From Clostridia bacterium (GTDB taxonomy: Bacteria > Bacillota > Clostridia > Christensenellales > CAG-138): 64,000 nt of DNA. The notes below the pieces were generated by a model that searched no databases, was not told where the DNA came from, and saw nothing but the letters and a program-made list of their open reading frames with translations. Below are positions 1-64,000 of the stretch, piece after piece (within the stretch, counting starts at the first letter, position 1; each line of letters opens with the position of its first letter). The stretch spans positions 1-64,000 of the forward strand of contig JAUNCT010000011.1 of assembly GCA_030526425.1 (NCBI GenBank), read 5' to 3'. A program made the position numbers and the translations under genes.

Positions 1-200
1 CAGCAGAGCGTCCGCTTCGTTGTGGATGGTCAGCGCTTCGCGGCGTGCGGCGTCCGCACAAAGCGCTGAACGTCAAGGGATGCGTTTCCTCGGTATATCG
101 GTGCATGTTTTCAAGCCGCTTGTAAATACGCAGGGCAGCGAGATCAGAATCGACGAACGGGATTTGATAATCCCCGGGTTCTTTGTCGTATCCGATCACA
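1..200 (-). other. Unresolved stretch, possibly the start of a minus-strand gene
   Basis: On the minus strand a frame is open from a GTG at 197-199 to the window edge. Its first ~45 residues look like ordinary hydrophilic protein. Near position 60 the composition in this frame turns Arg-rich while the neighbouring frame becomes protein-like, as if a frameshift or a second short gene lay there. The GTG lies directly against the T-run of the rplT terminator and has no Shine-Dalgarno sequence. I do not recognise a family, and the stretch may be non-coding. Confidence 0.2.
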
Positions 201-201
201 T

Positions 202-234
202 AAAAAAGAACGCCATCTTGCGACGACGTTCTTT
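202..234 (-). terminator. Rho-independent terminator of the infC-rpmI-rplT operon
   Basis: Read on the minus strand, AAAGAACG and CGTTCTTT form an 8-bp stem around a 14-nt loop, followed by a T-run. It lies about 10 bases past the rplT stop. Confidence 0.75.
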
Positions 235-244
235 CGCATTTCGC

Positions 245-601
245 TTACGCGCGCGCCTTGTTGGCGATCTCGACGAGCTGCTCGAAAGCCTTCATGTCGG
301 TAACGGCGAGATCCGCGAGGACCTTGCGGTTGATTTCGACACCGGCGAGCTTCAGGCCGTTGATCAGGCGGCTGTAGGTGGTACCGCAGAGACGGGCACC
401 CGCGTTGATACGGGCGATCCAGAGACGGCGATATTCACGCTTCTTGTGCTTGCGGCCGACGAAGGCATACGCCATAGAACGCATGACCTGCTGGCTTGCT
501 GCACGATACTGCTTGCTCTTCGCGCCATAGTAACCCTTGGCGAGCTTGAAAACTTTACGACGCTTCTTCAGTGCGTTGACTGCTCTTTTGATTCTGGCCA
601 T
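245..601 (-). CDS. rplT: 50S ribosomal protein L20
   Basis: This 118-residue protein is full length for L20, which binds 23S rRNA early in large-subunit assembly. The N-terminal MARIKRAVNALKKRRK and the motif YYGAKSKQYR are family hallmarks, and the chain is very basic. A strong AAGGAGG lies 8 bases before the ATG. It is the last gene of infC-rpmI-rplT. In Bacillus L20 represses this operon by binding the infC leader; the attenuator at 1391-1508 suggests the same loop here. Stop codon TAA. Confidence 0.98.
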   Translation of the reverse strand: MARIKRAVNALKKRRKVFKLAKGYYGAKSKQYRAASQQVMRSMAYAFVGRKHKKREYRRLWIARINAGARLCGTTYSRLINGLKLAGVEINRKVLADLAVTDMKAFEQLVEIANKARA

Positions 602-615
602 TGTTCGTTTCCTCC

Positions 616-813
616 TTAGCTATACGGGATCAGCTTGCGAATCTTCTTCTCTTCGCACTCGGCGATGTAGCCGGTCTGACGCAGACCGCGAAGACGCTTG
701 GTGGACTTCTTGGTCAGAATGTGACGCTTATAAGCCTTGGCACGCTTGATCTTGCCGGACTTGGTGGTGGAGAAGCGCTTTGCTGCACCACGATGGGATT
801 TCAGTTTGGGCAT
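616..813 (-). CDS. rpmI: 50S ribosomal protein L35
   Basis: This 65-residue protein has the typical L35 start MPKLKSHRGAAKRFS and a Lys/Arg-rich body. L35 is a small large-subunit protein. It lies 14 bases upstream of rplT and 37 bases downstream of infC, in the usual operon order. A GGAGGA motif precedes its ATG. Confidence 0.97.
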   Translation of the reverse strand: MPKLKSHRGAAKRFSTTKSGKIKRAKAYKRHILTKKSTKRLRGLRQTGYIAECEEKKIRKLIPYS

Positions 814-850
814 TTCTAATTCCTCCTAAAATAGTGTATGGACTAATAGG

Positions 851-1369
851 TTACTTCTCGGGCTTGGGTGCAAGCACCATGTACATGTTACGGCCTTCCT
901 GCTTCGGCGCGCGTTCCTTGATGGCCACATCGGACAGCATCTCAAAGAACTTGTCCATGACATCCTCGCCGATATCGCCGTGGGTGATCTGACGTCCGCG
1001 GAACCGGATGGACACCTTGACTTTGTTGCCGTCGCCGAGGAACTTCCTGGTCGCCTTCGCTTTGACTTCCATGTCGTGGACATCGATCGTTGCGGAAAGG
1101 CGGGTCTCCTTGACCTCGATCGTTTTCTGGTTCTTGCGTTGTTCTTTTTCACGCTTGCGCATGTCGAACTGATACTTGCTGTAGTCCATCAGTTTGCATA
1201 CGGGCGGGTTGCTGTTCGGGTTGATCTTCACGAGATCGAGGTTTCTGTCGTCCGCGAGATGCTGTGCTTCGCGGATGTCCAGGATACCCATCTGATTGCC
1301 GTTTTCGTCGATGAGACGAACTTCGGGATCGCGGATCTCTTCGTTGATCATCAAATCTAGCTGCGCTAT
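851..1369 (-). CDS. infC: Translation initiation factor IF-3, probable AUA start
   Basis: IF-3 binds the 30S subunit, keeps it apart from 50S and rejects non-standard start codons. The core from INEEIRDPEVRLID to the C-terminal VLAPKPEK matches the full family. The first canonical starts (TTG at 1352-1354, ATG at 1349-1351) lie 25 or more bases from the nearest Shine-Dalgarno. An in-frame ATA at 1367-1369 lies 9 bases after a perfect GGAGG. Starting there gives 172 residues with the leader AQLDLMINEEIR, like IF-3 proteins in other bacteria. In Escherichia coli infC starts with AUU, which lets IF-3 repress its own synthesis; an AUA start would work the same way. The AUA start is inferred from spacing. 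Confidence 0.93.
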   Translation of the reverse strand: MAQLDLMINEEIRDPEVRLIDENGNQMGILDIREAQHLADDRNLDLVKINPNSNPPVCKLMDYSKYQFDMRKREKEQRKNQKTIEVKETRLSATIDVHDMEVKAKATRKFLGDGNKVKVSIRFRGRQITHGDIGEDVMDKFFEMLSDVAIKERAPKQEGRNMYMVLAPKPEK

Positions 1370-1383
1370 GACAGGACACCTCC
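1367..1383 (-). promoter_or_regulatory. infC ribosome binding site with non-canonical AUA start
   Basis: On the minus strand GGAGG (1379-1383) is followed by 9 bases and then ATA (1367-1369), in frame with IF-3. No ATG, GTG or TTG falls in the normal window after this Shine-Dalgarno. This decides the infC start and suggests self-discrimination by IF-3. Confidence 0.6.
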
Positions 1384-1390
1384 ATTACAC

Positions 1391-1508
1391 AAAAATAAAG
1401 TGGGTACAAGCATAGCCGTACCCACAGAAAATCCTGAATGTTTGAGGTTTTTCGAAACCATGCCGCGTGCATTTACGGGCAGGTGAGAAGCGGGCGCCTC
1501 TGCTTGCA
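1391..1508 (-). ncRNA. infC leader with terminator (L20-leader-type attenuator)
   Basis: The leader runs about 125 bases from the promoter to infC. It ends in a perfect 8-bp hairpin, GTGGGTAC/GTACCCAC, followed by TTTATTTTT (1391-1425), placed just before the infC Shine-Dalgarno. This is the layout of the Bacillus infC operon, where L20 binding to the leader promotes premature termination. The terminator is clear; L20 as ligand is inferred from position and operon content. A covariance search with the Rfam L20 leader model would settle it. Confidence 0.65.
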
Positions 1509-1514
1509 GGAAAT

Positions 1515-1543
1515 ATTATAGGGAAACGACGTCCCGAAGTCAA
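1515..1543 (-). promoter_or_regulatory. Sigma-A promoter of infC-rpmI-rplT
   Basis: TTGACT (1538-1543), a 17-base spacer and a perfect TATAAT (1515-1520) on the minus strand, about 145 bases before infC. Confidence 0.85.
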
Positions 1544-1595
1544 GCGCTTTTTGCCGAAATGCCTGTGTTTTCGGGCGTTTTCCCGATAGTATTTC

Positions 1596-2591
1596 TCAAT
1601 ACCCCGCGATGGAATCGATCGCGGCCAGCTCGTAATCCGAAAATGCGGTTTTCGCGACCGCGGCAACGTTTTCCTCGATTTGTCGGGGGTTCGAGGCACC
1701 GATGAGAACGCTCGTGATCCCTTCGGTCTTCAGTACCCAACTCAGCGCCATCTGTGTGAGGCTTTGCCCGCGTTCCGCCGCGATGGCGTTCAGCGCGCGC
1801 GCTTTTGCAAGGTAATCCTCGGTGATCTGCGATTCTTTGAGGAAAACACCGCTCGTTTTCACGCGGGAATCCGCCGGGATGCCGTTGAGGTATCTTCCCG
1901 TCAGCAAACCCTGCGCCAGCGGCGAGAACACGATGATGCCCTTGTTCAGTTCGCGTGCGGTGTCAAGCAGACCGTCCTGCTCGATGTTCCGGTCGAAGAT
2001 ATGGTAACGCACCTGGTTGAGCACGAAGGGGCATTGCAGTTCGTTCAGGATGCGCACGGCTTCTTTGAGATGCGGTCCGTCGTACCGCGAAAGACCGGCA
2101 TACAGAGCCTTGCCGCTGTGCACTGCAGTCGCAAGCGCGCCGAGGGTCTCCTCCAAGGGTGTCTCGGGATCCGGGCGGTGGTGATAGAAGATATCCACGT
2201 AGTCGAGACCGAGGCGGGAGAGGCTTTGGTCGAGGCTCGCGAGGATGTACTTGCGGCTGCCCCAGTCTCCGTACGGTCCCGGCCACATCGTGTAGCCCGC
2301 CTTGGTGCTGATGAGCAGCTCGTCGCGGTGACCCTCGAACTCCTCCCGGAGGATCCTGCCGAGGTTCTCCTCCGCGCTGCCGGGCTCGGGTCCGTAGTTG
2401 TTTGCCGCATCGAAGTGCGTGATGCCGAGATCGAACGCGGTGAACAGCATCTCCTTCATGTTTTGATAATCATCAAGCGTGCCGAAGTTGTGCCAGATGC
2501 CGAGCGATACGGCGGGCAGCTTCAGTCCGCTGTTTCCGCATTTGCGGTATTCCATTTTTTCATAACGGGTGGGATCGGGGGTGTATGCCAT
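1596..2591 (-). CDS. Aldo/keto reductase, YghZ (L-glyceraldehyde-3-phosphate reductase) type
   Basis: A 331-residue NADPH-dependent aldehyde/ketone reductase of the AKR TIM-barrel superfamily. The catalytic tetrad is visible: Asp in FDAANNYG, Tyr in the same motif, Lys in STKAGY and His in YHHRPD. SVLIGASNPRQIEENV near the C-terminus is the cofactor-binding signature. Overall similarity is to the YghZ/Gpr branch, which reduces L-glyceraldehyde 3-phosphate and methylglyoxal, so aldehyde detoxification is likely. AAAGGAGG precedes the ATG. It lies downstream of the M29 peptidase terminator; no own promoter is evident. Confidence 0.88.
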   Translation of the reverse strand: MAYTPDPTRYEKMEYRKCGNSGLKLPAVSLGIWHNFGTLDDYQNMKEMLFTAFDLGITHFDAANNYGPEPGSAEENLGRILREEFEGHRDELLISTKAGYTMWPGPYGDWGSRKYILASLDQSLSRLGLDYVDIFYHHRPDPETPLEETLGALATAVHSGKALYAGLSRYDGPHLKEAVRILNELQCPFVLNQVRYHIFDRNIEQDGLLDTARELNKGIIVFSPLAQGLLTGRYLNGIPADSRVKTSGVFLKESQITEDYLAKARALNAIAAERGQSLTQMALSWVLKTEGITSVLIGASNPRQIEENVAAVAKTAFSDYELAAIDSIAGY

Positions 2592-2618
2592 CGTTTTCGT
2601 CCTCCTTTGCTTTGTGCG

Positions 2619-2642
2619 AAAAAAGCGCGTGAAACACGCGCC
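2619..2642 (-). terminator. Terminator after the M29 aminopeptidase gene
   Basis: On the minus strand GGCGCGTG and CACGCGCT form a short-loop stem followed by TTTTTT, six bases past the stop at 2649. Confidence 0.75.
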
Positions 2643-2648
2643 TTGGGG

Positions 2649-3764
2649 TCATTTCAGGTTTTCGGGGTTCAGGCACTCGAGCTCGGGCAACACAAACAGA
2701 CCGTCCTTGCGGATGAGTACATCGTCGAACCAAATCTCACCGCCGCCGAAATCGGGGCGCTGAATGAGAACAAGGTCCCAATGCTGGGCGGACTTGTTGC
2801 CGTTGTCGCATTCGTCGTAGCAGGAGCCGGGCGTGAAGTGGAAGCTGCCCGCGATCTTCTCGTCGAACAGGGTATCCTTCATCGGCTGCAGGATGTACGG
2901 GTTGACGCCGATGGCGAATTCGCCCACGTAACGGGCACCCTCGTCGATATCGAGCTGGCGGTTGATGCGCTCGGTGTCGTTTGACGTCGCAGAGACGATC
3001 TTTCCGTCCTTGAACTCGAAGCGGATATCCGTGTAGGTGAAGCCGTTGTACAGAGAGGGCGTGTTGTACCGGATGACACCGTTCACGCTGTCGCGCACGG
3101 GCGCGGTGTAGACCTCACCGTCGGGAATGTTCAGGGTGCCTGCGCACTTGATGGCGGGCAATCCCTTGATCGAAAAGCTCAGGTCGGTGCCGGGCGCTGT
3201 GATGCGGACCTTGTCGGTGCGGCCCATCAGCGCGACGAGGCTGTCCATCGCCGTGCCCATTTTTTCGTAATCGAGGCAGCAGACATCGAAGTAGAAGTCT
3301 TCGAAAGCTTCGGTGCTCATATCGGCGGCCTGTGCCATCGAAGGCGTCGGATAGCGCAGGATGACCCACTTCGTTTTCGGTACGCGGATCTCGCCGTGGA
3401 CGGGCGTCCAGTAATATTTCATGTATGCGCGCATGTTCGCATCGGGCACATCCTTGAGATCGGCGCTGTTGTTGCCGCCGCGGATGCCGATATAGGCGTG
3501 CATCTTTGCCATCAGTGCGGCGTCCGTTTCGGCCATGAGGCGCAGCTGGTCCTCGCCGGCTTTCAGCAGCAGCTCGCGGTCCATCGCTTTGTCGCGGATC
3601 CACAGATAGGGGACGCCGCCCGCCGCATACACTTCCTTGATGAGCGCTTTCGCCAGCGTGTCCGTTCCGCCGATGGATTCGATCAGCACGTTTTCACCCG
3701 GCTGCGTTTTGCAACTGTAGTTGACGAGGTTATATGCAAGGGTCTTGATCCTGGGGTCGAACAA
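2649..3764 (-). CDS. Aminopeptidase, M29 family (PepS/AmpS-like)
   Basis: A 371-residue metallo-aminopeptidase of family M29, a cytoplasmic enzyme removing N-terminal residues from peptides. The family pattern is present: NIPDGEVYTAP with a metal-binding Glu, VGEFAIGVNP with a second Glu, then SFHFTPGSCYDECDN and QHWDLVL with the C-terminal His and Asp ligands. The length fits the family. Translation appears to start at a TTG with GGAG 8 bases upstream. The gene has its own promoter, divergent from the folate operon. Confidence 0.88.
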   Translation of the reverse strand: MFDPRIKTLAYNLVNYSCKTQPGENVLIESIGGTDTLAKALIKEVYAAGGVPYLWIRDKAMDRELLLKAGEDQLRLMAETDAALMAKMHAYIGIRGGNNSADLKDVPDANMRAYMKYYWTPVHGEIRVPKTKWVILRYPTPSMAQAADMSTEAFEDFYFDVCCLDYEKMGTAMDSLVALMGRTDKVRITAPGTDLSFSIKGLPAIKCAGTLNIPDGEVYTAPVRDSVNGVIRYNTPSLYNGFTYTDIRFEFKDGKIVSATSNDTERINRQLDIDEGARYVGEFAIGVNPYILQPMKDTLFDEKIAGSFHFTPGSCYDECDNGNKSAQHWDLVLIQRPDFGGGEIWFDDVLIRKDGLFVLPELECLNPENLK

Positions 3765-3809
3765 AATACGGTCTCCTTCCGGGGAACGGTTTCATCGTTC
3801 CGCAATCCG

Positions 3810-3838
3810 ATTATAGCGCCTTTTCGTTGGGATTGCAA
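3810..3838 (-). promoter_or_regulatory. Promoter of the M29 aminopeptidase gene
   Basis: TTGCAA (3833-3838), 17-base spacer and TATAAT (3810-3815) on the minus strand. The short leader carries an inverted repeat GGAACG/CGTTCC just upstream of the ribosome binding site. Confidence 0.7.
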
Positions 3839-3895
3839 AGCGGGCGGGGGGAGAAGCGGCATCCCGCAATGACGGCACGCGATGCAGATCGGCGC

Positions 3896-3925
3896 TTGTG
3901 AAAAATTCATACGTTGTGTTATAAT
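3896..3925 (+). promoter_or_regulatory. Promoter of the folate/C1 operon
   Basis: TTGTGA (3896-3901), 18-base spacer and TATAAT (3920-3925). The leader is about 40 bases and contains a small perfect inverted repeat TACCC/GGGTA around 3940-3953. It is too short for a THF riboswitch. Confidence 0.7.
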
Positions 3926-3972
3926 ATATAAAACAATTTGTACCCATACGGGTATTTCATCGGAGGACATAA

Positions 3973-4902
3973 ATGGAAAGCCCCTTGCTGAAACGTTATC
4001 GAGACCGGTCGAAACCGGCTCTGTCTTTTGAAGTGTTCCCGCCGAAAACCGAAAAAGGGATGGAGACCCTTTGCGGTAAAGGCGGCGTCATCGAACAAAT
4101 GGTCGGTCTGCAGCCGGTGTACATTTCCTGCACCTACGGGGCGGACGGTTCGAACATCGGCCGCAACCTCGAAGTGCTTACGAACATCCGCGAGACGGAG
4201 GCGACTGTCCCCGTGACGCATTTCACCTGCATCGGCGCGACCGAGGAGAGCGTGGAAGAGCGCGTTTCCGGTTACCTTGCGGCGGGCGTCGACCACATGC
4301 TCGCGCTGCGCGGCGATCTGCCCGTCGGTTGGTCCGATACGCACGGCGATTTCCGTTACGCCGTGGAGCTTATCGCTTACCTGCGCAAACGCTTCGGCAG
4401 CCGCCTGACGATCGCGTGCTCCGGCATGCCGGAATCCCATATCGAGACCGCGGACCCCGAGGACGATATCCGTCACCTGAAGGAAAAGCAGGATGCGGGC
4501 GCCGATTTCATCATGACACAGCTGACCTGGGATATGGACAACTTTGCGCGCTGGCTCGACAAGATCCGCGCGGCGGGCGTGACCCTGCCTGTGGATGTCG
4601 GCGTGATGCCCGTGCTCGACGCGGCGGACGTTCTCCGCATGTCGCTTTCGCGCAACGGCTGCGCCATTCCGGCGGAGCTCGCGCGCCTCATTTCGAAGTA
4701 CTGGGTGTTCCCGACGCCGTTCGAGAAGGATCCGCCGGACAGAGAGGCGGCGGTGAAGCTGCGCGATTTCCGCGAGGCGGGCATCGAATACACGCTCCGG
4801 CAGATCGAAGCTTACCGCGCGCTCGGCGTTGAAGGAATCCATCTGTATGCGCTCAACCGTTTCGATGCGGTCGGACAGATCGTCCCCACAGCGGGACTGT
4901 AA
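3973..4902 (+). CDS. metF: 5,10-Methylenetetrahydrofolate reductase
   Basis: This 309-residue flavoprotein reduces 5,10-methylene-THF to 5-methyl-THF, the methyl donor for methionine synthesis and, in acetogens, for the methyl branch of CO2 fixation. Family signatures are SFEVFPPKTEKGMETL at the N-terminus, YISCTYGADGS, LALRGDLPVG and the FAD-contacting TQLTWDMDNF. GGAGGA lies before the ATG. It opens a six-gene operon (metF-folT-folC-fhs-fchA-folD). No metV, the partner of MetF in many acetogens, is adjacent. Confidence 0.96.
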   Translation: MESPLLKRYRDRSKPALSFEVFPPKTEKGMETLCGKGGVIEQMVGLQPVYISCTYGADGSNIGRNLEVLTNIRETEATVPVTHFTCIGATEESVEERVSGYLAAGVDHMLALRGDLPVGWSDTHGDFRYAVELIAYLRKRFGSRLTIACSGMPESHIETADPEDDIRHLKEKQDAGADFIMTQLTWDMDNFARWLDKIRAAGVTLPVDVGVMPVLDAADVLRMSLSRNGCAIPAELARLISKYWVFPTPFEKDPPDREAAVKLRDFREAGIEYTLRQIEAYRALGVEGIHLYALNRFDAVGQIVPTAGL

Positions 4903-4917
4903 GCGGGAGGAATGCCG

Positions 4918-5484
4918 ATGGAACGCAAAAGATCCGTCAATGTCCGCAAGCTGGTGCTTTGCGCACTGCTTGCCGCGATGCAGATCGTTTTGGCGCGCTT
5001 TGCGGGTGTGCAGGTGAACGAAGGCATCCGCATCAGCTTCGAAGCCGTTCCGCTGATCCTCGCCGGTTTTTGGCTCGGTCCCGTGTGGGGCATGGCGTCG
5101 GCGATCGTTGCCGATCTGCTCGGCACGGTGATCTCCGGCTACGGGGTCTATTTCCCCTTGCTGACGGGCGGTCCCGTTCTGCTGACGGTCGTCGCCGGAC
5201 TCGGCGGAAACCTGCACCGCACCAAGGACGGCACATCCCCGCGGGGGATACTGATGTTCGTGCTCACGGTTTTCGTTGCGGAGCTCGTTTCGACCTTCGC
5301 CTATACGCCTTGGGCGCTCACGCTGTATTATTCGATCGTCGTCGGCAAGGAGATGCCGTATTGGGTGCTGTTCACCGCGAGGCTGCCCGGTAAGCTCGTG
5401 ACGCTGCCGGTCGATATCCTGCTCAGCTGGGTGCTGCACCGCTCGCTCTACCGTCCGGTCATTGCGAAAATGACCGACCGTTGA
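4918..5484 (+). CDS. folT: Folate ECF transporter substrate-binding subunit FolT
   Basis: A 188-residue membrane protein with about six hydrophobic segments, matching the folate S-component family of energy-coupling-factor transporters: a basic N-terminus, ISFEAVPLILAGFWLGP, then GMASAIVADLLG. It captures folate outside the membrane and docks on a shared EcfA-EcfA-EcfT module, probably the one at 32897-35353. An ATG at 4912 sits one base from GGAGG, so the ATG at 4918 is the better start. Its place among C1 enzymes supports folate as substrate. Confidence 0.88.
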   Translation: MERKRSVNVRKLVLCALLAAMQIVLARFAGVQVNEGIRISFEAVPLILAGFWLGPVWGMASAIVADLLGTVISGYGVYFPLLTGGPVLLTVVAGLGGNLHRTKDGTSPRGILMFVLTVFVAELVSTFAYTPWALTLYYSIVVGKEMPYWVLFTARLPGKLVTLPVDILLSWVLHRSLYRPVIAKMTDR

Positions 5485-5500
5485 AAAGGAGAAAGACGTT

Positions 5501-6805
5501 TTGAATTACGAAGAGGCATTGGCCTACATCCACGCCGTCAGCTGGCGCGGCTCGCGACCGGGGCTTTCCCGCACGGAGGAGCTGCTCAGGCGGCTCGGAA
5601 ATCCGGAAAAGGAACTGCGCTTCGTCCATGTCGCGGGTACGAACGGAAAGGGCTCGACCTCGGCGATGCTCGCAAGCATCCTGCACGCCGCGGGGTACCG
5701 CACGGGGCTTTACACCTCGCCGTATATCCTGCGGTTCAATGAGCGGATCCAAATCGACGGAGAACAGATCTCCGACGATGCGCTTGCGGAGCTGATGACG
5801 GAGATCCGCCCGGTTGCGGATACGATGGAGGACCCGCCGACGGAGTTCGAGCTCATCACTTGCGCGGCGTTTCTGTATTACCGCAAGCAAGCCTGCGATA
5901 TCGTGGTGCTGGAGGTCGGTCTCGGCGGAGAGTTCGATGCGACGAACGTCATCCCCGCGCCTGTGGCGGCTGTCATCACGGCGATCGGTTACGATCACAT
6001 GCAGGTGCTCGGACCGACGCTCACGGAGATCGCGCATGCGAAGGCGGGCATCCTGAAACCCGGTGTGACCGCAGTCAGCTACGGCGGGGAGCCGGAAGCG
6101 GATGCCGAGATCGCCCGTGTGGCGGCGGAAAAGGGCGCAACGCTCATATCTCCCGATTTTTCCGCACTCGTTCCGGGAAGCTTCGGGCTGGAAGGGCAGG
6201 GTTTCTCCTACAAGCAGTACGGCGGGCTGACCATTCCGCTCGCGGGGCGGTATCAGCTGAAAAACGCCGCGGTGGTGCTCGAAACCATCGGCGTGCTGCG
6301 GGCGAAAGGGTTTGAGATCCCAACGGAGACCGTCGGACGGGGACTGGCGTGTGTGCAGTGGCCCGCGCGGTTCGAGGTGCTCGCAAAAGACCCGGTGTTC
6401 ATTGTGGACGGCGGGCACAACAAACACGGCATCACGGCAACGGCGGAGAGCATCCGCGCGCTGTTCCCCGGCAAAAAGGCAGTCTTCCTGATCGGGATGA
6501 TGGCCGACAAGGACGTGGAGGATTCCATCGGTGTGATCGCGCCGATCGCCGAACGGGTGTTTACCGTAACGCCCGACAACCCCCGTTCCATGCCCGCGGA
6601 GGAGCTTGCCGAACGCGTGCGGAAGGCGGGCGTCCCCGCGGAAGCGTGCGCCGGGATCCCCGAGGGGGTGGAACGTGCCAAACGCGCCGCCGCAAAAACG
6701 GGCGTTGCCGTTGCGCTCGGCTCGCTGTACATGAGCGGCGATGTCAAACGGTGTTTTATGACAGAAACCGGCGCCGGACAGGAGGAAACGAAATGGCATA
6801 TCTGA
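5501..6805 (+). CDS. folC: Folylpolyglutamate synthase / dihydrofolate synthase
   Basis: This 434-residue Mur-ligase-type enzyme adds glutamate to folates, trapping them in the cell. [13 protein letters not shown] is the ATP-binding loop, followed by [28 protein letters not shown] and VDGGHNKHG. The start is a TTG with AAGGAG 9 bases upstream; no ATG gives a full N-terminus. The 3' end overlaps the next gene by 13 bases, indicating translational coupling. Placement after folT links uptake with retention. Confidence 0.95.
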
Positions 6806-8466
6806 CCGATATCGAGATCGCCCATGCGGCTGTGCCCGAACCCATCACGGCGGTCGCCGCACGCGCGGGTATCGCCCCGGAATATCTCGAGCAATACGGA
6901 AACGACAAGGCGAAGGTCGACCTCCGCCTGTTGAAGGAAACGCCGGAACGCAGCGGAAAGCTCATCCTCGTGACGGCGATCAACCCGACGCCCGCGGGCG
7001 AGGGGAAAACCACCACGACCATCGGGCTGGCGGATGCGCTCAAGCGGCTCGGCAAGAATGTCGTCGTTGCGCTGCGCGAGCCTTCACTCGGTCCCGTGTT
7101 CGGGGTCAAGGGCGGCGCCGCGGGCGGCGGCTATGCGCAGGTCATTCCCATGGAGGACATCAACCTGCATTTCACGGGGGATTTCCACGCCATCGGCGCG
7201 GCGAACAACCTGCTTGCCGCGATGCTCGACAACCACATCTATCAGGGTAACCGCCTGAATATCGACCCGCGCAGGATCACCTGGCGCCGCTGTGTCGATA
7301 TGAACGACCGGCAGCTGCGCTTCGTGACGGACGGGCTCGGCGGGCGCGTCAACGGCGTCCCGCGCGAAGACGGTTACGATATCACCGTGGCAAGCGAGGT
7401 CATGGCGGTGCTGTGCCTCGCAAAGGACATCACCGACCTCAAGGAACGCCTTGCGAGGCTCATCGTCGGTTATACCTATCAAGACGAGCCCGTGACCGCG
7501 GGCGACCTCAAGGCACAGGGCGCGATGGCGGCACTGCTGAAGGATGCGCTCAAGCCGAACCTCGTGCAGACGCTCGAGCATACGCCGGCGTTCGTGCACG
7601 GCGGACCGTTCGCGAACATCGCGCACGGATGCAACTCCGTTTCGGCGACCCGCATGGCGCTGCGCCTTTCCGACTACACGGTGACCGAGGCGGGCTTCGG
7701 CGCGGACCTCGGCGCCGAAAAGTTCTTCGATATCAAGTGCCGCATGGCGGGGCTCAAGCCCGATGCGGTGGTCGTCGTCGCCACGGTGCGCGCGCTCAAG
7801 TACAACGGCGGCGTTCCGAAGGATGCGCTCGGCGAAGAGAATACCGAGGCGCTTGAACGGGGGCTTCCGAACCTTCTCAAGCATGTCGAAAACATCACGA
7901 AGGTCTTCGGGCTTCCCTGTGTGGTGGCGCTCAACCGCTTCCCCGGGGATACCGAACGGGAGCTTGCGCTCATCGAAGAAAAGTGCCGTGCGCTCGGCGT
8001 CCGCGTCGCGTTGAGCGAGGTCTGGGCAAAGGGCGGCGAGGGCGGCATCGCGCTCGCGGAGGAGGTCCTGCGGCTGACGGAAAGCCCGAACGCATTCACC
8101 TTTGCGTATGAAACGGATCTGCCCATCGCCGGGAAGATCGGCGCGATCGTGCAAAAGGTGTATGGCGGCGCGGGCGTGACGTTCACCGATGAGGCGAAAA
8201 AGCAGATGAAACGCCTGACGGAGCTCGGCTTCGAAAACCTGCCGGTGTGCATGGCGAAAACACAATACAGCCTGTCGGACGACGCGGCAAAGCTCGGACG
8301 TCCGGAGGGCTTCACCGTTACGGTGCGCAGCATGAAGGTCGCCGCGGGCGCAGGCTTCATCGTTGCGCTGACGGGAAACATCATGACGATGCCGGGGCTG
8401 CCGAAGGTTCCAGCGGCGGAGAACATCGATGTCGATGAAAACGGAAGGATCACGGGTTTGTTCTGA
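6793..8466 (+). CDS. fhs: Formate-tetrahydrofolate ligase
   Basis: A 557-residue enzyme that activates formate with ATP and THF to 10-formyl-THF, the entry of the methyl branch of the Wood-Ljungdahl pathway and a common C1 source in anaerobes. The family length is about 556. Visible motifs are the P-loop in [49 protein letters not shown] and [23 protein letters not shown] before the ATG at 6793 lies inside the end of folC. The next gene starts directly after its stop. Confidence 0.98.
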
Positions 8467-9108
8467 ATGACGGAAAACAAGATTTACGATCAAAACGACA
8501 CTTTGCGCGGTTTTACCGAGGCGCTCGGTTCCGCATTGCCCGCGCCGGGCGGCGGTGGGGCGGCGGCGCTTTGCGGCGCGCTCGGTACGGCGTTGCTGAA
8601 CATGGTGGGCAGTCTGACGACGGGCAAGAAGCGTTACGCTGCCTCGGAAGAGGATATCCAACGCATGATGGCGGAAGGAAAGACCATCGCCGATGCGCTT
8701 TTGGAGTGCATCCGCCGCGACGCCGAGGACTTTCTGCCTCTGGCTGCGGCTTACGGCATCCCGAAGGACGACCCGAAGCGTGCGGAGGTCCTCGAGCGGG
8801 AAACGATGCGTGCGCTCGGCGCGCCGCGGAAAATGCTCGACCTCATTTGCCGTGCGTCGGAATTCCTCATGGATTATTACCAAAAGGGGAGCCGCCTTGC
8901 GGTGAGCGATGTCGGCTGCGCGGCGGCGATGCTGCGCGCGGCGGCGGATGCGGCAAGCCTCAACGTGTACATCAACACCAAAGCACTGACCGACCGGACG
9001 ACCGCCGAGACCGTCGATTTCGAAACGAAATGGGCGGTGGACCGCGTGCGCGAACGAGCGGACCGCGTGTACGAACTGGTGCTGAACGACCTGAAGGAGG
9101 GCAGATAA
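8467..9108 (+). CDS. fchA: Methenyl-THF cyclohydrolase / formimino-THF cyclodeaminase family protein
   Basis: A 213-residue alpha-helical protein of the FTCD_C/FchA family. The N-terminus FTEALGSALPAPGGGGAAAL is the family signature. In clostridia FchA hydrolyses 5,10-methenyl-THF to 10-formyl-THF; relatives release ammonia from formimino-THF. Between fhs and folD the cyclohydrolase role is more likely. The ATG abuts the fhs stop, and folD starts directly after its own stop. FolD would supply the same activity, so the two are partly redundant. Confidence 0.88.
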   Translation: MTENKIYDQNDTLRGFTEALGSALPAPGGGGAAALCGALGTALLNMVGSLTTGKKRYAASEEDIQRMMAEGKTIADALLECIRRDAEDFLPLAAAYGIPKDDPKRAEVLERETMRALGAPRKMLDLICRASEFLMDYYQKGSRLAVSDVGCAAAMLRAAADAASLNVYINTKALTDRTTAETVDFETKWAVDRVRERADRVYELVLNDLKEGR

Positions 9109-9966
9109 ATGGCAAAGCTGCTTTCGGGAAAGGAAGTCGCCGCGGCACTCGCGGAAGAACTGAAACAGCGTGTTTCCGCACTTGCCGCACGGGGCGTCAC
9201 CCCGCGGCTTGCGGTGCTGCGCGTCGGCGAGCGGGCGGACGACCTCAGCTATGAGCGCGGCATCAAAAAACGCGCGGAGACCCTCGGCGTGCTCGCGGAA
9301 ACGACGGTCTTTCCGGATACCGTTTCCGCGGATGAACTCATCGCGGGGATCGAACGGATGAATGCGGACCCCGCGGTGCACGGCATTCTGCTGTTCCGTC
9401 CCTTGCCGGGCGAACTGAAACGGGAGGAAGCGCGGATCGTCGCGCACATTTCCCCCGAAAAGGATGTGGACGGCGGCACGGAGCCCTCGCTTGCCGGCGT
9501 GTTCACGGGAACGCAAGCGGGCTGGTGCCCCTGCACCCCCGAGGCTTGCATGGCGGTGCTCGCGCATTACGGCATCGACCCCGCGGGGAAGAAAGCCGTC
9601 GTCATCGGGCGCAGCACGGTGGTCGGGAAACCGCTTGCCATGCTGCTCCTCGAGAAAAACGCGACGGTGACCGTTTGCCACTCGAAAACACCCGACCTCG
9701 CAGCCGTTGCGCGCGGGGCGGACATCCTCGTTTCCGCAGCGGGCAAGGCGGGGCTCGTCACGAAGGACTTCGTTTCCGAAGGGCAGGTCCTGCTCGACGT
9801 TTCCGTCAACTGGGACGCCGCGGAAAACAAGCTGTGCGGCGACGCCGTTTTCAACGAAGTCGAACCCGTCGTTGCGGCGGTCACGCCCGTCCCCGGTGGG
9901 ATCGGCGCGGTGACGAATACGATTTTGCTTTCGCACGTGATCAAAAGCGCGGAGCGGATGGGATAA
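9109..9966 (+). CDS. folD: Bifunctional methylene-THF dehydrogenase / methenyl-THF cyclohydrolase
   Basis: This 285-residue enzyme interconverts 5,10-methylene-, methenyl- and 10-formyl-THF with NAD(P). Typical features are the catalytic YxxxK region (YERGIKK), ILLFRPLPGEL, PEKDVDG, the GRSTVVGKPLAMLL nucleotide fold and PVPGGIGAVTNTILL. PCTPEACMAVL is also conserved. A strong AAGGAGG lies in the end of fchA. Last gene of the folate operon, closed by a terminator at 9974-10003. Confidence 0.97.
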   Translation: MAKLLSGKEVAAALAEELKQRVSALAARGVTPRLAVLRVGERADDLSYERGIKKRAETLGVLAETTVFPDTVSADELIAGIERMNADPAVHGILLFRPLPGELKREEARIVAHISPEKDVDGGTEPSLAGVFTGTQAGWCPCTPEACMAVLAHYGIDPAGKKAVVIGRSTVVGKPLAMLLLEKNATVTVCHSKTPDLAAVARGADILVSAAGKAGLVTKDFVSEGQVLLDVSVNWDAAENKLCGDAVFNEVEPVVAAVTPVPGGIGAVTNTILLSHVIKSAERMG

Positions 9967-9973
9967 AACAGAA

Positions 9974-10003
9974 AAATGCCGGCAGTGCGTCCGGCATTTT
10001 TTG
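9974..10003 (+). terminator. Terminator of the folate operon
   Basis: AATGCCGG and CCGGCATT form a hairpin followed by TTTTTT, 8 bases past the folD stop. Confidence 0.85.
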
Positions 10004-10017
10004 TTGCGTGAAAATGA

Positions 10018-10055
10018 AAAGACGCGCCCGCACTTCTCAAACGGACGCGTCTTTT
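10018..10055. terminator. Hairpin with flanking A and T runs
   Basis: AAGACGCG pairs with CGCGTCTT, extended by CCG/CGG after a mismatch. The T-run is short (TTTTC) in both directions. It could back up the folD terminator or the convergent tRNA-Met transcript. Confidence 0.4.
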
Positions 10056-10074
10056 CGAAAGAAAGAAACAAATG

Positions 10075-10100
10075 AAAAAGTCCCAAATCATTGGGACTTT
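10075..10100 (-). terminator. Terminator of the tRNA-Met transcript
   Basis: On the minus strand AAGTCCCAA-TGAT-TTGGGACTT is followed by TTTC, immediately past the tRNA 3' end. Confidence 0.75.
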
Positions 10101-10102
10101 AT

Positions 10103-10179
10103 TGGTAGCGGCGATCTGACTCGAACAGATGACACTCCGGGTATGAACCGAATGCTCTAGCCAACTGAGCTACGCCGCC
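10103..10179 (-). tRNA. tRNA-Met (CAT), elongator type
   Basis: The minus strand folds into a 77-base cloverleaf. The acceptor GGCGGCG pairs with CGCCGCT (one G-U pair). Further parts are D-arm GCTC/GAGC, anticodon arm TTCGG-TTCATAC-CCGGA with anticodon CAT, variable GTGTC, T-arm ATCTG-TTCGAGT-CAGAT, and an encoded ACCA end. The acceptor and T-arm resemble elongator tRNA-Met of Firmicutes more than the initiator or the tRNA-Ile(CAU) type. Confidence 0.93.
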
Positions 10180-10192
10180 ACGCGACTCATTT

Positions 10193-10222
10193 ATAGTACC
10201 ACCACTTGATGTGTTTTGTCAA
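10193..10222 (-). promoter_or_regulatory. Promoter of tRNA-Met
   Basis: TTGACA (10217-10222), 18-base spacer and TACTAT (10193-10198) on the minus strand, with the tRNA start 13 bases downstream. It interleaves with the divergent promoter at 10206-10234. Confidence 0.65.
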
Positions 10223-10234
10223 GCGTGTTACACT
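10206..10234 (+). promoter_or_regulatory. Promoter of the C_GCAxxG_C_C protein gene
   Basis: TTGATG (10206-10211), 17-base spacer and TACACT (10229-10234). Its -35 lies between the -10 and -35 of the tRNA-Met promoter on the other strand, so both cannot be occupied together. Confidence 0.6.
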
Positions 10235-10264
10235 CATTTTTGCAAAAAAAATTCGGAGGTTTTT

Positions 10265-10720
10265 ATGACTTCTTACGGAGAAACAGCGGCGGAGCTTTTC
10301 GGCAACGGATACAACTGTGCGCAGGCGGTGGTCGGCGCGTTTGCGGAGGCGTTCGGTCACGATGCGGTCCGTTCGATGCAGATGGTCCAGCCGCTCGGCG
10401 GCGGCGTCGGCAGGCAGCGCGAGGTCTGCGGCGCGGTCACGGGCATGTGTCTCGTGCTCGGCATGGCGGAAGGCAACGGTGAACCCGGTGCCTCGAACAA
10501 AAAAGAGATCTACGAGGCGACGCGTGCGCTGTGCGATGCGTTCCGTACGGAAAACGGATCCATCCTCTGCCGCGATCTTCTCGGGTTTGCGGAGGGCGAG
10601 AAGGGCGGCGACCCCGAACCCCGCACGGAACGGTATTACAAAACGCGCCCCTGCAAGGAACTCGTCGCCCATGCGGCTGAGATCGTTGCGGCGTATCTTT
10701 CCGAGAAAGGACTGCTGTAA
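10265..10720 (+). CDS. C_GCAxxG_C_C family protein
   Basis: A 151-residue small cytoplasmic protein of a Cys-rich family named after its motif. Here the Cys pattern is C18 (YNCAQAV), C55 and C62 (CGAVTGMC), then further Cys in ALCDAF, ILCRDLLG and RPCKELV. Family members occur mostly in anaerobes, and a redox or metal-binding role is assumed but not proven. The ATG at 10265 is chosen for its GGAGG; an upstream in-frame start would overlap the promoter. A strong terminator follows. Confidence 0.85.
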   Translation: MTSYGETAAELFGNGYNCAQAVVGAFAEAFGHDAVRSMQMVQPLGGGVGRQREVCGAVTGMCLVLGMAEGNGEPGASNKKEIYEATRALCDAFRTENGSILCRDLLGFAEGEKGGDPEPRTERYYKTRPCKELVAHAAEIVAAYLSEKGLL

Positions 10721-10752
10721 GAACCGCCCGCGGAACGGAACCCAAAACAAAA

Positions 10753-10791
10753 CCCCCGGAGACACTTCGTTTCGTGTCCCGGGGGATTTTT
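10753..10791 (+). terminator. Terminator of the C_GCAxxG_C_C gene
   Basis: CCCCCGG and GACAC pair with GTGTC and CCGGGGG (one bulged A), followed by ATTTTT, 32 bases past the stop. Confidence 0.8.
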
Positions 10792-10865
10792 CGTTCTTCC
10801 GGCGGTTTATTCGTTGAAATCGCCGGATCTTCTGCAATCGTCCGACGTTCGGTTGCGTTTCTTTG

Positions 10866-10891
10866 AAAAATCCCCGCCGGAAAGGCGGGGA
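10866..10891 (-). terminator. Terminator of the transglutaminase-like gene
   Basis: On the minus strand TCCCCGCC and GGCGGGGA flank a short loop and are followed by TTTTTC, six bases beyond the stop. Confidence 0.8.
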
Positions 10892-10896
10892 CCGGT

Positions 10897-12429
10897 TCAG
10901 TAGGTGATCTTCGTCAGCTGCACGACGCCGCAATCATAGTAGGAGAAGGTGCCGTAGACCTTGCAGGAGCTCATGACGTCCTTGAATTTTTTGCATTCCT
11001 TCGCCATGAGCTTGCCGAACAGATCGAGGTCGAGCACGACGGTCAGCTCCTTCGCTTTCTGCTTGCGCGCGCTTTTCAGCAGGCTCTTCAGCTCGCTTTC
11101 GGTTTTGCACACGTTCACATCCTGCCAGACGGCGTTTTCGATGGTGAAATAATCGTCGTCCTTGTTCGAATACAGGGTGTAGTTGCCGGGCAGCAGTCCC
11201 TCCTTGGCGAGCGCGCTCTGCAATGCGGCGGCGTTGCCTGCGGCGTAATCGCGCATCGATGCGTCGTCCGTTGTGATGAGGAAGCTCTTCGTTCCGTTCC
11301 GCTTCAGGTCCGAAAGACCGGGCGTCAGTCCCTTGCTCTTACGGTAGGTGACCGTTTCGGCGTAGCGGCAGTTGCGGAAGACCACGGCGGAGCCGTCGTT
11401 GTACAGGGAGCATCCGTCCGTGCGGATCCCATACGCGGCGAGCGTGCCGTACAGCCCGTCTCCGGAGCGCACGGTCTTGTCGTACATTTGCGGGGTGAAG
11501 CGCAGCGTCAGCTCGGCAGGGCGTTCGTTGACGGCGGTCGCCAAAGCGGTGTGGAGCGCGGATTCGTCGCCGATGAGCGTGTTCAGCTCCGTTCCCCGGG
11601 GGAAGCGCGGGTACAGCACGGAGGTCGGGTCGTCCCGATGGCTGCGGTAAAAGCGTTCATAGCCCACGCCGCTGTAAACGGAAACGGGTGCGCCGGTCTC
11701 GTCCGCATCGTCCCAAGTGACGTCGTAATAGGTGAAAGCGCCGCCGACGCGCACGATGTTCCATGCGTGGCGTACATTGTCGTCGCCCGCGGTGCCGTGC
11801 ATGTAGCTCGCGGGGAGCCCCGCAAAGTGGCACAGTGCCGCCATGCCCTGCGCGTAGGCGTTGCAAACGCCCTTGTTGGTGCGCAGCGCGTCGAAGAAGC
11901 GCTGTCCGTCCGTCGTGTCGCCGCTTTCGGTCGCCGCACGGTCGTAGGCGATCTGCCCGCACAGAAAGTCGTGGATGCTCGTGGCAACGGTCGCATCGTC
12001 GTGCCCTGCCAGCGGTGCCACCATGCTCGCGAGGGAAGCGATGAACGCATCCTGCTCGGCAATGGTGCAGCGGTAGACGAGGTTCACCTTCGTCGGCTTT
12101 TCACTGCCGAACAGCGACAGCGTGGTGATCGTCGTCGCGGGGCGGTCGAGGGCGATGAGCTCCGGCGTTTCCTGGGTGACGAGGTCGACGATCTGCCACG
12201 CCGTTGCGATGCTCATGCCGGAGGGGATATCCGCGTTGCTTTTGCCGCGGCGGATGGCGCGGTACAGGTCGTCGAACAGCCTGCGCTCGTCGTCGCCGAG
12301 AACGCCGTAGGCGATGCTGACGCGCCCGATATCATAGGGGTAAACGTCGTCGGCAAGCGCAGCAAACGGCAGTAGGCTCGAGAGCAGGATGAGGAAGGAC
12401 AGCAGGAGAGTCGGGGTTCGTTTGCGCAA
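10897..12429 (-). CDS. Exported transglutaminase-like cysteine protease/ligase-fold protein
   Basis: A 510-residue protein with a signal peptide (residues 1-26, ending AALA). The transglutaminase core spans about 140-245 with a complete triad: Cys189 in NKGVCNAYAQ, His221 in VRHAWNIV and Asp236 in YYDVTWDD. Such secreted domains cleave or cross-link peptides, often at the cell wall; the substrate here is unknown. Residues 300-510 form a Lys-rich C-terminal part I do not recognise. The start is a TTG with AAGGAGG 7 bases upstream. It lies 36 bases downstream of the GTPase-nuclease gene, so they may be co-transcribed. Confidence 0.8.
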   Translation of the reverse strand: MRKRTPTLLLSFLILLSSLLPFAALADDVYPYDIGRVSIAYGVLGDDERRLFDDLYRAIRRGKSNADIPSGMSIATAWQIVDLVTQETPELIALDRPATTITTLSLFGSEKPTKVNLVYRCTIAEQDAFIASLASMVAPLAGHDDATVATSIHDFLCGQIAYDRAATESGDTTDGQRFFDALRTNKGVCNAYAQGMAALCHFAGLPASYMHGTAGDDNVRHAWNIVRVGGAFTYYDVTWDDADETGAPVSVYSGVGYERFYRSHRDDPTSVLYPRFPRGTELNTLIGDESALHTALATAVNERPAELTLRFTPQMYDKTVRSGDGLYGTLAAYGIRTDGCSLYNDGSAVVFRNCRYAETVTYRKSKGLTPGLSDLKRNGTKSFLITTDDASMRDYAAGNAAALQSALAKEGLLPGNYTLYSNKDDDYFTIENAVWQDVNVCKTESELKSLLKSARKQKAKELTVVLDLDLFGKLMAKECKKFKDVMSSCKVYGTFSYYDCGVVQLTKITY

Positions 12430-12465
12430 TGGGTTTCCTCCTTGCGGGTGGATTTTCCGGTCGGT

Positions 12466-15096
12466 TCATTCCGCCGGGCTTTGGGCTTGAACGAGTTCGC
12501 TCAGCGCGCCGAGGGAGAAGGTCGCCTTTTTGCCGCCGAGCATGGACAGGATGGATTTTTCGACGGCGAGCACCTCTTCTTTGAACTGCTTCGCGGGGAC
12601 GCGCTCGGCGCCGTTGCCGAGGATGATCATCTGCTCGGGTCCGTCGCTCGTGGCAACGCGGACGCGCCGCTCCTTCGCAAGCGTGTAGGTCGCGCGTTCG
12701 ATGAAGGCGTCTGCGGTCTCGGCCTCCTTGGTGTACACGATGCAGATGTTGTGGTATTGCTCGACCGTGCCGGCGTTGCCCTTGACGCGGTAAGCGTCGA
12801 ACACGAGGATCAGCCGGCAGCCGGTGTAGCCCTGATAGTTCGAAAGGATGTCCGCCAGCTTCGCGCGCGCGGCGTCGATATTCGTTTCGGCGGTCTTTTT
12901 CAGTTCTTCCCACGCGAACAGGATGTTGTAGCCGTCGACCAAAAGGTATTCGGTCTTCGGTGCCGCGTCCGCGAAAACGGTCTCCTCGCGGCGCTTCTGC
13001 GAGCGCAGCGCGATGAGCGGGTTCCGTTTGATCGGTCCGTAGGTCTGCTCGAAGATCTTGATGAGCGCCGCGTCCTCTTCAAGCGGCGACAGCGCCTTTT
13101 TCGGCTGCGGGCGGGGCGCCGCTTCCTGTGCCATGGGGCGGTAACCGTCCTTGCGCCAGCCGGAATCGAGGTGCATGTATTGGGGCACCTCGTTCCATTT
13201 CACGTTGAAGCCCGCGCCGTGGTCGCAGAACACGGAATCGGGCGTGTTCGCAAGGTCCGCCTCGGGGTCGTAACCGATCGCCGCGACGATCTCGTCTTGG
13301 TCGCCCGAGGGGCGGTAGCCGGACGGCGCGGTGGAGAGCATCCCCTTGCCGTGCGTGTAGGCGATGAGGTCCTTTTGGTAATTGCGGATGTGGCGCACCG
13401 CCGCGGTCCCCGTGATGAACGCGGTATCGCCGATGATCTCGGGCGCGGAGAAGGTCGCCTTCATCATCGTCAGGTCGTTCAGCGCGCGGCCGATCTGCTC
13501 CTGCGGGACCGTCAGGCGGAAGCTGTACCACGGTTCGAGCAGCACGCTTTGCGCCTGCATCAGACCCTGACGGATCGCACGGTAGGTCGCTTGACGGAAG
13601 TCGCCGCCCTCGGTGTGCTTGAGGTGCGCCTTTCCTGCGATCAGCGTGATGCGCACATCCGTCAGAGGGGAACCCGTCAGCACGCCGAGGTGCTTCTTTT
13701 CGCGGAAATGGGTGAGGATGAGGCGCTGCCAGTTGCGGTCGAGCACGTCTTCGCTCAGTGCGGAGCGGAACTCCATCCCGCGGCCTGCGGGCAGGGGCTC
13801 GAGCAGCACGTGGACTTCGGCGTAGTGGCGCAGCGGCTCGTAGTGACCGACGCCCTCGACCGGGGCGGCGATGGTCTCGCGGTAGGCGATGCTGACGGGC
13901 AGGAAGGTGATGTCGTACCCGAAGCGCTCCTTTACGCGGCGCGTCAGCACCTCGATCTGCACCTCGCCCATGAGCTCGCACAGCAGCTCGCGCGTTTGCT
14001 CGATCCAGTGGATGCGGAGCATCGGCTCTTCCTCCGACAGCGTGCGGAAGGAGCGCGCCGCCTCGTGCAGGTTCGTGCCCTCGGGGAAGCAGATGCGGTA
14101 GATGAGCACGGGCTCGAGCAGACACGCGGGAGAATCCGGTTCGGCGCCGAGTCCGTCGCCCGCCTGCGCTTGGGTGAGTCCCGTCGCGGCGACGATCGTG
14201 CCCGCCTCCGCGGTGGCACAGGGCAGCGACTTCGTGCCGGAAAGCAAGCGCAGCTCGTTGACCTTTTCGCTCCACAGCGTTTCGCCGTCGCGCAGCTTCA
14301 TCACCATGTCCTTGCGGTTCAGCACTCCGCCTGTGATCTTCATGTGGGTGACGCGTTCGCCGCGGCTGTCGGTCGAGACCTTGTAGACCTTTGCGGCGAA
14401 CTCCGCGGGGTACTCGGGCTCTTCCCCGTAGGTGCGGATGGCGTCGACAAGCTCTTCCACCCCCTGCATCCGGAGCGCGGAGCCGAACAGGCAGGGGAAG
14501 CAGTGCCGCCCCATGACCGCCCGCGGGATATCCTTTTCGGCGAACCCGTGCTCGGAAAAGGCGAAGTGCATCAGCAGCTCATCCGAGGAGATGATGTCCT
14601 CGAGCCGTTCCTCCGGGTCGCGTCCGGGCGTGAAATCGATGCAGGCTTCCGACAGGTGGCGGCGCAGCTGCGCCATGAGCTCCTCCTTCGTGTAGCCCGA
14701 AAGGTCCATCTTGTTGATATAAAGAAACACGGGCACATCGTGCTTTTCCAAAAGCCGCCACAGCGTGAGCGTATGGCTCTGCACGCCCTCCGCACCGTTG
14801 ATCACGAGGATCGCGCAGTCGAGCACCTGCAGCACGCGTTCCGCCTCGGGCGAAAAGTCCACGTGTCCCGGGGTATCCAAAAGCGTCAGCTCGCAGTCGC
14901 CCGCGGTCAGACGCGCCTCCTTCGACCAAATGGTGATGCCGCGTTCGCGCTCCTGCGCGTCCGTGTCGAGGTAGGCGTCGCCGTGGTCCACGCGCCCCAG
15001 TTTGCGGGTCGCGCCCGTCGTATACAGCAGCGCTTCGCACAGCGTCGTTTTGCCGCTGTCCACGTGCGCGAGGATCCCGATCGTCAGACGTTTCAT
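12466..15096 (-). CDS. TetM/EF-G-like ribosomal GTPase fused to a YacP/Rae1-type NYN nuclease domain
   Basis: An 876-residue fusion. Residues 1-640 follow the EF-G/TetM plan: G1 AHVDSGKTT (10-18), G2 RGITI, G3 DTPGH (74-78), G4 NKMD (128-131), then domains II-V. The domain IV loop reads TEGGDF, as in EF-G, not the PVSTPADF of tetracycline protection proteins. After a linker, residues 715-876 form a complete NYN_YacP domain: LLVDGYN, VFDAYRVKG, YTKEAETAD and VATSD. In Bacillus YacP/Rae1 is a nuclease that enters the ribosomal A site and cuts mRNA. I infer a GTP-driven factor that acts on ribosomes and cuts mRNA or resolves stalls. Classical tetracycline resistance is less likely. AAAGGAG precedes the ATG. 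Confidence 0.85.
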   Translation of the reverse strand: MKRLTIGILAHVDSGKTTLCEALLYTTGATRKLGRVDHGDAYLDTDAQERERGITIWSKEARLTAGDCELTLLDTPGHVDFSPEAERVLQVLDCAILVINGAEGVQSHTLTLWRLLEKHDVPVFLYINKMDLSGYTKEELMAQLRRHLSEACIDFTPGRDPEERLEDIISSDELLMHFAFSEHGFAEKDIPRAVMGRHCFPCLFGSALRMQGVEELVDAIRTYGEEPEYPAEFAAKVYKVSTDSRGERVTHMKITGGVLNRKDMVMKLRDGETLWSEKVNELRLLSGTKSLPCATAEAGTIVAATGLTQAQAGDGLGAEPDSPACLLEPVLIYRICFPEGTNLHEAARSFRTLSEEEPMLRIHWIEQTRELLCELMGEVQIEVLTRRVKERFGYDITFLPVSIAYRETIAAPVEGVGHYEPLRHYAEVHVLLEPLPAGRGMEFRSALSEDVLDRNWQRLILTHFREKKHLGVLTGSPLTDVRITLIAGKAHLKHTEGGDFRQATYRAIRQGLMQAQSVLLEPWYSFRLTVPQEQIGRALNDLTMMKATFSAPEIIGDTAFITGTAAVRHIRNYQKDLIAYTHGKGMLSTAPSGYRPSGDQDEIVAAIGYDPEADLANTPDSVFCDHGAGFNVKWNEVPQYMHLDSGWRKDGYRPMAQEAAPRPQPKKALSPLEEDAALIKIFEQTYGPIKRNPLIALRSQKRREETVFADAAPKTEYLLVDGYNILFAWEELKKTAETNIDAARAKLADILSNYQGYTGCRLILVFDAYRVKGNAGTVEQYHNICIVYTKEAETADAFIERATYTLAKERRVRVATSDGPEQMIILGNGAERVPAKQFKEEVLAVEKSILSMLGGKKATFSLGALSELVQAQSPAE

Positions 15097-15123
15097 TTGC
15101 AGTACACTCCTTTACCATCATAA

Positions 15124-15152
15124 ATCGTACCATACCGCGGCGGTGGGGTAAA
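15124..15152 (-). promoter_or_regulatory. Promoter of the GTPase-nuclease gene
   Basis: TTTACC (15147-15152), 17-base spacer and TACGAT (15124-15129) on the minus strand, about 28 bases before the ATG. Confidence 0.5.
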
Positions 15153-15197
15153 GCGCCGCAGGTGACGCGAGGGTGAACTTCCCGTGCACGGGACAGG

Positions 15198-15224
15198 AAA
15201 AAAGCCCGGCACAAAGCCGGGCTT
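15198..15224 (-). terminator. Terminator of the amidohydrolase gene
   Basis: On the minus strand GAAGCCCGGC-TTTGT-GCCGGGC is followed by TTTTTT, 14 bases beyond the stop. Confidence 0.85.
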
Positions 15225-15237
15225 CCGCCGAAAGTTC

Positions 15238-16821
15238 TTATCCTTTGATCGCGGTGCCGTTCTTCACGCCCGTGAGCGTGTCCTTGTCCAGTGCGACCTT
15301 GCCGCCGACGAGCACCTTATCCATCCCGGAGGAGGGGCGGCACGGGTCGGTGTAGGTGGCGTTTTCCCGCAGGTCCTCGGGGCGGAACACGCAGATGTCC
15401 GCGTCCATGCCGGGCTTCAGCAAGCCCTTGCCGGTCAGCCGCAGCACCTCCGCGGGGCGGGCGGTCATCTTGTGCACCGCTTCCTCGACGGAAAGCGCCT
15501 TTTCCTTCAAGACATAGGTCTCGATGAGCCGTGTGAACGAACCGAAGACACGCGGGTGCGGCAAGCCCTCCGTCGGGTAGGTCGCGTCCGAAATGAGGTT
15601 CGACAGCGGGTGCCGCAGAATGGAGATGATGTCTTCCTCTGCGGCCATGAAGTCGATCATCGTGATGCGGCACTGCTCCGCGACCAACAGGTCGCAGCAC
15701 GCGTCGAGCGGTGTCGTGTGCAGGTCTTCGGCGATCTCCGCAAGGTTCTTGCCGATGTACTTGAGGTTTTCGGGCAGGGAAAGCGAGGTCAGGTAGATGC
15801 CGTCCCAACCCGCGAGCTGCGCGATGTTGTCGAAGTCCGTTCCGTTCTCGATGCGCTCTTTCAGCTTTTCGCGCTCGGTTTTCGACTTCAGCCGCTCGGT
15901 CAGCGCGTCGGGTCCGCCCTCGAGGAATTCCGGCGGGAGGATGATCGTCAGCTGGGTCGACCCCGCGGTATAGGGGTAAACATCGCAGTCCACACGCAGA
16001 CCTTCGGCGCGCGCCGCGTCGAGCAGGCGCAGCACCTCGGGGATCTTCGAACGGTGGTTGCGCTTGCCCATGGCCTTCAGGTGGCTGATGTGCATGGGGC
16101 AGTTCAGCGCTTTGGCGACCGAAAGCATCTCCAGCGCGCTCTCCACGACACCGTCGCCTTCCTGACGCATGTGCACGGTGACGGGGGCGTTGCCGTTTTT
16201 CAGCGGCGCGAGCGCGGAGATGAGTTCCTCGGTGGTGTAGAAGCATTCCGGCGCGTAGCCGAGCCCGAGGCTCACGCCGAGCGCGCCCTCCGCAAGCGAG
16301 GTCTCCAGCGCCTTGCGGATCGCGCGGATGTGCTCTTCGCCGGGGTGCAGCAGACCGTAACCGCATACATCCGTGCGGATGCTGCCGGAGCCCGCGAGCA
16401 TGCCCGCGTGGAGGGGCAGGTCTTTGCACGCCGCGAAGTATTCCGCAAACGAGCCCGTCGGCACCTCGGGTCCGAGCTTGCCCACGACGGGCTCGAGGTA
16501 ATGCAATATCTCGCCGCGGTGCGCGGGTCCGAAGGGGACGGTGCTCAGCCCGCAGTTGCCGTTCACGATGGTCGTGAGCCCCTGCCGCAGCTCCGCTTCG
16601 CCGAAGCCGGGGCGGAACACCGCCGCATCCGCATGGCGGTGGATGTCGATGAAGCCGGGCGTGACGAGCTTGCCCGCGGCGTCGACGACGGTTGCCGCTT
16701 CCGCTTCCGGGAGCTTGCCGATGGCGGCGATCTTCCCGTTTTCGATGGCAATATCTGCGCGGAACGCGGGCGCGCCCGTGCCGTCGGCGACGGTACCGCC
16801 GCGGATGATCAATTCATACAT
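15238..16821 (-). CDS. Amidohydrolase, N-acyl-D-amino-acid deacylase family
   Basis: A 527-residue metal-dependent hydrolase. Signature features are LIIRGGTVADGTGAPAFRADI at the N-terminus, the metal motif FIDIHRHAD, VNGNCGLS, VTVHMRQEG, CPMHISHLKAMG and the late DATYPTEGLPHPR region. The family removes acyl groups from D-amino acids or hydrolyses related cyclic amides; the exact substrate cannot be read from sequence. The ATG at 16821 has GGAGG 6 bases upstream and is preferred to one 18 bases earlier. It stands alone, with its own promoter and terminator. Confidence 0.85.
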   Translation of the reverse strand: MYELIIRGGTVADGTGAPAFRADIAIENGKIAAIGKLPEAEAATVVDAAGKLVTPGFIDIHRHADAAVFRPGFGEAELRQGLTTIVNGNCGLSTVPFGPAHRGEILHYLEPVVGKLGPEVPTGSFAEYFAACKDLPLHAGMLAGSGSIRTDVCGYGLLHPGEEHIRAIRKALETSLAEGALGVSLGLGYAPECFYTTEELISALAPLKNGNAPVTVHMRQEGDGVVESALEMLSVAKALNCPMHISHLKAMGKRNHRSKIPEVLRLLDAARAEGLRVDCDVYPYTAGSTQLTIILPPEFLEGGPDALTERLKSKTEREKLKERIENGTDFDNIAQLAGWDGIYLTSLSLPENLKYIGKNLAEIAEDLHTTPLDACCDLLVAEQCRITMIDFMAAEEDIISILRHPLSNLISDATYPTEGLPHPRVFGSFTRLIETYVLKEKALSVEEAVHKMTARPAEVLRLTGKGLLKPGMDADICVFRPEDLRENATYTDPCRPSSGMDKVLVGGKVALDKDTLTGVKNGTAIKG

Positions 16822-16856
16822 ATGGTGCCTCCGAATCAAAGTAAGGATACGCTACC

Positions 16857-16885
16857 ATTATCTGCCCGGGGCGGCGGGATTGCAA
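16857..16885 (-). promoter_or_regulatory. Promoter of the amidohydrolase gene
   Basis: TTGCAA (16880-16885), 17-base spacer and GATAAT (16857-16862), reading minus. Confidence 0.65.
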
Positions 16886-16912
16886 GCGCGACTGTGCGGA
16901 AAGGGCGTTTCC

Positions 16913-16942
16913 TTTACAATCGGGCGGGATATATGCTATAAT
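16913..16942 (+). promoter_or_regulatory. Promoter of glgP
   Basis: TTTACA (16913-16918), 18-base spacer and TATAAT (16937-16942), about 65 bases before the ATG. Confidence 0.7.
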
Positions 16943-17006
16943 CCCCTAATCCGCCCGAAGGGGCGCAGGCTACGATAATTAAATATATACATACAGGAGA
17001 AATCAA

Positions 17007-19406
17007 ATGAAGATCGACCACATCATGGACAAGATCTCCGTCGTTCTCAAGCGTGACCATCAGGCCACACTGAAGGAAGCGACCACCGAGCAGCTGCACG
17101 CCGCCCTCGGCTCCGTTGTTATGGACGCGATCGCCGACGACTGGTACAACAGCCGCCACGCGAACGAGCAGACGCGCAGCGCATACTACTTCAGCGCCGA
17201 ATATCTCGTCGGCCGCATGGTGTACAACAACCTCTTCGCTCTGGGCATCCTGCAGGATGTGAAGAACGAGTTTTCCGCACAGGGCATCGACATCGCGGAC
17301 TTCGAGGATATCGAAGACGCGGCGCTCGGCAACGGCGGTCTCGGCCGTCTGGCAGCATGCTTCCTCGATTCCGCGGCGACGATGGATCTGCCGCTGATGG
17401 GCTACGGTTTGCGCTATAAGTACGGTCTGTTCAAACAGTCCTTCTCCAACGGTTTCCAGGTCGAGAAAGCAGACGACTGGCAGCGCGGCGGTGACCCGTG
17501 GAGCATCCGCCGTCCCACGCACGAGTTCAAGATCGAGTTTGCCGATCAGACCGTGCGCGCCATCCCCTACGATATGCCCGTCATCGGTTACGGCACGAAG
17601 AACATCGGCACGCTCCGCCTGTGGCAGAGCGAGGCGGTCGAAGATTTCGACTTCACCGCGTTCAACAACCAGGATTACGGTCTCGCTGTGCTCGAGAAGA
17701 ACGCCGTCGAGGATATCACCCGCGTTCTGTACCCGAACGATTCGACGCCTGCCGGCAAGAAGCTGCGCCTCAAGCAGCAGTACTTCCTTTCGAGCGCTTC
17801 CCTGCAGGATATCCTGTTCCGCTACAAGCGCGAGAACCGCCCGATCGAAGACCTGCCGAAGTACGTTACCATCCAGCTCAACGACACGCACCCGACCGTG
17901 AGCATCCCGGAGCTCATCCGCTTGCTCATGCGCGAGGGTCTCGGCTTCGATAAGGCGTTCGAGCTTGCGCAGCAGACCTTCAACTACACCAACCACACCG
18001 TCATGTCCGAGGCGCTCGAAAAGTGGGACGTCAACCTCTTCAAGGAGGTCCTGCCGGAGATCTTCGACATCGTCTACACCATCAACACCAAGCTCTGCGG
18101 TGAGCTCATGAAGATGGGCGCGCCCTGCGAGCGCATGGCGATCGTTCAGGACAGCCTCATCCACATGGCGAACATGGCGGTCTACGGTTCCACCTATGTC
18201 AACGGCGTCGCGCAGATCCACACCGAGATCCTCAAAAACGACGTTCTCAAGGATTGGTACACCTACTACCCCGAGCGCTTCCAGAACAAGACCAACGGCA
18301 TCACGCAGCGCCGCTGGCTGGGTCTGTGCAACCCGGAGCTCACGGGCTTCCTCGCACAGCGCCTCGGCACGAAGGACTTCCTCACGGACCTCGACCTGCT
18401 CGAAGGTCTCAACGATCACATGACCGATGCGGACGTCAAGGCGTTCAATGAGGTCAAGCGCGCCAAGAAGGAACAGCTCGCGAAGATCGTGCTCGAGCGC
18501 GAAGGCGTGGAGCTCCCGCCGGACTTCATGTTCGACGTGCAGGTCAAGCGCATGCACGAGTACAAGCGCCAGATCCTCAACGCGTTCGCCATCCTCGATA
18601 CCTATTACGGTCTGAAGGAAGGACGCATCACCGACTACACGCCGACCTGCTACATCTTCGGCGCGAAGGCGGCACCGGGATACATCCGCGCGAAGGGCGT
18701 CATCAAGTTCATCAACGAGATCGCCAAGAAGGTCAACAACGACCCCGACATGAAGGACAAGATGCGCGTCGTGTTCGTGCAGAACTACAACTGCTCCTAC
18801 GCGGAGCACATCATCCCCGCCGCGGATATCTCCGAGCAGATCTCGCCCGCGGGCACCGAAGCCAGCGGTACGGGCAACATGAAGCTCATGCTCAACGGCG
18901 CGGTCACGCTCGGCACCTACGACGGTGCGAACATCGAGATCGCCGAAATGGCAGGCGAGGAGAACGAGTACATCTTCGGTTACACCGTCGATGAGCTCAA
19001 CGCCCGCCGCTACAGCTACGATCCCAGAACCATCTACGAGTACGACGCGCGCATCCGCCGCGTGCTCGATTCCCTCGTCGACGGCACCTTCTCCGACGAC
19101 GGTTCCGGCGCGTTCGGTGACCTGCACCGTTCCCTCGTGTACGGTACCGGCTGGGGTCGTGCGGACAACTACTTCACCGTGCTCGAGCTCATGCCCTATA
19201 TCGAGCGCAAGATGGATGCGAACCGCGAATACCGCGACCGCATGGCGTTCGGACGCAAGTGCATGAAGAACATCGCCTCCGCGGGCAAGTTCTCTTCCGA
19301 CCGCACCATCCGTCAGTATGCCGAGGAGATCTGGCATATCGAACCGATGAAGATGGAAAAAGAACCCGTGAAGACGGCAAAGAAGGAAAGCAAGAAGACC
19401 AAATAA
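17007..19406 (+). CDS. glgP: Glycogen/alpha-glucan phosphorylase
   Basis: A 799-residue GT35 phosphorylase that releases glucose 1-phosphate from glycogen or maltodextrin, using pyridoxal phosphate. The sequence runs end to end like the family: EYLVGRMVYNN, ALGNGGLGRLAACFLDS, GYGLRYKYGLF, QLNDTHPTV, TNGITQRRWL, VKRMHEYKRQ, and the PLP site EASGTGNMKLMLNGA. It ends with a Lys-rich tail. No other glycogen gene is adjacent. It is convergent with the PfkB gene, sharing a terminator. Confidence 0.97.
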   Translation: MKIDHIMDKISVVLKRDHQATLKEATTEQLHAALGSVVMDAIADDWYNSRHANEQTRSAYYFSAEYLVGRMVYNNLFALGILQDVKNEFSAQGIDIADFEDIEDAALGNGGLGRLAACFLDSAATMDLPLMGYGLRYKYGLFKQSFSNGFQVEKADDWQRGGDPWSIRRPTHEFKIEFADQTVRAIPYDMPVIGYGTKNIGTLRLWQSEAVEDFDFTAFNNQDYGLAVLEKNAVEDITRVLYPNDSTPAGKKLRLKQQYFLSSASLQDILFRYKRENRPIEDLPKYVTIQLNDTHPTVSIPELIRLLMREGLGFDKAFELAQQTFNYTNHTVMSEALEKWDVNLFKEVLPEIFDIVYTINTKLCGELMKMGAPCERMAIVQDSLIHMANMAVYGSTYVNGVAQIHTEILKNDVLKDWYTYYPERFQNKTNGITQRRWLGLCNPELTGFLAQRLGTKDFLTDLDLLEGLNDHMTDADVKAFNEVKRAKKEQLAKIVLEREGVELPPDFMFDVQVKRMHEYKRQILNAFAILDTYYGLKEGRITDYTPTCYIFGAKAAPGYIRAKGVIKFINEIAKKVNNDPDMKDKMRVVFVQNYNCSYAEHIIPAADISEQISPAGTEASGTGNMKLMLNGAVTLGTYDGANIEIAEMAGEENEYIFGYTVDELNARRYSYDPRTIYEYDARIRRVLDSLVDGTFSDDGSGAFGDLHRSLVYGTGWGRADNYFTVLELMPYIERKMDANREYRDRMAFGRKCMKNIASAGKFSSDRTIRQYAEEIWHIEPMKMEKEPVKTAKKESKKTK

Positions 19407-19423
19407 CGGTTTTCGGCAACATG

Positions 19424-19454
19424 AAAAAAAGGCGCGACTGCGGTCGCGCCTTTT
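19424..19454. terminator. Bidirectional terminator between glgP and the PfkB kinase gene
   Basis: AAAAAGGCGCGAC and GTCGCGCCTTTT form a stem with a T-run in both directions, between two convergent genes. Confidence 0.85.
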
Positions 19455-19476
19455 GTGCTGTGTATCGAAAACGGTT

Positions 19477-20355
19477 TCAGAAACAAGTCGCCGGACGGTA
19501 TTCGCCGCGGCAGTATTTCGCAGCCTCGCTGTTGCCGAAGGCGGCGCATTCCGCAACGGACTTTCCGTCGAGGATGGCTTTGATCACCGCCGCGCTCAGC
19601 GCTTCTCCCGCACCGGCTTTGTTCACCGGTTCGAGCTCCTCCGCGGGGATATGCCCCATGTCCTCCTCGGCACAGTAGACGATGCCGTCCGAACCGAGGG
19701 AGATGTAGCTGTACCGCACACCCGCTTTCAGCAGGGCCTCGGCGGCGCGCAGCGTGCCGCGCACGGTGTCGCAGCTGCATCCGGAAAGCAGACCCGCCTC
19801 GAAACGGTTCGCCCGCAGGATGGAGACCTCGGGCAGCGCCTTGCCGATGCGCTTCGCCTTTGCGAGGCTCACGGGTTCGTATACCATCGGCACGGTCAGG
19901 TGCGAAGCCAGATAGCCGAGGCATTCTTCCGTCAGGTTCGAATCCGCAAGGCACAGCGCCGTGCCGTTGATCGCGGGGAGCAGGGGCTCCAGCGCTTCGG
20001 GCGTCAGGGCGGAAAAGGCGTCCATGTCCGAAATGCCGCAAAGCAGATCGCGGTCGCGGTCGAAGGTGCACATATAGGCGGGGCTCGAACCCTCGGTGCG
20101 GAACACGTGTCCCGTGCCGATGCCGGCGAGTGCGCAGTCCTTCAGGATGATATCCGCGCGCGCGTCATTTCCGAGCGCGGTGACGAGCTCGGGCTTGAGA
20201 CCGTAACGCACCAGGTGTGCGGCAACCTTTTTCGCCGCGCCGCCGACGGTGATGGTCAGTTTGCCGGGGTTCGAATCGCGCAGCTGGCAGAGGTCCTGCG
20301 GGTAGCCGTAGATCTCGAGTGCCGCGCCGCCGATGGTGAATATCGTTTCGTTCAT
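19477..20355 (-). CDS. PfkB-family carbohydrate/nucleoside kinase with altered GAGD motif
   Basis: A 292-residue ribokinase-fold protein. The N-terminal GGAALEIYG and TVGGAAKKVAAHLVRYG resemble pseudouridine and other nucleoside kinases of the PfkB group; LGNDARAD and GSDGIVY are also present. The anion-hole and catalytic-base motif, normally GAGD, reads AGAGEA here, so the catalytic Asp is Glu251 (codon GAA at 19603-19605). A Glu might still act as base, or the protein may be impaired. GGAGA lies before the ATG at 20355. Substrate unknown. Confidence 0.75.
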   Translation of the reverse strand: MNETIFTIGGAALEIYGYPQDLCQLRDSNPGKLTITVGGAAKKVAAHLVRYGLKPELVTALGNDARADIILKDCALAGIGTGHVFRTEGSSPAYMCTFDRDRDLLCGISDMDAFSALTPEALEPLLPAINGTALCLADSNLTEECLGYLASHLTVPMVYEPVSLAKAKRIGKALPEVSILRANRFEAGLLSGCSCDTVRGTLRAAEALLKAGVRYSYISLGSDGIVYCAEEDMGHIPAEELEPVNKAGAGEALSAAVIKAILDGKSVAECAAFGNSEAAKYCRGEYRPATCF

Positions 20356-20402
20356 TTCCGTTCTCCTTGTTTCTCTGCCACCATTATAGTTTTCCCGGGA
20401 CC

Positions 20403-20437
20403 AAAAGAAAAGAAGTACCGCGCATTTGCGGTACTTC
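20403..20437 (-). terminator. Terminator of the zinc-ribbon membrane protein gene
   Basis: On the minus strand GAAGTACCGC pairs with GCGGTACTTC, then TTTTCTTTT, 14 bases past the stop. Confidence 0.8.
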
Positions 20438-20450
20438 GTGTTTTCTCGGG

Positions 20451-21083
20451 TCATCTGCCGAACACTGCGAGGAAACGCGCACTGCGTTCGGGGGAGACGA
20501 GGATATACAGCAAGAAGCCGAGCATCAGGATGGTCCCGACCAGAACGAGCACGAGCGTCGCGCGCGCCCAGCTCTGCTTGACGGTCTTCTTCGCGCCGCC
20601 GAAGCTCCAGACGATCAGCAGCACGAGGTTCAGCACGGGGACGAACATCAAAAGGCGGATGCCGAGCCAGCCCCAGGTGCCGATCGTCGCCCACTGGCTG
20701 TTTTTCGCGGGCTTCGGGTCCGGCGGGACGGGCAGCATCATGTCGGGCTGAGGTTCCGCAACGGCGGTGCAATCCGCATCCGCTTCGGGTTCCGGGAGCT
20801 CCGCCGCCGTTTCGGGTACGGGTTCGGGCTCTTCCGCAGCCGCTTCGGCTTCGGCGGTCGCTTCTTCCGCCGGTTCCTCCTGCGCGGGGGCTTCCGTCAA
20901 AACGGGCTCGTCGGCGGGCGCTTCCGAAGGTTCTGCGTTCTCTTCCGTCTCCGGGGTCACGGCTTCGGTCTCCGCGGAAGCTTCGGGTTCGTTTTCACGC
21001 GCATCCTTCGGGATGTATTTTCCGCACTCGGTGCAGAAACGCTTGCCGTCTTCGATCGTGGTGTGGCAAAAAGGACAAATCAT
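20451..21083 (-). CDS. Zinc-ribbon protein with acidic linker and two membrane segments
   Basis: A 210-residue protein in three parts. Residues 1-25 are a zinc ribbon with paired CxxC motifs (CPFCHTTIEDGKRFCTECG). Residues 26-125 form a low-complexity Glu/Ala/Pro linker. The C-terminal part has two hydrophobic segments (about 143-160 and 178-197) separated by a basic loop. This architecture is common in Firmicutes and has no assigned function; the ribbon is probably cytoplasmic. Acidic repeats make it poor for homology searches. The ATG at 21083 follows GGAAGG. Confidence 0.7.
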   Translation of the reverse strand: MICPFCHTTIEDGKRFCTECGKYIPKDARENEPEASAETEAVTPETEENAEPSEAPADEPVLTEAPAQEEPAEEATAEAEAAAEEPEPVPETAAELPEPEADADCTAVAEPQPDMMLPVPPDPKPAKNSQWATIGTWGWLGIRLLMFVPVLNLVLLIVWSFGGAKKTVKQSWARATLVLVLVGTILMLGFLLYILVSPERSARFLAVFGR

Positions 21084-21169
21084 AAGGCATCCTTCCGTAT
21101 CGTTGGATTTGTAAAGTCCAGTATAGCAAACGGCGGCGCTTCCGTCAAACGGCACGGGAGGAGACCCGG

Positions 21170-21195
21170 TGTGAAAAACCGCAAAATATCACACT
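21170..21195. repeat. Inverted repeat GTGTGA/TCACAC between divergent genes
   Basis: GTGTGA and TCACAC are separated by 14 bases. A third TCACAC lies at 21265-21270 near the -10 of the next gene. It may be an operator; no regulator can be named. Confidence 0.3.
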
Positions 21196-21232
21196 TTATT
21201 CATAAACGCGGACCCCGCGCGACCTTTTCTTT

Positions 21233-21260
21233 TTGCCCCGTTTGTGGCATAATTTATACT
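21233..21260 (+). promoter_or_regulatory. Candidate promoter of the Ala-tRNA(Pro) deacylase gene
   Basis: TTGCCC (21233-21238), 16-base spacer and TATACT (21255-21260). Confidence 0.4.
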
Positions 21261-21282
21261 TATCTCACACTATGGAGTTTTT

Positions 21283-21843
21283 ATGGAAGAAGAACGGATC
21301 TTCGTCGACCCCGTCCTGTATGAGGGCAGTCCCGCAGACGCTGCGGACCGCCCGGAAAACGAGCGCGCGTGCTACGCTTTCCTCGACGGGCTCGGCATTT
21401 CTTACCTGCGGGCGGAGCATGCCCCCGCCATGACCATCGCCGCGTGCGAGGAGGTCGACCGCGTCCTCGGCACGAAGATGTGCAAGAACCTGTTTCTCAC
21501 GAACCGGCAGCAGACGGATTTCTATCTGCTGCTCATGCCGGGGGAGAAACCCTTCAAAACCAAGGACCTTTCGGGGCAGCTCGGCGTCGCGCGCCTGTCC
21601 TTCGCCTCCGGCGAACATATGCAGCGCTTTCTCGACATCACACCGGGCTCCGTTTCGGTGCTCGGTCTCGCGAACGACAAGGAAAAGCGCGTGCGCCTCT
21701 TGATCGATGCCGACCTCATGCGGGACGAATACCTCGGCTGCCATCCCTGCCGCAACACCGCAAGTCTCAAGATCGCCATGCGCGATGTGCTGGAGAAGTT
21801 CCTCCCCGCCACGGGGCACGACTACACGGTCGTCACGCTGTGA
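21283..21843 (+). CDS. Ala-tRNA(Pro) deacylase (ProXp-ala/PrdX, YbaK family)
   Basis: A 186-residue trans-editing enzyme that hydrolyses alanine wrongly attached to tRNA-Pro. Family features are KNLFLTNRQQTDFYLLLMPGEKPFKTKDL, RLSFAS, LDITPGSVSVLGL and DEYLGCHPCRNTASL. The invariant Lys lies in the KMCKNL region. It is followed after 26 bases by the large membrane protein gene, so they may be co-transcribed, although no functional link is apparent. Confidence 0.88.
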   Translation: MEEERIFVDPVLYEGSPADAADRPENERACYAFLDGLGISYLRAEHAPAMTIAACEEVDRVLGTKMCKNLFLTNRQQTDFYLLLMPGEKPFKTKDLSGQLGVARLSFASGEHMQRFLDITPGSVSVLGLANDKEKRVRLLIDADLMRDEYLGCHPCRNTASLKIAMRDVLEKFLPATGHDYTVVTL

Positions 21844-21869
21844 CCCGAAGAACGGAGAGATACCGGAAT

Positions 21870-24440
21870 ATGATGAAAAAAACACTCGCATTTTTGCTGG
21901 GGTTCGCGGGTCTTGCGCTGTTGCCGGCGTTTGCTGTTGCGGAAGCCGAGGACGAGTCCGCACCCGCCCCGACGCCGGACCTTGCGGCAACGGTCCCCGT
22001 GACTGCAGCCGATCCGACGGAGCGCCTGTTCGACGGCAACTGCAACAGCCGCGTCCGTTTCGGCGCGGAAGAAGGGCTGACCGTCGCCGTGCCAGATGGT
22101 GCCGCGGCGCTGCGTTTGCTGTGGTATGAAACGCCCGTGGGCGCCCAGGTCTTCGTGCGCGACGCCGCGGGGAAGACCCTGTCCGCGAAATTCATCGAGG
22201 ACAAGTACGAGACCCTGATCCCCTTGGAAGAGGGCTCCGCATCCCTCGAGATCGATGCCTCGGCGGAAACGATCCTTGCGGAGATCGTTCCCCTGACCGC
22301 GGAAGAAGCCGCCGATTATTACGAGTTCGCCGACCCGCTCGCGGTCGGAAAGACCGACGTGATGCTGTTCTGCGCCCGCCCGGGCGATGAGCTCACCGTC
22401 TTCGGCACGCTCGTGCCCACGCTGTCCGATGCGGGGCGCTCGGTGCTCACGGTTTTCATGAGCCACCTGAACCGCCAACAGCTGCAGGAAGCGCTCGATA
22501 CCGCGCGCGCCATGCGCCAGCCCTTCGAACCGCTGTTCCTCGGCAAGACCTACACGACCCTCAGTCACCTGCGCTGGGCGAAGCGCGGCAAGATCTGGGA
22601 TCACAACAAGACCGAGCGCGAATTCGTCGCCCTGCTCCGCCAATACAAGCCGACGGTCGTCGTCAGCTACGCGCCTGCGGATGAGGAAGAGGAGAGCATG
22701 CGCCGTTATACGGCGGAGCTTTTGAACGAAGCGGTCGCCGAATCCGGCAACCCGCGCCGTCAGGGCGCCATCACCAAGCTGTACGGCGCGCACACCGTGC
22801 AGAAGGTCTACCTTGCGGGCGGTCCCGCGCCGAAGAAGCGCGGCAAGTACGACAAATCGACGCCGACGCCCCCGCCGCTTGCGGACCTCACGATCGCTTC
22901 CGATACGCCGCTTGCGAATTTCGGCGGGGTTTCGGCAAAGGCGTTCGCGGATGGATTGCTGGATGCGTACGGCACGCTGAAGATCTTAAAGCCCTCCGTC
23001 CCGGGCGCATTGCAGCTGTGGCTCACCGCGACGGATGTCGGCGCGGACGCGACCGGAGCGAACAACATGTTCGACCGGATCCCGTGGAGCACGCTGACCA
23101 AGGACCTCGTGACCTACCCGGCACCCAAAGCGACGCCGACCCCGGTGCCCACCGCGGAACCGGTGGCGACCCCGAAACCGACCCCCGTGCCGACTGCGGC
23201 GCCCACGCCGGAACCGACCGCGACGCCCGTGCCGAAGTCCGCTTTGGAAAAGACCGCGGAAACGCTTGCCAACCTGCCCGTGTCGCTGTGGTGCATCGCA
23301 GGGGGCGGTGTGCTGCTTGCCGTATTGCTGCTCGTGCTTCTCAGGAAGAAGGGCGCATGGATGCTCACCGCGCTCGTACCCGTCGCATTGGCGGGAACGA
23401 TGTTCTTCGTTCTGCTCGACCGCGAAGGCGGGATGGAAGCGTTCGAACCCGAGCCGGAGCCCGTCGTAACGCCGACCCCGGCGCCGACGGCGACCCCCGA
23501 ACCGACCCCGGAAGCAACGCCCGAACCCGAACCCGAGCCCACGCCCGCGCCGGACCCGGACGATGTGTATTTCCGTCAACCCGGTGAACCGGAGGAGATC
23601 GTCGTGCAGAAGCCCGAGGAGGGCTACTGGAGCTACCGCTCCGATACGCTCTCGGTCGAGATCAACGCGCACAACGAGCCCGAGAACACCCTGGTCTACT
23701 ATGTCGCGCATATCCGCATGCGCGGGTACGATCAGTTCCGCCCCGGCTTCGGCAACGAGAACATGCAGGGCAGTGCGAAGACTGCGCCGTGGAAGCTCGC
23801 GCGCAGGGCATCCGCCGTGCTCGCCATCACGGGCGACAACCTCGTCAACACCGAGCAGTGGCTCAAGGGCAACCTCATCCGCAACGGCATCCTGTACCAT
23901 GCGGGGACGCGGCAGCCCACCATGGCGCTGTGCCCCGATATGACCATCCGCATCTACGCACCCGAGACCGACGTCAACGAGATCCTCGATGCGGGCATCC
24001 AAAACACCTACGCCTTCGGTCCCGCACTCGTGCGCGACGGGCAGATCGCCGAGAAGGAGTGCAACGAGCACCGCGTCAAGAGCTACAACCCGCGATGCGG
24101 TCTCGGTATGGTCGAGCCCGGTCACTATGTCGCCATCGTCGTCGACGGGCGTCAGAAGGGCTATTCCATGGGCGTGACGCTCACCGAATACGCGCAGATG
24201 TTCATCAACGAAGGCTGTACGATCGCCTACAACATGGACGGCGGCATCTCCTCCGGCATGTTCTTCATGGGCGAGGCGGTGCACCAGCACCACAGCTCGA
24301 AGAGCAAAAAATCGAGCGGACAGCGCCCGTGGGCGGATGCGCTGCTGTTCGGCTATTCCGAACTCGTGCCCACCGAGACCGACCCCGTGTACAACACGGG
24401 CAACCTCGACGAAAAGAAGGACCCCCTCGCGGACGACTGA
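21870..24440 (+). CDS. Large membrane protein with degenerate PIG-L-like and phosphodiester glycosidase (NAGPA) domains
   Basis: An 856-residue protein with a signal peptide (1-25). Residues 30-150 are beta-rich. Residues 158-320 resemble the PIG-L/LmbE deacetylase fold, but its AHPDDE motif reads ARPGDE (169-174), losing the zinc-binding His and one Asp. The lower His motif is also missing, so this domain is probably inactive. A Pro/Thr linker (418-455), two membrane helices (about 472-491 and 497-516) and a second Pro/Thr/Glu linker (526-565) follow. Residues 566-856 match the NAGPA/DUF2233 family (ITGDNL, FGPALVRDG, NPRCGLGM, YNMDGGISS). With both ends outside, it could process wall or surface glycans. 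A promoter was not seen. Confidence 0.8.
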   Translation: MMKKTLAFLLGFAGLALLPAFAVAEAEDESAPAPTPDLAATVPVTAADPTERLFDGNCNSRVRFGAEEGLTVAVPDGAAALRLLWYETPVGAQVFVRDAAGKTLSAKFIEDKYETLIPLEEGSASLEIDASAETILAEIVPLTAEEAADYYEFADPLAVGKTDVMLFCARPGDELTVFGTLVPTLSDAGRSVLTVFMSHLNRQQLQEALDTARAMRQPFEPLFLGKTYTTLSHLRWAKRGKIWDHNKTEREFVALLRQYKPTVVVSYAPADEEEESMRRYTAELLNEAVAESGNPRRQGAITKLYGAHTVQKVYLAGGPAPKKRGKYDKSTPTPPPLADLTIASDTPLANFGGVSAKAFADGLLDAYGTLKILKPSVPGALQLWLTATDVGADATGANNMFDRIPWSTLTKDLVTYPAPKATPTPVPTAEPVATPKPTPVPTAAPTPEPTATPVPKSALEKTAETLANLPVSLWCIAGGGVLLAVLLLVLLRKKGAWMLTALVPVALAGTMFFVLLDREGGMEAFEPEPEPVVTPTPAPTATPEPTPEATPEPEPEPTPAPDPDDVYFRQPGEPEEIVVQKPEEGYWSYRSDTLSVEINAHNEPENTLVYYVAHIRMRGYDQFRPGFGNENMQGSAKTAPWKLARRASAVLAITGDNLVNTEQWLKGNLIRNGILYHAGTRQPTMALCPDMTIRIYAPETDVNEILDAGIQNTYAFGPALVRDGQIAEKECNEHRVKSYNPRCGLGMVEPGHYVAIVVDGRQKGYSMGVTLTEYAQMFINEGCTIAYNMDGGISSGMFFMGEAVHQHHSSKSKKSSGQRPWADALLFGYSELVPTETDPVYNTGNLDEKKDPLADD

Positions 24441-24454
24441 GCCGCGGGGCAAAC

Positions 24455-24487
24455 AAAAAAGCGTGAACATTCCGTTCACGCTTTTTT
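24455..24487. terminator. Bidirectional terminator
   Basis: AAAAAAGCGTGAAC-ATTCC-GTTCACGCTTTTTT is symmetric and lies between two convergent genes. Confidence 0.9.
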
Positions 24488-24505
24488 CGGAGGGCGGCGT
24501 TGCCC

Positions 24506-25120
24506 TCAGCCGTTGTGCTTCGCGAAGCCCGCGATGACCGAGACGCAGTTCTCGATGCCGAGCTTTCCGCTGTTGATGCTCAGGTCGTAGAATTCGGCCT
24601 TGCCCCATTCGCGCCCGGTGTAATACTTGTAGTTCACGGCGCGGCGTCCGTCCTTGTCCTTCAGACGGGCTTCGGGGGATTTTTCGCTTTCGCCGTACAG
24701 GCGGACGATACGGTCCGCACGGAAGGCTTCATCCGCATGGACGAACACGTGCAGCGCGTCCGTACGCTCGCGGAGGATGTAATCGGCACAGCGCCCGACG
24801 ATCACGCAGGGACCTTTTTCGGCAAGCTCGAGGATGACCTTGCGCTGCATGACCCACAGAAAATCGGAGGTGCTCATGCCGCCCGCGCCGACGGCGCCGT
24901 GACCGCTCCCGGTGAAGGGGAGTGCATAAGAAAAGATGCTGCGCGATTTGGCGTATTCGCCCGCTTCTTCGATGTAGCGCGGGTCGAAGCCGGTTTTTTC
25001 CGCAACTTCTTTGATGAGTTCTTTGTCGTAATACGCGTAGCCGAGCTCTTCGGCGACGGATTTTGCGATGGAACGCCCGCCGCTGCCGAACTGACGGCTG
25101 ATGGTGATGATGTTGTACAT
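24506..25120 (-). CDS. Cytidylate kinase-like family protein
   Basis: A 204-residue P-loop protein. The start ITISRQFGSGGRSIAKSVAEELG carries the nucleotide-binding loop, then YYDKELI, GRCADYIL and VFVHADEAFRADRI. It belongs to the cytidylate-kinase-like family common in gut Firmicutes, distinct from housekeeping Cmk. The phosphate acceptor is unknown. It is transcribed away from the ECF sigma gene. Confidence 0.82.
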   Translation of the reverse strand: MYNIITISRQFGSGGRSIAKSVAEELGYAYYDKELIKEVAEKTGFDPRYIEEAGEYAKSRSIFSYALPFTGSGHGAVGAGGMSTSDFLWVMQRKVILELAEKGPCVIVGRCADYILRERTDALHVFVHADEAFRADRIVRLYGESEKSPEARLKDKDGRRAVNYKYYTGREWGKAEFYDLSINSGKLGIENCVSVIAGFAKHNG

Positions 25121-25193
25121 GGAGTCCGCCCCTTTCGGATATCTGTCAATATCGTATCATACGCGGACGGAACGGAAAAGATTTTTTTGTTTT

Positions 25194-25222
25194 GCAACCT
25201 TTGCCCGGGGTGCCGGGTATTA
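25194..25222 (+). promoter_or_regulatory. Candidate ECF-type promoter upstream of the sigma gene
   Basis: TGCAACCTTT with GCAACC at 25194-25199 and GGTATTA around 25216-25222 resemble the AAC/CGTA elements of ECF sigma promoters with a spacer of about 16-17. No sigma-A promoter is evident, so autoregulation is plausible. Confidence 0.4.
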
Positions 25223-25246
25223 TTCATGAGAAAGAGGTGAACGACG

Positions 25247-25750
25247 ATGTTGCAGACCCCGCCGCCGGAACAGGTGCTGACCGAGATCGAAGATGTGTTC
25301 CGCATTTACGGCGACATGATATTCCGCCTTGCGCGGCTCCATACCGACAACCGGCAGGACGCGGAAGACGTCGCGCAGGATGTGTTGATCCGTGCGATGC
25401 GCAACACCAAACCCTTCGAAAGCCCCGAACACCAAAAGGCGTGGCTCATCCGCGTCACGCTCAACTGCGCAAGGACCCGTATGACGAGCGCATGGAAGCG
25501 CCACACCGTCGGCGAGACGGGGCTGGAACGCGCTGCCGAGGAGCCCGAGGATTTTTCCGATGTCTACCAAGCCGTGCACGCGCTCGACGAAAAGTACCGC
25601 GATGTCGTGCACCTGTTCTATTACGAGGACTATTCCGTCAAGGAGATCGCGTCGATCCTTCAAACGACGGAATCGAATGTGAAATCGCGTCTGCACCGCG
25701 CAAGGGAGACGCTGCGCGAACGCCTGAAGGGAGAGTATGCGGATGTTTAA
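25247..25750 (+). CDS. RNA polymerase sigma factor, ECF subfamily
   Basis: A 167-residue sigma-70 family member with only regions 2 and 4. Region 2 is around DMIFRLARLHTDNRQDAEDVAQDVLIRAM, and region 4 is around VVHLFYYEDYSVKEIASILQTTESNVKSRLHRAR. The length is typical for ECF sigmas. AGAGGTG lies before the ATG. The next gene overlaps its end and encodes a single-pass membrane protein, the usual sigma/anti-sigma pairing. The signal sensed is unknown. Confidence 0.92.
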   Translation: MLQTPPPEQVLTEIEDVFRIYGDMIFRLARLHTDNRQDAEDVAQDVLIRAMRNTKPFESPEHQKAWLIRVTLNCARTRMTSAWKRHTVGETGLERAAEEPEDFSDVYQAVHALDEKYRDVVHLFYYEDYSVKEIASILQTTESNVKSRLHRARETLRERLKGEYADV

Positions 25751-26414
25751 AGAGCAATACAAACGGGACAACGACAGGCTTCGGCTCGACGAAGCCGTGC
25801 TCGGGCGCGCCATCGCCCGCGAACGTGCGGAGCGGGCACGCGCGGTGAAGCTTCGCAGGTTCTCGCGCATCGCTGCGGTTGCGGCGTGCTTCGTGCTCGT
25901 GGGTGTCGGCGCGGTGACCGCGCTGCGGAACGGAACGACCGCGGGTACGGGCGGCGTCATGGTGGCTTCCGTAATGACGGACACCGCGGACAACGATACG
26001 ATGCTGTTCGCCGCAAGGGATGCGGAAACGGAAAGCGCGCTGCTCACGGCGAACGCCGCGGTACCGCTCGCCTTCGAACAGCAGGGGGATTGGATCGTTG
26101 AGATCGGTGCGGATACCGATGAAAACGGGGAAGCGGCCGCGCGCGTGGTGGTGGAGACCCCGGCGGGGACGACCGTGTTGATCCAGCCCGGCGTGTTCGT
26201 TTCCCACAAGCTGGAAGACGGGGTGCTCACCCTCATCACCGAAGCTGCGGGGGAGGAGCCCCGTGTCACGATCGAACGGGAAACGGAAGACGGTCCCGTT
26301 CCGGTCTCCGAAACACGCCTTTCCGTGCCGGGCGGTGCAAAGCGGCTGACGGGCGTCTACCGCAACCTCGGTTCGGCGGACTCGGTCGCGTTCTGCGAAC
26401 TCTCCGCGGAGTGA
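25743..26414 (+). CDS. Putative anti-sigma factor, single-pass membrane protein
   Basis: A 223-residue protein. Residues 1-40 are charged and helical, as expected for a sigma-binding cytoplasmic part. One hydrophobic helix follows at about 43-60, then an extracytoplasmic region of about 160 residues rich in beta strands and Thr/Glu. No zinc-binding HxxxCxxC motif is present, so it is not a ZAS-type anti-sigma. The ATG at 25743 lies 9 bases after GGGAG inside the sigma gene; one six bases upstream is too close. Overlap with the sigma gene indicates coupling. Function is inferred from position and topology. Confidence 0.65.
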   Translation: MFKEQYKRDNDRLRLDEAVLGRAIARERAERARAVKLRRFSRIAAVAACFVLVGVGAVTALRNGTTAGTGGVMVASVMTDTADNDTMLFAARDAETESALLTANAAVPLAFEQQGDWIVEIGADTDENGEAAARVVVETPAGTTVLIQPGVFVSHKLEDGVLTLITEAAGEEPRVTIERETEDGPVPVSETRLSVPGGAKRLTGVYRNLGSADSVAFCELSAE

Positions 26415-26504
26415 GAACTCTGCGGAACGCAGACTCTCCGATGCGTAGGTACCCATCGGGCGGCACATCGGGTATCATGGTCGTATCGGAAGGAGATGAT
26501 TCCA

Positions 26505-27107
26505 ATGGATCGTTATGTGACCGGAGCGATGATCAAAAAGCTCCGCGAAGAAAGAAAAATGACGCAGCCGGAACTGGCCGCGAAGCTGTTCGTCAGCGAA
26601 AAGACCGTTTCGAAGTGGGAGACCGGGCGCGGTTATCCCGACATCCGCACCCTCGAACCGCTGGCGGCGGCGCTCGGCGTTTCGCTGGTGGAACTCATGA
26701 GCGGTGAGGATATCACCAACAAGAACAAGCACTTCAACATGCTCCGCACGGCGGTGTATATCTGCCCCGTGTGCGGCAACATCCTTTTCGGCACGGGCGA
26801 AGCGGTGATCTGCTGCTGCGGCGTGAACCTCATCCCGGAAACGCCGGAGCAGCCGGATGAAGCCCATGCGCTCAACGTGGAGTACTGCGACGGAGAATAC
26901 TACGTGACCGTCGACCACGAGATGACGAAGGAGCATTCCGTCTCGTTCATCGCCGCGCTGACGGACACGGGCTGGATGCTCGTGAAGCAGTACCCCGAGG
27001 GGAACGCCGAAGCGCACTTCCCCCTGTCCGGTACGCGCAAGTTTCTGTGGGCGTGCAACCGCCACGGCATGTTCGCAATGAACGCGCCGCGCCCGAAGCG
27101 CAAGTAA
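26505..27107 (+). CDS. HTH-desulforedoxin-superoxide reductase fusion (probable redox-responsive regulator)
   Basis: A 200-residue, three-domain protein. Residues 9-63 are an XRE-type helix-turn-helix (MTQPELAAKLFVSEKTVSKWE). Residues 85-106 carry the desulforedoxin pattern C87xxC90...C103C104. Residues 115-190 match superoxide reductase, with all five iron ligands: His121, His138, His144, Cys184 and His187. The Lys of the EKH motif that assists superoxide reduction is Ala120 here (EAH). DNA binding plus intact iron sites and loss of that Lys favour a sensor over an enzyme. An HTH-Dx-SOR class is known. The start at 26505 has AAGGAG 9 bases upstream. The acetyltransferase gene starts 12 bases later. 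Confidence 0.85.
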   Translation: MDRYVTGAMIKKLREERKMTQPELAAKLFVSEKTVSKWETGRGYPDIRTLEPLAAALGVSLVELMSGEDITNKNKHFNMLRTAVYICPVCGNILFGTGEAVICCCGVNLIPETPEQPDEAHALNVEYCDGEYYVTVDHEMTKEHSVSFIAALTDTGWMLVKQYPEGNAEAHFPLSGTRKFLWACNRHGMFAMNAPRPKRK

Positions 27108-27119
27108 GGGGACACCGGT

Positions 27120-27761
27120 ATGGTATTCACGCCGGTCGATCAAGCCGCATGGCCGCGGGCGCAGATGTATTATTACTTTTCCCAAATGGCGCCGACGGGG
27201 TATTCCATGACCGTCGACGTCGATGTCACGCATTTGTACGAGGCGGTCCACCGGATGGGCGTGAAGTTCTTCCCGGCGTACCTGTGGCTCGTCACGAAGG
27301 CGATCGCCGCGGTGCCGGAACTCCGCACCGCCGTGAAGGACGGTGCCGTCGGCTACTGGGACGTACTGACGCCGCTGTACCCCGTCATGCATGAGGACGG
27401 CAACATTTCTTTGATGTGGACGGAATACGATCCGTCGTTCGAAGCGTTCTTCGCGGCGTATCTGGAAAACGCCGAACAGCACAAGGATGTGCGCGGCGTG
27501 CTCGGAAGACCGGGGCTCCCGCCGGAAAACGCCTACACCGTGTCCTGCATCCCCTGGGTCGGGTTCAAACACTTTGCCATCCACAGCTACGACAACAAGC
27601 CTTATTATTTCCCGAGCATCGAGGCGGGCAAGTATCGCACGGAAAACGGAAAACGCCTCATGCCGCTGTCGGTGACCTGTCACCACGCGACGACCGACGG
27701 GCTGCACGTTGCGCGGTTTCTCGAAGAACTGCAGCACGGTATGGACACCTTCGGTGCATGA
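27120..27761 (+). CDS. Chloramphenicol acetyltransferase-family protein (CatA type)
   Basis: A 213-residue trimer-forming acetyltransferase fold. The catalytic motif HHATTDG (188-194) is intact, and FFPAYLWLVTKA and the SCIPWVGFKHFAI core match the family. Many chromosomal members do not act on chloramphenicol, so resistance should not be assumed. It lies 12 bases behind the HTH-Dx-SOR regulator with no terminator between, implying co-transcription. Confidence 0.85.
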   Translation: MVFTPVDQAAWPRAQMYYYFSQMAPTGYSMTVDVDVTHLYEAVHRMGVKFFPAYLWLVTKAIAAVPELRTAVKDGAVGYWDVLTPLYPVMHEDGNISLMWTEYDPSFEAFFAAYLENAEQHKDVRGVLGRPGLPPENAYTVSCIPWVGFKHFAIHSYDNKPYYFPSIEAGKYRTENGKRLMPLSVTCHHATTDGLHVARFLEELQHGMDTFGA

Positions 27762-27763
27762 CG

Positions 27764-27796
27764 AAAAAAGAGCGATCGCAACGACCGCTCTTTTTT
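27764..27796. terminator. Bidirectional terminator
   Basis: AAAAAAGAGCG and CGCTCTTTTTT form a stem between the convergent CAT-family and EamA genes. Confidence 0.85.
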
Positions 27797-27797
27797 G

Positions 27798-28646
27798 TTA
27801 CAGATTCAGCAGCACCAGTGCCGCGAGGATGACGCCGATGGCGCCCCACTGCCGCCTCGACAGGCGCTCGCGGAAGAACGCGAGCCCCGCGAACAGCACC
27901 ACGAGGATCGCCGAAACGGAATAGGTCGGGTAAGCGACCACCGCGGGGATCCGCGAGAGGGAGAGCAACAGGAACCGCGTCGAAAAGTAGTTCGGCACGC
28001 CGATGCATACACCCGCCGCAAGGTCTCGCCGACCCGGTCGCTCGCGCTTGACAAGGCAGGTCGCCGTGCAAAGCAGAAACGCGACGGCGAACAGATACAG
28101 CAGAAAATCGCTTTCGAGCGCCGGGTCTCCGTACACCTCGTAGACCTTCGACAGCCCGTCGCATACGCCGCCGGAAAGCAACAGCACGACGAGCATCCAC
28201 TTCGTACCCGAACGTTTCTCTGTCGCATCTGCGCTTTTTTCGGAATGGAGCAGCAATATCGCCGCCACGGCGAGCACGAGCCCAGCGATCTGCGGCACGC
28301 GCGGGCGTTCGCCGAACCAAAGCACCGCGAGCAGGGAAGGAACCAGCACTCCGAGTTTCATGAACGCCGCGCTGAGCACGGCACCGTTGTGCAGGATGTT
28401 CCATTGCAGCAGCTTGTAGGTGCCCACGTAGAACACGCCCGCCACGAGCCCGAGAAGCATCGCGAAGCGGGTTCCCCCGGCTGCGGAAAAGAGCGTCCCG
28501 CCGCCCGAATACGCGAACGACAGGGCGAGGCAACACATGTAGTTTGCCGCGAGGACGGAAGCGTCCGAACGGGTGTAAGGCTTCGAAGCCTTCATGACGA
28601 TGGTGACGAGCGCGCTCGAAAGCACGGCGCCGAGCAAGTACAGCAT
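27798..28646 (-). CDS. EamA/DMT-family transporter
   Basis: A 282-residue membrane protein with about ten hydrophobic helices in two repeated halves, typical of the drug/metabolite transporter superfamily. The segment APVLSW-like repeats are weak, but VLVPSLLAVLWFGERP and VLFAGLAFFRERLSRRQWGAIGVI at the ends of the halves are characteristic. Substrate unknown. The ATG at 28646 follows AAGGAGG. It shares strand with the cyclophilin gene but is separated by a terminator. Confidence 0.82.
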   Translation of the reverse strand: MLYLLGAVLSSALVTIVMKASKPYTRSDASVLAANYMCCLALSFAYSGGGTLFSAAGGTRFAMLLGLVAGVFYVGTYKLLQWNILHNGAVLSAAFMKLGVLVPSLLAVLWFGERPRVPQIAGLVLAVAAILLLHSEKSADATEKRSGTKWMLVVLLLSGGVCDGLSKVYEVYGDPALESDFLLYLFAVAFLLCTATCLVKRERPGRRDLAAGVCIGVPNYFSTRFLLLSLSRIPAVVAYPTYSVSAILVVLFAGLAFFRERLSRRQWGAIGVILAALVLLNL

Positions 28647-28719
28647 GGGGTTCCTCCTTCGGGCAATCACGCCCGCAAACGAGACCCATCTTACCGACTT
28701 TTCCGCTTGCCGTCAACCG

Positions 28720-28757
28720 AAAAAAGACCGCCTCCCCGGACGGGAAAACGGTCTTTT
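28720..28757 (-). terminator. Terminator of the exported cyclophilin gene
   Basis: On the minus strand AAAAGACCG and CGGTCTTTTTT form the stem base; the loop contains a second small hairpin. It lies 10 bases past the stop. Confidence 0.75.
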
Positions 28758-28766
28758 CGGAAATCG

Positions 28767-29417
28767 TCACTCGGCGATCTTTTCGGGTTCGGGATACTCG
28801 ACGCCGAAGGTCTCAACGCGGACGGACTGCATGACCTGGTCGGTCACGGGGCGGTCGTTCGCACCGGTCTTGGTTTCGGCGATGCGGTCCACGACGTCCA
28901 TGCCCTCGAGCACCATGCCGAACGCGGCGTAGTCGTTATCGAGGTAGGGGGAATCCGCATGCATGATGAAGAACTGGCTGCCTGCGGTGTTGTACGCCAT
29001 TGCGGGGAAGTAGGGGTTGCCCTGACGTGCCATGGAGATGACGCCGCGGGTGTGCTTGAGCGGGTTGTTGACCTTGTTGTTGCCGAACTCGCCCTTGATG
29101 CGGTAGCCGGGGCCGCCGGTGCCCTTTCCGTCGGGGTCGCCGCCCTGGATCATGAAGCCGCGGATGACGCGGTGGAAGATGACGCCGTCATAGAAGCCGC
29201 TGTTGGCCAGCGAGATGAAGTTGTTGACGGTGATGGGCGCGTATTCGGGGTAGAGCTCGATCTTGATCTCGCCGCCGTCCGCCATGACGATGGTTGCGAT
29301 GGGGTTTTTCTGTTCCACGGGTGTTGCCTCCTCGTTCGGTTCCGCCTGCTCCGCAAGGGCGAATGCCGAAGCGGCAAGCGCGAACAGCAGAGCGGCGATC
29401 TGAATGTATTTTTTCAT
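28767..29417 (-). CDS. Exported peptidyl-prolyl cis-trans isomerase, cyclophilin type
   Basis: A 216-residue protein with a signal peptide (about 1-22, ending FALA) and an acidic spacer, then a complete cyclophilin domain: FHRVIRGFMIQGGDPDGKGTGG carries the catalytic Arg, with NTAGSQFFIMH and YAAFGMVLEGMDVVD. It would help fold proteins outside the cytoplasmic membrane. No lipobox Cys is present. The gene lies 40 bases downstream of the Nudix gene on the same strand. Confidence 0.92.
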   Translation of the reverse strand: MKKYIQIAALLFALAASAFALAEQAEPNEEATPVEQKNPIATIVMADGGEIKIELYPEYAPITVNNFISLANSGFYDGVIFHRVIRGFMIQGGDPDGKGTGGPGYRIKGEFGNNKVNNPLKHTRGVISMARQGNPYFPAMAYNTAGSQFFIMHADSPYLDNDYAAFGMVLEGMDVVDRIAETKTGANDRPVTDQVMQSVRVETFGVEYPEPEKIAE

Positions 29418-29457
29418 AACAGTACTCCTATTCTACAACGTACGGGAAAAATGTCAA

Positions 29458-30006
29458 TTACATGCCGTATTCCGCAAGCGCCCGCCAAAGGATCGCCTGC
29501 GTTTTTCCGTCGGGGATCTCGCCCCGCAGCAGCATCTGCTTCAGCTCCGCGAGCGGGATGCGGCGCAGCGTCAGAAATTCATCGGCGTCGAGCTTCTGTT
29601 CGTTGACCGTGAGCCCCTTTGCAAGGTACAGGCGGATGATCTCGTCCGTATACGCGCAGCTCGGGTAAAAGTCGCCGAGGGGGATCAGCTCTTCGCAGGC
29701 GCAGCCCGTTTCCTCCGCAAGCTCGCGGTACGCCGCGGCGAGCGGTTCTTCTCCGGGGTCGACCTTGCCGGCGGGTGCTTCGAGCAGCACCTTCCCGAAG
29801 GGGTAGCGGAACTGCTCTTCCATAATGGCTTCGCCCGCGTCCGTCACGGGCAGCACGCACACCGCGCCCTGATGGCGCAGGTATTCGCGCGTGGAGACCT
29901 TTCCGTTCGGCAGCTCCACCTTGTCCACATACAGGTGCAGGATGCGCCCGTCGTAGATGCGTTCGGAGCTGACCTGTTTTTCATACAATTCGTTGTTTCG
30001 TTCCAT
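29458..30006 (-). CDS. Nudix hydrolase, ADP-ribose pyrophosphatase type
   Basis: A 182-residue protein with the Nudix box GKVDPGEEPLAAAYRELAEETG and the upstream EQFRYPFGKVLLEAPAG typical of ADP-ribose pyrophosphatases (NudF-like), which cleave ADP-ribose to AMP and ribose 5-phosphate. The start overlaps the stop of the polysaccharide deacetylase gene as ATGATGG, so translation is coupled; either tandem ATG may be used. Confidence 0.9.
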   Translation of the reverse strand: MERNNELYEKQVSSERIYDGRILHLYVDKVELPNGKVSTREYLRHQGAVCVLPVTDAGEAIMEEQFRYPFGKVLLEAPAGKVDPGEEPLAAAYRELAEETGCACEELIPLGDFYPSCAYTDEIIRLYLAKGLTVNEQKLDADEFLTLRRIPLAELKQMLLRGEIPDGKTQAILWRALAEYGM

Positions 30007-30896
30007 CATTTCTTCACCGTTTTCAGCAGTCCGTGATAATCGGTCGCGGAGGTGTACTGGATGCCGGGGATATAGCCCGCTTCCGAAAGGGAGAGCAGTT
30101 CTTGCACGGTCACCAGCTGCCATCCGTCCGCGACCAGCTGCGGGATGAGGATGGACATCGCGTCGACCATGCGGTCCTTCGTGTCGTGCAGCAGCACGAT
30201 ATCGCCGGATTGGAGCTCACGCTTGTTCTTCGGCTGCACCAGAACGTTCGCGGCGATCCTTTCGGGCGAAAGTTCGTTCACATCGCAGCTTTGCGACCAG
30301 AGGATGAGGCTCATCCCCGCATCCGCCGCCATGTTGATGACGTGGTTGTTCGTCATGCCTCCCGGCGGCCGCAGGGAGGTCACAGCGTATCCGCCCGTGA
30401 GCTCGGCGACCCGTTCGTTGACGCGGGTCACTTCCTTCAGACCGGCCTTTTTGGAAACGTTTTTCAGCCGAACGTGGTTGAAGGTGTGGTTGCCGATCTC
30501 ACAGCCGAGCGACAGCATCCGCGGAAGGATCGCGGCGTTCGGTTCCTTTTTCAGTTTCGCGCCGAGCACGAAAAACGTTGCCCGCGCGTTGTTTTCTTCG
30601 AGAATGTCGAGAAGCTTGTCCGTAACGCCCGCCACCGGTCCGTCGTCGAAGGTCAGCGCGACCATCGGCTTTTCGGGGTCGATCGCGCGGGTGCGGACGA
30701 TCTCATCCGCCTGCGCGTCGGTCAGGGTGGCGTCGTAAGCGAGAAGCCAACGTTTCATGTCGGCGTCGCGGCGGGCAAGGTACGTTTCGGGCGGAAGGGT
30801 CTCCGCCGGTTCCTGCCCGAGCCCCGGGGCGGCCGTGAAGCCGCCGAGGAGCAACAGGACAAAGCTCAATACGAATAGCTTTGCGGTTCGGTTCAT
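30006..30896 (-). CDS. Polysaccharide deacetylase, exported
   Basis: A 296-residue protein with a signal peptide (about 1-28) and a NodB-homology domain. Motif 1 is TFDDGPV with both Asp residues. The zinc motif is HTFNHVR (an H-x4-H variant). RPPGG, ILWSQSCDV and IVLLHDTKD complete the catalytic set. Members deacetylate peptidoglycan GlcNAc or other polysaccharides outside the cell. The ATG at 30896 lies 8 bases after the queT stop. It is in one minus-strand operon with queT and the Nudix gene. Confidence 0.88.
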   Translation of the reverse strand: MNRTAKLFVLSFVLLLLGGFTAAPGLGQEPAETLPPETYLARRDADMKRWLLAYDATLTDAQADEIVRTRAIDPEKPMVALTFDDGPVAGVTDKLLDILEENNARATFFVLGAKLKKEPNAAILPRMLSLGCEIGNHTFNHVRLKNVSKKAGLKEVTRVNERVAELTGGYAVTSLRPPGGMTNNHVINMAADAGMSLILWSQSCDVNELSPERIAANVLVQPKNKRELQSGDIVLLHDTKDRMVDAMSILIPQLVADGWQLVTVQELLSLSEAGYIPGIQYTSATDYHGLLKTVKK

Positions 30897-30904
30897 TGGG
30901 TTCC

Positions 30905-31384
30905 TTATCTGAAAATTTTTTCTTTGTGTCTGTCCAACAGCATGAACAGGGGGATGCCCAGCACATAGCAGGCGATGGCCTCTCCGGCGCCGACATACAG
31001 CATGCACAGCGCAAGCGGGATATCCGGGGAATACAGGAAGTTCACGACCCAGCCGACGATCACCGCGTTGAACAGGACCGTGGGGAGGGGCAACAGCCAT
31101 TTCGAAACGCCGCGCTTCGACAGTACACGCGTGGTGTACGCCGCGCCGAGCGTGGCGAGGGAGCCCAGCGCGATATCCAGCAAGGGGGCGCCGGTCAGGA
31201 TAGCGGAGAGTGCACAGCCGACAAAGAGTCCGGACACGGCCGCGCCGGTGTAGCGGGAAAGGACGAAAAGCGCTTCAGAGACGCGGCACTGCATCGCACC
31301 GAAGGAGATCGGCGCAAGTGCAATGGTGAGAACGGTGTAGATCGCGGCGATCAGACCGCCCTCGGTCAGTTTTCTGATGTTCAT
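30905..31384 (-). CDS. queT: Queuosine-precursor ECF transporter substrate subunit QueT
   Basis: A 159-residue membrane protein with five to six hydrophobic helices, matching the QueT S-component family (LTEGGLIAAIYTVLTIALAPISFGAMQCRVSEAL is a family-typical start). It takes up a queuine or preQ precursor used for tRNA modification and must borrow an ECF module, most likely the one starting at 32897. An A-rich ribosome site overlaps a possible hairpin in the leader. No recognisable preQ1 riboswitch precedes it. Confidence 0.88.
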   Translation of the reverse strand: MNIRKLTEGGLIAAIYTVLTIALAPISFGAMQCRVSEALFVLSRYTGAAVSGLFVGCALSAILTGAPLLDIALGSLATLGAAYTTRVLSKRGVSKWLLPLPTVLFNAVIVGWVVNFLYSPDIPLALCMLYVGAGEAIACYVLGIPLFMLLDRHKEKIFR

Positions 31385-31440
31385 TGGGTATACGGGTTCC
31401 TTTCAGATTTAAAAAAGATCGGAACGGACTGTTCTTATAC
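31385..31440 (-). promoter_or_regulatory. queT leader hairpin covering the ribosome binding site
   Basis: On the minus strand GGGTATA, overlapping the stop of the preceding gene, can pair with TATACCC next to the queT ATG. Inside it GTTCC pairs with GGAAC of the AAAGGAACCC ribosome site. This could couple queT translation to ribosomes finishing the upstream gene. Confidence 0.35.
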
Positions 31441-32790
31441 CCGGTCGAGCAGTCGTTCGACGGCTTTTTCGCCGTCGGTGCGGATGCGTTCCTCATCCAC
31501 GGTCAGAAGACGGCCGTCCTTCACGGTCATGACACCGTTGACGAATACGTAATCCGCCGGATAGTGCCAGCCCACCGTGCCGAACAGATTCGCGGGGTCG
31601 CGCTCTGCGCACAGCATTTCGGGACGGGTCACGCGTATGGCGAACAGGTCCGCCGCCATACCCGGTTTCAGCATACCGATGTCCGTTCTGCCGAGCAGCT
31701 TCGCGCCGCCCGCAGTCGCCATCTTCAACAGGTCGTAACCCGTCGGTGCCGCATCGCCCCGGGTCAGACGGTGCAGCAGGTATGCCACGCGGATCTCATC
31801 CATCAGGTTCGATGCGTCGTTCGAGGCGCTGCCGTCGACCGCGAGACCCACGGGGATCCCGAGCTTCAGCATTTCGGGGATGCGGCACACGCCGCTCGAC
31901 AGCTTCATGTTCGAGACGGGGCAGTGCGCAACGCCCGTTTGCGTCGCGGCGAGCTCGGCGAGCTCTTCATCGTTGAAATGGATGCCATGCGCGTAGAAAA
32001 CGTCGCTCCCGGTCCATCCGAGGGACTTCATGTAGGCGAAGGGACGCATGCCGGTCTTCTCGATGGTGAAGCGTTCCTCGTCCTTGGTCTCGCAGAGGTG
32101 CGTGTGCAACCGGACCCCGTATTGGCGGCCGAGGATCGCGCTTTCGCGCAACAGGTCCGCGGTGACGGAGAACGGAGAGCAGGGCGCAAGCACGATCTGC
32201 CGCATCGAGAACTTCTTCGTGTCGTGGAAGGTCTCGATGAGCCGTTGGCTGTCCTTCAGAATGGTGCCGACATCCTGCACGACGGAGTCGGGCGGCAGAC
32301 CGCCGTCCTTCTTCGAAAGGCTCATGCTCCCGCGGGAAGCGTGCATGCGGATGCCCAGAGCCTCCGCCGCCTCGAACTGCGCCTCGATGAGGCCGTCCTT
32401 TCCCTTGGGGAAAACGTAGTGGTGGTCGAAACAGGTCGTACAGCCGAACTTCATCAGCTCGGCCATGCCGGCAAGGGACGAGCAGCGGATGGTCTCGCTG
32501 TCGAGCCCTTTCCAAATCTCGTACAGCGCAGTCAGCCAGTCAAACAGCTCGAATCCCTGTACTTCCGGCAGGTTGCGGGTGAAGTACTGGTACAGGTGGT
32601 GGTGCGTGTTGACAAGGCCCGGATAGACGAACAGGTCCGTTCCGTCGATCACACAGGCGTCTTCGGCGGAGAGACCGTTGCCGATGGCGGCGATCCCGGG
32701 TCCGTCGAGCAGCATGTCGCATCCGTGAAGGATGCGATCCTCCCCGTCACAGGTGACGAGGGCGCGGATGTTTTTGATCAGCGTTTTCAT
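31435..32790 (-). CDS. Amidohydrolase, 8-oxoguanine deaminase-like
   Basis: A 451-residue deaminase of the amidohydrolase superfamily (TrzN/MtaD/8-oxoguanine group). The metal motif NTHHHLYQ, the CSPFSVT segment, HLCETKDEE, HCPVSNMKLSSG and AVDGSASNDASNL fit 8-oxoguanine deaminases, which convert oxidised guanine to urate. Guanine, S-adenosylhomocysteine or atrazine-type substrates remain possible. Two in-frame ATGs (32796, 32790) exist; neither has a Shine-Dalgarno. A TATAAT at 32797-32802 would place the transcript start at the second ATG, suggesting a leaderless mRNA. Confidence 0.82.
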   Translation of the reverse strand: MKTLIKNIRALVTCDGEDRILHGCDMLLDGPGIAAIGNGLSAEDACVIDGTDLFVYPGLVNTHHHLYQYFTRNLPEVQGFELFDWLTALYEIWKGLDSETIRCSSLAGMAELMKFGCTTCFDHHYVFPKGKDGLIEAQFEAAEALGIRMHASRGSMSLSKKDGGLPPDSVVQDVGTILKDSQRLIETFHDTKKFSMRQIVLAPCSPFSVTADLLRESAILGRQYGVRLHTHLCETKDEERFTIEKTGMRPFAYMKSLGWTGSDVFYAHGIHFNDEELAELAATQTGVAHCPVSNMKLSSGVCRIPEMLKLGIPVGLAVDGSASNDASNLMDEIRVAYLLHRLTRGDAAPTGYDLLKMATAGGAKLLGRTDIGMLKPGMAADLFAIRVTRPEMLCAERDPANLFGTVGWHYPADYVFVNGVMTVKDGRLLTVDEERIRTDGEKAVERLLDRV

Positions 32791-32796
32791 GCGCAT

Positions 32797-32802
32797 ATTA
32801 TA
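32797..32802 (-). promoter_or_regulatory. -10 element directly before the deaminase ATG (leaderless candidate)
   Basis: TATAAT on the minus strand lies 6 bases upstream of the ATG at 32790; the -35 region (TACAAA near 32820) is weak. Confidence 0.45.
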
Positions 32803-32813
32803 ACATGAAAAAG

Positions 32814-32842
32814 TTGTGTTTTGTACCTCTTGCTGTTATACT
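32814..32842 (+). promoter_or_regulatory. Promoter of the ecfA1-ecfA2-ecfT-truA-tadA operon
   Basis: TTGTGT (32814-32819), 17-base spacer and TATACT (32837-32842), 55 bases before the ecfA1 start. Confidence 0.65.
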
Positions 32843-32896
32843 TTCACGAGGAGCGTCCGCTCCGGCTTTTTATTCTGTTGTTTTTCGGAGGTTTCC

Positions 32897-33727
32897 GTGA
32901 TCGAAATCAAGGAACTGACCTATCTGTACGAGGGGGCTTCGAGACCCTCTCTCAATAACGTTTCACTGACCGTGAAGCAGGGCGAGATGCTCGCCATCGT
33001 GGGGCACAACGGCTCCGGCAAGAGCACCCTCGCAAAGCATCTGAACGGTCTGCTGCTGCCCGAAAAGGGCAAGGTGCTCGTCGACGGGATGGACACCGCG
33101 AACGAGGACGAGATCGGGGAGATCCGCCGCCGCATCGGCATGGTCTTCCAGAACCCGGACAACCAGCTCGTGACGACCATCGTCGAAGAGGACGTCGCGT
33201 TCGGTCCCGAGAACCTCGGCGTCGAACCGAAGGAGATCCGCGAACGGGTCGACGGTTCGCTTGCACTCGTCGGGATGGATGCGTACAAGCTCAAGGCGAG
33301 CCATGCGCTTTCCGGCGGACAGAAGCAGCGAATCGCCATCGCGGGGATGCTCGCGATGCAGCCCGATACGCTCGTGCTCGACGAGGCGACCGCCATGCTC
33401 GACCCGAGCGGGCGCAAAGAGGTCCTTTCCATCGTGGAGCGTCTGCACCGCGAGAAGGGCATGACCGTCGTGATGATCACCCAGTACATGGAAGAGGTCG
33501 CGTGCTGCGACCGCGTCGTGGTCATGTGCCGCGGCGAGATCGTTGCCGAAGGCACCCCGCGGGAGGTCTTCGCCATGACCGACGTGCTCGAACGGGCGGG
33601 GCTCGAGGCGCCCGAAACGGTGCGCCTGTGGCAGGAACTGAAAACATGCGGCTTTTCCGCGAAGGAAATGCCGGTGACGACTGAGGAAACGGTGGAAGCG
33701 ATATGCCGATCGTTATCGAACAACTGA
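32897..33727 (+). CDS. ecfA1: ECF transporter ATPase EcfA1
   Basis: A 276-residue ABC ATPase powering group II vitamin transporters. Walker A is GHNGSGKST, the Q-loop is VFQNPDNQ, the signature is LSGGQKQR, Walker B is TLVLDEATAMLD, and the switch His is replaced by Gln in VMITQYMEE. The start is a GTG with GGAGG 5 bases upstream. Its end overlaps ecfA2 by 25 bases. The module can serve several S-components, here at least FolT and QueT. Confidence 0.95.
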   Translation: MIEIKELTYLYEGASRPSLNNVSLTVKQGEMLAIVGHNGSGKSTLAKHLNGLLLPEKGKVLVDGMDTANEDEIGEIRRRIGMVFQNPDNQLVTTIVEEDVAFGPENLGVEPKEIRERVDGSLALVGMDAYKLKASHALSGGQKQRIAIAGMLAMQPDTLVLDEATAMLDPSGRKEVLSIVERLHREKGMTVVMITQYMEEVACCDRVVVMCRGEIVAEGTPREVFAMTDVLERAGLEAPETVRLWQELKTCGFSAKEMPVTTEETVEAICRSLSNN

Positions 33728-34554
33728 ATTACAGCTACATGGCGGGCACCGTGATGGCGACGCCCGCACTCAAGGACATCTCGCTGACCATCGAAGAAGG
33801 TTCTTTTTTCGCGATCATCGGTCATACGGGTTCCGGCAAAAGCACCTTCATGCAGCAGCTCAACGGCTTGCTGCTGCCGACCTCCGGCAAGGTGCTCGTC
33901 GACGGGTTCGACACCTCCGACAAGCAGCAGATCAAGAGCGCCCGCGCCCGCGTCGGCATGGTGTTCCAGTATCCCGAATACCAGCTGTTCGAGGATACCG
34001 TGCTCAAGGACGTTGCCTTCGGTCCGAAGAACCTCGGCATGAGCGAAGTGGAGGCGGAAGCCGCCGCGCGCGAAGCGATGACCATGGTCGGTCTCGACCC
34101 CGAACGCTTCGCGGAAAAATCCCCCTTCGAGCTGTCGGGCGGTGAAAAGCGCCGCGCCGCGCTCGCGGGCATCATCGCGATGAAGCCGAAGTACCTCGCG
34201 CTCGACGAACCCATGGCGGGTCTCGATCCGCGCGGCAGAAGAACGACGCTCGACCTGCTCGAAAAACTCCGCAAGGACACGGGCTGCGCCATCATCATGG
34301 TCTCCCACTCGATGGACGACGTCGCCCGCTGTGCCGAAACGGTCGCGGTGCTCGACGGCGGCGCACTCGTGATGACGGGCACCCCCGGCGAGGTATTCTC
34401 GCACGGACCCGAGCTCCGCGCCATGGGGCTTTCGCTCCCGCAGTCCGCGCAGATGGCGGAAGAGCTCCGCGCCCGCGGCATCGCTCTGCCCGAAGGCATC
34501 GTCACACCCGAGGCGCTTGCCGCCGCATTGAAGGAGGTGCGCGTCCATGGGTAA
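33703..34554 (+). CDS. ecfA2: ECF transporter ATPase EcfA2
   Basis: The 283-residue partner ATPase. It has Walker A GHTGSGKST, VFQYPEYQLFEDTV, the signature LSGGEKRRAALAG, Walker B YLALDEPMAGLD and the switch His in VSHSMDD. EcfA1 and EcfA2 form a heterodimer that couples ATP hydrolysis to EcfT. It overlaps both neighbours by a few bases, indicating coupled translation. Confidence 0.95.
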   Translation: MPIVIEQLNYSYMAGTVMATPALKDISLTIEEGSFFAIIGHTGSGKSTFMQQLNGLLLPTSGKVLVDGFDTSDKQQIKSARARVGMVFQYPEYQLFEDTVLKDVAFGPKNLGMSEVEAEAAAREAMTMVGLDPERFAEKSPFELSGGEKRRAALAGIIAMKPKYLALDEPMAGLDPRGRRTTLDLLEKLRKDTGCAIIMVSHSMDDVARCAETVAVLDGGALVMTGTPGEVFSHGPELRAMGLSLPQSAQMAEELRARGIALPEGIVTPEALAAALKEVRVHG

Positions 34555-35353
34555 CAAGATCACGCTCGGTCAGTTCATTCCGGGCGACAGCGTCGTCCAC
34601 CGTCTCGACCCCCGCACGAAGATCCTGCTGATGGTCGCGTTCATCGTGCTCGTCTTCGTCGTCAAGAGCCTGCCGGTGTTCCTGATCCCCGCGGCGTTCG
34701 TCATCGCGGTGGTGATGCTCGCCAAGGTCCCGGTCAGCTATCTCAAAAACGCCATCAAGCCCATCCGCTGGTTGCTGTTGTTCATGTTCATCATCAACAT
34801 CTTCGTTACGCCCGGCGAGAAGGAGCTTCTGCATTTCTGGATCTTCCGCATCACGGAAGAATCCCTCACGCAGGCGGTCTACATCACCGTGCGCCTCGTG
34901 CTGCTCGTTTCGGGCACCTCGCTGCTGACGCTCACGACCTCGCCGATCCGCCTGACGGACGGCATCGAAAAGCTGTTCAGCCCGTTCGCGCGCTTCGGTT
35001 TCCCGGCGCATGAACTCGCCATGATGATGACCATCGCGCTGCGCTTCATCCCGACCCTCATGGAGGAGGTCGACCGCATCCGCAAGGCACAGACCGCGCG
35101 CGGTGCCGACTTCACGAGCGGTAACATCATCGAACGCGCAAAGGCCATGCTGCCTATCCTCATCCCGCTGTTCGTTTCGGCGTTCCGCCGTGCGGACGAG
35201 CTCGCGATGGCGATGGAGAGCCGCTGCTACCGCGGTGGTGAGGGGCGCACCCGCATGGTCGAGTTGAAACTCGGTAAGATCGACGCCGTGGCGTTCGTCG
35301 TGACGGCGGCGGTGTTCGCATCGGTCATCCTTCTGAACGGGGTGCTTGCATGA
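34547..35353 (+). CDS. ecfT: ECF transporter transmembrane component EcfT
   Basis: A 268-residue membrane protein that links the ATPases to S-components. It has several hydrophobic helices and the two conserved cytoplasmic Ala-Arg-Gly motifs, read here in AQTARGADF and MAMESRCYRGGEGRT. The N-terminus IPGDSVVHRLDPRTKI is typical. It overlaps ecfA2 and truA by 8 and 4 bases. Confidence 0.95.
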   Translation: MGNKITLGQFIPGDSVVHRLDPRTKILLMVAFIVLVFVVKSLPVFLIPAAFVIAVVMLAKVPVSYLKNAIKPIRWLLLFMFIINIFVTPGEKELLHFWIFRITEESLTQAVYITVRLVLLVSGTSLLTLTTSPIRLTDGIEKLFSPFARFGFPAHELAMMMTIALRFIPTLMEEVDRIRKAQTARGADFTSGNIIERAKAMLPILIPLFVSAFRRADELAMAMESRCYRGGEGRTRMVELKLGKIDAVAFVVTAAVFASVILLNGVLA

Positions 35354-36123
35354 CGCGCCGCATCCGTTTCATCACGGAATACGACGGAACGAACTATGTC
35401 GGCTGGCAGGATCAGCCCAACGGCACCGCCGTGCAGGAACTGCTCGAAAAAGCGGTGTTTGAAACGACGGGCGAAAAAACGACCGTGCAAGGTTCGGGGC
35501 GCACCGACAGCGGCGTGCACGCCCGCGCGCAGGTCGCGCATTTCGATACCGAAGCGCGCATGGCGGCGGACAAGTTCGCCTACGCGCTGAACACGCGCCT
35601 CCCGCAGGACATCCGCGTGCTGTGGAGCGAGGAAGCGCCGGAAGGCTTCCATTCGCGGTTTTCGGCAAAGTACAAGCAGTACCGCTACGCGGTGCAAACG
35701 GGTCCGCACGCCCGCGTGTTCACGCGGAACAACGCCCTGCACTGCTATTCGAAGCTCGATTTCGACAAGATGCAGCGCGCCGCGGAAGCGGTCACGGGGG
35801 AGCACGATTTCCGCGCCTTCATGTGCAAGGACACCAAGATGGAAAACACCGTCCGCACGGTGTACCTGTCCGAATGGCGGCGCGAAGGCGAGATGCTGTA
35901 TTACAACGTGGCGGGCAACGGCTTTCTGTACAACATGGTCCGCATCCTCGTCGGTACGATGCTCGACATCGGCGCCGGCAGAAAAGGGGAGGAAGCGATC
36001 GCCGAGGCGTTGACCGGGTGCGACCGCAACTTCGCCGGGGCGACGGCACCCGCCAAGGGGCTGACGCTTTGGCGCGTCCGCTATGCGGATTTCGACACGG
36101 AGGAGATCCTTTCAAAGCTGTGA
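35350..36123 (+). CDS. truA: tRNA pseudouridine synthase A
   Basis: A 257-residue enzyme that makes pseudouridine at tRNA positions 38-40. The catalytic Asp lies in GSGRTDSGVHARAQV. Other family features are ITEYDGTNYVGWQDQ, RLPQDIRV and NMVRILVGTMLDIG. Downstream of ecfT is its common position in Firmicutes. The stop overlaps the tadA start. Confidence 0.96.
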   Translation: MTRRIRFITEYDGTNYVGWQDQPNGTAVQELLEKAVFETTGEKTTVQGSGRTDSGVHARAQVAHFDTEARMAADKFAYALNTRLPQDIRVLWSEEAPEGFHSRFSAKYKQYRYAVQTGPHARVFTRNNALHCYSKLDFDKMQRAAEAVTGEHDFRAFMCKDTKMENTVRTVYLSEWRREGEMLYYNVAGNGFLYNMVRILVGTMLDIGAGRKGEEAIAEALTGCDRNFAGATAPAKGLTLWRVRYADFDTEEILSKL

Positions 36124-36593
36124 CAAGACAGGAACACGAAGTATACATGCGCCTTGCCCTCGAACAAGCGGGCAAGGCCTTTTCCGAAGATGAGGTCCCC
36201 GTCGGCGCGGTGGTCGTGAAAAACGGCGCCGTGCTTTCCGCGGCGCACAACACGCCCGTGGCGACCGGCGACCGCACGGCGCATGCAGAGCTGCTGGCGT
36301 TGCGCGAAGCCGCGGCGAAGAACGGCGGTCTCCTTTCGGACTGCACGCTGTATGTGACGCTCGAACCCTGCGCCATGTGTGCGGGCGCGGCGCTGAACCT
36401 CAAGCTCGGCAAGCTCGTTTTCGGCGCGTACGATGCCGCGGGCGGCTGCTGCGCTTCCGTGTGCGATCTGTCGCACGGGGCGGGGCTGTGGTCCTTTCCG
36501 TGTCTCGGCGGGGTGCTCGAAACCGAAGCGAAGACCCTGCTTTCCGAATTTTTCCAAAAGAAACGTTGCAAACCGCAAAGCGATGCGCTATAA
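36120..36593 (+). CDS. tadA: tRNA-specific adenosine deaminase
   Basis: A 157-residue zinc deaminase that makes inosine at position 34 of tRNA-Arg(ACG). The active site has HAE in RTAHAELLAL and PCAMCAG with both zinc Cys. DEVPVGAVVV is the typical N-terminal strand. A GTG start overlapping the truA stop as GTGA restores the family N-terminus (RQEHEVYMRLAL); an internal ATG at 36147 is the alternative. Its 3' end contains the tRNA-Ser promoter. Confidence 0.93.
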   Translation: MTRQEHEVYMRLALEQAGKAFSEDEVPVGAVVVKNGAVLSAAHNTPVATGDRTAHAELLALREAAAKNGGLLSDCTLYVTLEPCAMCAGAALNLKLGKLVFGAYDAAGGCCASVCDLSHGAGLWSFPCLGGVLETEAKTLLSEFFQKKRCKPQSDAL

Positions 36594-36594
36594 T
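36566..36594 (+). promoter_or_regulatory. Promoter of tRNA-Ser, inside the end of tadA
   Basis: TTGCAA (36566-36571), 17-base spacer and TATAAT (36589-36594), 15 bases before the tRNA. Confidence 0.65.
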
Positions 36595-36609
36595 AAATCA
36601 GCAGATTTT

Positions 36610-36698
36610 GCAGAGGTATCGAAGTGGTCATAACGGGGCTGACTCGAAATCAGTTTGCGAGAAATCGCACGTGGGTTCGAATCCCACCCTCTGCGCCA
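36610..36698 (+). tRNA. tRNA-Ser (CGA)
   Basis: An 89-base class II tRNA. The acceptor GCAGAGG pairs with CCTCTGC, with discriminator G and encoded CCA. The anticodon loop CTCGAAA gives anticodon CGA, reading UCG. A long variable arm follows, and the T-arm is GTGGG-TTCGAAT-CCCAC. Confidence 0.93.
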
Positions 36699-36703
36699 CC
36701 GAA

Positions 36704-36735
36704 ACCGAAGGTTTACCCTTCGGTTTTTCTTTTTG
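36704..36735 (+). terminator. Terminator of tRNA-Ser
   Basis: ACCGAAGG-TTTA-CCCTTCGGT is followed by TTTTCTTTTT. Confidence 0.85.
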
Positions 36736-36804
36736 CATCCGCCCGTTTTAGGGTGGCGGACGGTTCAACTTGGTTCCGAAACGATATTTTTCCGAACTTA
36801 CCTC

Positions 36805-36833
36805 TTGACAGAGTCATATAGGTGAGATATCAT
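36805..36833 (+). promoter_or_regulatory. Promoter of the T-box/TRAP/ilvD operon
   Basis: A perfect TTGACA (36805-36810), 17-base spacer and TATCAT (36828-36833). Confidence 0.75.
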
Positions 36834-36839
36834 ATACAA

Positions 36840-37127
36840 TCATAAGATAAATGATACACCGCGTCGACGGGAAAAAGTACGGTGCAAAGCATTTCAGAGA
36901 GTTGCCGGTTGGTGCAAGGCAATATGCGGAACATGCGGAAAATCGTCCCCGAGCAGTTCGCTGAAGACCTTCGGGTTGCGTAAGCGTTACCGGTTTGCGC
37001 CCGTTATCCGCGCAGCACATTCGCATTTTGCCGATGTGACAGAGTGGCCGGATCTTTCCGGCAATCGGAGTGGTACCGCAGAAGCTTACGCTTTTGTCTC
37101 CTTGGTTGGAGGCAAAAGCGTTTTTTT
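36840..37127 (+). ncRNA. T-box riboswitch, apparent isoleucine specifier (ATC)
   Basis: The leader has the T-box parts in order: AAAAAGTA of the specifier loop, CAGAGAG (AG bulge), the distal loop GGTTGGTGCAA, GGAAAATCGTCC before GAGCAG, the T-box motif GGAGTGGTACCGCA (37067-37080) and a terminator (37088-37127). Aligned with the methionine T-box at 49011-49287, where the segment reads GAACATGGTCC, the specifier here is ATC (36942-36944), isoleucine. Uncharged tRNA-Ile would then allow read-through into dctP-dctQ-dctM-ilvD. T-box identity is firm; the specifier is inferred from alignment. Confidence 0.88.
37088..37127 (+). terminator. T-box-controlled terminator
   Basis: ACGCTTTTGTCTCC pairs with GGAGGCAAAAGCGT and is followed by TTTTTT. 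It competes with the antiterminator containing the T-box motif. Confidence 0.85.
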
Positions 37128-37219
37128 ATTGCCGGATACCCGAAACAACGGTTTGAACCGCCCGGCGCCGGGCGGAATGAACATACAATCAATCAAAATC
37201 AACACCGGAGGAACACAAA

Positions 37220-38203
37220 ATGAACAAGATGGCCAAGATGCTGCTGACCGCGGCACTGACTGTGGCAATGGGCGTCGGTATGACCGCTTCCGCGGAGACC
37301 GTCGTGAAACTCGGAACGACCGTCAACGAGAAGGACTCCTTCCACGTTGCGGCACTGAAATTCGCGGAGCTCGTCAACGAGCGCACCGCGGGCGAATACG
37401 TCATCGAGATCCATCCCAACGGCGAGCTCGGCGGCGAAGCCGAAATGCTCGACGACATGAGCATGGGTCTGCTGGATATGGGCATCATCACCGCCGGTCC
37501 CTTCGTCAACTTCTCCAAGATGATGGGCGTGCTCGATATGCCGTTCCTGTTCGCTTCCAACGAAGAAGCTTACACCATCCTCGATGGTGAGATCGGCAGC
37601 GAGCTGCTCGACACCCTCGAAGCCGCGAACCTGAAGGGTCTTGCGTATGCGGAGCGCGGCTTCCGCAATATCTCCAACGCCGTCAAGGAAGTCACCAACG
37701 CGGCGGATGTCGAGAACATGAAGCTCCGCGTCATGGAGAACGAGGTCTACAACAAGACCTTCAAAACGCTGAACGTCAACGCCGTTCCCATGGGCTGGCA
37801 GGATGCGCTCGTCGCGCTCCAGCAGGGCACCGTCGACGGTCAGGAGAACCCCATCAACGTCTTCTACTCCTACAGCCTGTGGGATTACAACCAGAAGTAC
37901 CTGACGCTCGACCGTCACTCCTACTCCACCGCGATCATCACCATGAGCCTCGACCTGTGGAACTCCCTCGATGAGGAGACGCAGAAGGTCTTCAAGCAGG
38001 CCGCGCAGGAAGCCGCGGAGCACGAGCGCGCATGGGTCGCCGAACAGGAAGGCGCACAGCTCGCGACCATCAAGGAGCACGGCGTCGTCGTTTGCGAAGC
38101 GCCCGATGCGGATTCCTTCCGTGCGGCGGTCGGTCCCGTCTACGAAGCGTATCCCCAGTATGCGGAGTACATCAGCCGCATCCAGGCCGCTCTCGCGAAA
38201 TAA
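37220..38203 (+). CDS. dctP: TRAP transporter substrate-binding protein
   Basis: A 327-residue extracytoplasmic protein of the DctP family with a signal peptide (about 1-25, ending ASA) and no lipobox Cys. KLRVMENEVYN carries the conserved Arg that binds the ligand carboxylate. AVPMGWQDALVALQQGTVDGQENP is the family core. It delivers a carboxylic acid to the DctQM permease. The Ile T-box and the ilvD neighbour suggest a branched-chain keto or hydroxy acid, but this is inference. Confidence 0.92.
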   Translation: MNKMAKMLLTAALTVAMGVGMTASAETVVKLGTTVNEKDSFHVAALKFAELVNERTAGEYVIEIHPNGELGGEAEMLDDMSMGLLDMGIITAGPFVNFSKMMGVLDMPFLFASNEEAYTILDGEIGSELLDTLEAANLKGLAYAERGFRNISNAVKEVTNAADVENMKLRVMENEVYNKTFKTLNVNAVPMGWQDALVALQQGTVDGQENPINVFYSYSLWDYNQKYLTLDRHSYSTAIITMSLDLWNSLDEETQKVFKQAAQEAAEHERAWVAEQEGAQLATIKEHGVVVCEAPDADSFRAAVGPVYEAYPQYAEYISRIQAALAK

Positions 38204-38228
38204 GTTCCGAACCGATCGCTCCATCCAC

Positions 38229-38254
38229 GTTGCCCGGGTCCTGCCGGCCCGGGC
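38229..38254 (+). other. Intercistronic hairpin between dctP and dctQ
   Basis: TGCCCGGG and CCCGGGCA form a strong stem without a T-run, followed by a smaller GAGAG/CTCTC stem near 38270. Such structures often protect the upstream message so that the binding protein is made in excess. Confidence 0.5.
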
Positions 38255-38332
38255 ACTTTGCGGCCGCTGAGAGGGAACGCTCTCGAAGCGGTCATCCATC
38301 CGCCAAGCGGAAACCATGAGGAGAATCCGAGA

Positions 38333-38833
38333 ATGAAAGTTTTGAAAAAGATCGGCAATGCCGTGGACGCGGTCTGCGGCGGCGCCGCTGTGTTGATGAT
38401 CGCCGTGATGGTCGTGGTGACCTTCGCGCAGATCGTATGGCGCTTCGGGAGCAGCTACATCTCCTGGATGCGTCCCCTTTCCTGGTCCGAAGAGCTGACC
38501 CGCTTCCTGCTCGTTTGGGCGAGCTTCATCGGCGCGACCTGCGCGTACCGCCACGGCGCGAACATCGCGATCACCGCGGTGCAGAACGCGGTGCCGCCCA
38601 CGGCGCAAAAGGTCATGCGCGTGCTCGTGCACGTCGTGTGCTTCGTGCTGTTCGCGGCGGTCGCCTACTACGGCTTCTCGTTCTGCGCGCGCCAGCGCCG
38701 CACGACCGACGCGCTGCCGATCAACGTGCCCATGAAATACGTTTACATGTGTATCCCCGTCAGCATGTGCATCATGATGTACCATGCGTTCACGATGGTT
38801 CTGGAACTGCTTACCGGAAAGGAGGAGAACTGA
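38333..38833 (+). CDS. dctQ: TRAP transporter small permease subunit
   Basis: A 166-residue membrane protein with four hydrophobic helices. The signature of the family is WSEELTRFLLVWASFIGATCAYRHG, followed by the loop TTDALPINVPMKYVY. It pairs with the large DctM subunit. GGAG lies before the ATG at 38333. Its stop is one base from the dctM start. Confidence 0.92.
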   Translation: MKVLKKIGNAVDAVCGGAAVLMIAVMVVVTFAQIVWRFGSSYISWMRPLSWSEELTRFLLVWASFIGATCAYRHGANIAITAVQNAVPPTAQKVMRVLVHVVCFVLFAAVAYYGFSFCARQRRTTDALPINVPMKYVYMCIPVSMCIMMYHAFTMVLELLTGKEEN

Positions 38834-38834
38834 G

Positions 38835-40100
38835 ATGGCGTTGCTGCTGTTCGGCGTGTTCATTCTGTTGTTGCTGCTCGGCGTCCCGGTTGCGTTCTCC
38901 ATCCTGACGGCTGCGGGCGTGACGATGTTCGTCGGCGTCGGACCGGCGCAGGGTATGAAGATGATCGGCCGCATGTTCGAAAGCACGAACTCCTTCCCGC
39001 TCATCGCGGTGCCGTTCTTCATCCTCGCGGGCGACCTTCTCGCGAAGGGCAAGCTGTCGAAGGTGCTCGTCGGTTTCTGCGAATCCCTGCTCGGCTGGCT
39101 CCGCGGCGGTCTTTCCGTCGTTTCGGTGCTCGCGGGCATGTTCTTTGCGGCGATCTCCGGCTCCGGCGCGGCGACGACCGCTGCCGTCGGTGCGACCCTC
39201 GTGCCCGAACTCAAACAGCGCGGTTACGATGAATCCTCTGCGGCGGCGCTCATCGCGGCGGCGGGTACCATCGGCGTCGTCATTCCGCCGTCCGTGCCCA
39301 TGGTCCTGTATGCCGTCATTGCGGAAGAGTCCATCACGCGGCTGTTCGCGAGCGGCTTCGTTCCGGGCGTCGCGATGGGCGGCGTGCTCATCGCGCTCGC
39401 GCTGGTCCAGGCGTACAAGCATCACTACCCGAAGGGCGTTGAGCTCGATGTGAAGAACATCCTCAAGACCTTCGTCAAGGCGATCCCCGCGATCTTGATG
39501 CCCGTCATCATCCTCGTCGGCATCTTCTCGGGCATCTTCACCCCCTCCGAGGCGGCGTGCGTCGCCGTTGTGTACGCGGTGCTCGTTTCCAAGTTCGTCT
39601 ACCGCGACCTGACCTGGAAGGACCTGTTCAAGATCATGCTCGGCTCCGCGCGGACGAGTGCGGTCATCATGATCATCATCGCCTGCTCCGGTCCCTTCGG
39701 CTGGGCGCTCGCGAACTGGAAGATCCCGCAGGCGATCTCCGCGGCGGTGCTGGGCGTTTCCTCGAACAAGTACATCATCATGTTCCTGATCTCGGCGATC
39801 ATCCTGATCGCGGGCGTCTTCATGGAGACCTCCTCGGCGATCATCATCCTGACGCCGGTGTTCCTGCCGCTCATCACCGAGCTCGGCGTTTCGACGCTGC
39901 ACTTCGGCATCCTGTTCGTGGTCGGCATCGCCATCGGCATGATCACACCGCCCGTTGCCATCAACCTGTTCGTCGCTTCCGGCATCACGGGTCTGCCGAT
40001 CGAAAAGATCTCCAAGTCCGTCGTTCCGTACCTGATCGCTCTGATCGTCGTGTTCCTTGCGATCGTTTATGTGCCCCTGCTCGTTCCGGGGCTGCTTTGA
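38835..40100 (+). CDS. dctM: TRAP transporter large permease subunit
   Basis: A 421-residue membrane protein with about twelve helices. The sodium/proton-driven transport core is visible: FFILAGDLLAKG, AAISGSGAATTAAVGATLVP, VIPPSVPMVLYAVIAEESI and MITPPVAINLFVASGITGLP. The start at 38835 has AAGGAGG just upstream. ilvD follows after 30 bases. Confidence 0.95.
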   Translation: MALLLFGVFILLLLLGVPVAFSILTAAGVTMFVGVGPAQGMKMIGRMFESTNSFPLIAVPFFILAGDLLAKGKLSKVLVGFCESLLGWLRGGLSVVSVLAGMFFAAISGSGAATTAAVGATLVPELKQRGYDESSAAALIAAAGTIGVVIPPSVPMVLYAVIAEESITRLFASGFVPGVAMGGVLIALALVQAYKHHYPKGVELDVKNILKTFVKAIPAILMPVIILVGIFSGIFTPSEAACVAVVYAVLVSKFVYRDLTWKDLFKIMLGSARTSAVIMIIIACSGPFGWALANWKIPQAISAAVLGVSSNKYIIMFLISAIILIAGVFMETSSAIIILTPVFLPLITELGVSTLHFGILFVVGIAIGMITPPVAINLFVASGITGLPIEKISKSVVPYLIALIVVFLAIVYVPLLVPGLL

Positions 40101-40130
40101 ACCTGAATTTTACGAAGGAGGAGTTCCGTT

Positions 40131-41795
40131 ATGAGTTCCGAACAAATCAAGCAGGGCGTCGAGCGTGCGCCGAACCGCAGCTTGCTGTACGCCTTGGGTT
40201 ATACCGATGAAGAGATCAAAAAGCCGCTGATCGGTGTCGTCAGCTCGTACAATGAGATCGTCCCCGGTCATATGCACCTCGATAAGATCGCCGAGGCGGT
40301 CAAGGCGGGCGTGCGCGCCGCGGGCGGTACCCCGGTGATGTTCCCCGCGATCGCCGTTTGCGACGGTATCGCCATGGGACACGTCGGCATGAAGTATTCC
40401 CTCGTGACCCGCGACCTCATCGCGGATTCCACCGAGGCGATGGCGCTCGCGCATCAGTTCGATGGTCTCGTCATGATCCCGAACTGCGACAAGAACGTGC
40501 CGGGTCTTCTGATGGCGGCTGCGCGCCTCAACATCCCGACGATCTTCGTTTCCGGCGGTCCGATGCTGGCGGGTCGTCTGCAGGACGGACGCCGCACTTG
40601 CCTCAGCCACATGTTCGAGGCGGTCGGCGCGTACCACGCCGGAAAGCTCGATGAGGAGGGCGTCCGCGATTACGAAGAGAACGCCTGCCCGTCCTGCGGT
40701 TCCTGCTCGGGCATGTACACCGCGAACTCCATGAACTGCCTCACCGAGGCGATCGGCATGGGTCTGCCCGGCAACGGCACCATCCCCGCGCCGTATTCCG
40801 CGCGCATCCGCCTCGCGAAGCATGCCGGCATGAAGGTCATGGAGCTCGTCGAAAAGAACATCCGTCCCCGCGATATCATGACGCCCGCCGCCTTCCACAA
40901 CGCGGAAACCGTCGATATGGCGCTCGGCTGCTCCACCAACACCATGCTGCACCTCCCGGCGATCGCGCACGAGGCGGGCGTGGAACTCGACCTCGACACG
41001 GCGAACGGCATCTCCGCGCACACGCCGAACCTCTGCCATCTCGCGCCCGCGGGCAACACCTACATGGAGGACCTCGACCGTGCGGGCGGCGTCCACGCCG
41101 TCATGAAGGAGCTCACCAAGCTGGACCTTCTCGACCTGTCCGTCATGACCGTTACGGGCAAGACCCTCGGCGAGAACCTTGCCGCAGCGCGTGAGGCGAA
41201 CGACCCCGAGATCATCCGTCCGGTGTCCGATCCGTATTCCGCAAACGGCGGCATCGCCGTGCTGAAGGGCAACCTCGCGAAGGACGGCTGCGTCGTCAAG
41301 CAGAGCGCCATCGCACCCGAAATGATGGTGCACGAAGGTCCCGCCCGCGTGTTCGACTCCGAGGATGAGGCCATCGCCGCGATCTACGCGAAAAAGATCG
41401 TTCCGGGCGATGTCGTCGTCATCCGTTACGAGGGACCGAAGGGCGGTCCCGGTATGCGCGAGATGCTGAACCCGACCTCCGCCATCTGCGGCATGGGTCT
41501 CGGCGAGAGCGTTGCGCTCATCACCGACGGACGCTTCTCCGGCGCGACCCGCGGCGCTTCCATCGGTCACGTCAGCCCCGAGGCGGCTGCGGGCGGCACG
41601 ATCGCACTCGTCGAAGAGGGCGACCGCATCGCGATCGATATCCCCAACTGCAAGGTCGAGCTGCTCGTTTCCGATGAGGAGCTGGCGGCGCGCCGTGCCA
41701 AGTGGGTTTGCCCCGAGCCGCGCGTGAAGACGGGCTATCTCGCCCGCTATGCGAAGCTCGTGTCCTCTGCGGACAAGGGCGCGATCCTGCAATAA
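40131..41795 (+). CDS. ilvD: Dihydroxy-acid dehydratase
   Basis: A 554-residue iron-sulphur enzyme that converts 2,3-dihydroxy-isovalerate and -3-methylvalerate to the keto acids for valine and isoleucine. Cluster Cys lie in PNCDKNVPG and [32 protein letters not shown] and [16 protein letters not shown] are also conserved. The IlvD/EDD family includes sugar-acid dehydratases, but the length and TANSMN motif favour IlvD. It is last in a T-box operon with a TRAP transporter; no other ilv gene is near, so precursor import may feed it. Confidence 0.93.
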
Positions 41796-41800
41796 CGTAC

Positions 41801-41832
41801 AAAAAAAGAGACCGGAACTTCCGGTCTCTTTT
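41801..41832. terminator. Bidirectional terminator between ilvD and ftsH
   Basis: AAAAAAAGAGACCGGA and TCCGGTCTCTTTT form a stem with T-runs both ways. Confidence 0.9.
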
Positions 41833-41843
41833 CCTTTTGCGGT

Positions 41844-43670
41844 TTACTTGTTGAGGATCTGCATGAATTCCTCGCCGGTGATGGTCTCCTTCACGTACAG
41901 GTATTCGGAGATCTCATCGAGCTTTTCCTTGTTTTCGTTCAGCAGGCGGAGCGCCTTTTCGTGCTGTGCCTTGACGATCGCCACGACCTTCGCGTCGATC
42001 TCGGCGGCGGTCTGCGCGCTGCAGGCAAGGGAAGCGTCCCCGCCGAGGTAGGCGTTCTGCACGGTTTCGAGTGCGACCATGTCGAACTCATCGCTCATGC
42101 CGTAGCGTGCGACCATGCCGCGGGCGAGCTTCGTCGCCTGCTCGATGTCGTTCGAAGCGCCCGTCGTGATGGAACCGAACTTCACTTCCTCCGCGGCGCG
42201 TCCGCCCGTGAACACGGCGATCTTGTCGAGGATCTCTTCCTTCGTCATCAGTACATGGTCGTTCTGCTCGACCTGCATCGTGAAGCCGAGCGCGCCGCTC
42301 GTGCGCGGCACGATGGTGATCTTCTGCACAGGGGCGCTGTGCGACTGCAGCGCGGCGACGAGCGCGTGACCGACCTCGTGGTAGGAGACGATCTTCTTCT
42401 CGTGGTCGCTCATGATGGCGTTCTTCTTCTGCGCGCCGGCGAGCACGGTGTCGACGGCCTCCTGCAGGTCCTCCTGCGCGACGAGCTTGCGGCCCATGCG
42501 GATGGCGTGCAGCGCCGCTTCGTTGACCATGTTCGAAAGCTCCGCGCCGGAAGCGCCGCTGGTCATGCGGGCGATGACGTTCAGGTCGATGCCGGGTTCC
42601 GCTTTCACGCGTTCGATGTACAGCTTGAGGATGCTTTCGCGCCCCTTCAGGTCGGGCAGCTCCACAGGCACGCGGCGGTCGAAGCGACCAGGGCGCAGCA
42701 ACGCGGGGTCGAGGGATTCGGGGCGGTTCGTCGCCGCGAGGATGACCACGCCCTTCGTCGCGTCGAAGCCGTCCATTTCGGTCAGCAGCTGGTTCAGCGT
42801 CTGTTCGCGCTCGTCGTTGCCGCCGTGACCGGTGTCGCGCTTCTTGCCGATGGTGTCGATCTCGTCGATGAACACGATGCACGGCGCCTTTTCGCCCGCC
42901 TGCTTGAACAGGTCACGCACCTTGCTCGCGCCCATGCCGACGAACATCTCGACGAATTCGGAACCCGCGATGGAGAAGAACGGTACGCCTGCCTCGCCCG
43001 CGACGGCTTTTGCCATCAGGGTCTTACCGGTACCCGGAGGGCCCACGAGCAGGGCGCCCTTCGGCAGGCGCGCGCCGATCTCTTCGTATTTTTTCGGGTC
43101 GTGCAAAAAGTCCACGATCTCGGCGAGGGCTTCCTTCGCTTCCTCCTGACCCGCAACGTCCGAAAACTTCACGGAGCATTCCGCATCCACGACGTACTGC
43201 TTGACCTGGTTCTTCCCGCCGAACATCATGGCGTTCGGTCCGCCGTTTTTTGCCATGGCGTTCATCTTGCGGCCGATCAGCGTGCCGATGAGGAACAGCG
43301 GCAGGAACGGCAGGATCCAGTTCTGCAGGATCGTCGCGAGCAGGCTCTGCTGCTTGTAGACGCGCCCGAACTCGACGTTGGCATCGCGCAGGCGGTTGAC
43401 GATCTCCAGATCCTGAGGGATGGAGTTCGTGACATAGGTCTTCTCTTCTTTGTCCTTGAAGTAGATCTGCTCATCCTCGATCTGCACGGTCGTGAGCGTC
43501 TTCTCGTCGAGCATGCGGAGGAAGGTGCCGTAGTCCACATCCTTGATGCGGTTCGAGGCGATCGCGGGGAAGAGGAAGGCGTTCATCAGCATGATCGCCA
43601 GCAGGACGATCAGGTAGGATACGATGAAAGGCGACTTGCGTTGCGGTTCTTTTTGGGGTTGTTCTTGCAT
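41844..43670 (-). CDS. ftsH: ATP-dependent zinc metalloprotease FtsH
   Basis: A 608-residue membrane-anchored AAA+ protease that degrades unassembled membrane and regulatory proteins. Two N-terminal membrane helices (about 14-37 and 113-133) flank an external domain. Walker A is GPPGTGKT (210-217), Walker B is IVFIDEID, the second region of homology is [20 protein letters not shown], and the zinc site is HEVGH (431-435). The ATG at 43670 has GGAG 8 bases upstream. The -10 regions of ftsH and the divergent phosphatase gene overlap near 43763-43770. Confidence 0.96.
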
Positions 43671-43799
43671 GGGTGTTTCTCCTTCGTTCGGTGGTCCGGC
43701 AGACGCCGGCAAATCGCAAAACCGCGCGGGGAACTTGAAATCGCGCGGGGGTAATTGGTATCATTATACTCAATTCGGCAAAGGAAGCATAGTGAACAA

Positions 43800-44879
43800 A
43801 TGGAAACATCAGCGCAAACATACCGCTTCACCGTCACGGAGGACCGGGAGTTCGGCAGCATCCGCCTCGGTGCCGACGCAAAGGAATTCGACGCGTGCGG
43901 GTTCCGCCCGGGGGACAGCCTCGATATCGCCTTCGAAAACGGGCACCGCTTTGAAGACGTGCCGTTCTATTCGGGTTATTATGCGCGCACGGGCGAACCC
44001 GTCGTCGTGCGGTACATGGGGTCCGACGAGATCCTGCTGGCATACTGCTTCAACGACTGCATGTGGAAACGCACCGGGTGCGGTGAGGGCAGCACCGTCA
44101 CCGTGCGGCGGAACACGGCGGGCAAGTACCTGATCTGCCAGCAGACCATGGACCTTTGGTACAGCGAGGACCCGGCGGATTTCCCGACGGCGGAGGCGTT
44201 TTCGAATTTCCGCCCCGTGACCGGCGGCAAGATCGCGCAGGGCGCGTTCTTCCGCGGCGCATCGCCCGTGAACGATTCCAACAAACGCGCCGCCGTTACG
44301 GACGGGCTGCTGGCAAAGTACGGTATCCGCCGGCTGCTCGACCTTGCGGATACGGAAGCGCGTATCGCATCCTACCGCACACGTCCGGGCTACGCATCGC
44401 CGAACGCAACGGCGCTCATCGAAACCGGCAATGCGTCCTTCCTCGGGCTGACCGCCGCTTACCGGCAGGAGACGTACCGCGCATCCCTCGTCCGGGGACT
44501 GAAAGAAACGATGCGGCACGCAGGTCCCGTGTACATCCAGTGCACCGAAGGCAAGGACCGCACGGGGTTCGTGTGCATGCTGCTTGAAGCGCTCTGCGGC
44601 GCGACCGTTGCGGAACTCGAGTGGGATTACATGGAGACCTACGCCATGTACTACGGCATCACGCGGGAGAGCACCCCGGAAAAGTACGATGTCGTCCGCT
44701 CGGTGCGCTTCCTCGACATGCTGCTGTGGCTTGCGGAAGTTCCGGAGGAAGCGGGGCTCGGCACTGCGGACCTTGCGTTCCGCGCGGGGGAGTATCTCCG
44801 CAGCGGCGGCATGACGGAACGCGAACTCACCGCGCTGAAGGAATACCTGACCACGGGCGTTCCGCAAAACGGCATATGA
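43800..44879 (+). CDS. Tyrosine phosphatase with N-terminal SAM-hydroxide-adenosyltransferase-like beta domain
   Basis: A 359-residue protein. Residues 100-359 are a tyrosine/dual-specificity phosphatase with the P-loop CTEGKDRTG (Cys248, Arg254) and the FRGASPV start seen in bacterial PtpA/Tep1-like enzymes. Residues 1-105 (EFGSIRLG, CGFRPGDSLDIAF, DVPFYSGYYARTGEPVVVRYMGSDEILLAYC) resemble the C-terminal beta barrel of the SAM hydroxide adenosyltransferase (DUF62) family, without its catalytic N-domain. The role of this half is unknown. The start at 43800 is chosen by homology; its ribosome site is weak. Confidence 0.78.
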   Translation: METSAQTYRFTVTEDREFGSIRLGADAKEFDACGFRPGDSLDIAFENGHRFEDVPFYSGYYARTGEPVVVRYMGSDEILLAYCFNDCMWKRTGCGEGSTVTVRRNTAGKYLICQQTMDLWYSEDPADFPTAEAFSNFRPVTGGKIAQGAFFRGASPVNDSNKRAAVTDGLLAKYGIRRLLDLADTEARIASYRTRPGYASPNATALIETGNASFLGLTAAYRQETYRASLVRGLKETMRHAGPVYIQCTEGKDRTGFVCMLLEALCGATVAELEWDYMETYAMYYGITRESTPEKYDVVRSVRFLDMLLWLAEVPEEAGLGTADLAFRAGEYLRSGGMTERELTALKEYLTTGVPQNGI

Positions 44880-44909
44880 AAAGAGCAGGACTTTCGTCCT
44901 GCTCTTTTG
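44879..44909. terminator. Bidirectional terminator
   Basis: AAAAGAGCAGGAC-TTTC-GTCCTGCTCTTTT between convergent genes. Confidence 0.9.
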
Positions 44910-44920
44910 TGTATCCGGAA

Positions 44921-46165
44921 TTATCTCTGCACGCGGTACTTGGAGGGAACGGGGTTCTTGCCGTCCCAGATGATGCGGCGGAATTCGATCGGGTCGGTGT
45001 TGCCTTCGGTGTTGATGCACAGGATGTGCGAATCCGGTCCGAGACGGAGCGCGTCCACGAGCTCGGGGTCGTTCTCGGCGGTCATGATGGCGAACAGAGC
45101 GCCGAGCGGCACCGCGCCGCTTTCACCGCTGATGATGAACGGATCGCCGTGCAGCGGGCAACCGAGGATGCGCATGCCGCGCGCCGCGATGTTGTCGGGA
45201 ACCGCCATGAAGACATCCGCGTTGTTCTTGAGGATATCGAACGCGAGCGGGGAAGGATCGCCGCAGGCGAGACCCGCCATGATGGTGTCGAGGTCGCCGA
45301 GGACGGAGTGGCATTCGCCGTCGCCCGCTTTCATGGATTCGTAGATGCAAGCCGCCTTGTCGGGTTCGACCACGACGAAGATCGGCGGATCCTCGGGGAA
45401 GAGGGCACTGTAGAAGCCGACGACGCTGGCTGCCAGCGCGCCGACGCCCGCCTGCACGAACACGTGGGTGGGCTTCACGAGACCGAGACCCGCGAACTGC
45501 TCCTGTGCTTCGAGCAGCATCGAGGTGTAGCCCTGCATGATCCACGTCGGGATCTCTTCATAACCCGGCCAGGAGGTGTCGGAAACGACATACCAGCCGT
45601 TCTTGATGGAATCTTCGTTCGCCTTGCGGACCGCGTCGTCGTAGTTGCCGTCGACCACGGTGACCTTCGCGCCGTAGGCTTCGATCGCCTCGATGCGGGG
45701 GCGGCTGGTTTCGGCGTGGACGTAGATCTGGCACGGGAAGCCGAGCTGATGGCAGATCCATGCGAGACCGCGGCCGTGGTTGCCGTCGGTGGCGGAGCAG
45801 AAGACCGCGTCCTTCAGCTGATCGTGGCACTCTTTGCTCGTGAGGAATTCGAAGCTCAGGTCTTCGTTCTCACGGCCGAGCAGTTTGCGGATCAAACGGT
45901 ACACGGCGTAGGAACCGCCCATGACCTTGAAGGAGTGGAGCTCGAGGCGCTTGGACTCGTTTTTGATGTAGATACCGCCGACGCCGATGTACTTGGCGAG
46001 GTTCGGCAGCGCCGCGAGCGGCGTGGGACCGAAGCCCGGGATCTGACGGTGGAATTTGCGTGCGTCACGCGCGCGGGAAACGGGGAACAGCTCCTTCGCG
46101 CGGGAAGGGTCCTTCTTGGAAATATCGCCGGTGTTATGGATGATGTAAGGGAATTCGTTCTTCAT
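44921..46165 (-). CDS. ygeX: Diaminopropionate ammonia-lyase
   Basis: A 414-residue PLP enzyme of fold type II that splits 2,3-diaminopropionate into pyruvate and two ammonia. Lys80 in ELHSFKVMGG binds PLP, ATDGNHGRG is the phosphate-gripping loop, and DTSWPGYEEIPTWIMQGY is specific for this lyase. The length fits YgeX. The AT-rich upstream region has a TATAAT (46263-46268) but no clear -35. None of the usual yge purine-catabolism partners are adjacent. Confidence 0.93.
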   Translation of the reverse strand: MKNEFPYIIHNTGDISKKDPSRAKELFPVSRARDARKFHRQIPGFGPTPLAALPNLAKYIGVGGIYIKNESKRLELHSFKVMGGSYAVYRLIRKLLGRENEDLSFEFLTSKECHDQLKDAVFCSATDGNHGRGLAWICHQLGFPCQIYVHAETSRPRIEAIEAYGAKVTVVDGNYDDAVRKANEDSIKNGWYVVSDTSWPGYEEIPTWIMQGYTSMLLEAQEQFAGLGLVKPTHVFVQAGVGALAASVVGFYSALFPEDPPIFVVVEPDKAACIYESMKAGDGECHSVLGDLDTIMAGLACGDPSPLAFDILKNNADVFMAVPDNIAARGMRILGCPLHGDPFIISGESGAVPLGALFAIMTAENDPELVDALRLGPDSHILCINTEGNTDPIEFRRIIWDGKNPVPSKYRVQR

Positions 46166-46353
46166 TCTTCCATACCTTCTTTTTTGATAGTACCGGCAGG
46201 CGGACCCGTCGGTTATGCCCTTATTCTATCCGCTATTTCGTGCGGAATCAAGGGGGAAACAAATTATATTTTTAGAAACTCAAAAATTTTTAGGTTTTGC
46301 GGAAAACATTCGGAAAATTGCGGAAAAAGCGCGGTGGAAAAGGACTTGCGGGC

Positions 46354-46382
46354 AACAAAAAAGACCCGGCATACAGCCGGGT
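46354..46382 (-). terminator. Terminator of metN-metI-metQ
   Basis: On the minus strand GACCCGGC-TGTAT-GCCGGGTC is followed by TTTTTTG, 35 bases past the metQ stop. Confidence 0.85.
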
Positions 46383-46416
46383 CCGGTGCGGGTCACGCCC
46401 GCGGAGTTTCGTTCGC

Positions 46417-47211
46417 TCAGAACAGCGGAACGACAGCGCCGTCGTAGGTCTCCTCGATGAAGGTGCGGACGGCATCCGTCTTCAGGCACTCGACGAGCGC
46501 GAGGATCGCGGGGTCGTTCTCACGGCCTTCCTTGACGGTGATGATGTTCTGGTAAGCTTCCGCGGCGACACCGTCGGCAGCTTCGACCGCAACGGCGTCC
46601 TTCACGGACAGACCGGCGTCGATGGCGTAGTTGCCGTTGATGACTGCCATCTCGACATCCTGCAGGGTGTTGGGGAGCAGCTGTGCTTCAAGCTCGACGA
46701 TGTTGAGCTTCTTGGGGTTCTCGACGATATCGAACACGGTCGCGCTCAGACCGACGCCGTCCGCCAGCTTGATGAGACCTTCCTGCTGGAGCAGCAGCAG
46801 CGCGCGGGCTTCGTTGGTGCCGTCGTTGGGAACGGCGATCTGCGCGCCGTCGGCGAGCTCAGCCAGGGAAGCGCACTTGCCGGCATAGAGGCCGAAGGGC
46901 TCGTAGTGGATGGAGGCAACGGAGACGAGATGGGTGCCGTGCTCCTCATTGAAGCCGTTCATGTAGGTGATGTGCTGGAAGTAGTTCGCATCCAGTTCGC
47001 CCTCTTCGACGGCGGTGTTCGGAACGATGTAGTCGTTGAACTCGACGATTTCCAGGTTGTAGCCCTTCTCGGCCATCGCGTCTTTGACGACCTCGAGGAC
47101 CGCGCAGTGGGGAGCGGGGGTCGCGCCGACCTTAACGGTCTCGGCGGCGAAGGAAGCGGACACGCTCAGGCAAAGTACGAGAGCGACAACGGCAGCGAGG
47201 ATTCTTTTCAT
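46417..47211 (-). CDS. metQ: Methionine ABC transporter substrate-binding protein
   Basis: A 264-residue NlpA/MetQ family protein. Signature segments are KVGATPAPHCAVLEVVKD, ANYFQHITYMNGFN, IAVPNDGTNEARALLLLQ and the late VINGNYAIDAGL. The signal peptide ends SASFA with no lipobox Cys, unlike most Gram-positive MetQ lipoproteins. The start overlaps the metI stop by ATGA. The Met T-box upstream of metN supports methionine as ligand. Confidence 0.93.
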   Translation of the reverse strand: MKRILAAVVALVLCLSVSASFAAETVKVGATPAPHCAVLEVVKDAMAEKGYNLEIVEFNDYIVPNTAVEEGELDANYFQHITYMNGFNEEHGTHLVSVASIHYEPFGLYAGKCASLAELADGAQIAVPNDGTNEARALLLLQQEGLIKLADGVGLSATVFDIVENPKKLNIVELEAQLLPNTLQDVEMAVINGNYAIDAGLSVKDAVAVEAADGVAAEAYQNIITVKEGRENDPAILALVECLKTDAVRTFIEETYDGAVVPLF

Positions 47212-47963
47212 TTTTTTCTTCTCCTTTTGATTTCGCTATAGTCAACGCGCTTGTCGAGTTTCAGGGCAAGTGCGGTGCCGATGGATTGGATGATCTGTAC
47301 CAGGATCACGAGCAGGATGACCGAAACATACAGCACGACGATCTGGTTGCGGCCGTGGCCGCGGTTGAGGGAGATGGCGCCGAGTCCGCCGCCGCCGATG
47401 GCACCGGACATCGCACCGTAGCTGAGGATGGTGATGGTCGCGTTCGTCGCGCCGTTGATGAGGGAGGGCAGGCACTCCGGCATCATGACCTTGGTCACGA
47501 TCTGCAGGTAAGAGCAGCCCATCGCCTGCGCGGCTTCGATGACGCCGCGGTCCATTTCGAGCAGCGAGCTTTCGACCAGTCGCGCGACATAGGGCGCGGC
47601 TGCGATCGTCAGCGGAACGATCGTCGCCGTGGTGCCGATCGTCGTTCCGAGGATCAGGCGGCTCAGCGGGAACAGCATGACCATGAGGATCAGGAACGGG
47701 ACGGAACGCAGCAGGTTGATGACCGTGTTCAGCGCCTTCATCAGCCAGCCCGGCAGGGGGCGGATGCCGCTTTTCGTTCCCGTTACGAGGATGACGCCGA
47801 GGGGGAGACCGATGATGTACGCAAACAGCGCTGCGAGCAGGGGGGCGTACAGCGTTTCCCAGATCGCGAAGGGGATGGTCCCCGGCGAAAAGAGGAACTT
47901 GATCTGTTCGGCGGCCTTCGGCACGCCGAGTCCTTCGAAGAAGGTGATGAGCGCCTGGGTCAT
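47208..47963 (-). CDS. metI: Methionine ABC transporter permease
   Basis: A 251-residue permease with five or six membrane helices and the ABC coupling motif EAAQAMGCSYLQIVTKVMMPE. It is about 30 residues longer than typical MetI because of an N-terminal extension (residues 1-30). It overlaps metN and metQ by 4 bases each. Confidence 0.93.
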   Translation of the reverse strand: MTQALITFFEGLGVPKAAEQIKFLFSPGTIPFAIWETLYAPLLAALFAYIIGLPLGVILVTGTKSGIRPLPGWLMKALNTVINLLRSVPFLILMVMLFPLSRLILGTTIGTTATIVPLTIAAAPYVARLVESSLLEMDRGVIEAAQAMGCSYLQIVTKVMMPECLPSLINGATNATITILSYGAMSGAIGGGGLGAISLNRGHGRNQIVVLYVSVILLVILVQIIQSIGTALALKLDKRVDYSEIKRRRKK

Positions 47964-48970
47964 TTCGTCACCTCCTCACAGGTCAGGTAAGTACAGTTGC
48001 CGAGGTATTCGAGTGCGCGCTGCGCTTCCGCATCGTTTTTCGGCAGCTCCAGCAGCATCGTGCCGCAGGGAACGCCGTCGATGGTGCGGATATCCGCGCC
48101 GAGGATGTTGACCTTGATGCCGCAGTCGACCGCGAGCGAACTGATCACCGGCTCATAGGCGGAATTTCCGCCGTTGAACGCGAGGCGGACGACGCGGGCG
48201 TTTTCGGGCAGCAGCTCCGTGCGGACGCCGTCGGGGTAGACAAGGCGCATGCCCGCTTCGCTCTTCGGGTGCGAGAACACCTCGTCGACGCGTCCGCTCT
48301 CTTCGATATGACCGTTGTTGAGGATGGCGACGTGCGTGCAGATCTCGTTGACGACGTGCATGTCGTGCGTGATGATGACGACCGTGATGCCGAGCTTCGC
48401 GTTGATCTCGCGGATCAGCTTTAATATATCGCGCGTGGTCTTCGGGTCGAGCGCGCTCGTCGCTTCATCGCACAGCAGTACCTTCGGGTTCGTTGCCAGC
48501 GTGCGGGCGATGGCGATGCGCTGCTTCTGTCCGCCCGAGAGCTGCACGGGGTAGGCGTTTTCCTTGCTCTCGAGGTCGACGATGCGGAGCAACTCCCGCG
48601 CGCGGGCAACGGCCTGCTTGCGCGGCGTGCCGTTGAGTTCGAGCGGGAACGTGATGTTGTCGAGGCAGGTGCGCTGCATCAGCAGGTTGAAGTGCTGGAA
48701 GATCATGCCGATCGACTTGCGTTCGCGGTTCAGCTCCTTTTCGGAAAGCTGCATCAGGTCCTTGCCGTTGACGATGATGCGCCCGGAGGTCGGGCGTTCC
48801 AGCAGGTTCATGCAGCGGACGAGCGTGCTCTTGCCCGCACCGGAAAGACCGATGATGCCGTAAATATCGCCTTCTTCGATGTTGAGGTCGATGTGCTTCA
48901 GCGCTTCGACGCTGCCATCGCCTTCTCCGAAGGTCTTGGTCAGGTTTTCCACCCGGATGACGGTTGCCAT
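47960..48970 (-). CDS. metN: Methionine ABC transporter ATP-binding protein
   Basis: A 336-residue ATPase. Walker A is GLSGAGKST, the signature is LSGGQKQRIAIAR, Walker B is VLLCDEATSALD and the switch His is in IITHDMHVV. The C-terminal NIL domain (about 255-336) binds methionine and inhibits transport when the cell is replete. AAGGAG lies 10 bases before the ATG at 48970. First gene of the T-box-controlled operon. Confidence 0.95.
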   Translation of the reverse strand: MATVIRVENLTKTFGEGDGSVEALKHIDLNIEEGDIYGIIGLSGAGKSTLVRCMNLLERPTSGRIIVNGKDLMQLSEKELNRERKSIGMIFQHFNLLMQRTCLDNITFPLELNGTPRKQAVARARELLRIVDLESKENAYPVQLSGGQKQRIAIARTLATNPKVLLCDEATSALDPKTTRDILKLIREINAKLGITVVIITHDMHVVNEICTHVAILNNGHIEESGRVDEVFSHPKSEAGMRLVYPDGVRTELLPENARVVRLAFNGGNSAYEPVISSLAVDCGIKVNILGADIRTIDGVPCGTMLLELPKNDAEAQRALEYLGNCTYLTCEEVTK

Positions 48971-49010
48971 TCTTCTTCTCTTTCTCCTTACGTTGGGCGA
49001 TCGCCCCGAT

Positions 49011-49046
49011 AAAAAAACGCCCTCGACAGAAAGTCTGTCAAGGGCG
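49011..49046 (-). terminator. Met T-box terminator
   Basis: CGCCCTTGACAGA and TCTGTCGAGGGCG form the stem, followed by TTTTTTT. Confidence 0.88.
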
Positions 49047-49287
49047 AAATGATTCCGCGTTACCACCTTGTTTCATCCGCACCTCACGGTGGCGGACCTT
49101 GGAGGGTACCCATGATACCCCGGCACTGTTACGGGTGCACCCGTTGCGGACTACATGTCGCCCGCACTGCTCCCGGACCATGTTCGGCTTGCCTTCGCGT
49201 ACCCCTTTTCAGCAACCGGGGCTCTCTTGGACGCTGCGACCAAGCGTACTCTTCCGTTCAACGCATTTGCTATTCGGTTGCCACAGA
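49011..49287 (-). ncRNA. T-box riboswitch, methionine specifier (ATG)
   Basis: Minus-strand leader with AGAGTAC of the specifier loop, CAAGAGAG, a GAAGGCAAGCCGAACATGGTCC-type 3' strand before GGGAGCAG, the T-box motif GGTGGTAACGCGG (49055-49067) and a terminator (49011-49046). The specifier ATG lies at 49179-49181, matching the methionine transport genes downstream. Uncharged tRNA-Met would open metN-metI-metQ expression. Confidence 0.92.
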
Positions 49288-49315
49288 TTATATACTTTCC
49301 GGATGGGCGTGTCAA
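49287..49315 (-). promoter_or_regulatory. Promoter of metN-metI-metQ
   Basis: Perfect TTGACA (49310-49315), 17-base spacer and perfect TATAAT (49287-49292), reading minus. Confidence 0.9.
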
Positions 49316-49381
49316 TATGCGATTTCGGATTTTTTTCGCATCCCGGGAATGCATGCCCGGCGCCGCGGACGCCGAAAAACA

Positions 49382-49410
49382 TTGCCTTTGCGTGCCCGAT
49401 GGCGTATTAT
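49382..49410 (+). promoter_or_regulatory. Promoter of the apbE cluster
   Basis: TTGCCT (49382-49387), 17-base spacer and TATTAT (49405-49410), 107 bases before the ATG. Confidence 0.55.
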
Positions 49411-49517
49411 GTAAAAAGCATTCGTCTGCACTTTTCGCAGATGGTGCGGCAACCGAAGGAGCGGGAAGATCCATTCGGAGAACGGATATCCGCGCCGGAT
49501 CAAAGGAGTTTTGGTTC

Positions 49518-50603
49518 ATGCATTACAGAAGACATTGCAAAACAGCCGCGGTCGCGTTGGCGGCATTGTGCCTGCTGACGGGCTGCGCGAAGAAGGAAGC
49601 CGCGCCGCAGGCAACGGCAACGGCGGTGCAACCCGCCGCGACCGTTGCGCCCGAGCTTTCCAAATATTCGCTCACGTATCTCGAGCTGTTCGACACCGTG
49701 ACCACCGTCACGGGCTACGCCGAAAGCCGCGAAGCGTTCCGCGCCAAGGCGGACGGCGTGCGCGACATCCTCGCACAGTATCATAAGCTGTTCGATATCT
49801 ACAACGATTACGAGGGCGTGAAGGGCGTCAAAGCCGTCAACGACGCGGCAGGCAAGGAACCCGTTGCCGTCGAGCCCGAGGTGATCGAGCTCATCGAGTT
49901 CGCGCGCGCTTTCGCAGAGGAATCCCACGGCAAGTGCGACATCTCCATGGGTCCGGTGCTGCTCCTGTGGCACAACGCGCGCGAAGCCGGCATCGCGGAC
50001 CCGGAGCATGCGGCACTCCCCGCGGAGGACGCGCTGAAGGAAGCGCTCACCCATACCGGGTTCGACAAGGTGGTCGTCGACAAGGAAGCCGGAACGGTCT
50101 TTCTGACCGATCCCCAAGCGCGTCTCGACGTCGGGGCGATCGCCAAGGGCTGGGCGGCGGAACAGGTGCGCCGCAACGCAGCGGAAGGTCTGCTCATTTC
50201 CGTGGGCGGCAACGTCGTCGTCACGGGACCGAAGGCGGACGGATCGAAATGGCGCATCGGCGTGCAGAATCCGGACGACCTCTCCGGCTACGTCTCCAGC
50301 GTCGGTCTCACGCACGGCAGCGTCGTGACGAGCGGCGATTACCAGCGCTACTATACGGTCGACGGCGTGAACTACCATCACATCCTCGACCCCGACACGC
50401 TGTATCCCGGCACCAAGTACCGCGGCGTCACGGTATTCACCGAGGATTCCGCCGTGGCGGATGCGCTCAGCACCTCGGTGTTCCTGCTCGGCGAAGAGGA
50501 AGGGCGCGCCCTGCTGAAGGCGCACGACGCCGAGGGGCTTTGGATCCTGCCCGACGGGACCATGCACATGACCGAAGGCTACAAAACGCTTTCGGAAGGC
50601 TGA
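49518..50603 (+). CDS. apbE: FAD:protein FMN transferase, lipoprotein
   Basis: A 361-residue ApbE-family enzyme that attaches FMN to Thr of extracytoplasmic proteins. The signal peptide has a lipobox (LLTGC, Cys at residue 23). Family motifs are FDTVTTVTGY, SHGKCDISMGPVLLLW, DVGAIAKGWAAE, SVGGNVVVTG, GSVVTSGDYQRYY and YHHILDPDT. AAGGAG precedes the ATG. It is followed by NusG_II and Gx genes, an arrangement seen in Firmicutes electron-transfer loci. Confidence 0.94.
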   Translation: MHYRRHCKTAAVALAALCLLTGCAKKEAAPQATATAVQPAATVAPELSKYSLTYLELFDTVTTVTGYAESREAFRAKADGVRDILAQYHKLFDIYNDYEGVKGVKAVNDAAGKEPVAVEPEVIELIEFARAFAEESHGKCDISMGPVLLLWHNAREAGIADPEHAALPAEDALKEALTHTGFDKVVVDKEAGTVFLTDPQARLDVGAIAKGWAAEQVRRNAAEGLLISVGGNVVVTGPKADGSKWRIGVQNPDDLSGYVSSVGLTHGSVVTSGDYQRYYTVDGVNYHHILDPDTLYPGTKYRGVTVFTEDSAVADALSTSVFLLGEEEGRALLKAHDAEGLWILPDGTMHMTEGYKTLSEG

Positions 50604-50612
50604 GCGGGCGCC

Positions 50613-50990
50613 ATGGAACGAACGAAACGAAACAAAACGGGTCCGATCTTCTGGGGCATCGTCGCGGTGGCGGCGGTCGCCTGCCTTGCGGCGATCCTCC
50701 TACGCGGCGGTAAAGGCGCGAAGGGGACCGTGAACATCTATGTGGCGGACGAGCTGTATGCGAGCTACCCCGTTGCCGCACCGCGTACGGTGACCATCGA
50801 AGGGGAAGACGGGAAGGTCAACGTCATCACCATCGACGGAACGGGCGTCGTGATGGCGTCCTCGACCTGCTCGAACCAGGTCTGTGTCAACACCGGGCGC
50901 ATCTCGGCGGAGGATTCCGAACTGTTCGACCTGAACAACTGGATCGTCTGCCTGCCGAACCGCGTCAGCGTCGAACTTGCGGAGGAATGA
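50613..50990 (+). CDS. NusG domain II-containing membrane protein
   Basis: A 125-residue protein with one N-terminal membrane helix (about 11-30) and an external domain resembling NusG domain II: VNIYVADELYASYPV and VVMASSTCSNQVCVNTGRIS with two Cys. Such proteins are encoded beside ApbE and Gx-type membrane proteins. The role is not established; EetA of flavin-based extracellular electron transfer is a possible counterpart. It lies 9 bases after apbE. Confidence 0.8.
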   Translation: MERTKRNKTGPIFWGIVAVAAVACLAAILLRGGKGAKGTVNIYVADELYASYPVAAPRTVTIEGEDGKVNVITIDGTGVVMASSTCSNQVCVNTGRISAEDSELFDLNNWIVCLPNRVSVELAEE

Positions 50991-50991
50991 T

Positions 50992-51486
50992 ATGAAACAA
51001 CGATCCGCGGCGTACCGCGCCGCCATGCTCGGTCTCTTGACCGCGCTCGCGCTCATCCTCGGGTATGTGGAGCGTCTGTTCCCGATTTCCGCCATCCCCG
51101 GCATCAAGATCGGTCTCGGCAACACGGTGCTGCTGTACAGCCTGTACCTTATCGACACGAAGCGCTCGTGGATGCTCATGGGGCTGAAGGTCGTGCTCAC
51201 GGGTCTGCTGTTCGGCACGGGCATCTCGATGGCGTACAGCCTCGCGGGCGGTACGCTGAGCCTCGCGCTGATGAGCCTCGCGAAGAAGACGGAAAAGCTT
51301 TCGGTGCATGCGGTCAGCGTCATCGGCGCGCTCACCCACAACATCGGTCAGCTGCTTGTCGCGGCGGCGCTCGTCACGCCCCGCGCGGCGGTCTATTATG
51401 CGCCGATGCTGATCCTTACGGGCATCGCCTGCGGCGTGCTCACGGGTACGGTCGCAAAGCTCATCATCAAGTACGTGCGGCACTGA
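50992..51486 (+). CDS. Gx transporter family protein
   Basis: A 164-residue membrane protein with about five helices, of the family once labelled heptaprenyl diphosphate synthase component I. The start LGLLTALALILGYVERLFP and PGIKIGLGNTVLLYSLYL are characteristic. It resembles ECF S-components in size and has been placed in electron-transfer loci (EetB-like). GGAGG overlaps the end of the preceding gene, and the ATG at 50992 is one base past its stop. Confidence 0.82.
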   Translation: MKQRSAAYRAAMLGLLTALALILGYVERLFPISAIPGIKIGLGNTVLLYSLYLIDTKRSWMLMGLKVVLTGLLFGTGISMAYSLAGGTLSLALMSLAKKTEKLSVHAVSVIGALTHNIGQLLVAAALVTPRAAVYYAPMLILTGIACGVLTGTVAKLIIKYVRH

Positions 51487-51758
51487 AAACCCGTGGGTTC
51501 CGTTGGGTTTCCGGCGGGAACCCAACGCAAGCCGGAAAAACCCGGCGAAACCCTGCGAAACCGAAAAAAGCCATAAAGACAAAGACAAAGAAAAGACAAA
51601 GAATTATAAAGAAGTACTCTCTGAGGAGAGTAAGAAGAAAGCCCCCCCGCAAAAGCGAACGGCGGCTGCGTGCCGGGCGTTCGGGACGCTTTCCCGGGGC
51701 AACGCGGGAAGCATGCGGAAAATTTACGGGAAAGGCGAATTTTTCGCTGATTTTTCTA
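51487..51758 (+). other. Non-coding stretch with hairpins, no gene seen
   Basis: It starts with a strong inverted repeat, CGTTGGGTTTCC/GGGAACCCAACG (about 51500-51530), lacking a T-run. A purine-rich tract with repeated AAAGACAAAGAC units (about 51573-51602) and an ACTCTC/GAGAGT hairpin (about 51615-51631) follow. No convincing terminator for the apbE cluster is present. No coding signal is visible. Confidence 0.5.
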
Positions 51759-51787
51759 TTGACACGGGGATGCCGGTATGGTAACCT
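51759..51787 (+). promoter_or_regulatory. Promoter of rpmG-secE-nusG
   Basis: TTGACA (51759-51764), 17-base spacer and TAACCT (51782-51787). A small GCCCC/GGGGC hairpin followed by TTGTTTT lies in the leader (about 51797-51818). Confidence 0.6.
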
Positions 51788-51850
51788 ATGCAAGGTGCCC
51801 CAAATAGGGGCTTGTTTTGATATGCGATACCTATTAGGAGGGTAAACATC

Positions 51851-52000
51851 ATGCGCGTTAAGATCTGTCTGGCCTGCACCGAGTGCAAGCAGAGAAACTA
51901 CAACACCTTCAAGAACAAGAAGAACGACCCCGATCGTGTCGAGTTCAAAAAGTACTGCCGCTTCTGCCGCAAGCACACCTTGCACCGCGAAGCGAAATAA
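51851..52000 (+). CDS. rpmG: 50S ribosomal protein L33
   Basis: A 49-residue protein reading [17 protein letters not shown] at its start and [13 protein letters not shown] near its end. The two CxxC pairs would bind zinc, so this is the zinc-containing form of L33. AGGAGG lies before the ATG. rpmG-secE-nusG is the standard order. Confidence 0.96.
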
Positions 52001-52011
52001 GGGTAGTACCT

Positions 52012-52242
52012 ATGGCGAACGAGAAGAAGATCGAGAAGAAGGCCGAGAAGAAAGAACGTTTCAGCATCATCCGTTATCTGAAGGAGACCGCCGGCGAGGT
52101 CAAGAAGCTGACCTGGCTGTCCAAGAGCGATCTGCTTTCTCACGTTGCGGCTGTGTTCGTCTTCGTTATCGGCATGGCAATCATCATCTACGGTCTGGAT
52201 TTCGTGTTCAGCTCCGTCATGCGGTTGATCGAGAGCCTCTGA
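52012..52242 (+). CDS. secE: Preprotein translocase subunit SecE
   Basis: A 76-residue protein with a Lys/Glu-rich N-terminus, the conserved amphipathic segment FLKETAGEVKKLTWLSKSDL (here RYLKETAGEVKKLTW), and one membrane helix. SecE clamps SecY in the translocon. It lies between rpmG and nusG. Confidence 0.95.
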   Translation: MANEKKIEKKAEKKERFSIIRYLKETAGEVKKLTWLSKSDLLSHVAAVFVFVIGMAIIIYGLDFVFSSVMRLIESL

Positions 52243-52246
52243 GATT

Positions 52247-52822
52247 ATGAACCAAGAAGCAAGATGGTTTGTTGTCAATACCTTCGCGGGGTATGAGAAC
52301 AAGGTCAAGGAAGACCTGGAAAAATCCATCGACAATCTCGGTTTGCAGGAAACCGTCCTCGAGGTGAAATATCCCACCGAAGAGGCGATCGAGGTCACGC
52401 CTGCCGGCAAGAAAAAGACCGTGCAGCGCAAGATCTTCCCCGGATATGTGTTCATCAAGGTCCTCGTCGATGTCGTCGAGACCCCGCGCCAGGACGGCGG
52501 CACTTCCAAGGATTGGGTCATGAACCCGCACACTTGGTACGTCATCCGCAACACCCGCGGTGTTTCGGGCTTTGTCGGCCCGGGCGGCAAGCCCGTCCCG
52601 CTTTCCGATGAAGACGTCACGATGATGGGTGTCGAACACATTCCGATCGAGCTCGATATCGAGGTTGGCGAAAGCGTACGCGTGGTGGCCGGTCCGTTGG
52701 AGAACTTCATCGGCAAGGTCGAAAAGCTCGACCCGGAACGCCAAAAGGTCAAACTGTCCGTTTCCATGTTCGGAAGAGAGACGCCCGTCGAACTGGATTA
52801 CATCCAGGTCGAGAAGCTCTGA
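52247..52822 (+). CDS. nusG: Transcription termination/antitermination protein NusG
   Basis: A 191-residue protein with an NGN domain (ARWFVVNTFAGYENKVKEDL, KIFPGYVFIKV, GVSGFVGPGGKPVPLS) and a C-terminal KOW domain (GESVRVVAGPLENFIGKVEKLD). It binds RNA polymerase and links it to Rho or the ribosome. It begins 4 bases after secE. Confidence 0.97.
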   Translation: MNQEARWFVVNTFAGYENKVKEDLEKSIDNLGLQETVLEVKYPTEEAIEVTPAGKKKTVQRKIFPGYVFIKVLVDVVETPRQDGGTSKDWVMNPHTWYVIRNTRGVSGFVGPGGKPVPLSDEDVTMMGVEHIPIELDIEVGESVRVVAGPLENFIGKVEKLDPERQKVKLSVSMFGRETPVELDYIQVEKL

Positions 52823-52886
52823 TCGCGGGCAGAACACACTCAAGAGACATGCTTTTTCCGCGGGTAACCGCGTGAAATAAAAGTGG

Positions 52887-52918
52887 GAGGGGGGGCACCC
52901 CGTCCGCACCACAAAATT
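52887..52918 (+). promoter_or_regulatory. G-rich element before rplK
   Basis: GTGGGAGG, a G-run, CACCCCGTCC and GCACCAC can pair end to end (GTGG/CCAC). Similar GUGGGAGG...ACCAC elements precede rplK in other Firmicutes and may be the regulatory site for L1 or L11. A CCGCGGGTAACCGCG hairpin lies just upstream. Confidence 0.35.
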
Positions 52919-52934
52919 CAAAGGAGAAACTGCA

Positions 52935-53360
52935 ATGGCAAAGAAGATCGTCGGCTACGTCAAGCTTCAGATCCCCGCAGGCAAAGCGACGCCTGCTCCG
53001 CCGGTTGGTCCCGCACTGGGCCAGCACGGTCTGAACATCATGGGCTTCTGCAAGGAGTTCAATGAGCGCACCAACAAACAGGCGGGTCTCATCATCCCCG
53101 TCGTGATCACCGTCTTCCAGGATCACACCTTCACCTTCATCACCAAGACGCCTCCGGCGGCTGTGCTGATCAAGAAGGCTTGCGGTCTGGAGTCCGCTTC
53201 CGGCCGTCCCAACAAGGAAAAGGTCGCAACCATCACCAAGGCTCAGGTCAAAGAGATCGCCGAGCTGAAAATGCCCGACCTCAACGCTGCAAGCGTCGAA
53301 GCCGCTATGAGCATGGTCGCAGGTACCGCCCGCTCCATGGGTGTCATTGTCGGTGAGTAA
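52935..53360 (+). CDS. rplK: 50S ribosomal protein L11
   Basis: A 141-residue protein. [27 protein letters not shown] is the classical start, and the C-terminal domain (TARSMGVIV) binds the GTPase centre of 23S rRNA. A GGAG precedes the ATG, and rplA follows after 11 bases. Confidence 0.98.
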
Positions 53361-53371
53361 GGAGAACGGAA

Positions 53372-54061
53372 ATGAAGCACGGTAAGAAGTATATTGAATC
53401 CAAGAAGAGCATCGAGAGCGCAAAGCAGTACGATCCCCGCGAGGGTCTCGAGACTGTTCTCGCGACTGCCAAGGCGAAGTTCGATGAGACCATCGAAGCT
53501 TCCATCCGTCTGGGCGTCGACCCCCGTCACGCTGACCAGCAGGTCCGCGGCGCGGTCGTTCTCCCGCACGGTACCGGCAAAAAGGTCCGCGTCCTCGTTT
53601 TCGCAAAGGCCGAGAAAGCCCGCGAAGCACAGGAAGCCGGTGCGGATTACGTCGGTGATGAGGATCTCGTGAAGAAGATCCAGACCGAGAACTGGTTCGA
53701 TTTCGATGTCTGCGTCGCGACCCCCGATATGATGGGTCTCGTCGGCCGCATCGGTCGTGTCCTCGGCCCCAAGGGCTTGATGCCTAACCCGAAGTCCGGT
53801 ACGGTCACCATGGATGTTGCCAAGGCGATCGCGGATATCAAAGCAGGTAAAGTCGAATATCGTGTCGACAAGACCTCCATCTGCCACTGCCCGATCGGCA
53901 AGAAGTCCTTCGGCGCAGACAAGCTCGAGGAGAACCTGAACACCCTGATGGACGCCATCATCAAGGCAAAGCCCGCCGCTGCGAAGGGTACCTACATCAA
54001 GAGCCTCGTCATCTCTTCCACCATGGGCCCCGGCGTCAAGTTCAACCCCATGAAGTTCTGA
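53372..54061 (+). CDS. rplA: 50S ribosomal protein L1
   Basis: A 229-residue protein with the L1 signatures [16 protein letters not shown] and [17 protein letters not shown]. It forms the L1 stalk for E-site tRNA release. In many bacteria it also represses rplK-rplA translation. Confidence 0.98.
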
Positions 54062-54069
54062 GCTGTCTG

Positions 54070-54099
54070 TTGACAGCACCCACCTGTTGGTGATATAAT
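54070..54099 (+). promoter_or_regulatory. Promoter of rplJ-rplL
   Basis: Perfect TTGACA (54070-54075), 18-base spacer and perfect TATAAT (54094-54099), starting only nine bases beyond the rplA stop. Confidence 0.85.
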
Positions 54100-54104
54100 G
54101 ACCA

Positions 54105-54240
54105 ACGGTAAATGAATACTGCCGTAGACAGCCGGTCTTTCCGAAAGGAATGTAAATCCTGCCGAGGTGGATCAATCACTTAACGCGATGATCGCTTCCT
54201 GTCTACGGGCAGGAAGCGTTTTTTAAGTTTCTTCCGAGGA
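54105..54240 (+). ncRNA. Ribosomal protein L10 leader
   Basis: CCGTAGACAGCCGGT, then AAATCCTGCCGAGGT, followed by CCTGTCTACGG are the conserved blocks of the L10 leader. It ends in a terminator (54193-54224). The L10-L7/L12 complex binding this RNA lowers rplJL expression in Bacillus. Confidence 0.88.
54193..54224 (+). terminator. L10 leader terminator
   Basis: CGCTTCCTG and CAGGAAGCG flank a 7-base loop and are followed by TTTTTT. Confidence 0.85.
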
Positions 54241-54253
54241 GGTGAAATCAACA

Positions 54254-54769
54254 ATGGCAAATGCAAAAATCATCGAAATGAAAGCGGCAAACGTCGCGGA
54301 GATCACCGAAAAGTTCCAGAAGGCGGCCTCCGTCGTTGTGTTTGACTACCGTGGACTGTCCGTTCTCGAAGCGACTCAGCTCCGTGCAGAAGCTCGTAAG
54401 AACAATGTTGAGTACCTGGTTCTCAAGAACAACATCGTCAAGCGTGCAGCGGAAGCAGCCGGTATCGATTCCGGTATCGAGGCGCTCCTCCACGGCACCA
54501 ACGCTTTCGCGTTCGGTTATGACGACGCGGTCACTCCCGCCAAGATCCTGAAGGAGTTCTCCAAGAAGGCGAAGAAGTGCGAGATCAAGGGCGGCGTTAT
54601 CGAAGGCGCTCTCACCAACGCCGAAGACGTCAACGCGATCGCAGAACTGCCCAGCCGCGAGGTGCTCATCGCACGTCTGCTCGGCAGCATGATGTCCCCC
54701 ATTTCCGGCCTCGCTATCGTGCTCGATCAGATCGCGAAGAAGCAGGGCGGCGAAGCGGCTGCTGAGTAA
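54254..54769 (+). CDS. rplJ: 50S ribosomal protein L10
   Basis: A 171-residue protein. FDYRGLSVLEATQLRAEARKNNVEYLVLKNNIVKRA is the RNA-binding core, and the C-terminal helix binds L7/L12 dimers to build the stalk. The ATG at 54254 has GAGGAGGTG upstream; an earlier in-frame start would cut into that site. Confidence 0.97.
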   Translation: MANAKIIEMKAANVAEITEKFQKAASVVVFDYRGLSVLEATQLRAEARKNNVEYLVLKNNIVKRAAEAAGIDSGIEALLHGTNAFAFGYDDAVTPAKILKEFSKKAKKCEIKGGVIEGALTNAEDVNAIAELPSREVLIARLLGSMMSPISGLAIVLDQIAKKQGGEAAAE

Positions 54770-54818
54770 GCACCGTTCCCCAATTACTTTACAAACAAAT
54801 TTTTAAGGAGATATAAAA

Positions 54819-55187
54819 ATGGATAAAGCACAACTGATTGCTGATATCAAAGCAATGTCCGTCCTCGAGCTGAACGAGCTCGTTAAGGCTCTCGAAGAAG
54901 AGTTCGGCGTTTCCGCCGCTGCTACCGCTGTTGCTGTTGCAGGTCCCGTTGCTGCTGCTGAGGCAGAAGAAGAGAAGACCGAGTTCGATGTCGTCCTGAA
55001 GGATGTCGGCTCCGAGAAGATCAAGGTCATCAAGGTTGTCCGCGAGCAGACCGGTCTGGGCCTGAAGGAAGCCAAGGAAGTCGTCGACAACGCTCCCAAG
55101 ACCATCAAGGAAGGCATCTCCAAGGAAGACGCCGAGAAGATGGTTGCGGCTTTCAAAGAGGTCGGTGCGACCTGCGAAATCAAATAA
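54819..55187 (+). CDS. rplL: 50S ribosomal protein L7/L12
   Basis: A 122-residue stalk protein: N-terminal dimerisation helices ([18 protein letters not shown]), an Ala-rich hinge, and the factor-binding domain ([27 protein letters not shown]). A terminator follows and the next gene is a glycosyltransferase, so rpoB does not follow here. Confidence 0.98.
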
Positions 55188-55202
55188 GTTTGGTTTCATT
55201 CA

Positions 55203-55235
55203 AGAGACATGGGTTTCGGCCCGTGTCTCTTTTTC
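55203..55235 (+). terminator. Terminator of rplJ-rplL
   Basis: AGAGACATGGG-TTTCGG-CCCGTGTCTCT is followed by TTTTC. Confidence 0.88.
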
Positions 55236-55236
55236 T

Positions 55237-55266
55237 TTGGCTCACGCCGTGGTTTTGTGATAAAAT
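55237..55266 (+). promoter_or_regulatory. Candidate promoter of the glycosyltransferase gene
   Basis: TTGGCT (55237-55242), 18-base spacer and TAAAAT (55261-55266). Confidence 0.4.
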
Positions 55267-55299
55267 CGAATCATCGAATCCGAAGAGAAGGGAATCAGC

Positions 55300-56349
55300 A
55301 TGCCGCTCGTATCCGTCGTACTTCCGGTGTTTCATACCGAAAAATATCTGCCGCGTACCATCGCAAGCCTTTTGGCGCAAACCCTGACAGACGCCGAGTT
55401 CATTTTCGTCGACGATGGGTCTTCCGATGCTTCCCGCGAGATCATTACCGCCGCCGCAGAGAAGGACGCACGCATACGCTTGCTGTGCCAAATGCACGAA
55501 GGCGCGGGGGGAGCGAGAAACCGAGGTCTGTCGGAGGCAAAAGGCGAAGCCGTGCTGTTTTTGGATTCCGATGATTTTTTCGAACCGGATATGCTCGAAG
55601 TCGCATACCGCCGTCTGAAAGAACATGATGCGGATATCTGCGTCTTTGCGGCTTATGAATACGACGAAACGACCGGCGAGGAGCGTCCTTTGGACGGCAG
55701 CCTCAGAACCGAACGATGCCCCGCGGAGCGTCCGTTCTCGCCTAAAAGAATGCCTCGTTATCTGTTCAACAGCTTCCGTCTCGAGGTCTGGAACAAGCTG
55801 TTCCGCAGATCGTTTTTGACCGACAACGGCATCCGTTATCAAAGCCTTCCGAATACGAACGATATTGCATTCACGATCGAAGCGCTTGCAACGGCAAACC
55901 GCATCACGACAGTCGACCGACCGCTGATCCACTATTGTGTCAATCGACCGGGAAGCCTGCAGAATACAAGAGACAAAGAACCCACTGCGTTCTGCAAAGC
56001 GTATGCCGAGGCAAGAGATCGCCTTGAAAAGCGCGGTGTGTACGAATATTACAAACGCAGTTTTTTATACAGCTTCCTGGTTTGCAACTGCGAAAAGTAC
56101 AAGGCACTGAAAACGGAGAAGGGGAGAAGGGAACAATCGGAATATGTGAAACAACATGCCGAGCCGGACTTCCGCATCCTGTCGCACGCCTCTTGTTATT
56201 ACATCAACCCGGCGCGGCTTGATGAGTACGCCGCGATCCTCGGTATTCAAAACTATCGCGCAACGGTGCGACACCGCCTGCTGTATGCCGTGCAGATCGT
56301 ACCTTGCAAGTTGCGCGGTTTGCTGTACCGCCTGCAAGGAAAACGTTGA
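55300..56349 (+). CDS. Glycosyltransferase family 2 protein
   Basis: A 349-residue GT-A enzyme. VSVVLPVFHTEKYLPRTIAS, FIFVDDGSSDAS and the DxD motif in LFLDSDDFF are the sugar-nucleotide binding elements, and NKLFRRSFL is typical of the wall and capsule branch. The last 130 residues are basic, and no membrane helix is obvious. The gene stands alone between terminators. Its G+C is visibly lower than its neighbours (near half), suggesting later acquisition. Acceptor unknown. Confidence 0.88.
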   Translation: MPLVSVVLPVFHTEKYLPRTIASLLAQTLTDAEFIFVDDGSSDASREIITAAAEKDARIRLLCQMHEGAGGARNRGLSEAKGEAVLFLDSDDFFEPDMLEVAYRRLKEHDADICVFAAYEYDETTGEERPLDGSLRTERCPAERPFSPKRMPRYLFNSFRLEVWNKLFRRSFLTDNGIRYQSLPNTNDIAFTIEALATANRITTVDRPLIHYCVNRPGSLQNTRDKEPTAFCKAYAEARDRLEKRGVYEYYKRSFLYSFLVCNCEKYKALKTEKGRREQSEYVKQHAEPDFRILSHASCYYINPARLDEYAAILGIQNYRATVRHRLLYAVQIVPCKLRGLLYRLQGKR

Positions 56350-56372
56350 CCTGCGCTCGCAACATCCCAAAA

Positions 56373-56406
56373 CAAACACCCGCCTCCGTCCGGAAGCGGG
56401 TGTTTC
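56373..56406. terminator. Bidirectional terminator
   Basis: AAACACCCGC and GCGGGTGTTT between convergent genes. The T-run is better on the minus side (TTTGTTTT). Confidence 0.7.
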
Positions 56407-56415
56407 TGTGTTAAC

Positions 56416-57078
56416 TCAGTGTTTGGGGACGATATTGCCCTCGTCCTTGTAGATACTGTTCGGCGGGATCACGCCGCGCACGCGGGACAGGGGATAGACG
56501 TTGCTGTTCGGACCGATGACCGTGCCGGGGCACAGAACGCTGTTGCAGCCGACCTCGACATGGTCGCCGAGGACCGCCGCGAATTTCTTCAGACCCGTGG
56601 GCAGCTGTTCTTCACCGTTGTGCACGACGACGAGCGTTTTGTCGCTCTTCACGTTGGAGCAGATCGCGCCTGCGCCGGTGTGGCTGTAGTTGCCGAAGAT
56701 CGAATCGCCTACGTAGTTGTAGTGCGGCACCTGCACGTTGTCGAACAGGATGCAGTTTTTCAGCTCGGTCGAGTTGCCGACAACGCAGTTCTTTCCGACC
56801 AAGACGCTTCCGCGGATGAACGCGCCCGGGCGCACCTCGGTGCCTTCGCAAATGATCGTGGGGCCGGAGATGTTTGCGCTCGGATAAACCTTGCAGGTCG
56901 TGTGGATCCAAACCTGCGGCGCGACTTCGGTGTATTCATCGCACGGCAAGGTCTTGCCGAGTGCGGTCACGAACTCTTTGATTTTGGGCAATACTTCCCA
57001 GGGATATTCCGTTTGCTCGAACAGCGGCTGCGCCATCGTCTTGCTCAAATCGGCAAACAGATCGGTGTTTTTCATCAT
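56416..57078 (-). CDS. Left-handed beta-helix (hexapeptide) protein, GlmU C-terminal-like
   Basis: A 220-residue protein with hexapeptide repeats from about residue 50 (VWIHTTCKVYPSANISGPTIICEGTEVRPGAFIRG...). NYVGDSIFGNYSHTGAGAICSNVKSD resembles the acetyl-CoA-binding coil of GlmU-type acetyltransferases. There is no pyrophosphorylase domain, so it is a stand-alone acyltransferase-like protein of unknown acceptor. The ATG at 57078 has AAGGAGG upstream. Confidence 0.8.
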   Translation of the reverse strand: MMKNTDLFADLSKTMAQPLFEQTEYPWEVLPKIKEFVTALGKTLPCDEYTEVAPQVWIHTTCKVYPSANISGPTIICEGTEVRPGAFIRGSVLVGKNCVVGNSTELKNCILFDNVQVPHYNYVGDSIFGNYSHTGAGAICSNVKSDKTLVVVHNGEEQLPTGLKKFAAVLGDHVEVGCNSVLCPGTVIGPNSNVYPLSRVRGVIPPNSIYKDEGNIVPKH

Positions 57079-57151
57079 TGACGTACCCTCCTTACGGGGA
57101 CAGAGTGAAGCACCGTTTCGCATATCCGGGCGAAACGATACCTTGGGGAAA

Positions 57152-57181
57152 ATTATATACTATTCAAAAATGCGGTGTAAA
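57152..57181 (-). promoter_or_regulatory. Promoter of the beta-helix protein gene
   Basis: TTTACA (57176-57181), 18-base spacer and TATAAT (57152-57157), reading minus. Confidence 0.7.
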
Positions 57182-57243
57182 GTTTTTTCCGCAACGGTCG
57201 GGCAAAATTTTTGTGAACGCAAGGTAAACTGCGTCGTTTCGCC

Positions 57244-57272
57244 TTGCACGGGGAAATCACAGTGCCTACAAT
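57244..57272 (+). promoter_or_regulatory. Promoter of the secreted repeat protein gene
   Basis: TTGCAC (57244-57249), 17-base spacer and TACAAT (57267-57272). Confidence 0.65.
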
Positions 57273-57302
57273 GGTGCTGAAGAATACAGGAAGGATCAGA
57301 AA

Positions 57303-58193
57303 ATGATGAAGCTCAAAGCGTTCGTTTCGTTTTTGACCGTGCTGTGCCTTTCGGCGTCCGCGCTTGCCGCACCGGCGGTCTTTACCGCAAAACCGTACGA
57401 TGTGATCGGAGAAGACGGCGAGCCGATTTACGAGCAGGGATATGAACTCGTGCTCGATGAGGACAAAGGCACCGCCGTGTTTTCGGATATCACCAATCAG
57501 AACGACCCGGTTTCCATGATGTCCGTGTACCGCGGGAACTTCACGCGGTCGGGCGATATCGTCACCGTCACCGTTCCCGTCGATGAGAACGGTTCCGAAT
57601 ACCGCTGGATCGTTACGCTCGATGGGGAGATCATCGTTTCCGCAACGACGGAGTACATTGACGCATCGGTCGCAAAGATCGCGGGGACCTATACCGTGAA
57701 CGATCCGAACCTCGGTACCACGAATGTCACCATCCACGCCAACGGCGCAACGGAAGCCGAAAGCGAAACGTCCGGTCCGCTCATGGGCAGCATCGCGCTG
57801 CTGGCGGACGGCAATTGGGACCTCATGCTGTTCGATGCGAATTACGACTTCGCAGCGGACTGGTCCGTAACCTTCACGCCCGAAGGGACGATGCTGCATG
57901 AGCCCCTCGCCGCATTCGTCGCATCCAAAATCGCGGGAACCTACCGTATCTTCGGCGATCTCGGGGAGATCGAAGTCGTCGTCGATGCCGAAGGCGCAGC
58001 AAACGCCTTCATTCCGCTGGACGGCACGAAGGTCCACATGTCCGGCTACGCTTCGCCCTCTGAGGATGGGACGATCGGTTCCGTGTACCTCGCGAATGAG
58101 TTCGGCTACGGCTTCAGCGTCGAGATCCGAGACCTCGGGGACGGCACGCTGAACTATACGGGCACCGTCACGACGCCGCTTGCGGCGGGTTGA
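57303..58193 (+). CDS. Secreted protein of unknown function with two similar beta domains
   Basis: A 296-residue protein with a signal peptide (about 1-23, ending ALAA). After it, two stretches begin alike (KIAGTYTVNDPNLGTTNVTI near 124 and KIAGTYRIFGDLGEIEVVV near 212), suggesting a duplicated beta-rich domain. It is acidic, with few Lys and no Cys in the mature part. I recognise no family. It may be anchored or released; no sorting motif or SLH domain is visible. Confidence 0.7.
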   Translation: MMKLKAFVSFLTVLCLSASALAAPAVFTAKPYDVIGEDGEPIYEQGYELVLDEDKGTAVFSDITNQNDPVSMMSVYRGNFTRSGDIVTVTVPVDENGSEYRWIVTLDGEIIVSATTEYIDASVAKIAGTYTVNDPNLGTTNVTIHANGATEAESETSGPLMGSIALLADGNWDLMLFDANYDFAADWSVTFTPEGTMLHEPLAAFVASKIAGTYRIFGDLGEIEVVVDAEGAANAFIPLDGTKVHMSGYASPSEDGTIGSVYLANEFGYGFSVEIRDLGDGTLNYTGTVTTPLAAG

Positions 58194-58210
58194 ACGACTC
58201 TCCCAAAACG

Positions 58211-58249
58211 ACAAGAAGCGCTCCGCGGAATGCGGGGCGCTTCTTGTTT
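58211..58249 (+). terminator. Terminator of the secreted protein gene
   Basis: ACAAGAAGCGCTCCGC and GCGGGGCGCTTCTTGT form a long stem, then TTTC. Confidence 0.8.
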
Positions 58250-58254
58250 CACGG

Positions 58255-58284
58255 AAAAAGCGCGGCAGTCGCAACTGCCGCGCT
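58255..58284 (-). terminator. Terminator of fprA-rubredoxin
   Basis: On the minus strand AGCGCGGCAGT-TGCG-ACTGCCGCGCT is followed by TTTTTC. Confidence 0.85.
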
Positions 58285-58297
58285 CCGGTCGTTTCGG

Positions 58298-58456
58298 TTA
58301 CGCTTCTTCGCTGAAGGAATCCTTCGGTGCGCAGCAGAGCAGGCACTCGAAATCTTCGGGGAGATCCGCAAACTTGGTGCCGGGGGCAATGCCCTTATCG
58401 GGGCAACCCTCTGCCTCGTCGTAGACCCAACCGCAAACATCACATACGTACTTCAT
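58298..58456 (-). CDS. Rubredoxin with a non-standard second Cys motif
   Basis: A 52-residue iron protein. The first knuckle is CDVCGWVYD (Cys5, Cys8) and the second is ECLLCCAP (Cys38, Cys41) in place of the usual CPxCG, with an extra Cys42 next to the ligand; Cys18 is also present. Rubredoxin passes electrons to the flavodiiron protein encoded 59 bases upstream for reduction of oxygen or nitric oxide. Confidence 0.92.
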   Translation of the reverse strand: MKYVCDVCGWVYDEAEGCPDKGIAPGTKFADLPEDFECLLCCAPKDSFSEEA

Positions 58457-58515
58457 CGTTCGTTGTTCCTTTCTGCTTGTAAAAATATGTCATCGGCACG
58501 GATGCCGTGTTGACC

Positions 58516-59685
58516 TCAGAGGGATTCCGCGGTCAGCGCATCGCACAGCGCGGCCATCTGCGCGCGCGCGGCCTCGTTCGCTGCGCCTTTCAGCGTGACC
58601 ATCGGCTCAACGACGGTGATGTTTTTCATCTCCGCGAAGGCCGCCTTCATGTGCTTGCCGGACATCGGCGCCCAGCTGCCGTTCTCCATCAGACCGACGG
58701 TGCGGTTCTGGTAGGTCTTCGCTTTCAGGTGCGCGAGGAAGTGTTCGCCTGCGGTGAAGATGCCGGTGTCGTAGGTCGAGCAGCACAGAACCATGCGGTC
58801 GAAGCGGAAGGCTTCCGCAGTCGCCGCGGCGACATCACCGCGGGTCAGATCGAAGAACACAACGGTTTCGCCCTTGGCCTTCAACATTTCGGCAAGCTCC
58901 TCGGCGGCACGCTTGGTGTTGCCGTGGATGGAAGCGCAGGCGACGAGCACGCCCTTCGTTTCGGGACGGTAGCTGCTCCAGGTGTCGTACAGGGAGACCA
59001 CCGTGCCGAGGTCTTCGGTCAGCACCGGTCCGTGCAGGGGGCAAACGGTTTCGATTTCCAGCGCGGCGGCTTTCTTCAGCAGCGCCTGCACGGGCGCACC
59101 GTATTTGCCGACGATGTTGATGTAGTAACGGCGTGCTTCGGTGACCCAGTCTTCGCTCTTTTCGAACGGACCGAAGGTGCCGAAGGCATCGGCGGAGAAG
59201 AGGACCTTCTCATTGGATTCGTAGCTCACCATGACCTCGGGCCAGTGCACCATCGCCGCCATGGCAAAGGTCAGCGTGTGTGCGCCGAGCGCGAGCGTAT
59301 CGCCCTCTTTCACAACGACGCGGCGGTCTTCATAGCTTTCGCCGAAGAACTGCTGCATCATGGGGAAGGCCTTCTGGGAGGCGACGATCTGCATCGCGGG
59401 GTAACGCTCCATCACACGGCGGATGCTCGCGCTGTGGTCGGGTTCCATGTGCTGAACGACCAGGTAATCGGGCGTTCTGCCGGCAAGCGCTTCTTCGAGG
59501 TTCGCGAGCCATGCGTCGGAAACACGCGCATCGGCGGTATCCATCACGGCGATCTTCTCGTCGTCGATGAGGTAAGAGTTATATGTTACGCCGTTGGGAA
59601 CGGGATACTGACTTTCGAACAGGTCGAGCGTCTTGTCCTCAACGCCGATGTAGACGATCTTGCTTTCGGGTTTGATGGGTCGCAT
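58516..59685 (-). CDS. fprA: Flavodiiron protein FprA (A-type flavoprotein)
   Basis: A 389-residue cytoplasmic protein that reduces O2 to water or NO to N2O in anaerobes. The lactamase-like domain holds the diiron ligands His79, Glu81, Asp83 (HMEPDH), His147 (HWPE), Asp166 (SADAFG) and His218 (LHGPVL). The flavodoxin domain (from about 245) has the FMN loop SIHGNTKRA. Operon with rubredoxin supports the electron route. Strong promoter upstream; GGAGG before the ATG. Confidence 0.95.
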   Translation of the reverse strand: MRPIKPESKIVYIGVEDKTLDLFESQYPVPNGVTYNSYLIDDEKIAVMDTADARVSDAWLANLEEALAGRTPDYLVVQHMEPDHSASIRRVMERYPAMQIVASQKAFPMMQQFFGESYEDRRVVVKEGDTLALGAHTLTFAMAAMVHWPEVMVSYESNEKVLFSADAFGTFGPFEKSEDWVTEARRYYINIVGKYGAPVQALLKKAAALEIETVCPLHGPVLTEDLGTVVSLYDTWSSYRPETKGVLVACASIHGNTKRAAEELAEMLKAKGETVVFFDLTRGDVAAATAEAFRFDRMVLCCSTYDTGIFTAGEHFLAHLKAKTYQNRTVGLMENGSWAPMSGKHMKAAFAEMKNITVVEPMVTLKGAANEAARAQMAALCDALTAESL

Positions 59686-59730
59686 GGACGCAAACTTCCT
59701 CCGTAATTATGATTGAGATTCCAATACTAT

Positions 59731-59759
59731 ATTCTATAAAGAACGGCAAACGGTGTCAA
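59731..59759 (-). promoter_or_regulatory. Promoter of fprA-rubredoxin
   Basis: Perfect TTGACA (59754-59759), 17-base spacer and TAGAAT (59731-59736), reading minus. The 48-base leader is AT-rich. Confidence 0.8.
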
Positions 59760-59850
59760 TGCAATCTGCGTTGTGTTGCTCCGGGAATGCGTGCGATGCC
59801 CCGTTCGCAAGCCGTTTTGGCACCGCTGCCTGAATTGGTTCAAAAGCAAA

Positions 59851-59910
59851 CGATAAACAATTATCGCAATCCGCTTGACTTTTGTTAACAATTTGTTTAC
59901 CATTGATAAT
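59851..59910 (+). promoter_or_regulatory. Promoter/operator region of the giant exported protein gene
   Basis: Two overlapping sigma-A candidates are visible: TTGACT (59875-59880) with TACCAT (59898-59903), and TTGTTA (59882-59887) with GATAAT (59905-59910), each with a 17-base spacer. A perfect palindrome CGATAA/TTATCG (59851-59866) lies upstream. Near-direct repeats TTGTTAAC (59882-59889) and TTGTTTAC (59893-59900), one helical turn apart, sit across the promoter and may bind a regulator. Confidence 0.5.
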
Positions 59911-59992
59911 AGGATAAATCTATACATTGGGGAAGTATACGCTTTATTCGAATCCGGACGTTTGCGGTCCGTTTATCAAAAGGGGAAACAGT

Positions 59993-61015
59993 ATGAAATT
60001 CCTTCCGCTCATCCGAAAAACCATCTTGCGCGCCGCGGTGCTGGCGGGTCTTTCCACCGCCCTTGCGCTGCCCGCTGCGGCAGCCTCCGCAGAGCTCGTT
60101 TCCGGGCAGAACACGGTCGTGACGGCCGACGGCTCCAACCAAATCGGCAGCATGATCGTGCGGGAGATCAGTGCCAAACAAGCGGAGACCGGCGATTCCG
60201 GGATCCTCCGCAAGGTCGAACTGTCCGAAGACCGGAAGCTGGCGTTCGTGAAGTACGAAACCGATGAAGAAGCCGCCGTCACCGTGCGCTTTTTCAACGA
60301 TTACGAGAAGCCCGAAGACAAGCGGCTGATCGCCGAAACAGAGGCGAAAACGGCGGAACCCGGCAAGGGAACGCTGATGTTCTCCCTTGCGGAAATCGAA
60401 TCCCGCATTCCGGAGTATTTCGAACTCGAAGCGGTCGCGGCGTCGGCTTCCGGCGCGGAATCCCGCGTGGGGTCGAGCGTGTATTCGGAATCGATCTCCT
60501 TTGCGGCGAACGCCACCGAGGAGGATTTTCCGGCGGGTTACTATGTCCCGGTCAACATCAAAGGCGGCGCGCCCAAAGCCGCGATGTTCGCCCTGAACGA
60601 TGCGGAAGAAGGCCCCGAAAGCACCGGGAGCGTCACGGGCTATATCGCTTACAATACGGATCTCGTTTTGCTGGACAGCGACACACAGTACACCGTCAAC
60701 GAAAAGAAGAATACGGTCACCTTCTCGCCCATCCCCACGGAGCTTGCGGCGCTCGGCGAGCGCGGCATGGCGCAGGTCGGCGGCGTCGTCGTGCGCGGCG
60801 AAGACAGCATCGAAGATGACGTGTTCTTCCTCAACGCGGGTGCGACCGTCAACGGCGACAGCATGACCATGCAGCTTGCCGAGCCGGAGTCCCTCGGCGA
60901 CCTGTACGACACCATGAACCTGACCATGACCGCCGCCGACGGCGATGGCGGGCAAAATGGCTACTTCGTCGAAGAGGATGTCTTCGATGAGATCGTGGAA
61001 GGCAAGGTCAAATAG
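59993..61015 (+). CDS. Giant exported protein, first 340 codons up to an in-frame TAG
   Basis: It begins with ATG after GGGGAAACAGT and a signal peptide (about 1-33). The mature part is acidic and beta-rich; residues 130-335 contain several immunoglobulin-like stretches without a clear family match. Codon 341 is TAG (61013-61015). The frame then continues open for 995 codons to the window end, with no ribosome site or new start near the TAG, so I read this as one gene interrupted by, or reading through, one UAG. A CAG (Gln) codon would differ by one base. It may also be a simple nonsense mutation. Confidence 0.6.
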   Translation: MKFLPLIRKTILRAAVLAGLSTALALPAAAASAELVSGQNTVVTADGSNQIGSMIVREISAKQAETGDSGILRKVELSEDRKLAFVKYETDEEAAVTVRFFNDYEKPEDKRLIAETEAKTAEPGKGTLMFSLAEIESRIPEYFELEAVAASASGAESRVGSSVYSESISFAANATEEDFPAGYYVPVNIKGGAPKAAMFALNDAEEGPESTGSVTGYIAYNTDLVLLDSDTQYTVNEKKNTVTFSPIPTELAALGERGMAQVGGVVVRGEDSIEDDVFFLNAGATVNGDSMTMQLAEPESLGDLYDTMNLTMTAADGDGGQNGYFVEEDVFDEIVEGKVK

Positions 61016-64000
61016 ACCGAAGTCAAAAAGCTCGTTTCCTTCCAGTTTCACGGAATCAAGTTGGATATCGTGGTTTCTTTCGGCTCGAAGGGTACCTTCG
61101 ACCTCAAAATCAAGCGGACGACGGGCGTTTCCCAAAATGCGAAAGACACAACGGAACCCACGGAGTCGCAGATACACAAGGTCCCGCTCCACATCGAGAA
61201 ACAGTTTGCCTCGCTGGCGTTCGGCATCAGCATCAGCACGGATTTCAAGCTGAAGATCGCCGCGAACAATCCCGTGGATAAGGTTGCCGGCACCTTCGCC
61301 TTCAACGGAGAGGTCTGGGCCGGCTTTTCGGGGTTCCAGACCGATTTCAACGAAGGAACGACGTTCGAAACCATCATTCCCCAAAGCCCCAACGACAACG
61401 TCTATGTGTTTTTGGCAAGCGAACCGGAAGTCGGCGTTGCCGGAGGACATGTCGATCTCGGCATCTTCAAGATCGGTCCCTTTATCGAATTCTCCATGAC
61501 CATGCGCTTCGGCACGATCGCGGTTGCCCGCATGGACAGAGACCACAAGACGGATGTCGGCGACGATGTGATCCACGAATGCGCACAGCCCGGAAATGCG
61601 GGTTGCGTCACCTGGTCCAACGTCCGGTATGAGCTTGTGAGCGGCCATATCACGCTGGATCTGCTCGTTTGGAAAAAAACATTCAGTGCCGATACGCCGG
61701 TCAAAATCGACGGACCGTCAAGGACCCACGCCTACTATTCCCTGCACACCGGGAAACGGGGACGGCAGCAGCCGCCGATCACCTGCCCCGAAACGCTCCA
61801 CAGGATCTCGGTCAAAACATTGGTCAACGGCAAAGACCCCGCGCCCGGCGTAACGATCGCGGGGGATGGGATCGTCACGCAGTATTCGACCTTGACGACC
61901 AACCTCGAGGGCATCGCAGATCCGATCTACCTGCCATTGCAACCGGCAAGCATATCTTGGAGCCGTTACCGGAGCGAACCCTATGAGTTGACCGCGAACG
62001 AAGGCGGGGAAACGTTCGGCAAGGCGTTGGCTTACTATGAGGATGTCTACAAGCACCGGGAACTGATCATCGACTACAATGTTTCGTATATCGATGCGGT
62101 GGATTTCGAAGGCGTCGACTTTGCGCAGTACAGCGGACAAACCTATGAGATCGCCGGAGACAACGGCTTCAAAAGCTATTGGCTCCTGAAGGACGGCGAA
62201 GCACAATGGGATGCGAAATTCGAAGAGAAGGCGCATCTTCGGGTGACCTGGGGCGGAAGGGATTCCGGAACGTATACGGTCGTGCCGGGGCTCAACCGCG
62301 TCCACTTTACGCTGGACCTCAGAAATTACATCGCCGCAGGCGGTAAGTTCCGCTTCTCGCCGAACATCGACGTGAAGATCATGGGTTCAAAGGGCGGCAG
62401 CCCCGTCAAGGGGGCGCTGGACAAGCAGTACCGCTTTGCCATTACGAGCGTGGAACTGACCGATTGGGAGGAGAAGGATGAGAACGGTGAGATCACGCGG
62501 GTCCACCGGGATACGGTGCTTAACGTCACTGCGGATTTCTATGTGAAGGATGCGGAAAACGATTACGTGCTGCTCCGGGTGAAGAACGGTCTTACGAACG
62601 TCTCCTCGCAGTTTTACAAAAAAGGCACGGAAGCCATTGCCATCGCCAACGACCTCGATTGCTGCAGGGCTGCGACATTGGCGGTCGTGCAGCGGCTGAG
62701 CGGAGAAAACTGGACGGAGGAAAAGAAGACGGCGCTCGAGAAGGAGATCTTGCGGCGCTACAGCAAGGAGCCGTTCCTGCGGTGGGATTGCCCGGAGTTG
62801 GATCCGGATTCGAAAACAAATGAGCCTCTGCTGCGTTGGAACAACGACTATCGCCCCGTCGGCACGACCGACGGAAAGTGGAGCTACAATACCGTCCGTT
62901 TCACCATTCCGGAAAACATCAAAACCGAGGAACTGACGCTGACCGCCGTGTACGGTGAAGCGCCCGATGTCACGCGAATCACGCGGCTGACCATCGACAG
63001 GATATTGTTCCCCGGCGATATCTTCGGAGAAACAGCCAGGACACGGGTCGGTTCGATGGGCGTCAGGATCGAAACCGATCCGCACCAGCAACGTTTTGAG
63101 AAGTATGTTCACGGTATGGCGGGGGAACCTGCGGGAAGTGTGAACATCGACTGGGGCGAATTCGAAGGAAAGAAGGTTCGTTTCGGCAGAGAGTACCCGT
63201 TCAAGGCTTATGTGATGCCGGACGACGGCTATGATTTCAAGTACCCGGTCGGTTACCCGCCCGAAGGTACGCTTGTTTGGGCATCCGAGGGAGCTAACGC
63301 TCTTGTGAAAATGGTCGACCATCCGGAATACGGCACTTGCTTTGAAGTCAACGGCGTGGCGGGTACCCGTTGGCCCAAGTTGCTGGCGGTCGGTCGATAT
63401 ACTTATCCGAATGTCGTGACGTTCCCGGTCGGCACCACGGCCGAGATGATCAATGAGTTCCTGAAAACCTTCCCCGTGAGCATCCTGACCGAGGACCCGG
63501 AGATCAACACCGCGAGTGTGAATTGGGAACCCGTGAGAGATGACATGCTCGTTGTCGGCAAGGTCTTCAACGTCGAAGGTGATGCCAAGATTCCGGCGCA
63601 CGTCGAACAAAACGGCGTGAGTACGGCGACGGCGGTGTCCTTGCAGATCAAGCAGAGCGAGTTGCGGCAGCCGTATGCGTACCCGCCGCCGGGATTCTAC
63701 AGCGGGGAAATCGATGTGTCGCTGTATGCGATCGAAGAGGATGCCGCGGGGATCCGTTGGCGCATCGGAAACAACGGCTCCTACAAAGAATACGAAGGTC
63801 CCATCCGCCTGTTCGCCGAAGAAGGCAAGTCACAAACGCTTTATCACTTGTTTGCCTACACCGAAATGCCGGACGGAAGAACTTCTCCGATATTTGAAGG
63901 ATACTATTATCTCGTGCAGGCGTTAGAAAACGAACTGCGCGTGGTCGGCGGCACGGCGACCGCCGCCGGGATCACAGACGACGCGATGCTTGTGGCACCG
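61016..64000 (+). other. In-frame continuation of the giant exported protein beyond TAG (partial)
   Basis: Reading on in the same frame gives 995 uninterrupted codons to the window edge. The product stays beta-rich, with stretches such as KVAGTFAFNGEVWAGFSGF and VNGKDPAPGVTIAGDG (a carboxypeptidase-regulatory-like segment). A region at about 63673-63905 resembles the chitobiase/hexosaminidase C-terminal domain, reading PPPGFYSGEIDVSLYAI, then YEGPIRLFAEEG, then GRTSPIFEGYYYLV. Codon use looks normal and no frameshift is seen, so selection kept this part coding until recently or keeps it now. The true end lies outside the window. Confidence 0.6.

Follow-up and report, generated by a model that had tools for sequence, protein, structure and literature searches.

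The window, a stretch of 64,000 nucleotides of contig JAUNCT010000011.1 from a Clostridia bacterium, contains on its minus strand one open reading frame of 876 codons that starts with ATG and encodes an EF-G/TetM-fold GTPase followed by a Rae1/YacP nuclease. The features of the gene and its product are the following:

12466..15096, minus strand: whole fusion ORF, 876 amino acids (ORF reading, Pfam, homologue alignment)
15107..15113, minus strand: ribosome-binding site AAAGGAG, about 10 nt ahead of the ATG (sequence)
14428..15090, minus strand: GTPase domain, residues 3-223, with the motifs AHVDSGKT, RGIT, DTPGH, NKMD and GSAL (Pfam, alignments)
14149..14400, minus strand: domain II, residues 233-316 (Pfam, model superposition)
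13906..14112, minus strand: domain III, residues 329-397 (Pfam, model superposition)
13549..13890, minus strand: domain IV, residues 403-516 (Pfam, model superposition)
13810..13848, minus strand: subfamily-specific signature loop of domain IV, GHYEPLRHYAEVH, residues 417-429 (alignment)
13594..13617, minus strand: tip loop of domain IV, HTEGGDFR, residues 494-501 (alignments)
13303..13545, minus strand: domain V, residues 518-598 (Pfam)
13153..13299, minus strand: conserved C-terminal extension of the GTPase (IGYDxExD..SVFCxHGAGFxVxW..YMH), residues 600-648 (alignment, model)
12958..13146, minus strand: flexible linker, residues 651-713 (pLDDT <50 on either side of one helix)
13039..13086, minus strand: linker helix, residues 671-686 (alignments, model)
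12532..12951, minus strand: NYN_YacP/Rae1 nuclease domain, residues 716-855 (Pfam, sequence match, alignment, fold)
12934-12936, 12925-12927, 12796-12798, 12709-12711 and 12643-12645, minus strand: catalytic D721, N724, D767, D796 and D818, in that order

The Pfam domains follow one another in the order GTP_EFTU (E = 1.3e-48), EF-G_D2, EFG_III, EFG_IV (1.1e-19), EFG_C (1.2e-15) and NYN_YacP (5e-46), EFG_III and EF-G_D2 also being above the cut-off. Motifs G1-G5 and domains II-V are arranged as in EF-G, which places the protein among the EF2-family translational GTPases; the GTPase domain (residues 3-223) is short and has no G' insert of the EF-G kind. The linker, with a median length of about 76 residues among the fusions, contains a motif, D/E-EL-x-x-IFERTYG, that is conserved specifically in fused proteins and includes the helix at residues 671-686. 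Cys and His residues are conserved in the extension that ends the GTPase (PCHN and FCxHG; MHC in unfused forms) and perhaps form a metal site. Elsewhere in the window (10211-10720), a redox-type protein with the pattern C_GCAxxG_C_C is encoded beside a tRNA-Met gene and is unrelated to the fusion.

A full-length AlphaFold2 model built with 57 sequences (mean pLDDT 84) predicts a confident EF-G-like body (residues 1-648), a low-confidence linker (651-713) and a confident nuclease (716-855). When superposed, the body of the GTPase matches EF-G with a Z score of 41 and TetM with 32. When modelled alone, the nuclease superposes on Rae1 of Bacillus subtilis with a Z score of 20.5 and an rmsd of 1.7 Å over 135 residues, the second-best fold being far below (Z 8.5), and its sequence matches the B. 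subtilis Rae1 structures 5mq8/5mq9 with an E-value of 1.7e-24. An assembly chimera was ruled out, given that many clostridial genomes encode full-length homologues with 44-57% identity, including those of Ruminococcus flavefaciens FD-1, Intestinimonas butyriciproducens, Anaerovorax odorimutans and Agathobacter rectalis. The Pfam domains, the Rae1 match, the superpositions and these homologues together establish as real the GTPase-nuclease fusion that a sequence-only reading of this DNA had proposed at 12466-15096. In alignments of 34 and 57 fusions, the GTPase motifs and the nuclease residues vary little or not at all. The residues D7, N10, D53, D81 and D104 (Rae1 numbering) are retained in 118 of 118 fusions and in 34 of 34 free forms, so that the loss in orthologues that the sequence-only reading had named as speaking against its proposal is found in none of them. 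Both catalytic modules are, as judged from the sequences, intact and conserved in the fusion.

The architecture itself is not new. In one sentence of their survey, Atkinson et al. (2015, BMC Genomics 16:78, PMC4342817) reported Tet proteins that had acquired a YacP-like NYN RNase domain in ten clostridial species, and suggested a link to antibiotic resistance; as far as that account goes, the function was left untested. No experimental work on the fusion was found in the literature searched, which covered the Rae1 literature in part. What is new here is that the fusion is widespread in Clostridia and stands repeatedly in place of rae1, with decayed rae1 remnants in some genomes, that it has lost the tail of free Rae1, and that its GTPase can be set apart from the tetracycline protection proteins.

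By sequence criteria, the GTPase stands apart from its relatives EF-G and TetM as a distinct subfamily. Against the tetracycline protection model NF012153, the fusion scores 391.5 bits, about half of the curated score (cut-off 775), and other members of the subfamily score 374-442 bits, with 849.3 for a Tet(O) control. By this cut-off, the protein is not a tetracycline protection protein of the TetM type. Against the EF-G model TIGR00484, the fusion reaches 262 bits (cut-off 659.4). In the alignment, HTEGGDFR occupies the tip of domain IV, where Tet(O/W) has PVSTPADFR and EF-G VDSNETAFR. The sequence-only reading had correctly noticed the missing PVSTPADF loop; its description of TEGGDF as EF-G-like has to be dropped, since HTxGGDFR is, among aligned relatives, the signature of the GTPase's own subfamily. 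H491 aligns with the tip histidine of EF-G, a position occupied by tyrosine in Tet(O/W). Loop I of domain IV (GHxEPLRHYAEVH) is a further mark of the subfamily, and the extension after domain V (SVFCxxGAGxxVxWxxVxxYMH) is present in fused and unfused members and absent from Tet(O/W) and EF-G.

Ten genomes of the class sample described below have an unfused GTPase, and five of them have no NYN gene at all. Given that the GTPase also occurs without the nuclease, it has a function independent of it. The co-occurrence of unfused GTPase and free Rae1 was considered as proof of coupling and rejected as uninformative, as it concerns 5 of 10 genomes and two families only. In the GTPase tree, 11 of the 12 sampled unfused members fall outside the fused clade (SH-aLRT 99). 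Inside that clade lies a GTPase without nuclease encoded beside rpsN on a megaplasmid of L. salivarius (NC_007930.1, L170:3986-5920), which suggests a secondary loss of the nuclease. The record of the A. rectalis fusion (L169, NZ_CP143948.1) bears the name 'TetM/TetW/TetO/TetS family tetracycline resistance ribosomal protection protein', and that of the L. salivarius protein an identical one. With 374 bits for the L. salivarius protein and 391-442 bits for the fusions, both fall far short of the 775 bits that the curated model requires. Of the chromosomal genes of gut Clostridia that databases list as tetracycline protection proteins, many probably have another identity, which has a bearing on counts of resistance genes.

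The distribution of the fusion was studied in a class sample of 196 Clostridia genomes, all at least 90% complete except the window's own genome (72%). About 74 genomes (a few of them represented by contig-edge fragments) have the fusion, 59 a standalone YacP and 63 neither, giving 133 with a YacP domain. No genome of this sample has both forms, compared with 22 expected under independence (Fisher 6e-16, a statistic that ignores phylogeny and is not corrected for it). A phylum sample of 249 genomes gave 16 fused, 119 standalone and again none with both. Fusion absence rests on the NYN search, in which all candidates were scored; GTPase absence is less reliable in both samples, where 4-6 candidates were scored per genome. 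Fused and standalone states occur side by side within each of four families (f46, f47, f51 and f154).

Canonical rae1 lies in the order mrnC-rlmB-rae1-sigH, as found at 12 of 17 standalone loci. The rlmB locus was retrieved from about 50 genomes and was taken as readable where sigH was also visible. No intact rae1 lies between rlmB and sigH in 28 of the 29 readable fusion genomes, while it is present in all four readable standalone controls. In the window's own genome (C7:14457), which is one of the 28, the rlmB and sigH frames adjoin, with no NYN match between them. Remnants of rae1, on the rae1 strand, persist in this slot in five fusion genomes from three families (f51, f78 and f46), with E-values of 1e-16 (G085), 9e-8 (G172), 3e-6 (G215), 1e-4 (G258) and 8e-4 (G146), the last two being weak. 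The clearest is that of G085 (L206:2361-2718), which can be aligned along its length with the intact rae1 of its congener G119 (L205) but is broken by deletions and frameshifts and has stop codons in every frame. In G388 (L079 and L191), the fusion and canonical rae1 are both intact, the intermediate state expected of a replacement. The empty or decayed slots in fusion genomes show that the fusion replaced rae1 repeatedly, and the evidence from the remnants is independent of any phylogeny correction. Free rae1 thus becomes dispensable where the fusion is present. No other evidence argues as strongly as this replacement for a fused nuclease that performs the task of Rae1; what the replacement shows is an overlap with Rae1 function, not identical substrates. 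The job itself is dispensable, since many close relatives have neither form; in the window's own family, about two thirds of 37 genomes have no YacP domain.

The fused NYN domains form essentially one clade, apart from the free forms, and the fused GTPase domains also form essentially one clade, which shows a single origin of the fusion. The two halves have been kept joined across a very wide range of families. The distribution is patchy and the location of the gene variable, with no conserved operon partners or neighbours across 115 fusion loci. Phage or plasmid mobility was rejected as the main story, as plasmid matches to full-length fusions amount to two large replicons. The fusion also occurs in two GenBank records titled 'Bacteriophage sp.' (L175, MT835563.1; L258, MT835514.1), and a phage origin of both was dismissed because their neighbours (FeoB, GltX, MraW, SIR2) look bacterial-chromosomal. 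At one locus (L007, G029:C30:4181-6765), the fusion is split over two frames of 634 and 314 amino acids, by decay or assembly error. A standalone YacP of 173 amino acids with no adjacent GTPase (L041, G302) falls inside the fused clade, and is possibly a nuclease released from the fusion.

In free Rae1, a tail of the form LEK(L/W)RR is conserved (EKWRR in B. subtilis, with W164 and R166), and the R166P change in B. subtilis behaves as loss of function (PMC6613710). In the window protein, the Pfam NYN_YacP match reaches no further than position 136 of the 166 in the profile, and this tail is missing, so that the nuclease that had been described as complete is so in its catalytic core and not at its C-terminus. 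Among 115 fusions, the tail stops at least 20 positions short in 69 and is otherwise degenerate. The strict pattern is found in 3 of the 115, versus 24 of 34 free forms, most of the other free forms having close variants. The recruitment to the ribosome that depends on the tail in Rae1 may have been handed to the GTPase in the fusion.

Domain IV of both EF-G and TetM enters the A site of the ribosome. The A site is also where Rae1 cleaves mRNA (PMC12320835). Because its catalytic residues are invariant, rae1 has been replaced and the tail is lost, a Rae1 nuclease carried by a GTPase is the best-supported reading, and the fusion is probably an mRNA endonuclease of the Rae1 type that depends on the ribosome and has a translational GTPase built in as its carrier. 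In its GTP-bound state, the carrier would bind ribosomes with a vacant or slowly filling A site and place domain IV into or beside that site. The nuclease, tethered behind domain V by the flexible linker of about 76 residues, would then cut the mRNA exposed in the A site or close to it. It would probably do so once domain IV has pulled back upon hydrolysis of GTP, and a shortened mRNA and a ribosome in need of rescue would be left behind. Ribosome binding, cleavage, GTP use, cut site and the order of steps are what we infer for the fusion, and the order is a guess; domain IV and the nuclease cannot share the decoding site simultaneously. More tentatively, the fusion may represent a ribosome rescue factor of a new class, which would sample the A site by means of GTP and thereby license cleavage; the state of the ribosome, and not the nuclease's own search for the A site, would then decide whether the mRNA is cut. 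The earlier proposal that the GTPase brings an mRNA nuclease to the ribosome thus agrees with the reading favoured here, except that nothing points to drug-bound ribosomes in particular, as nothing resembling an attenuator leader was found and four genomes with the fusion also have true tet protection genes.

The two halves could instead be coupled loosely, the nuclease working as Rae1 alone, the GTPase doing an unrelated job on the ribosome (recycling, back-translocation or stress translation) and the fusion providing co-expression. The existence of unfused GTPases in genomes that have a separate Rae1 as well as in genomes that have none, the plasmid-borne GTPase of L. salivarius that lost its nuclease within the fused clade, and the long and flexible linker all agree with such an arrangement. 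We nevertheless regard it as unlikely, given that the free-Rae1 tail is degenerate in the fusions, that the IFERTYG motif of the linker is conserved specifically in them, and that the halves stay joined over so many families. A protein protecting against tetracycline or other A-site drugs, with an added RNase, was proposed in the 2015 survey (PMC4342817), and tet_protect is indeed the nearest named family, with public records calling relatives TetM/TetW/TetO/TetS family. This is improbable for proteins that score 374-442 bits where the cut-off is 775 and a Tet(O) control reaches 849, that lack the PVSTPADF loop which meets tetracycline, and that have the tip His of EF-G. Moreover, the fusion is broadly chromosomal, without the pattern of acquired resistance, and true tet protection genes were found in 12 carriers, 4 of them fusion genomes (G086, G095, G108 and G212). 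The 142 nt between the gene and the upstream stop codon leave no room for an attenuator, and a drug-inducible leader was rejected, as a terminator that follows the upstream gene, recognised by eye, takes up part of this interval. A consensus search upstream of the fusion found no promoter-like site, and the three terminator-like sites found are the number expected by chance.

The chance is equally small that the nuclease cuts rRNA or tRNA, in maturation or destruction of ribosomes, after being placed by the GTPase on the intersubunit face. Maturation of rRNA and tRNA was the role first suggested for NYN domains (Anantharaman and Aravind, cited in PMC4342817), but this one is specifically Rae1 by sequence and fold, Rae1 cuts A-site mRNA (PMC12320835), and it is rae1 that the fusion replaces at genome level. 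A defence or toxin-like shut-off factor would suit the patchy distribution and variable location; with no PADLOC match, no conserved defence neighbours and two phage records that are chromosomal pieces, it is very improbable.

Few bacterial enzymes other than Rae1 are known to cut mRNA within the ribosome. With a large natural family that has this nuclease joined to a translational GTPase, and with the free gene decayed, Rae1's choice of ribosomes becomes directly testable. Compared with Rae1/YacP of B. subtilis (5mq8), the fused nuclease (PF05991) has the NYN fold and all catalytic residues in common, and the two share a genomic niche, since one replaces the other. Free Rae1, however, is a protein of about 170 amino acids encoded between rlmB and sigH, with the EKWRR tail and no GTPase, and the fusion differs in all of these. 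The Tet-NYN proteins of Atkinson et al. (2015) match the fusion in architecture and clostridial lineage, although they were classed as Tet, and the sentence given to them there mentions neither rae1 replacement nor tail loss nor a distinction from Tet. Tet(M) and Tet(O) have the same order of domains (G, then II-V, without the G' insert), with about 27-31% identity and a fold Z score of 32 to TetM, whereas the fusion lacks the PVSTPADF loop, has another C-terminal extension, reaches half of the curated score and has an added nuclease. EF-G is close in fold (Z 41) and shares the tip His of domain IV, yet the fusion has no G' insert, scores 262 bits against a cut-off of 659, has other loops in domain IV and carries the nuclease. 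Unfused GTPases of the subfamily, such as WP_164920261 of L. salivarius pMP118, have the same loops and C-terminal extension but no nuclease, the chain ending at MHC; their records name them translation factor GTPase family or TetM/TetW/TetO/TetS family. In eukaryotes, Ski7, Hbs1 and the no-go-decay nucleases provide a case in which a relative of translational GTPases brings RNA decay to stalled ribosomes. The likeness is one of working principle only, as there the nucleases are unrelated, the chains are separate and the GTPases are of the EF1 type.
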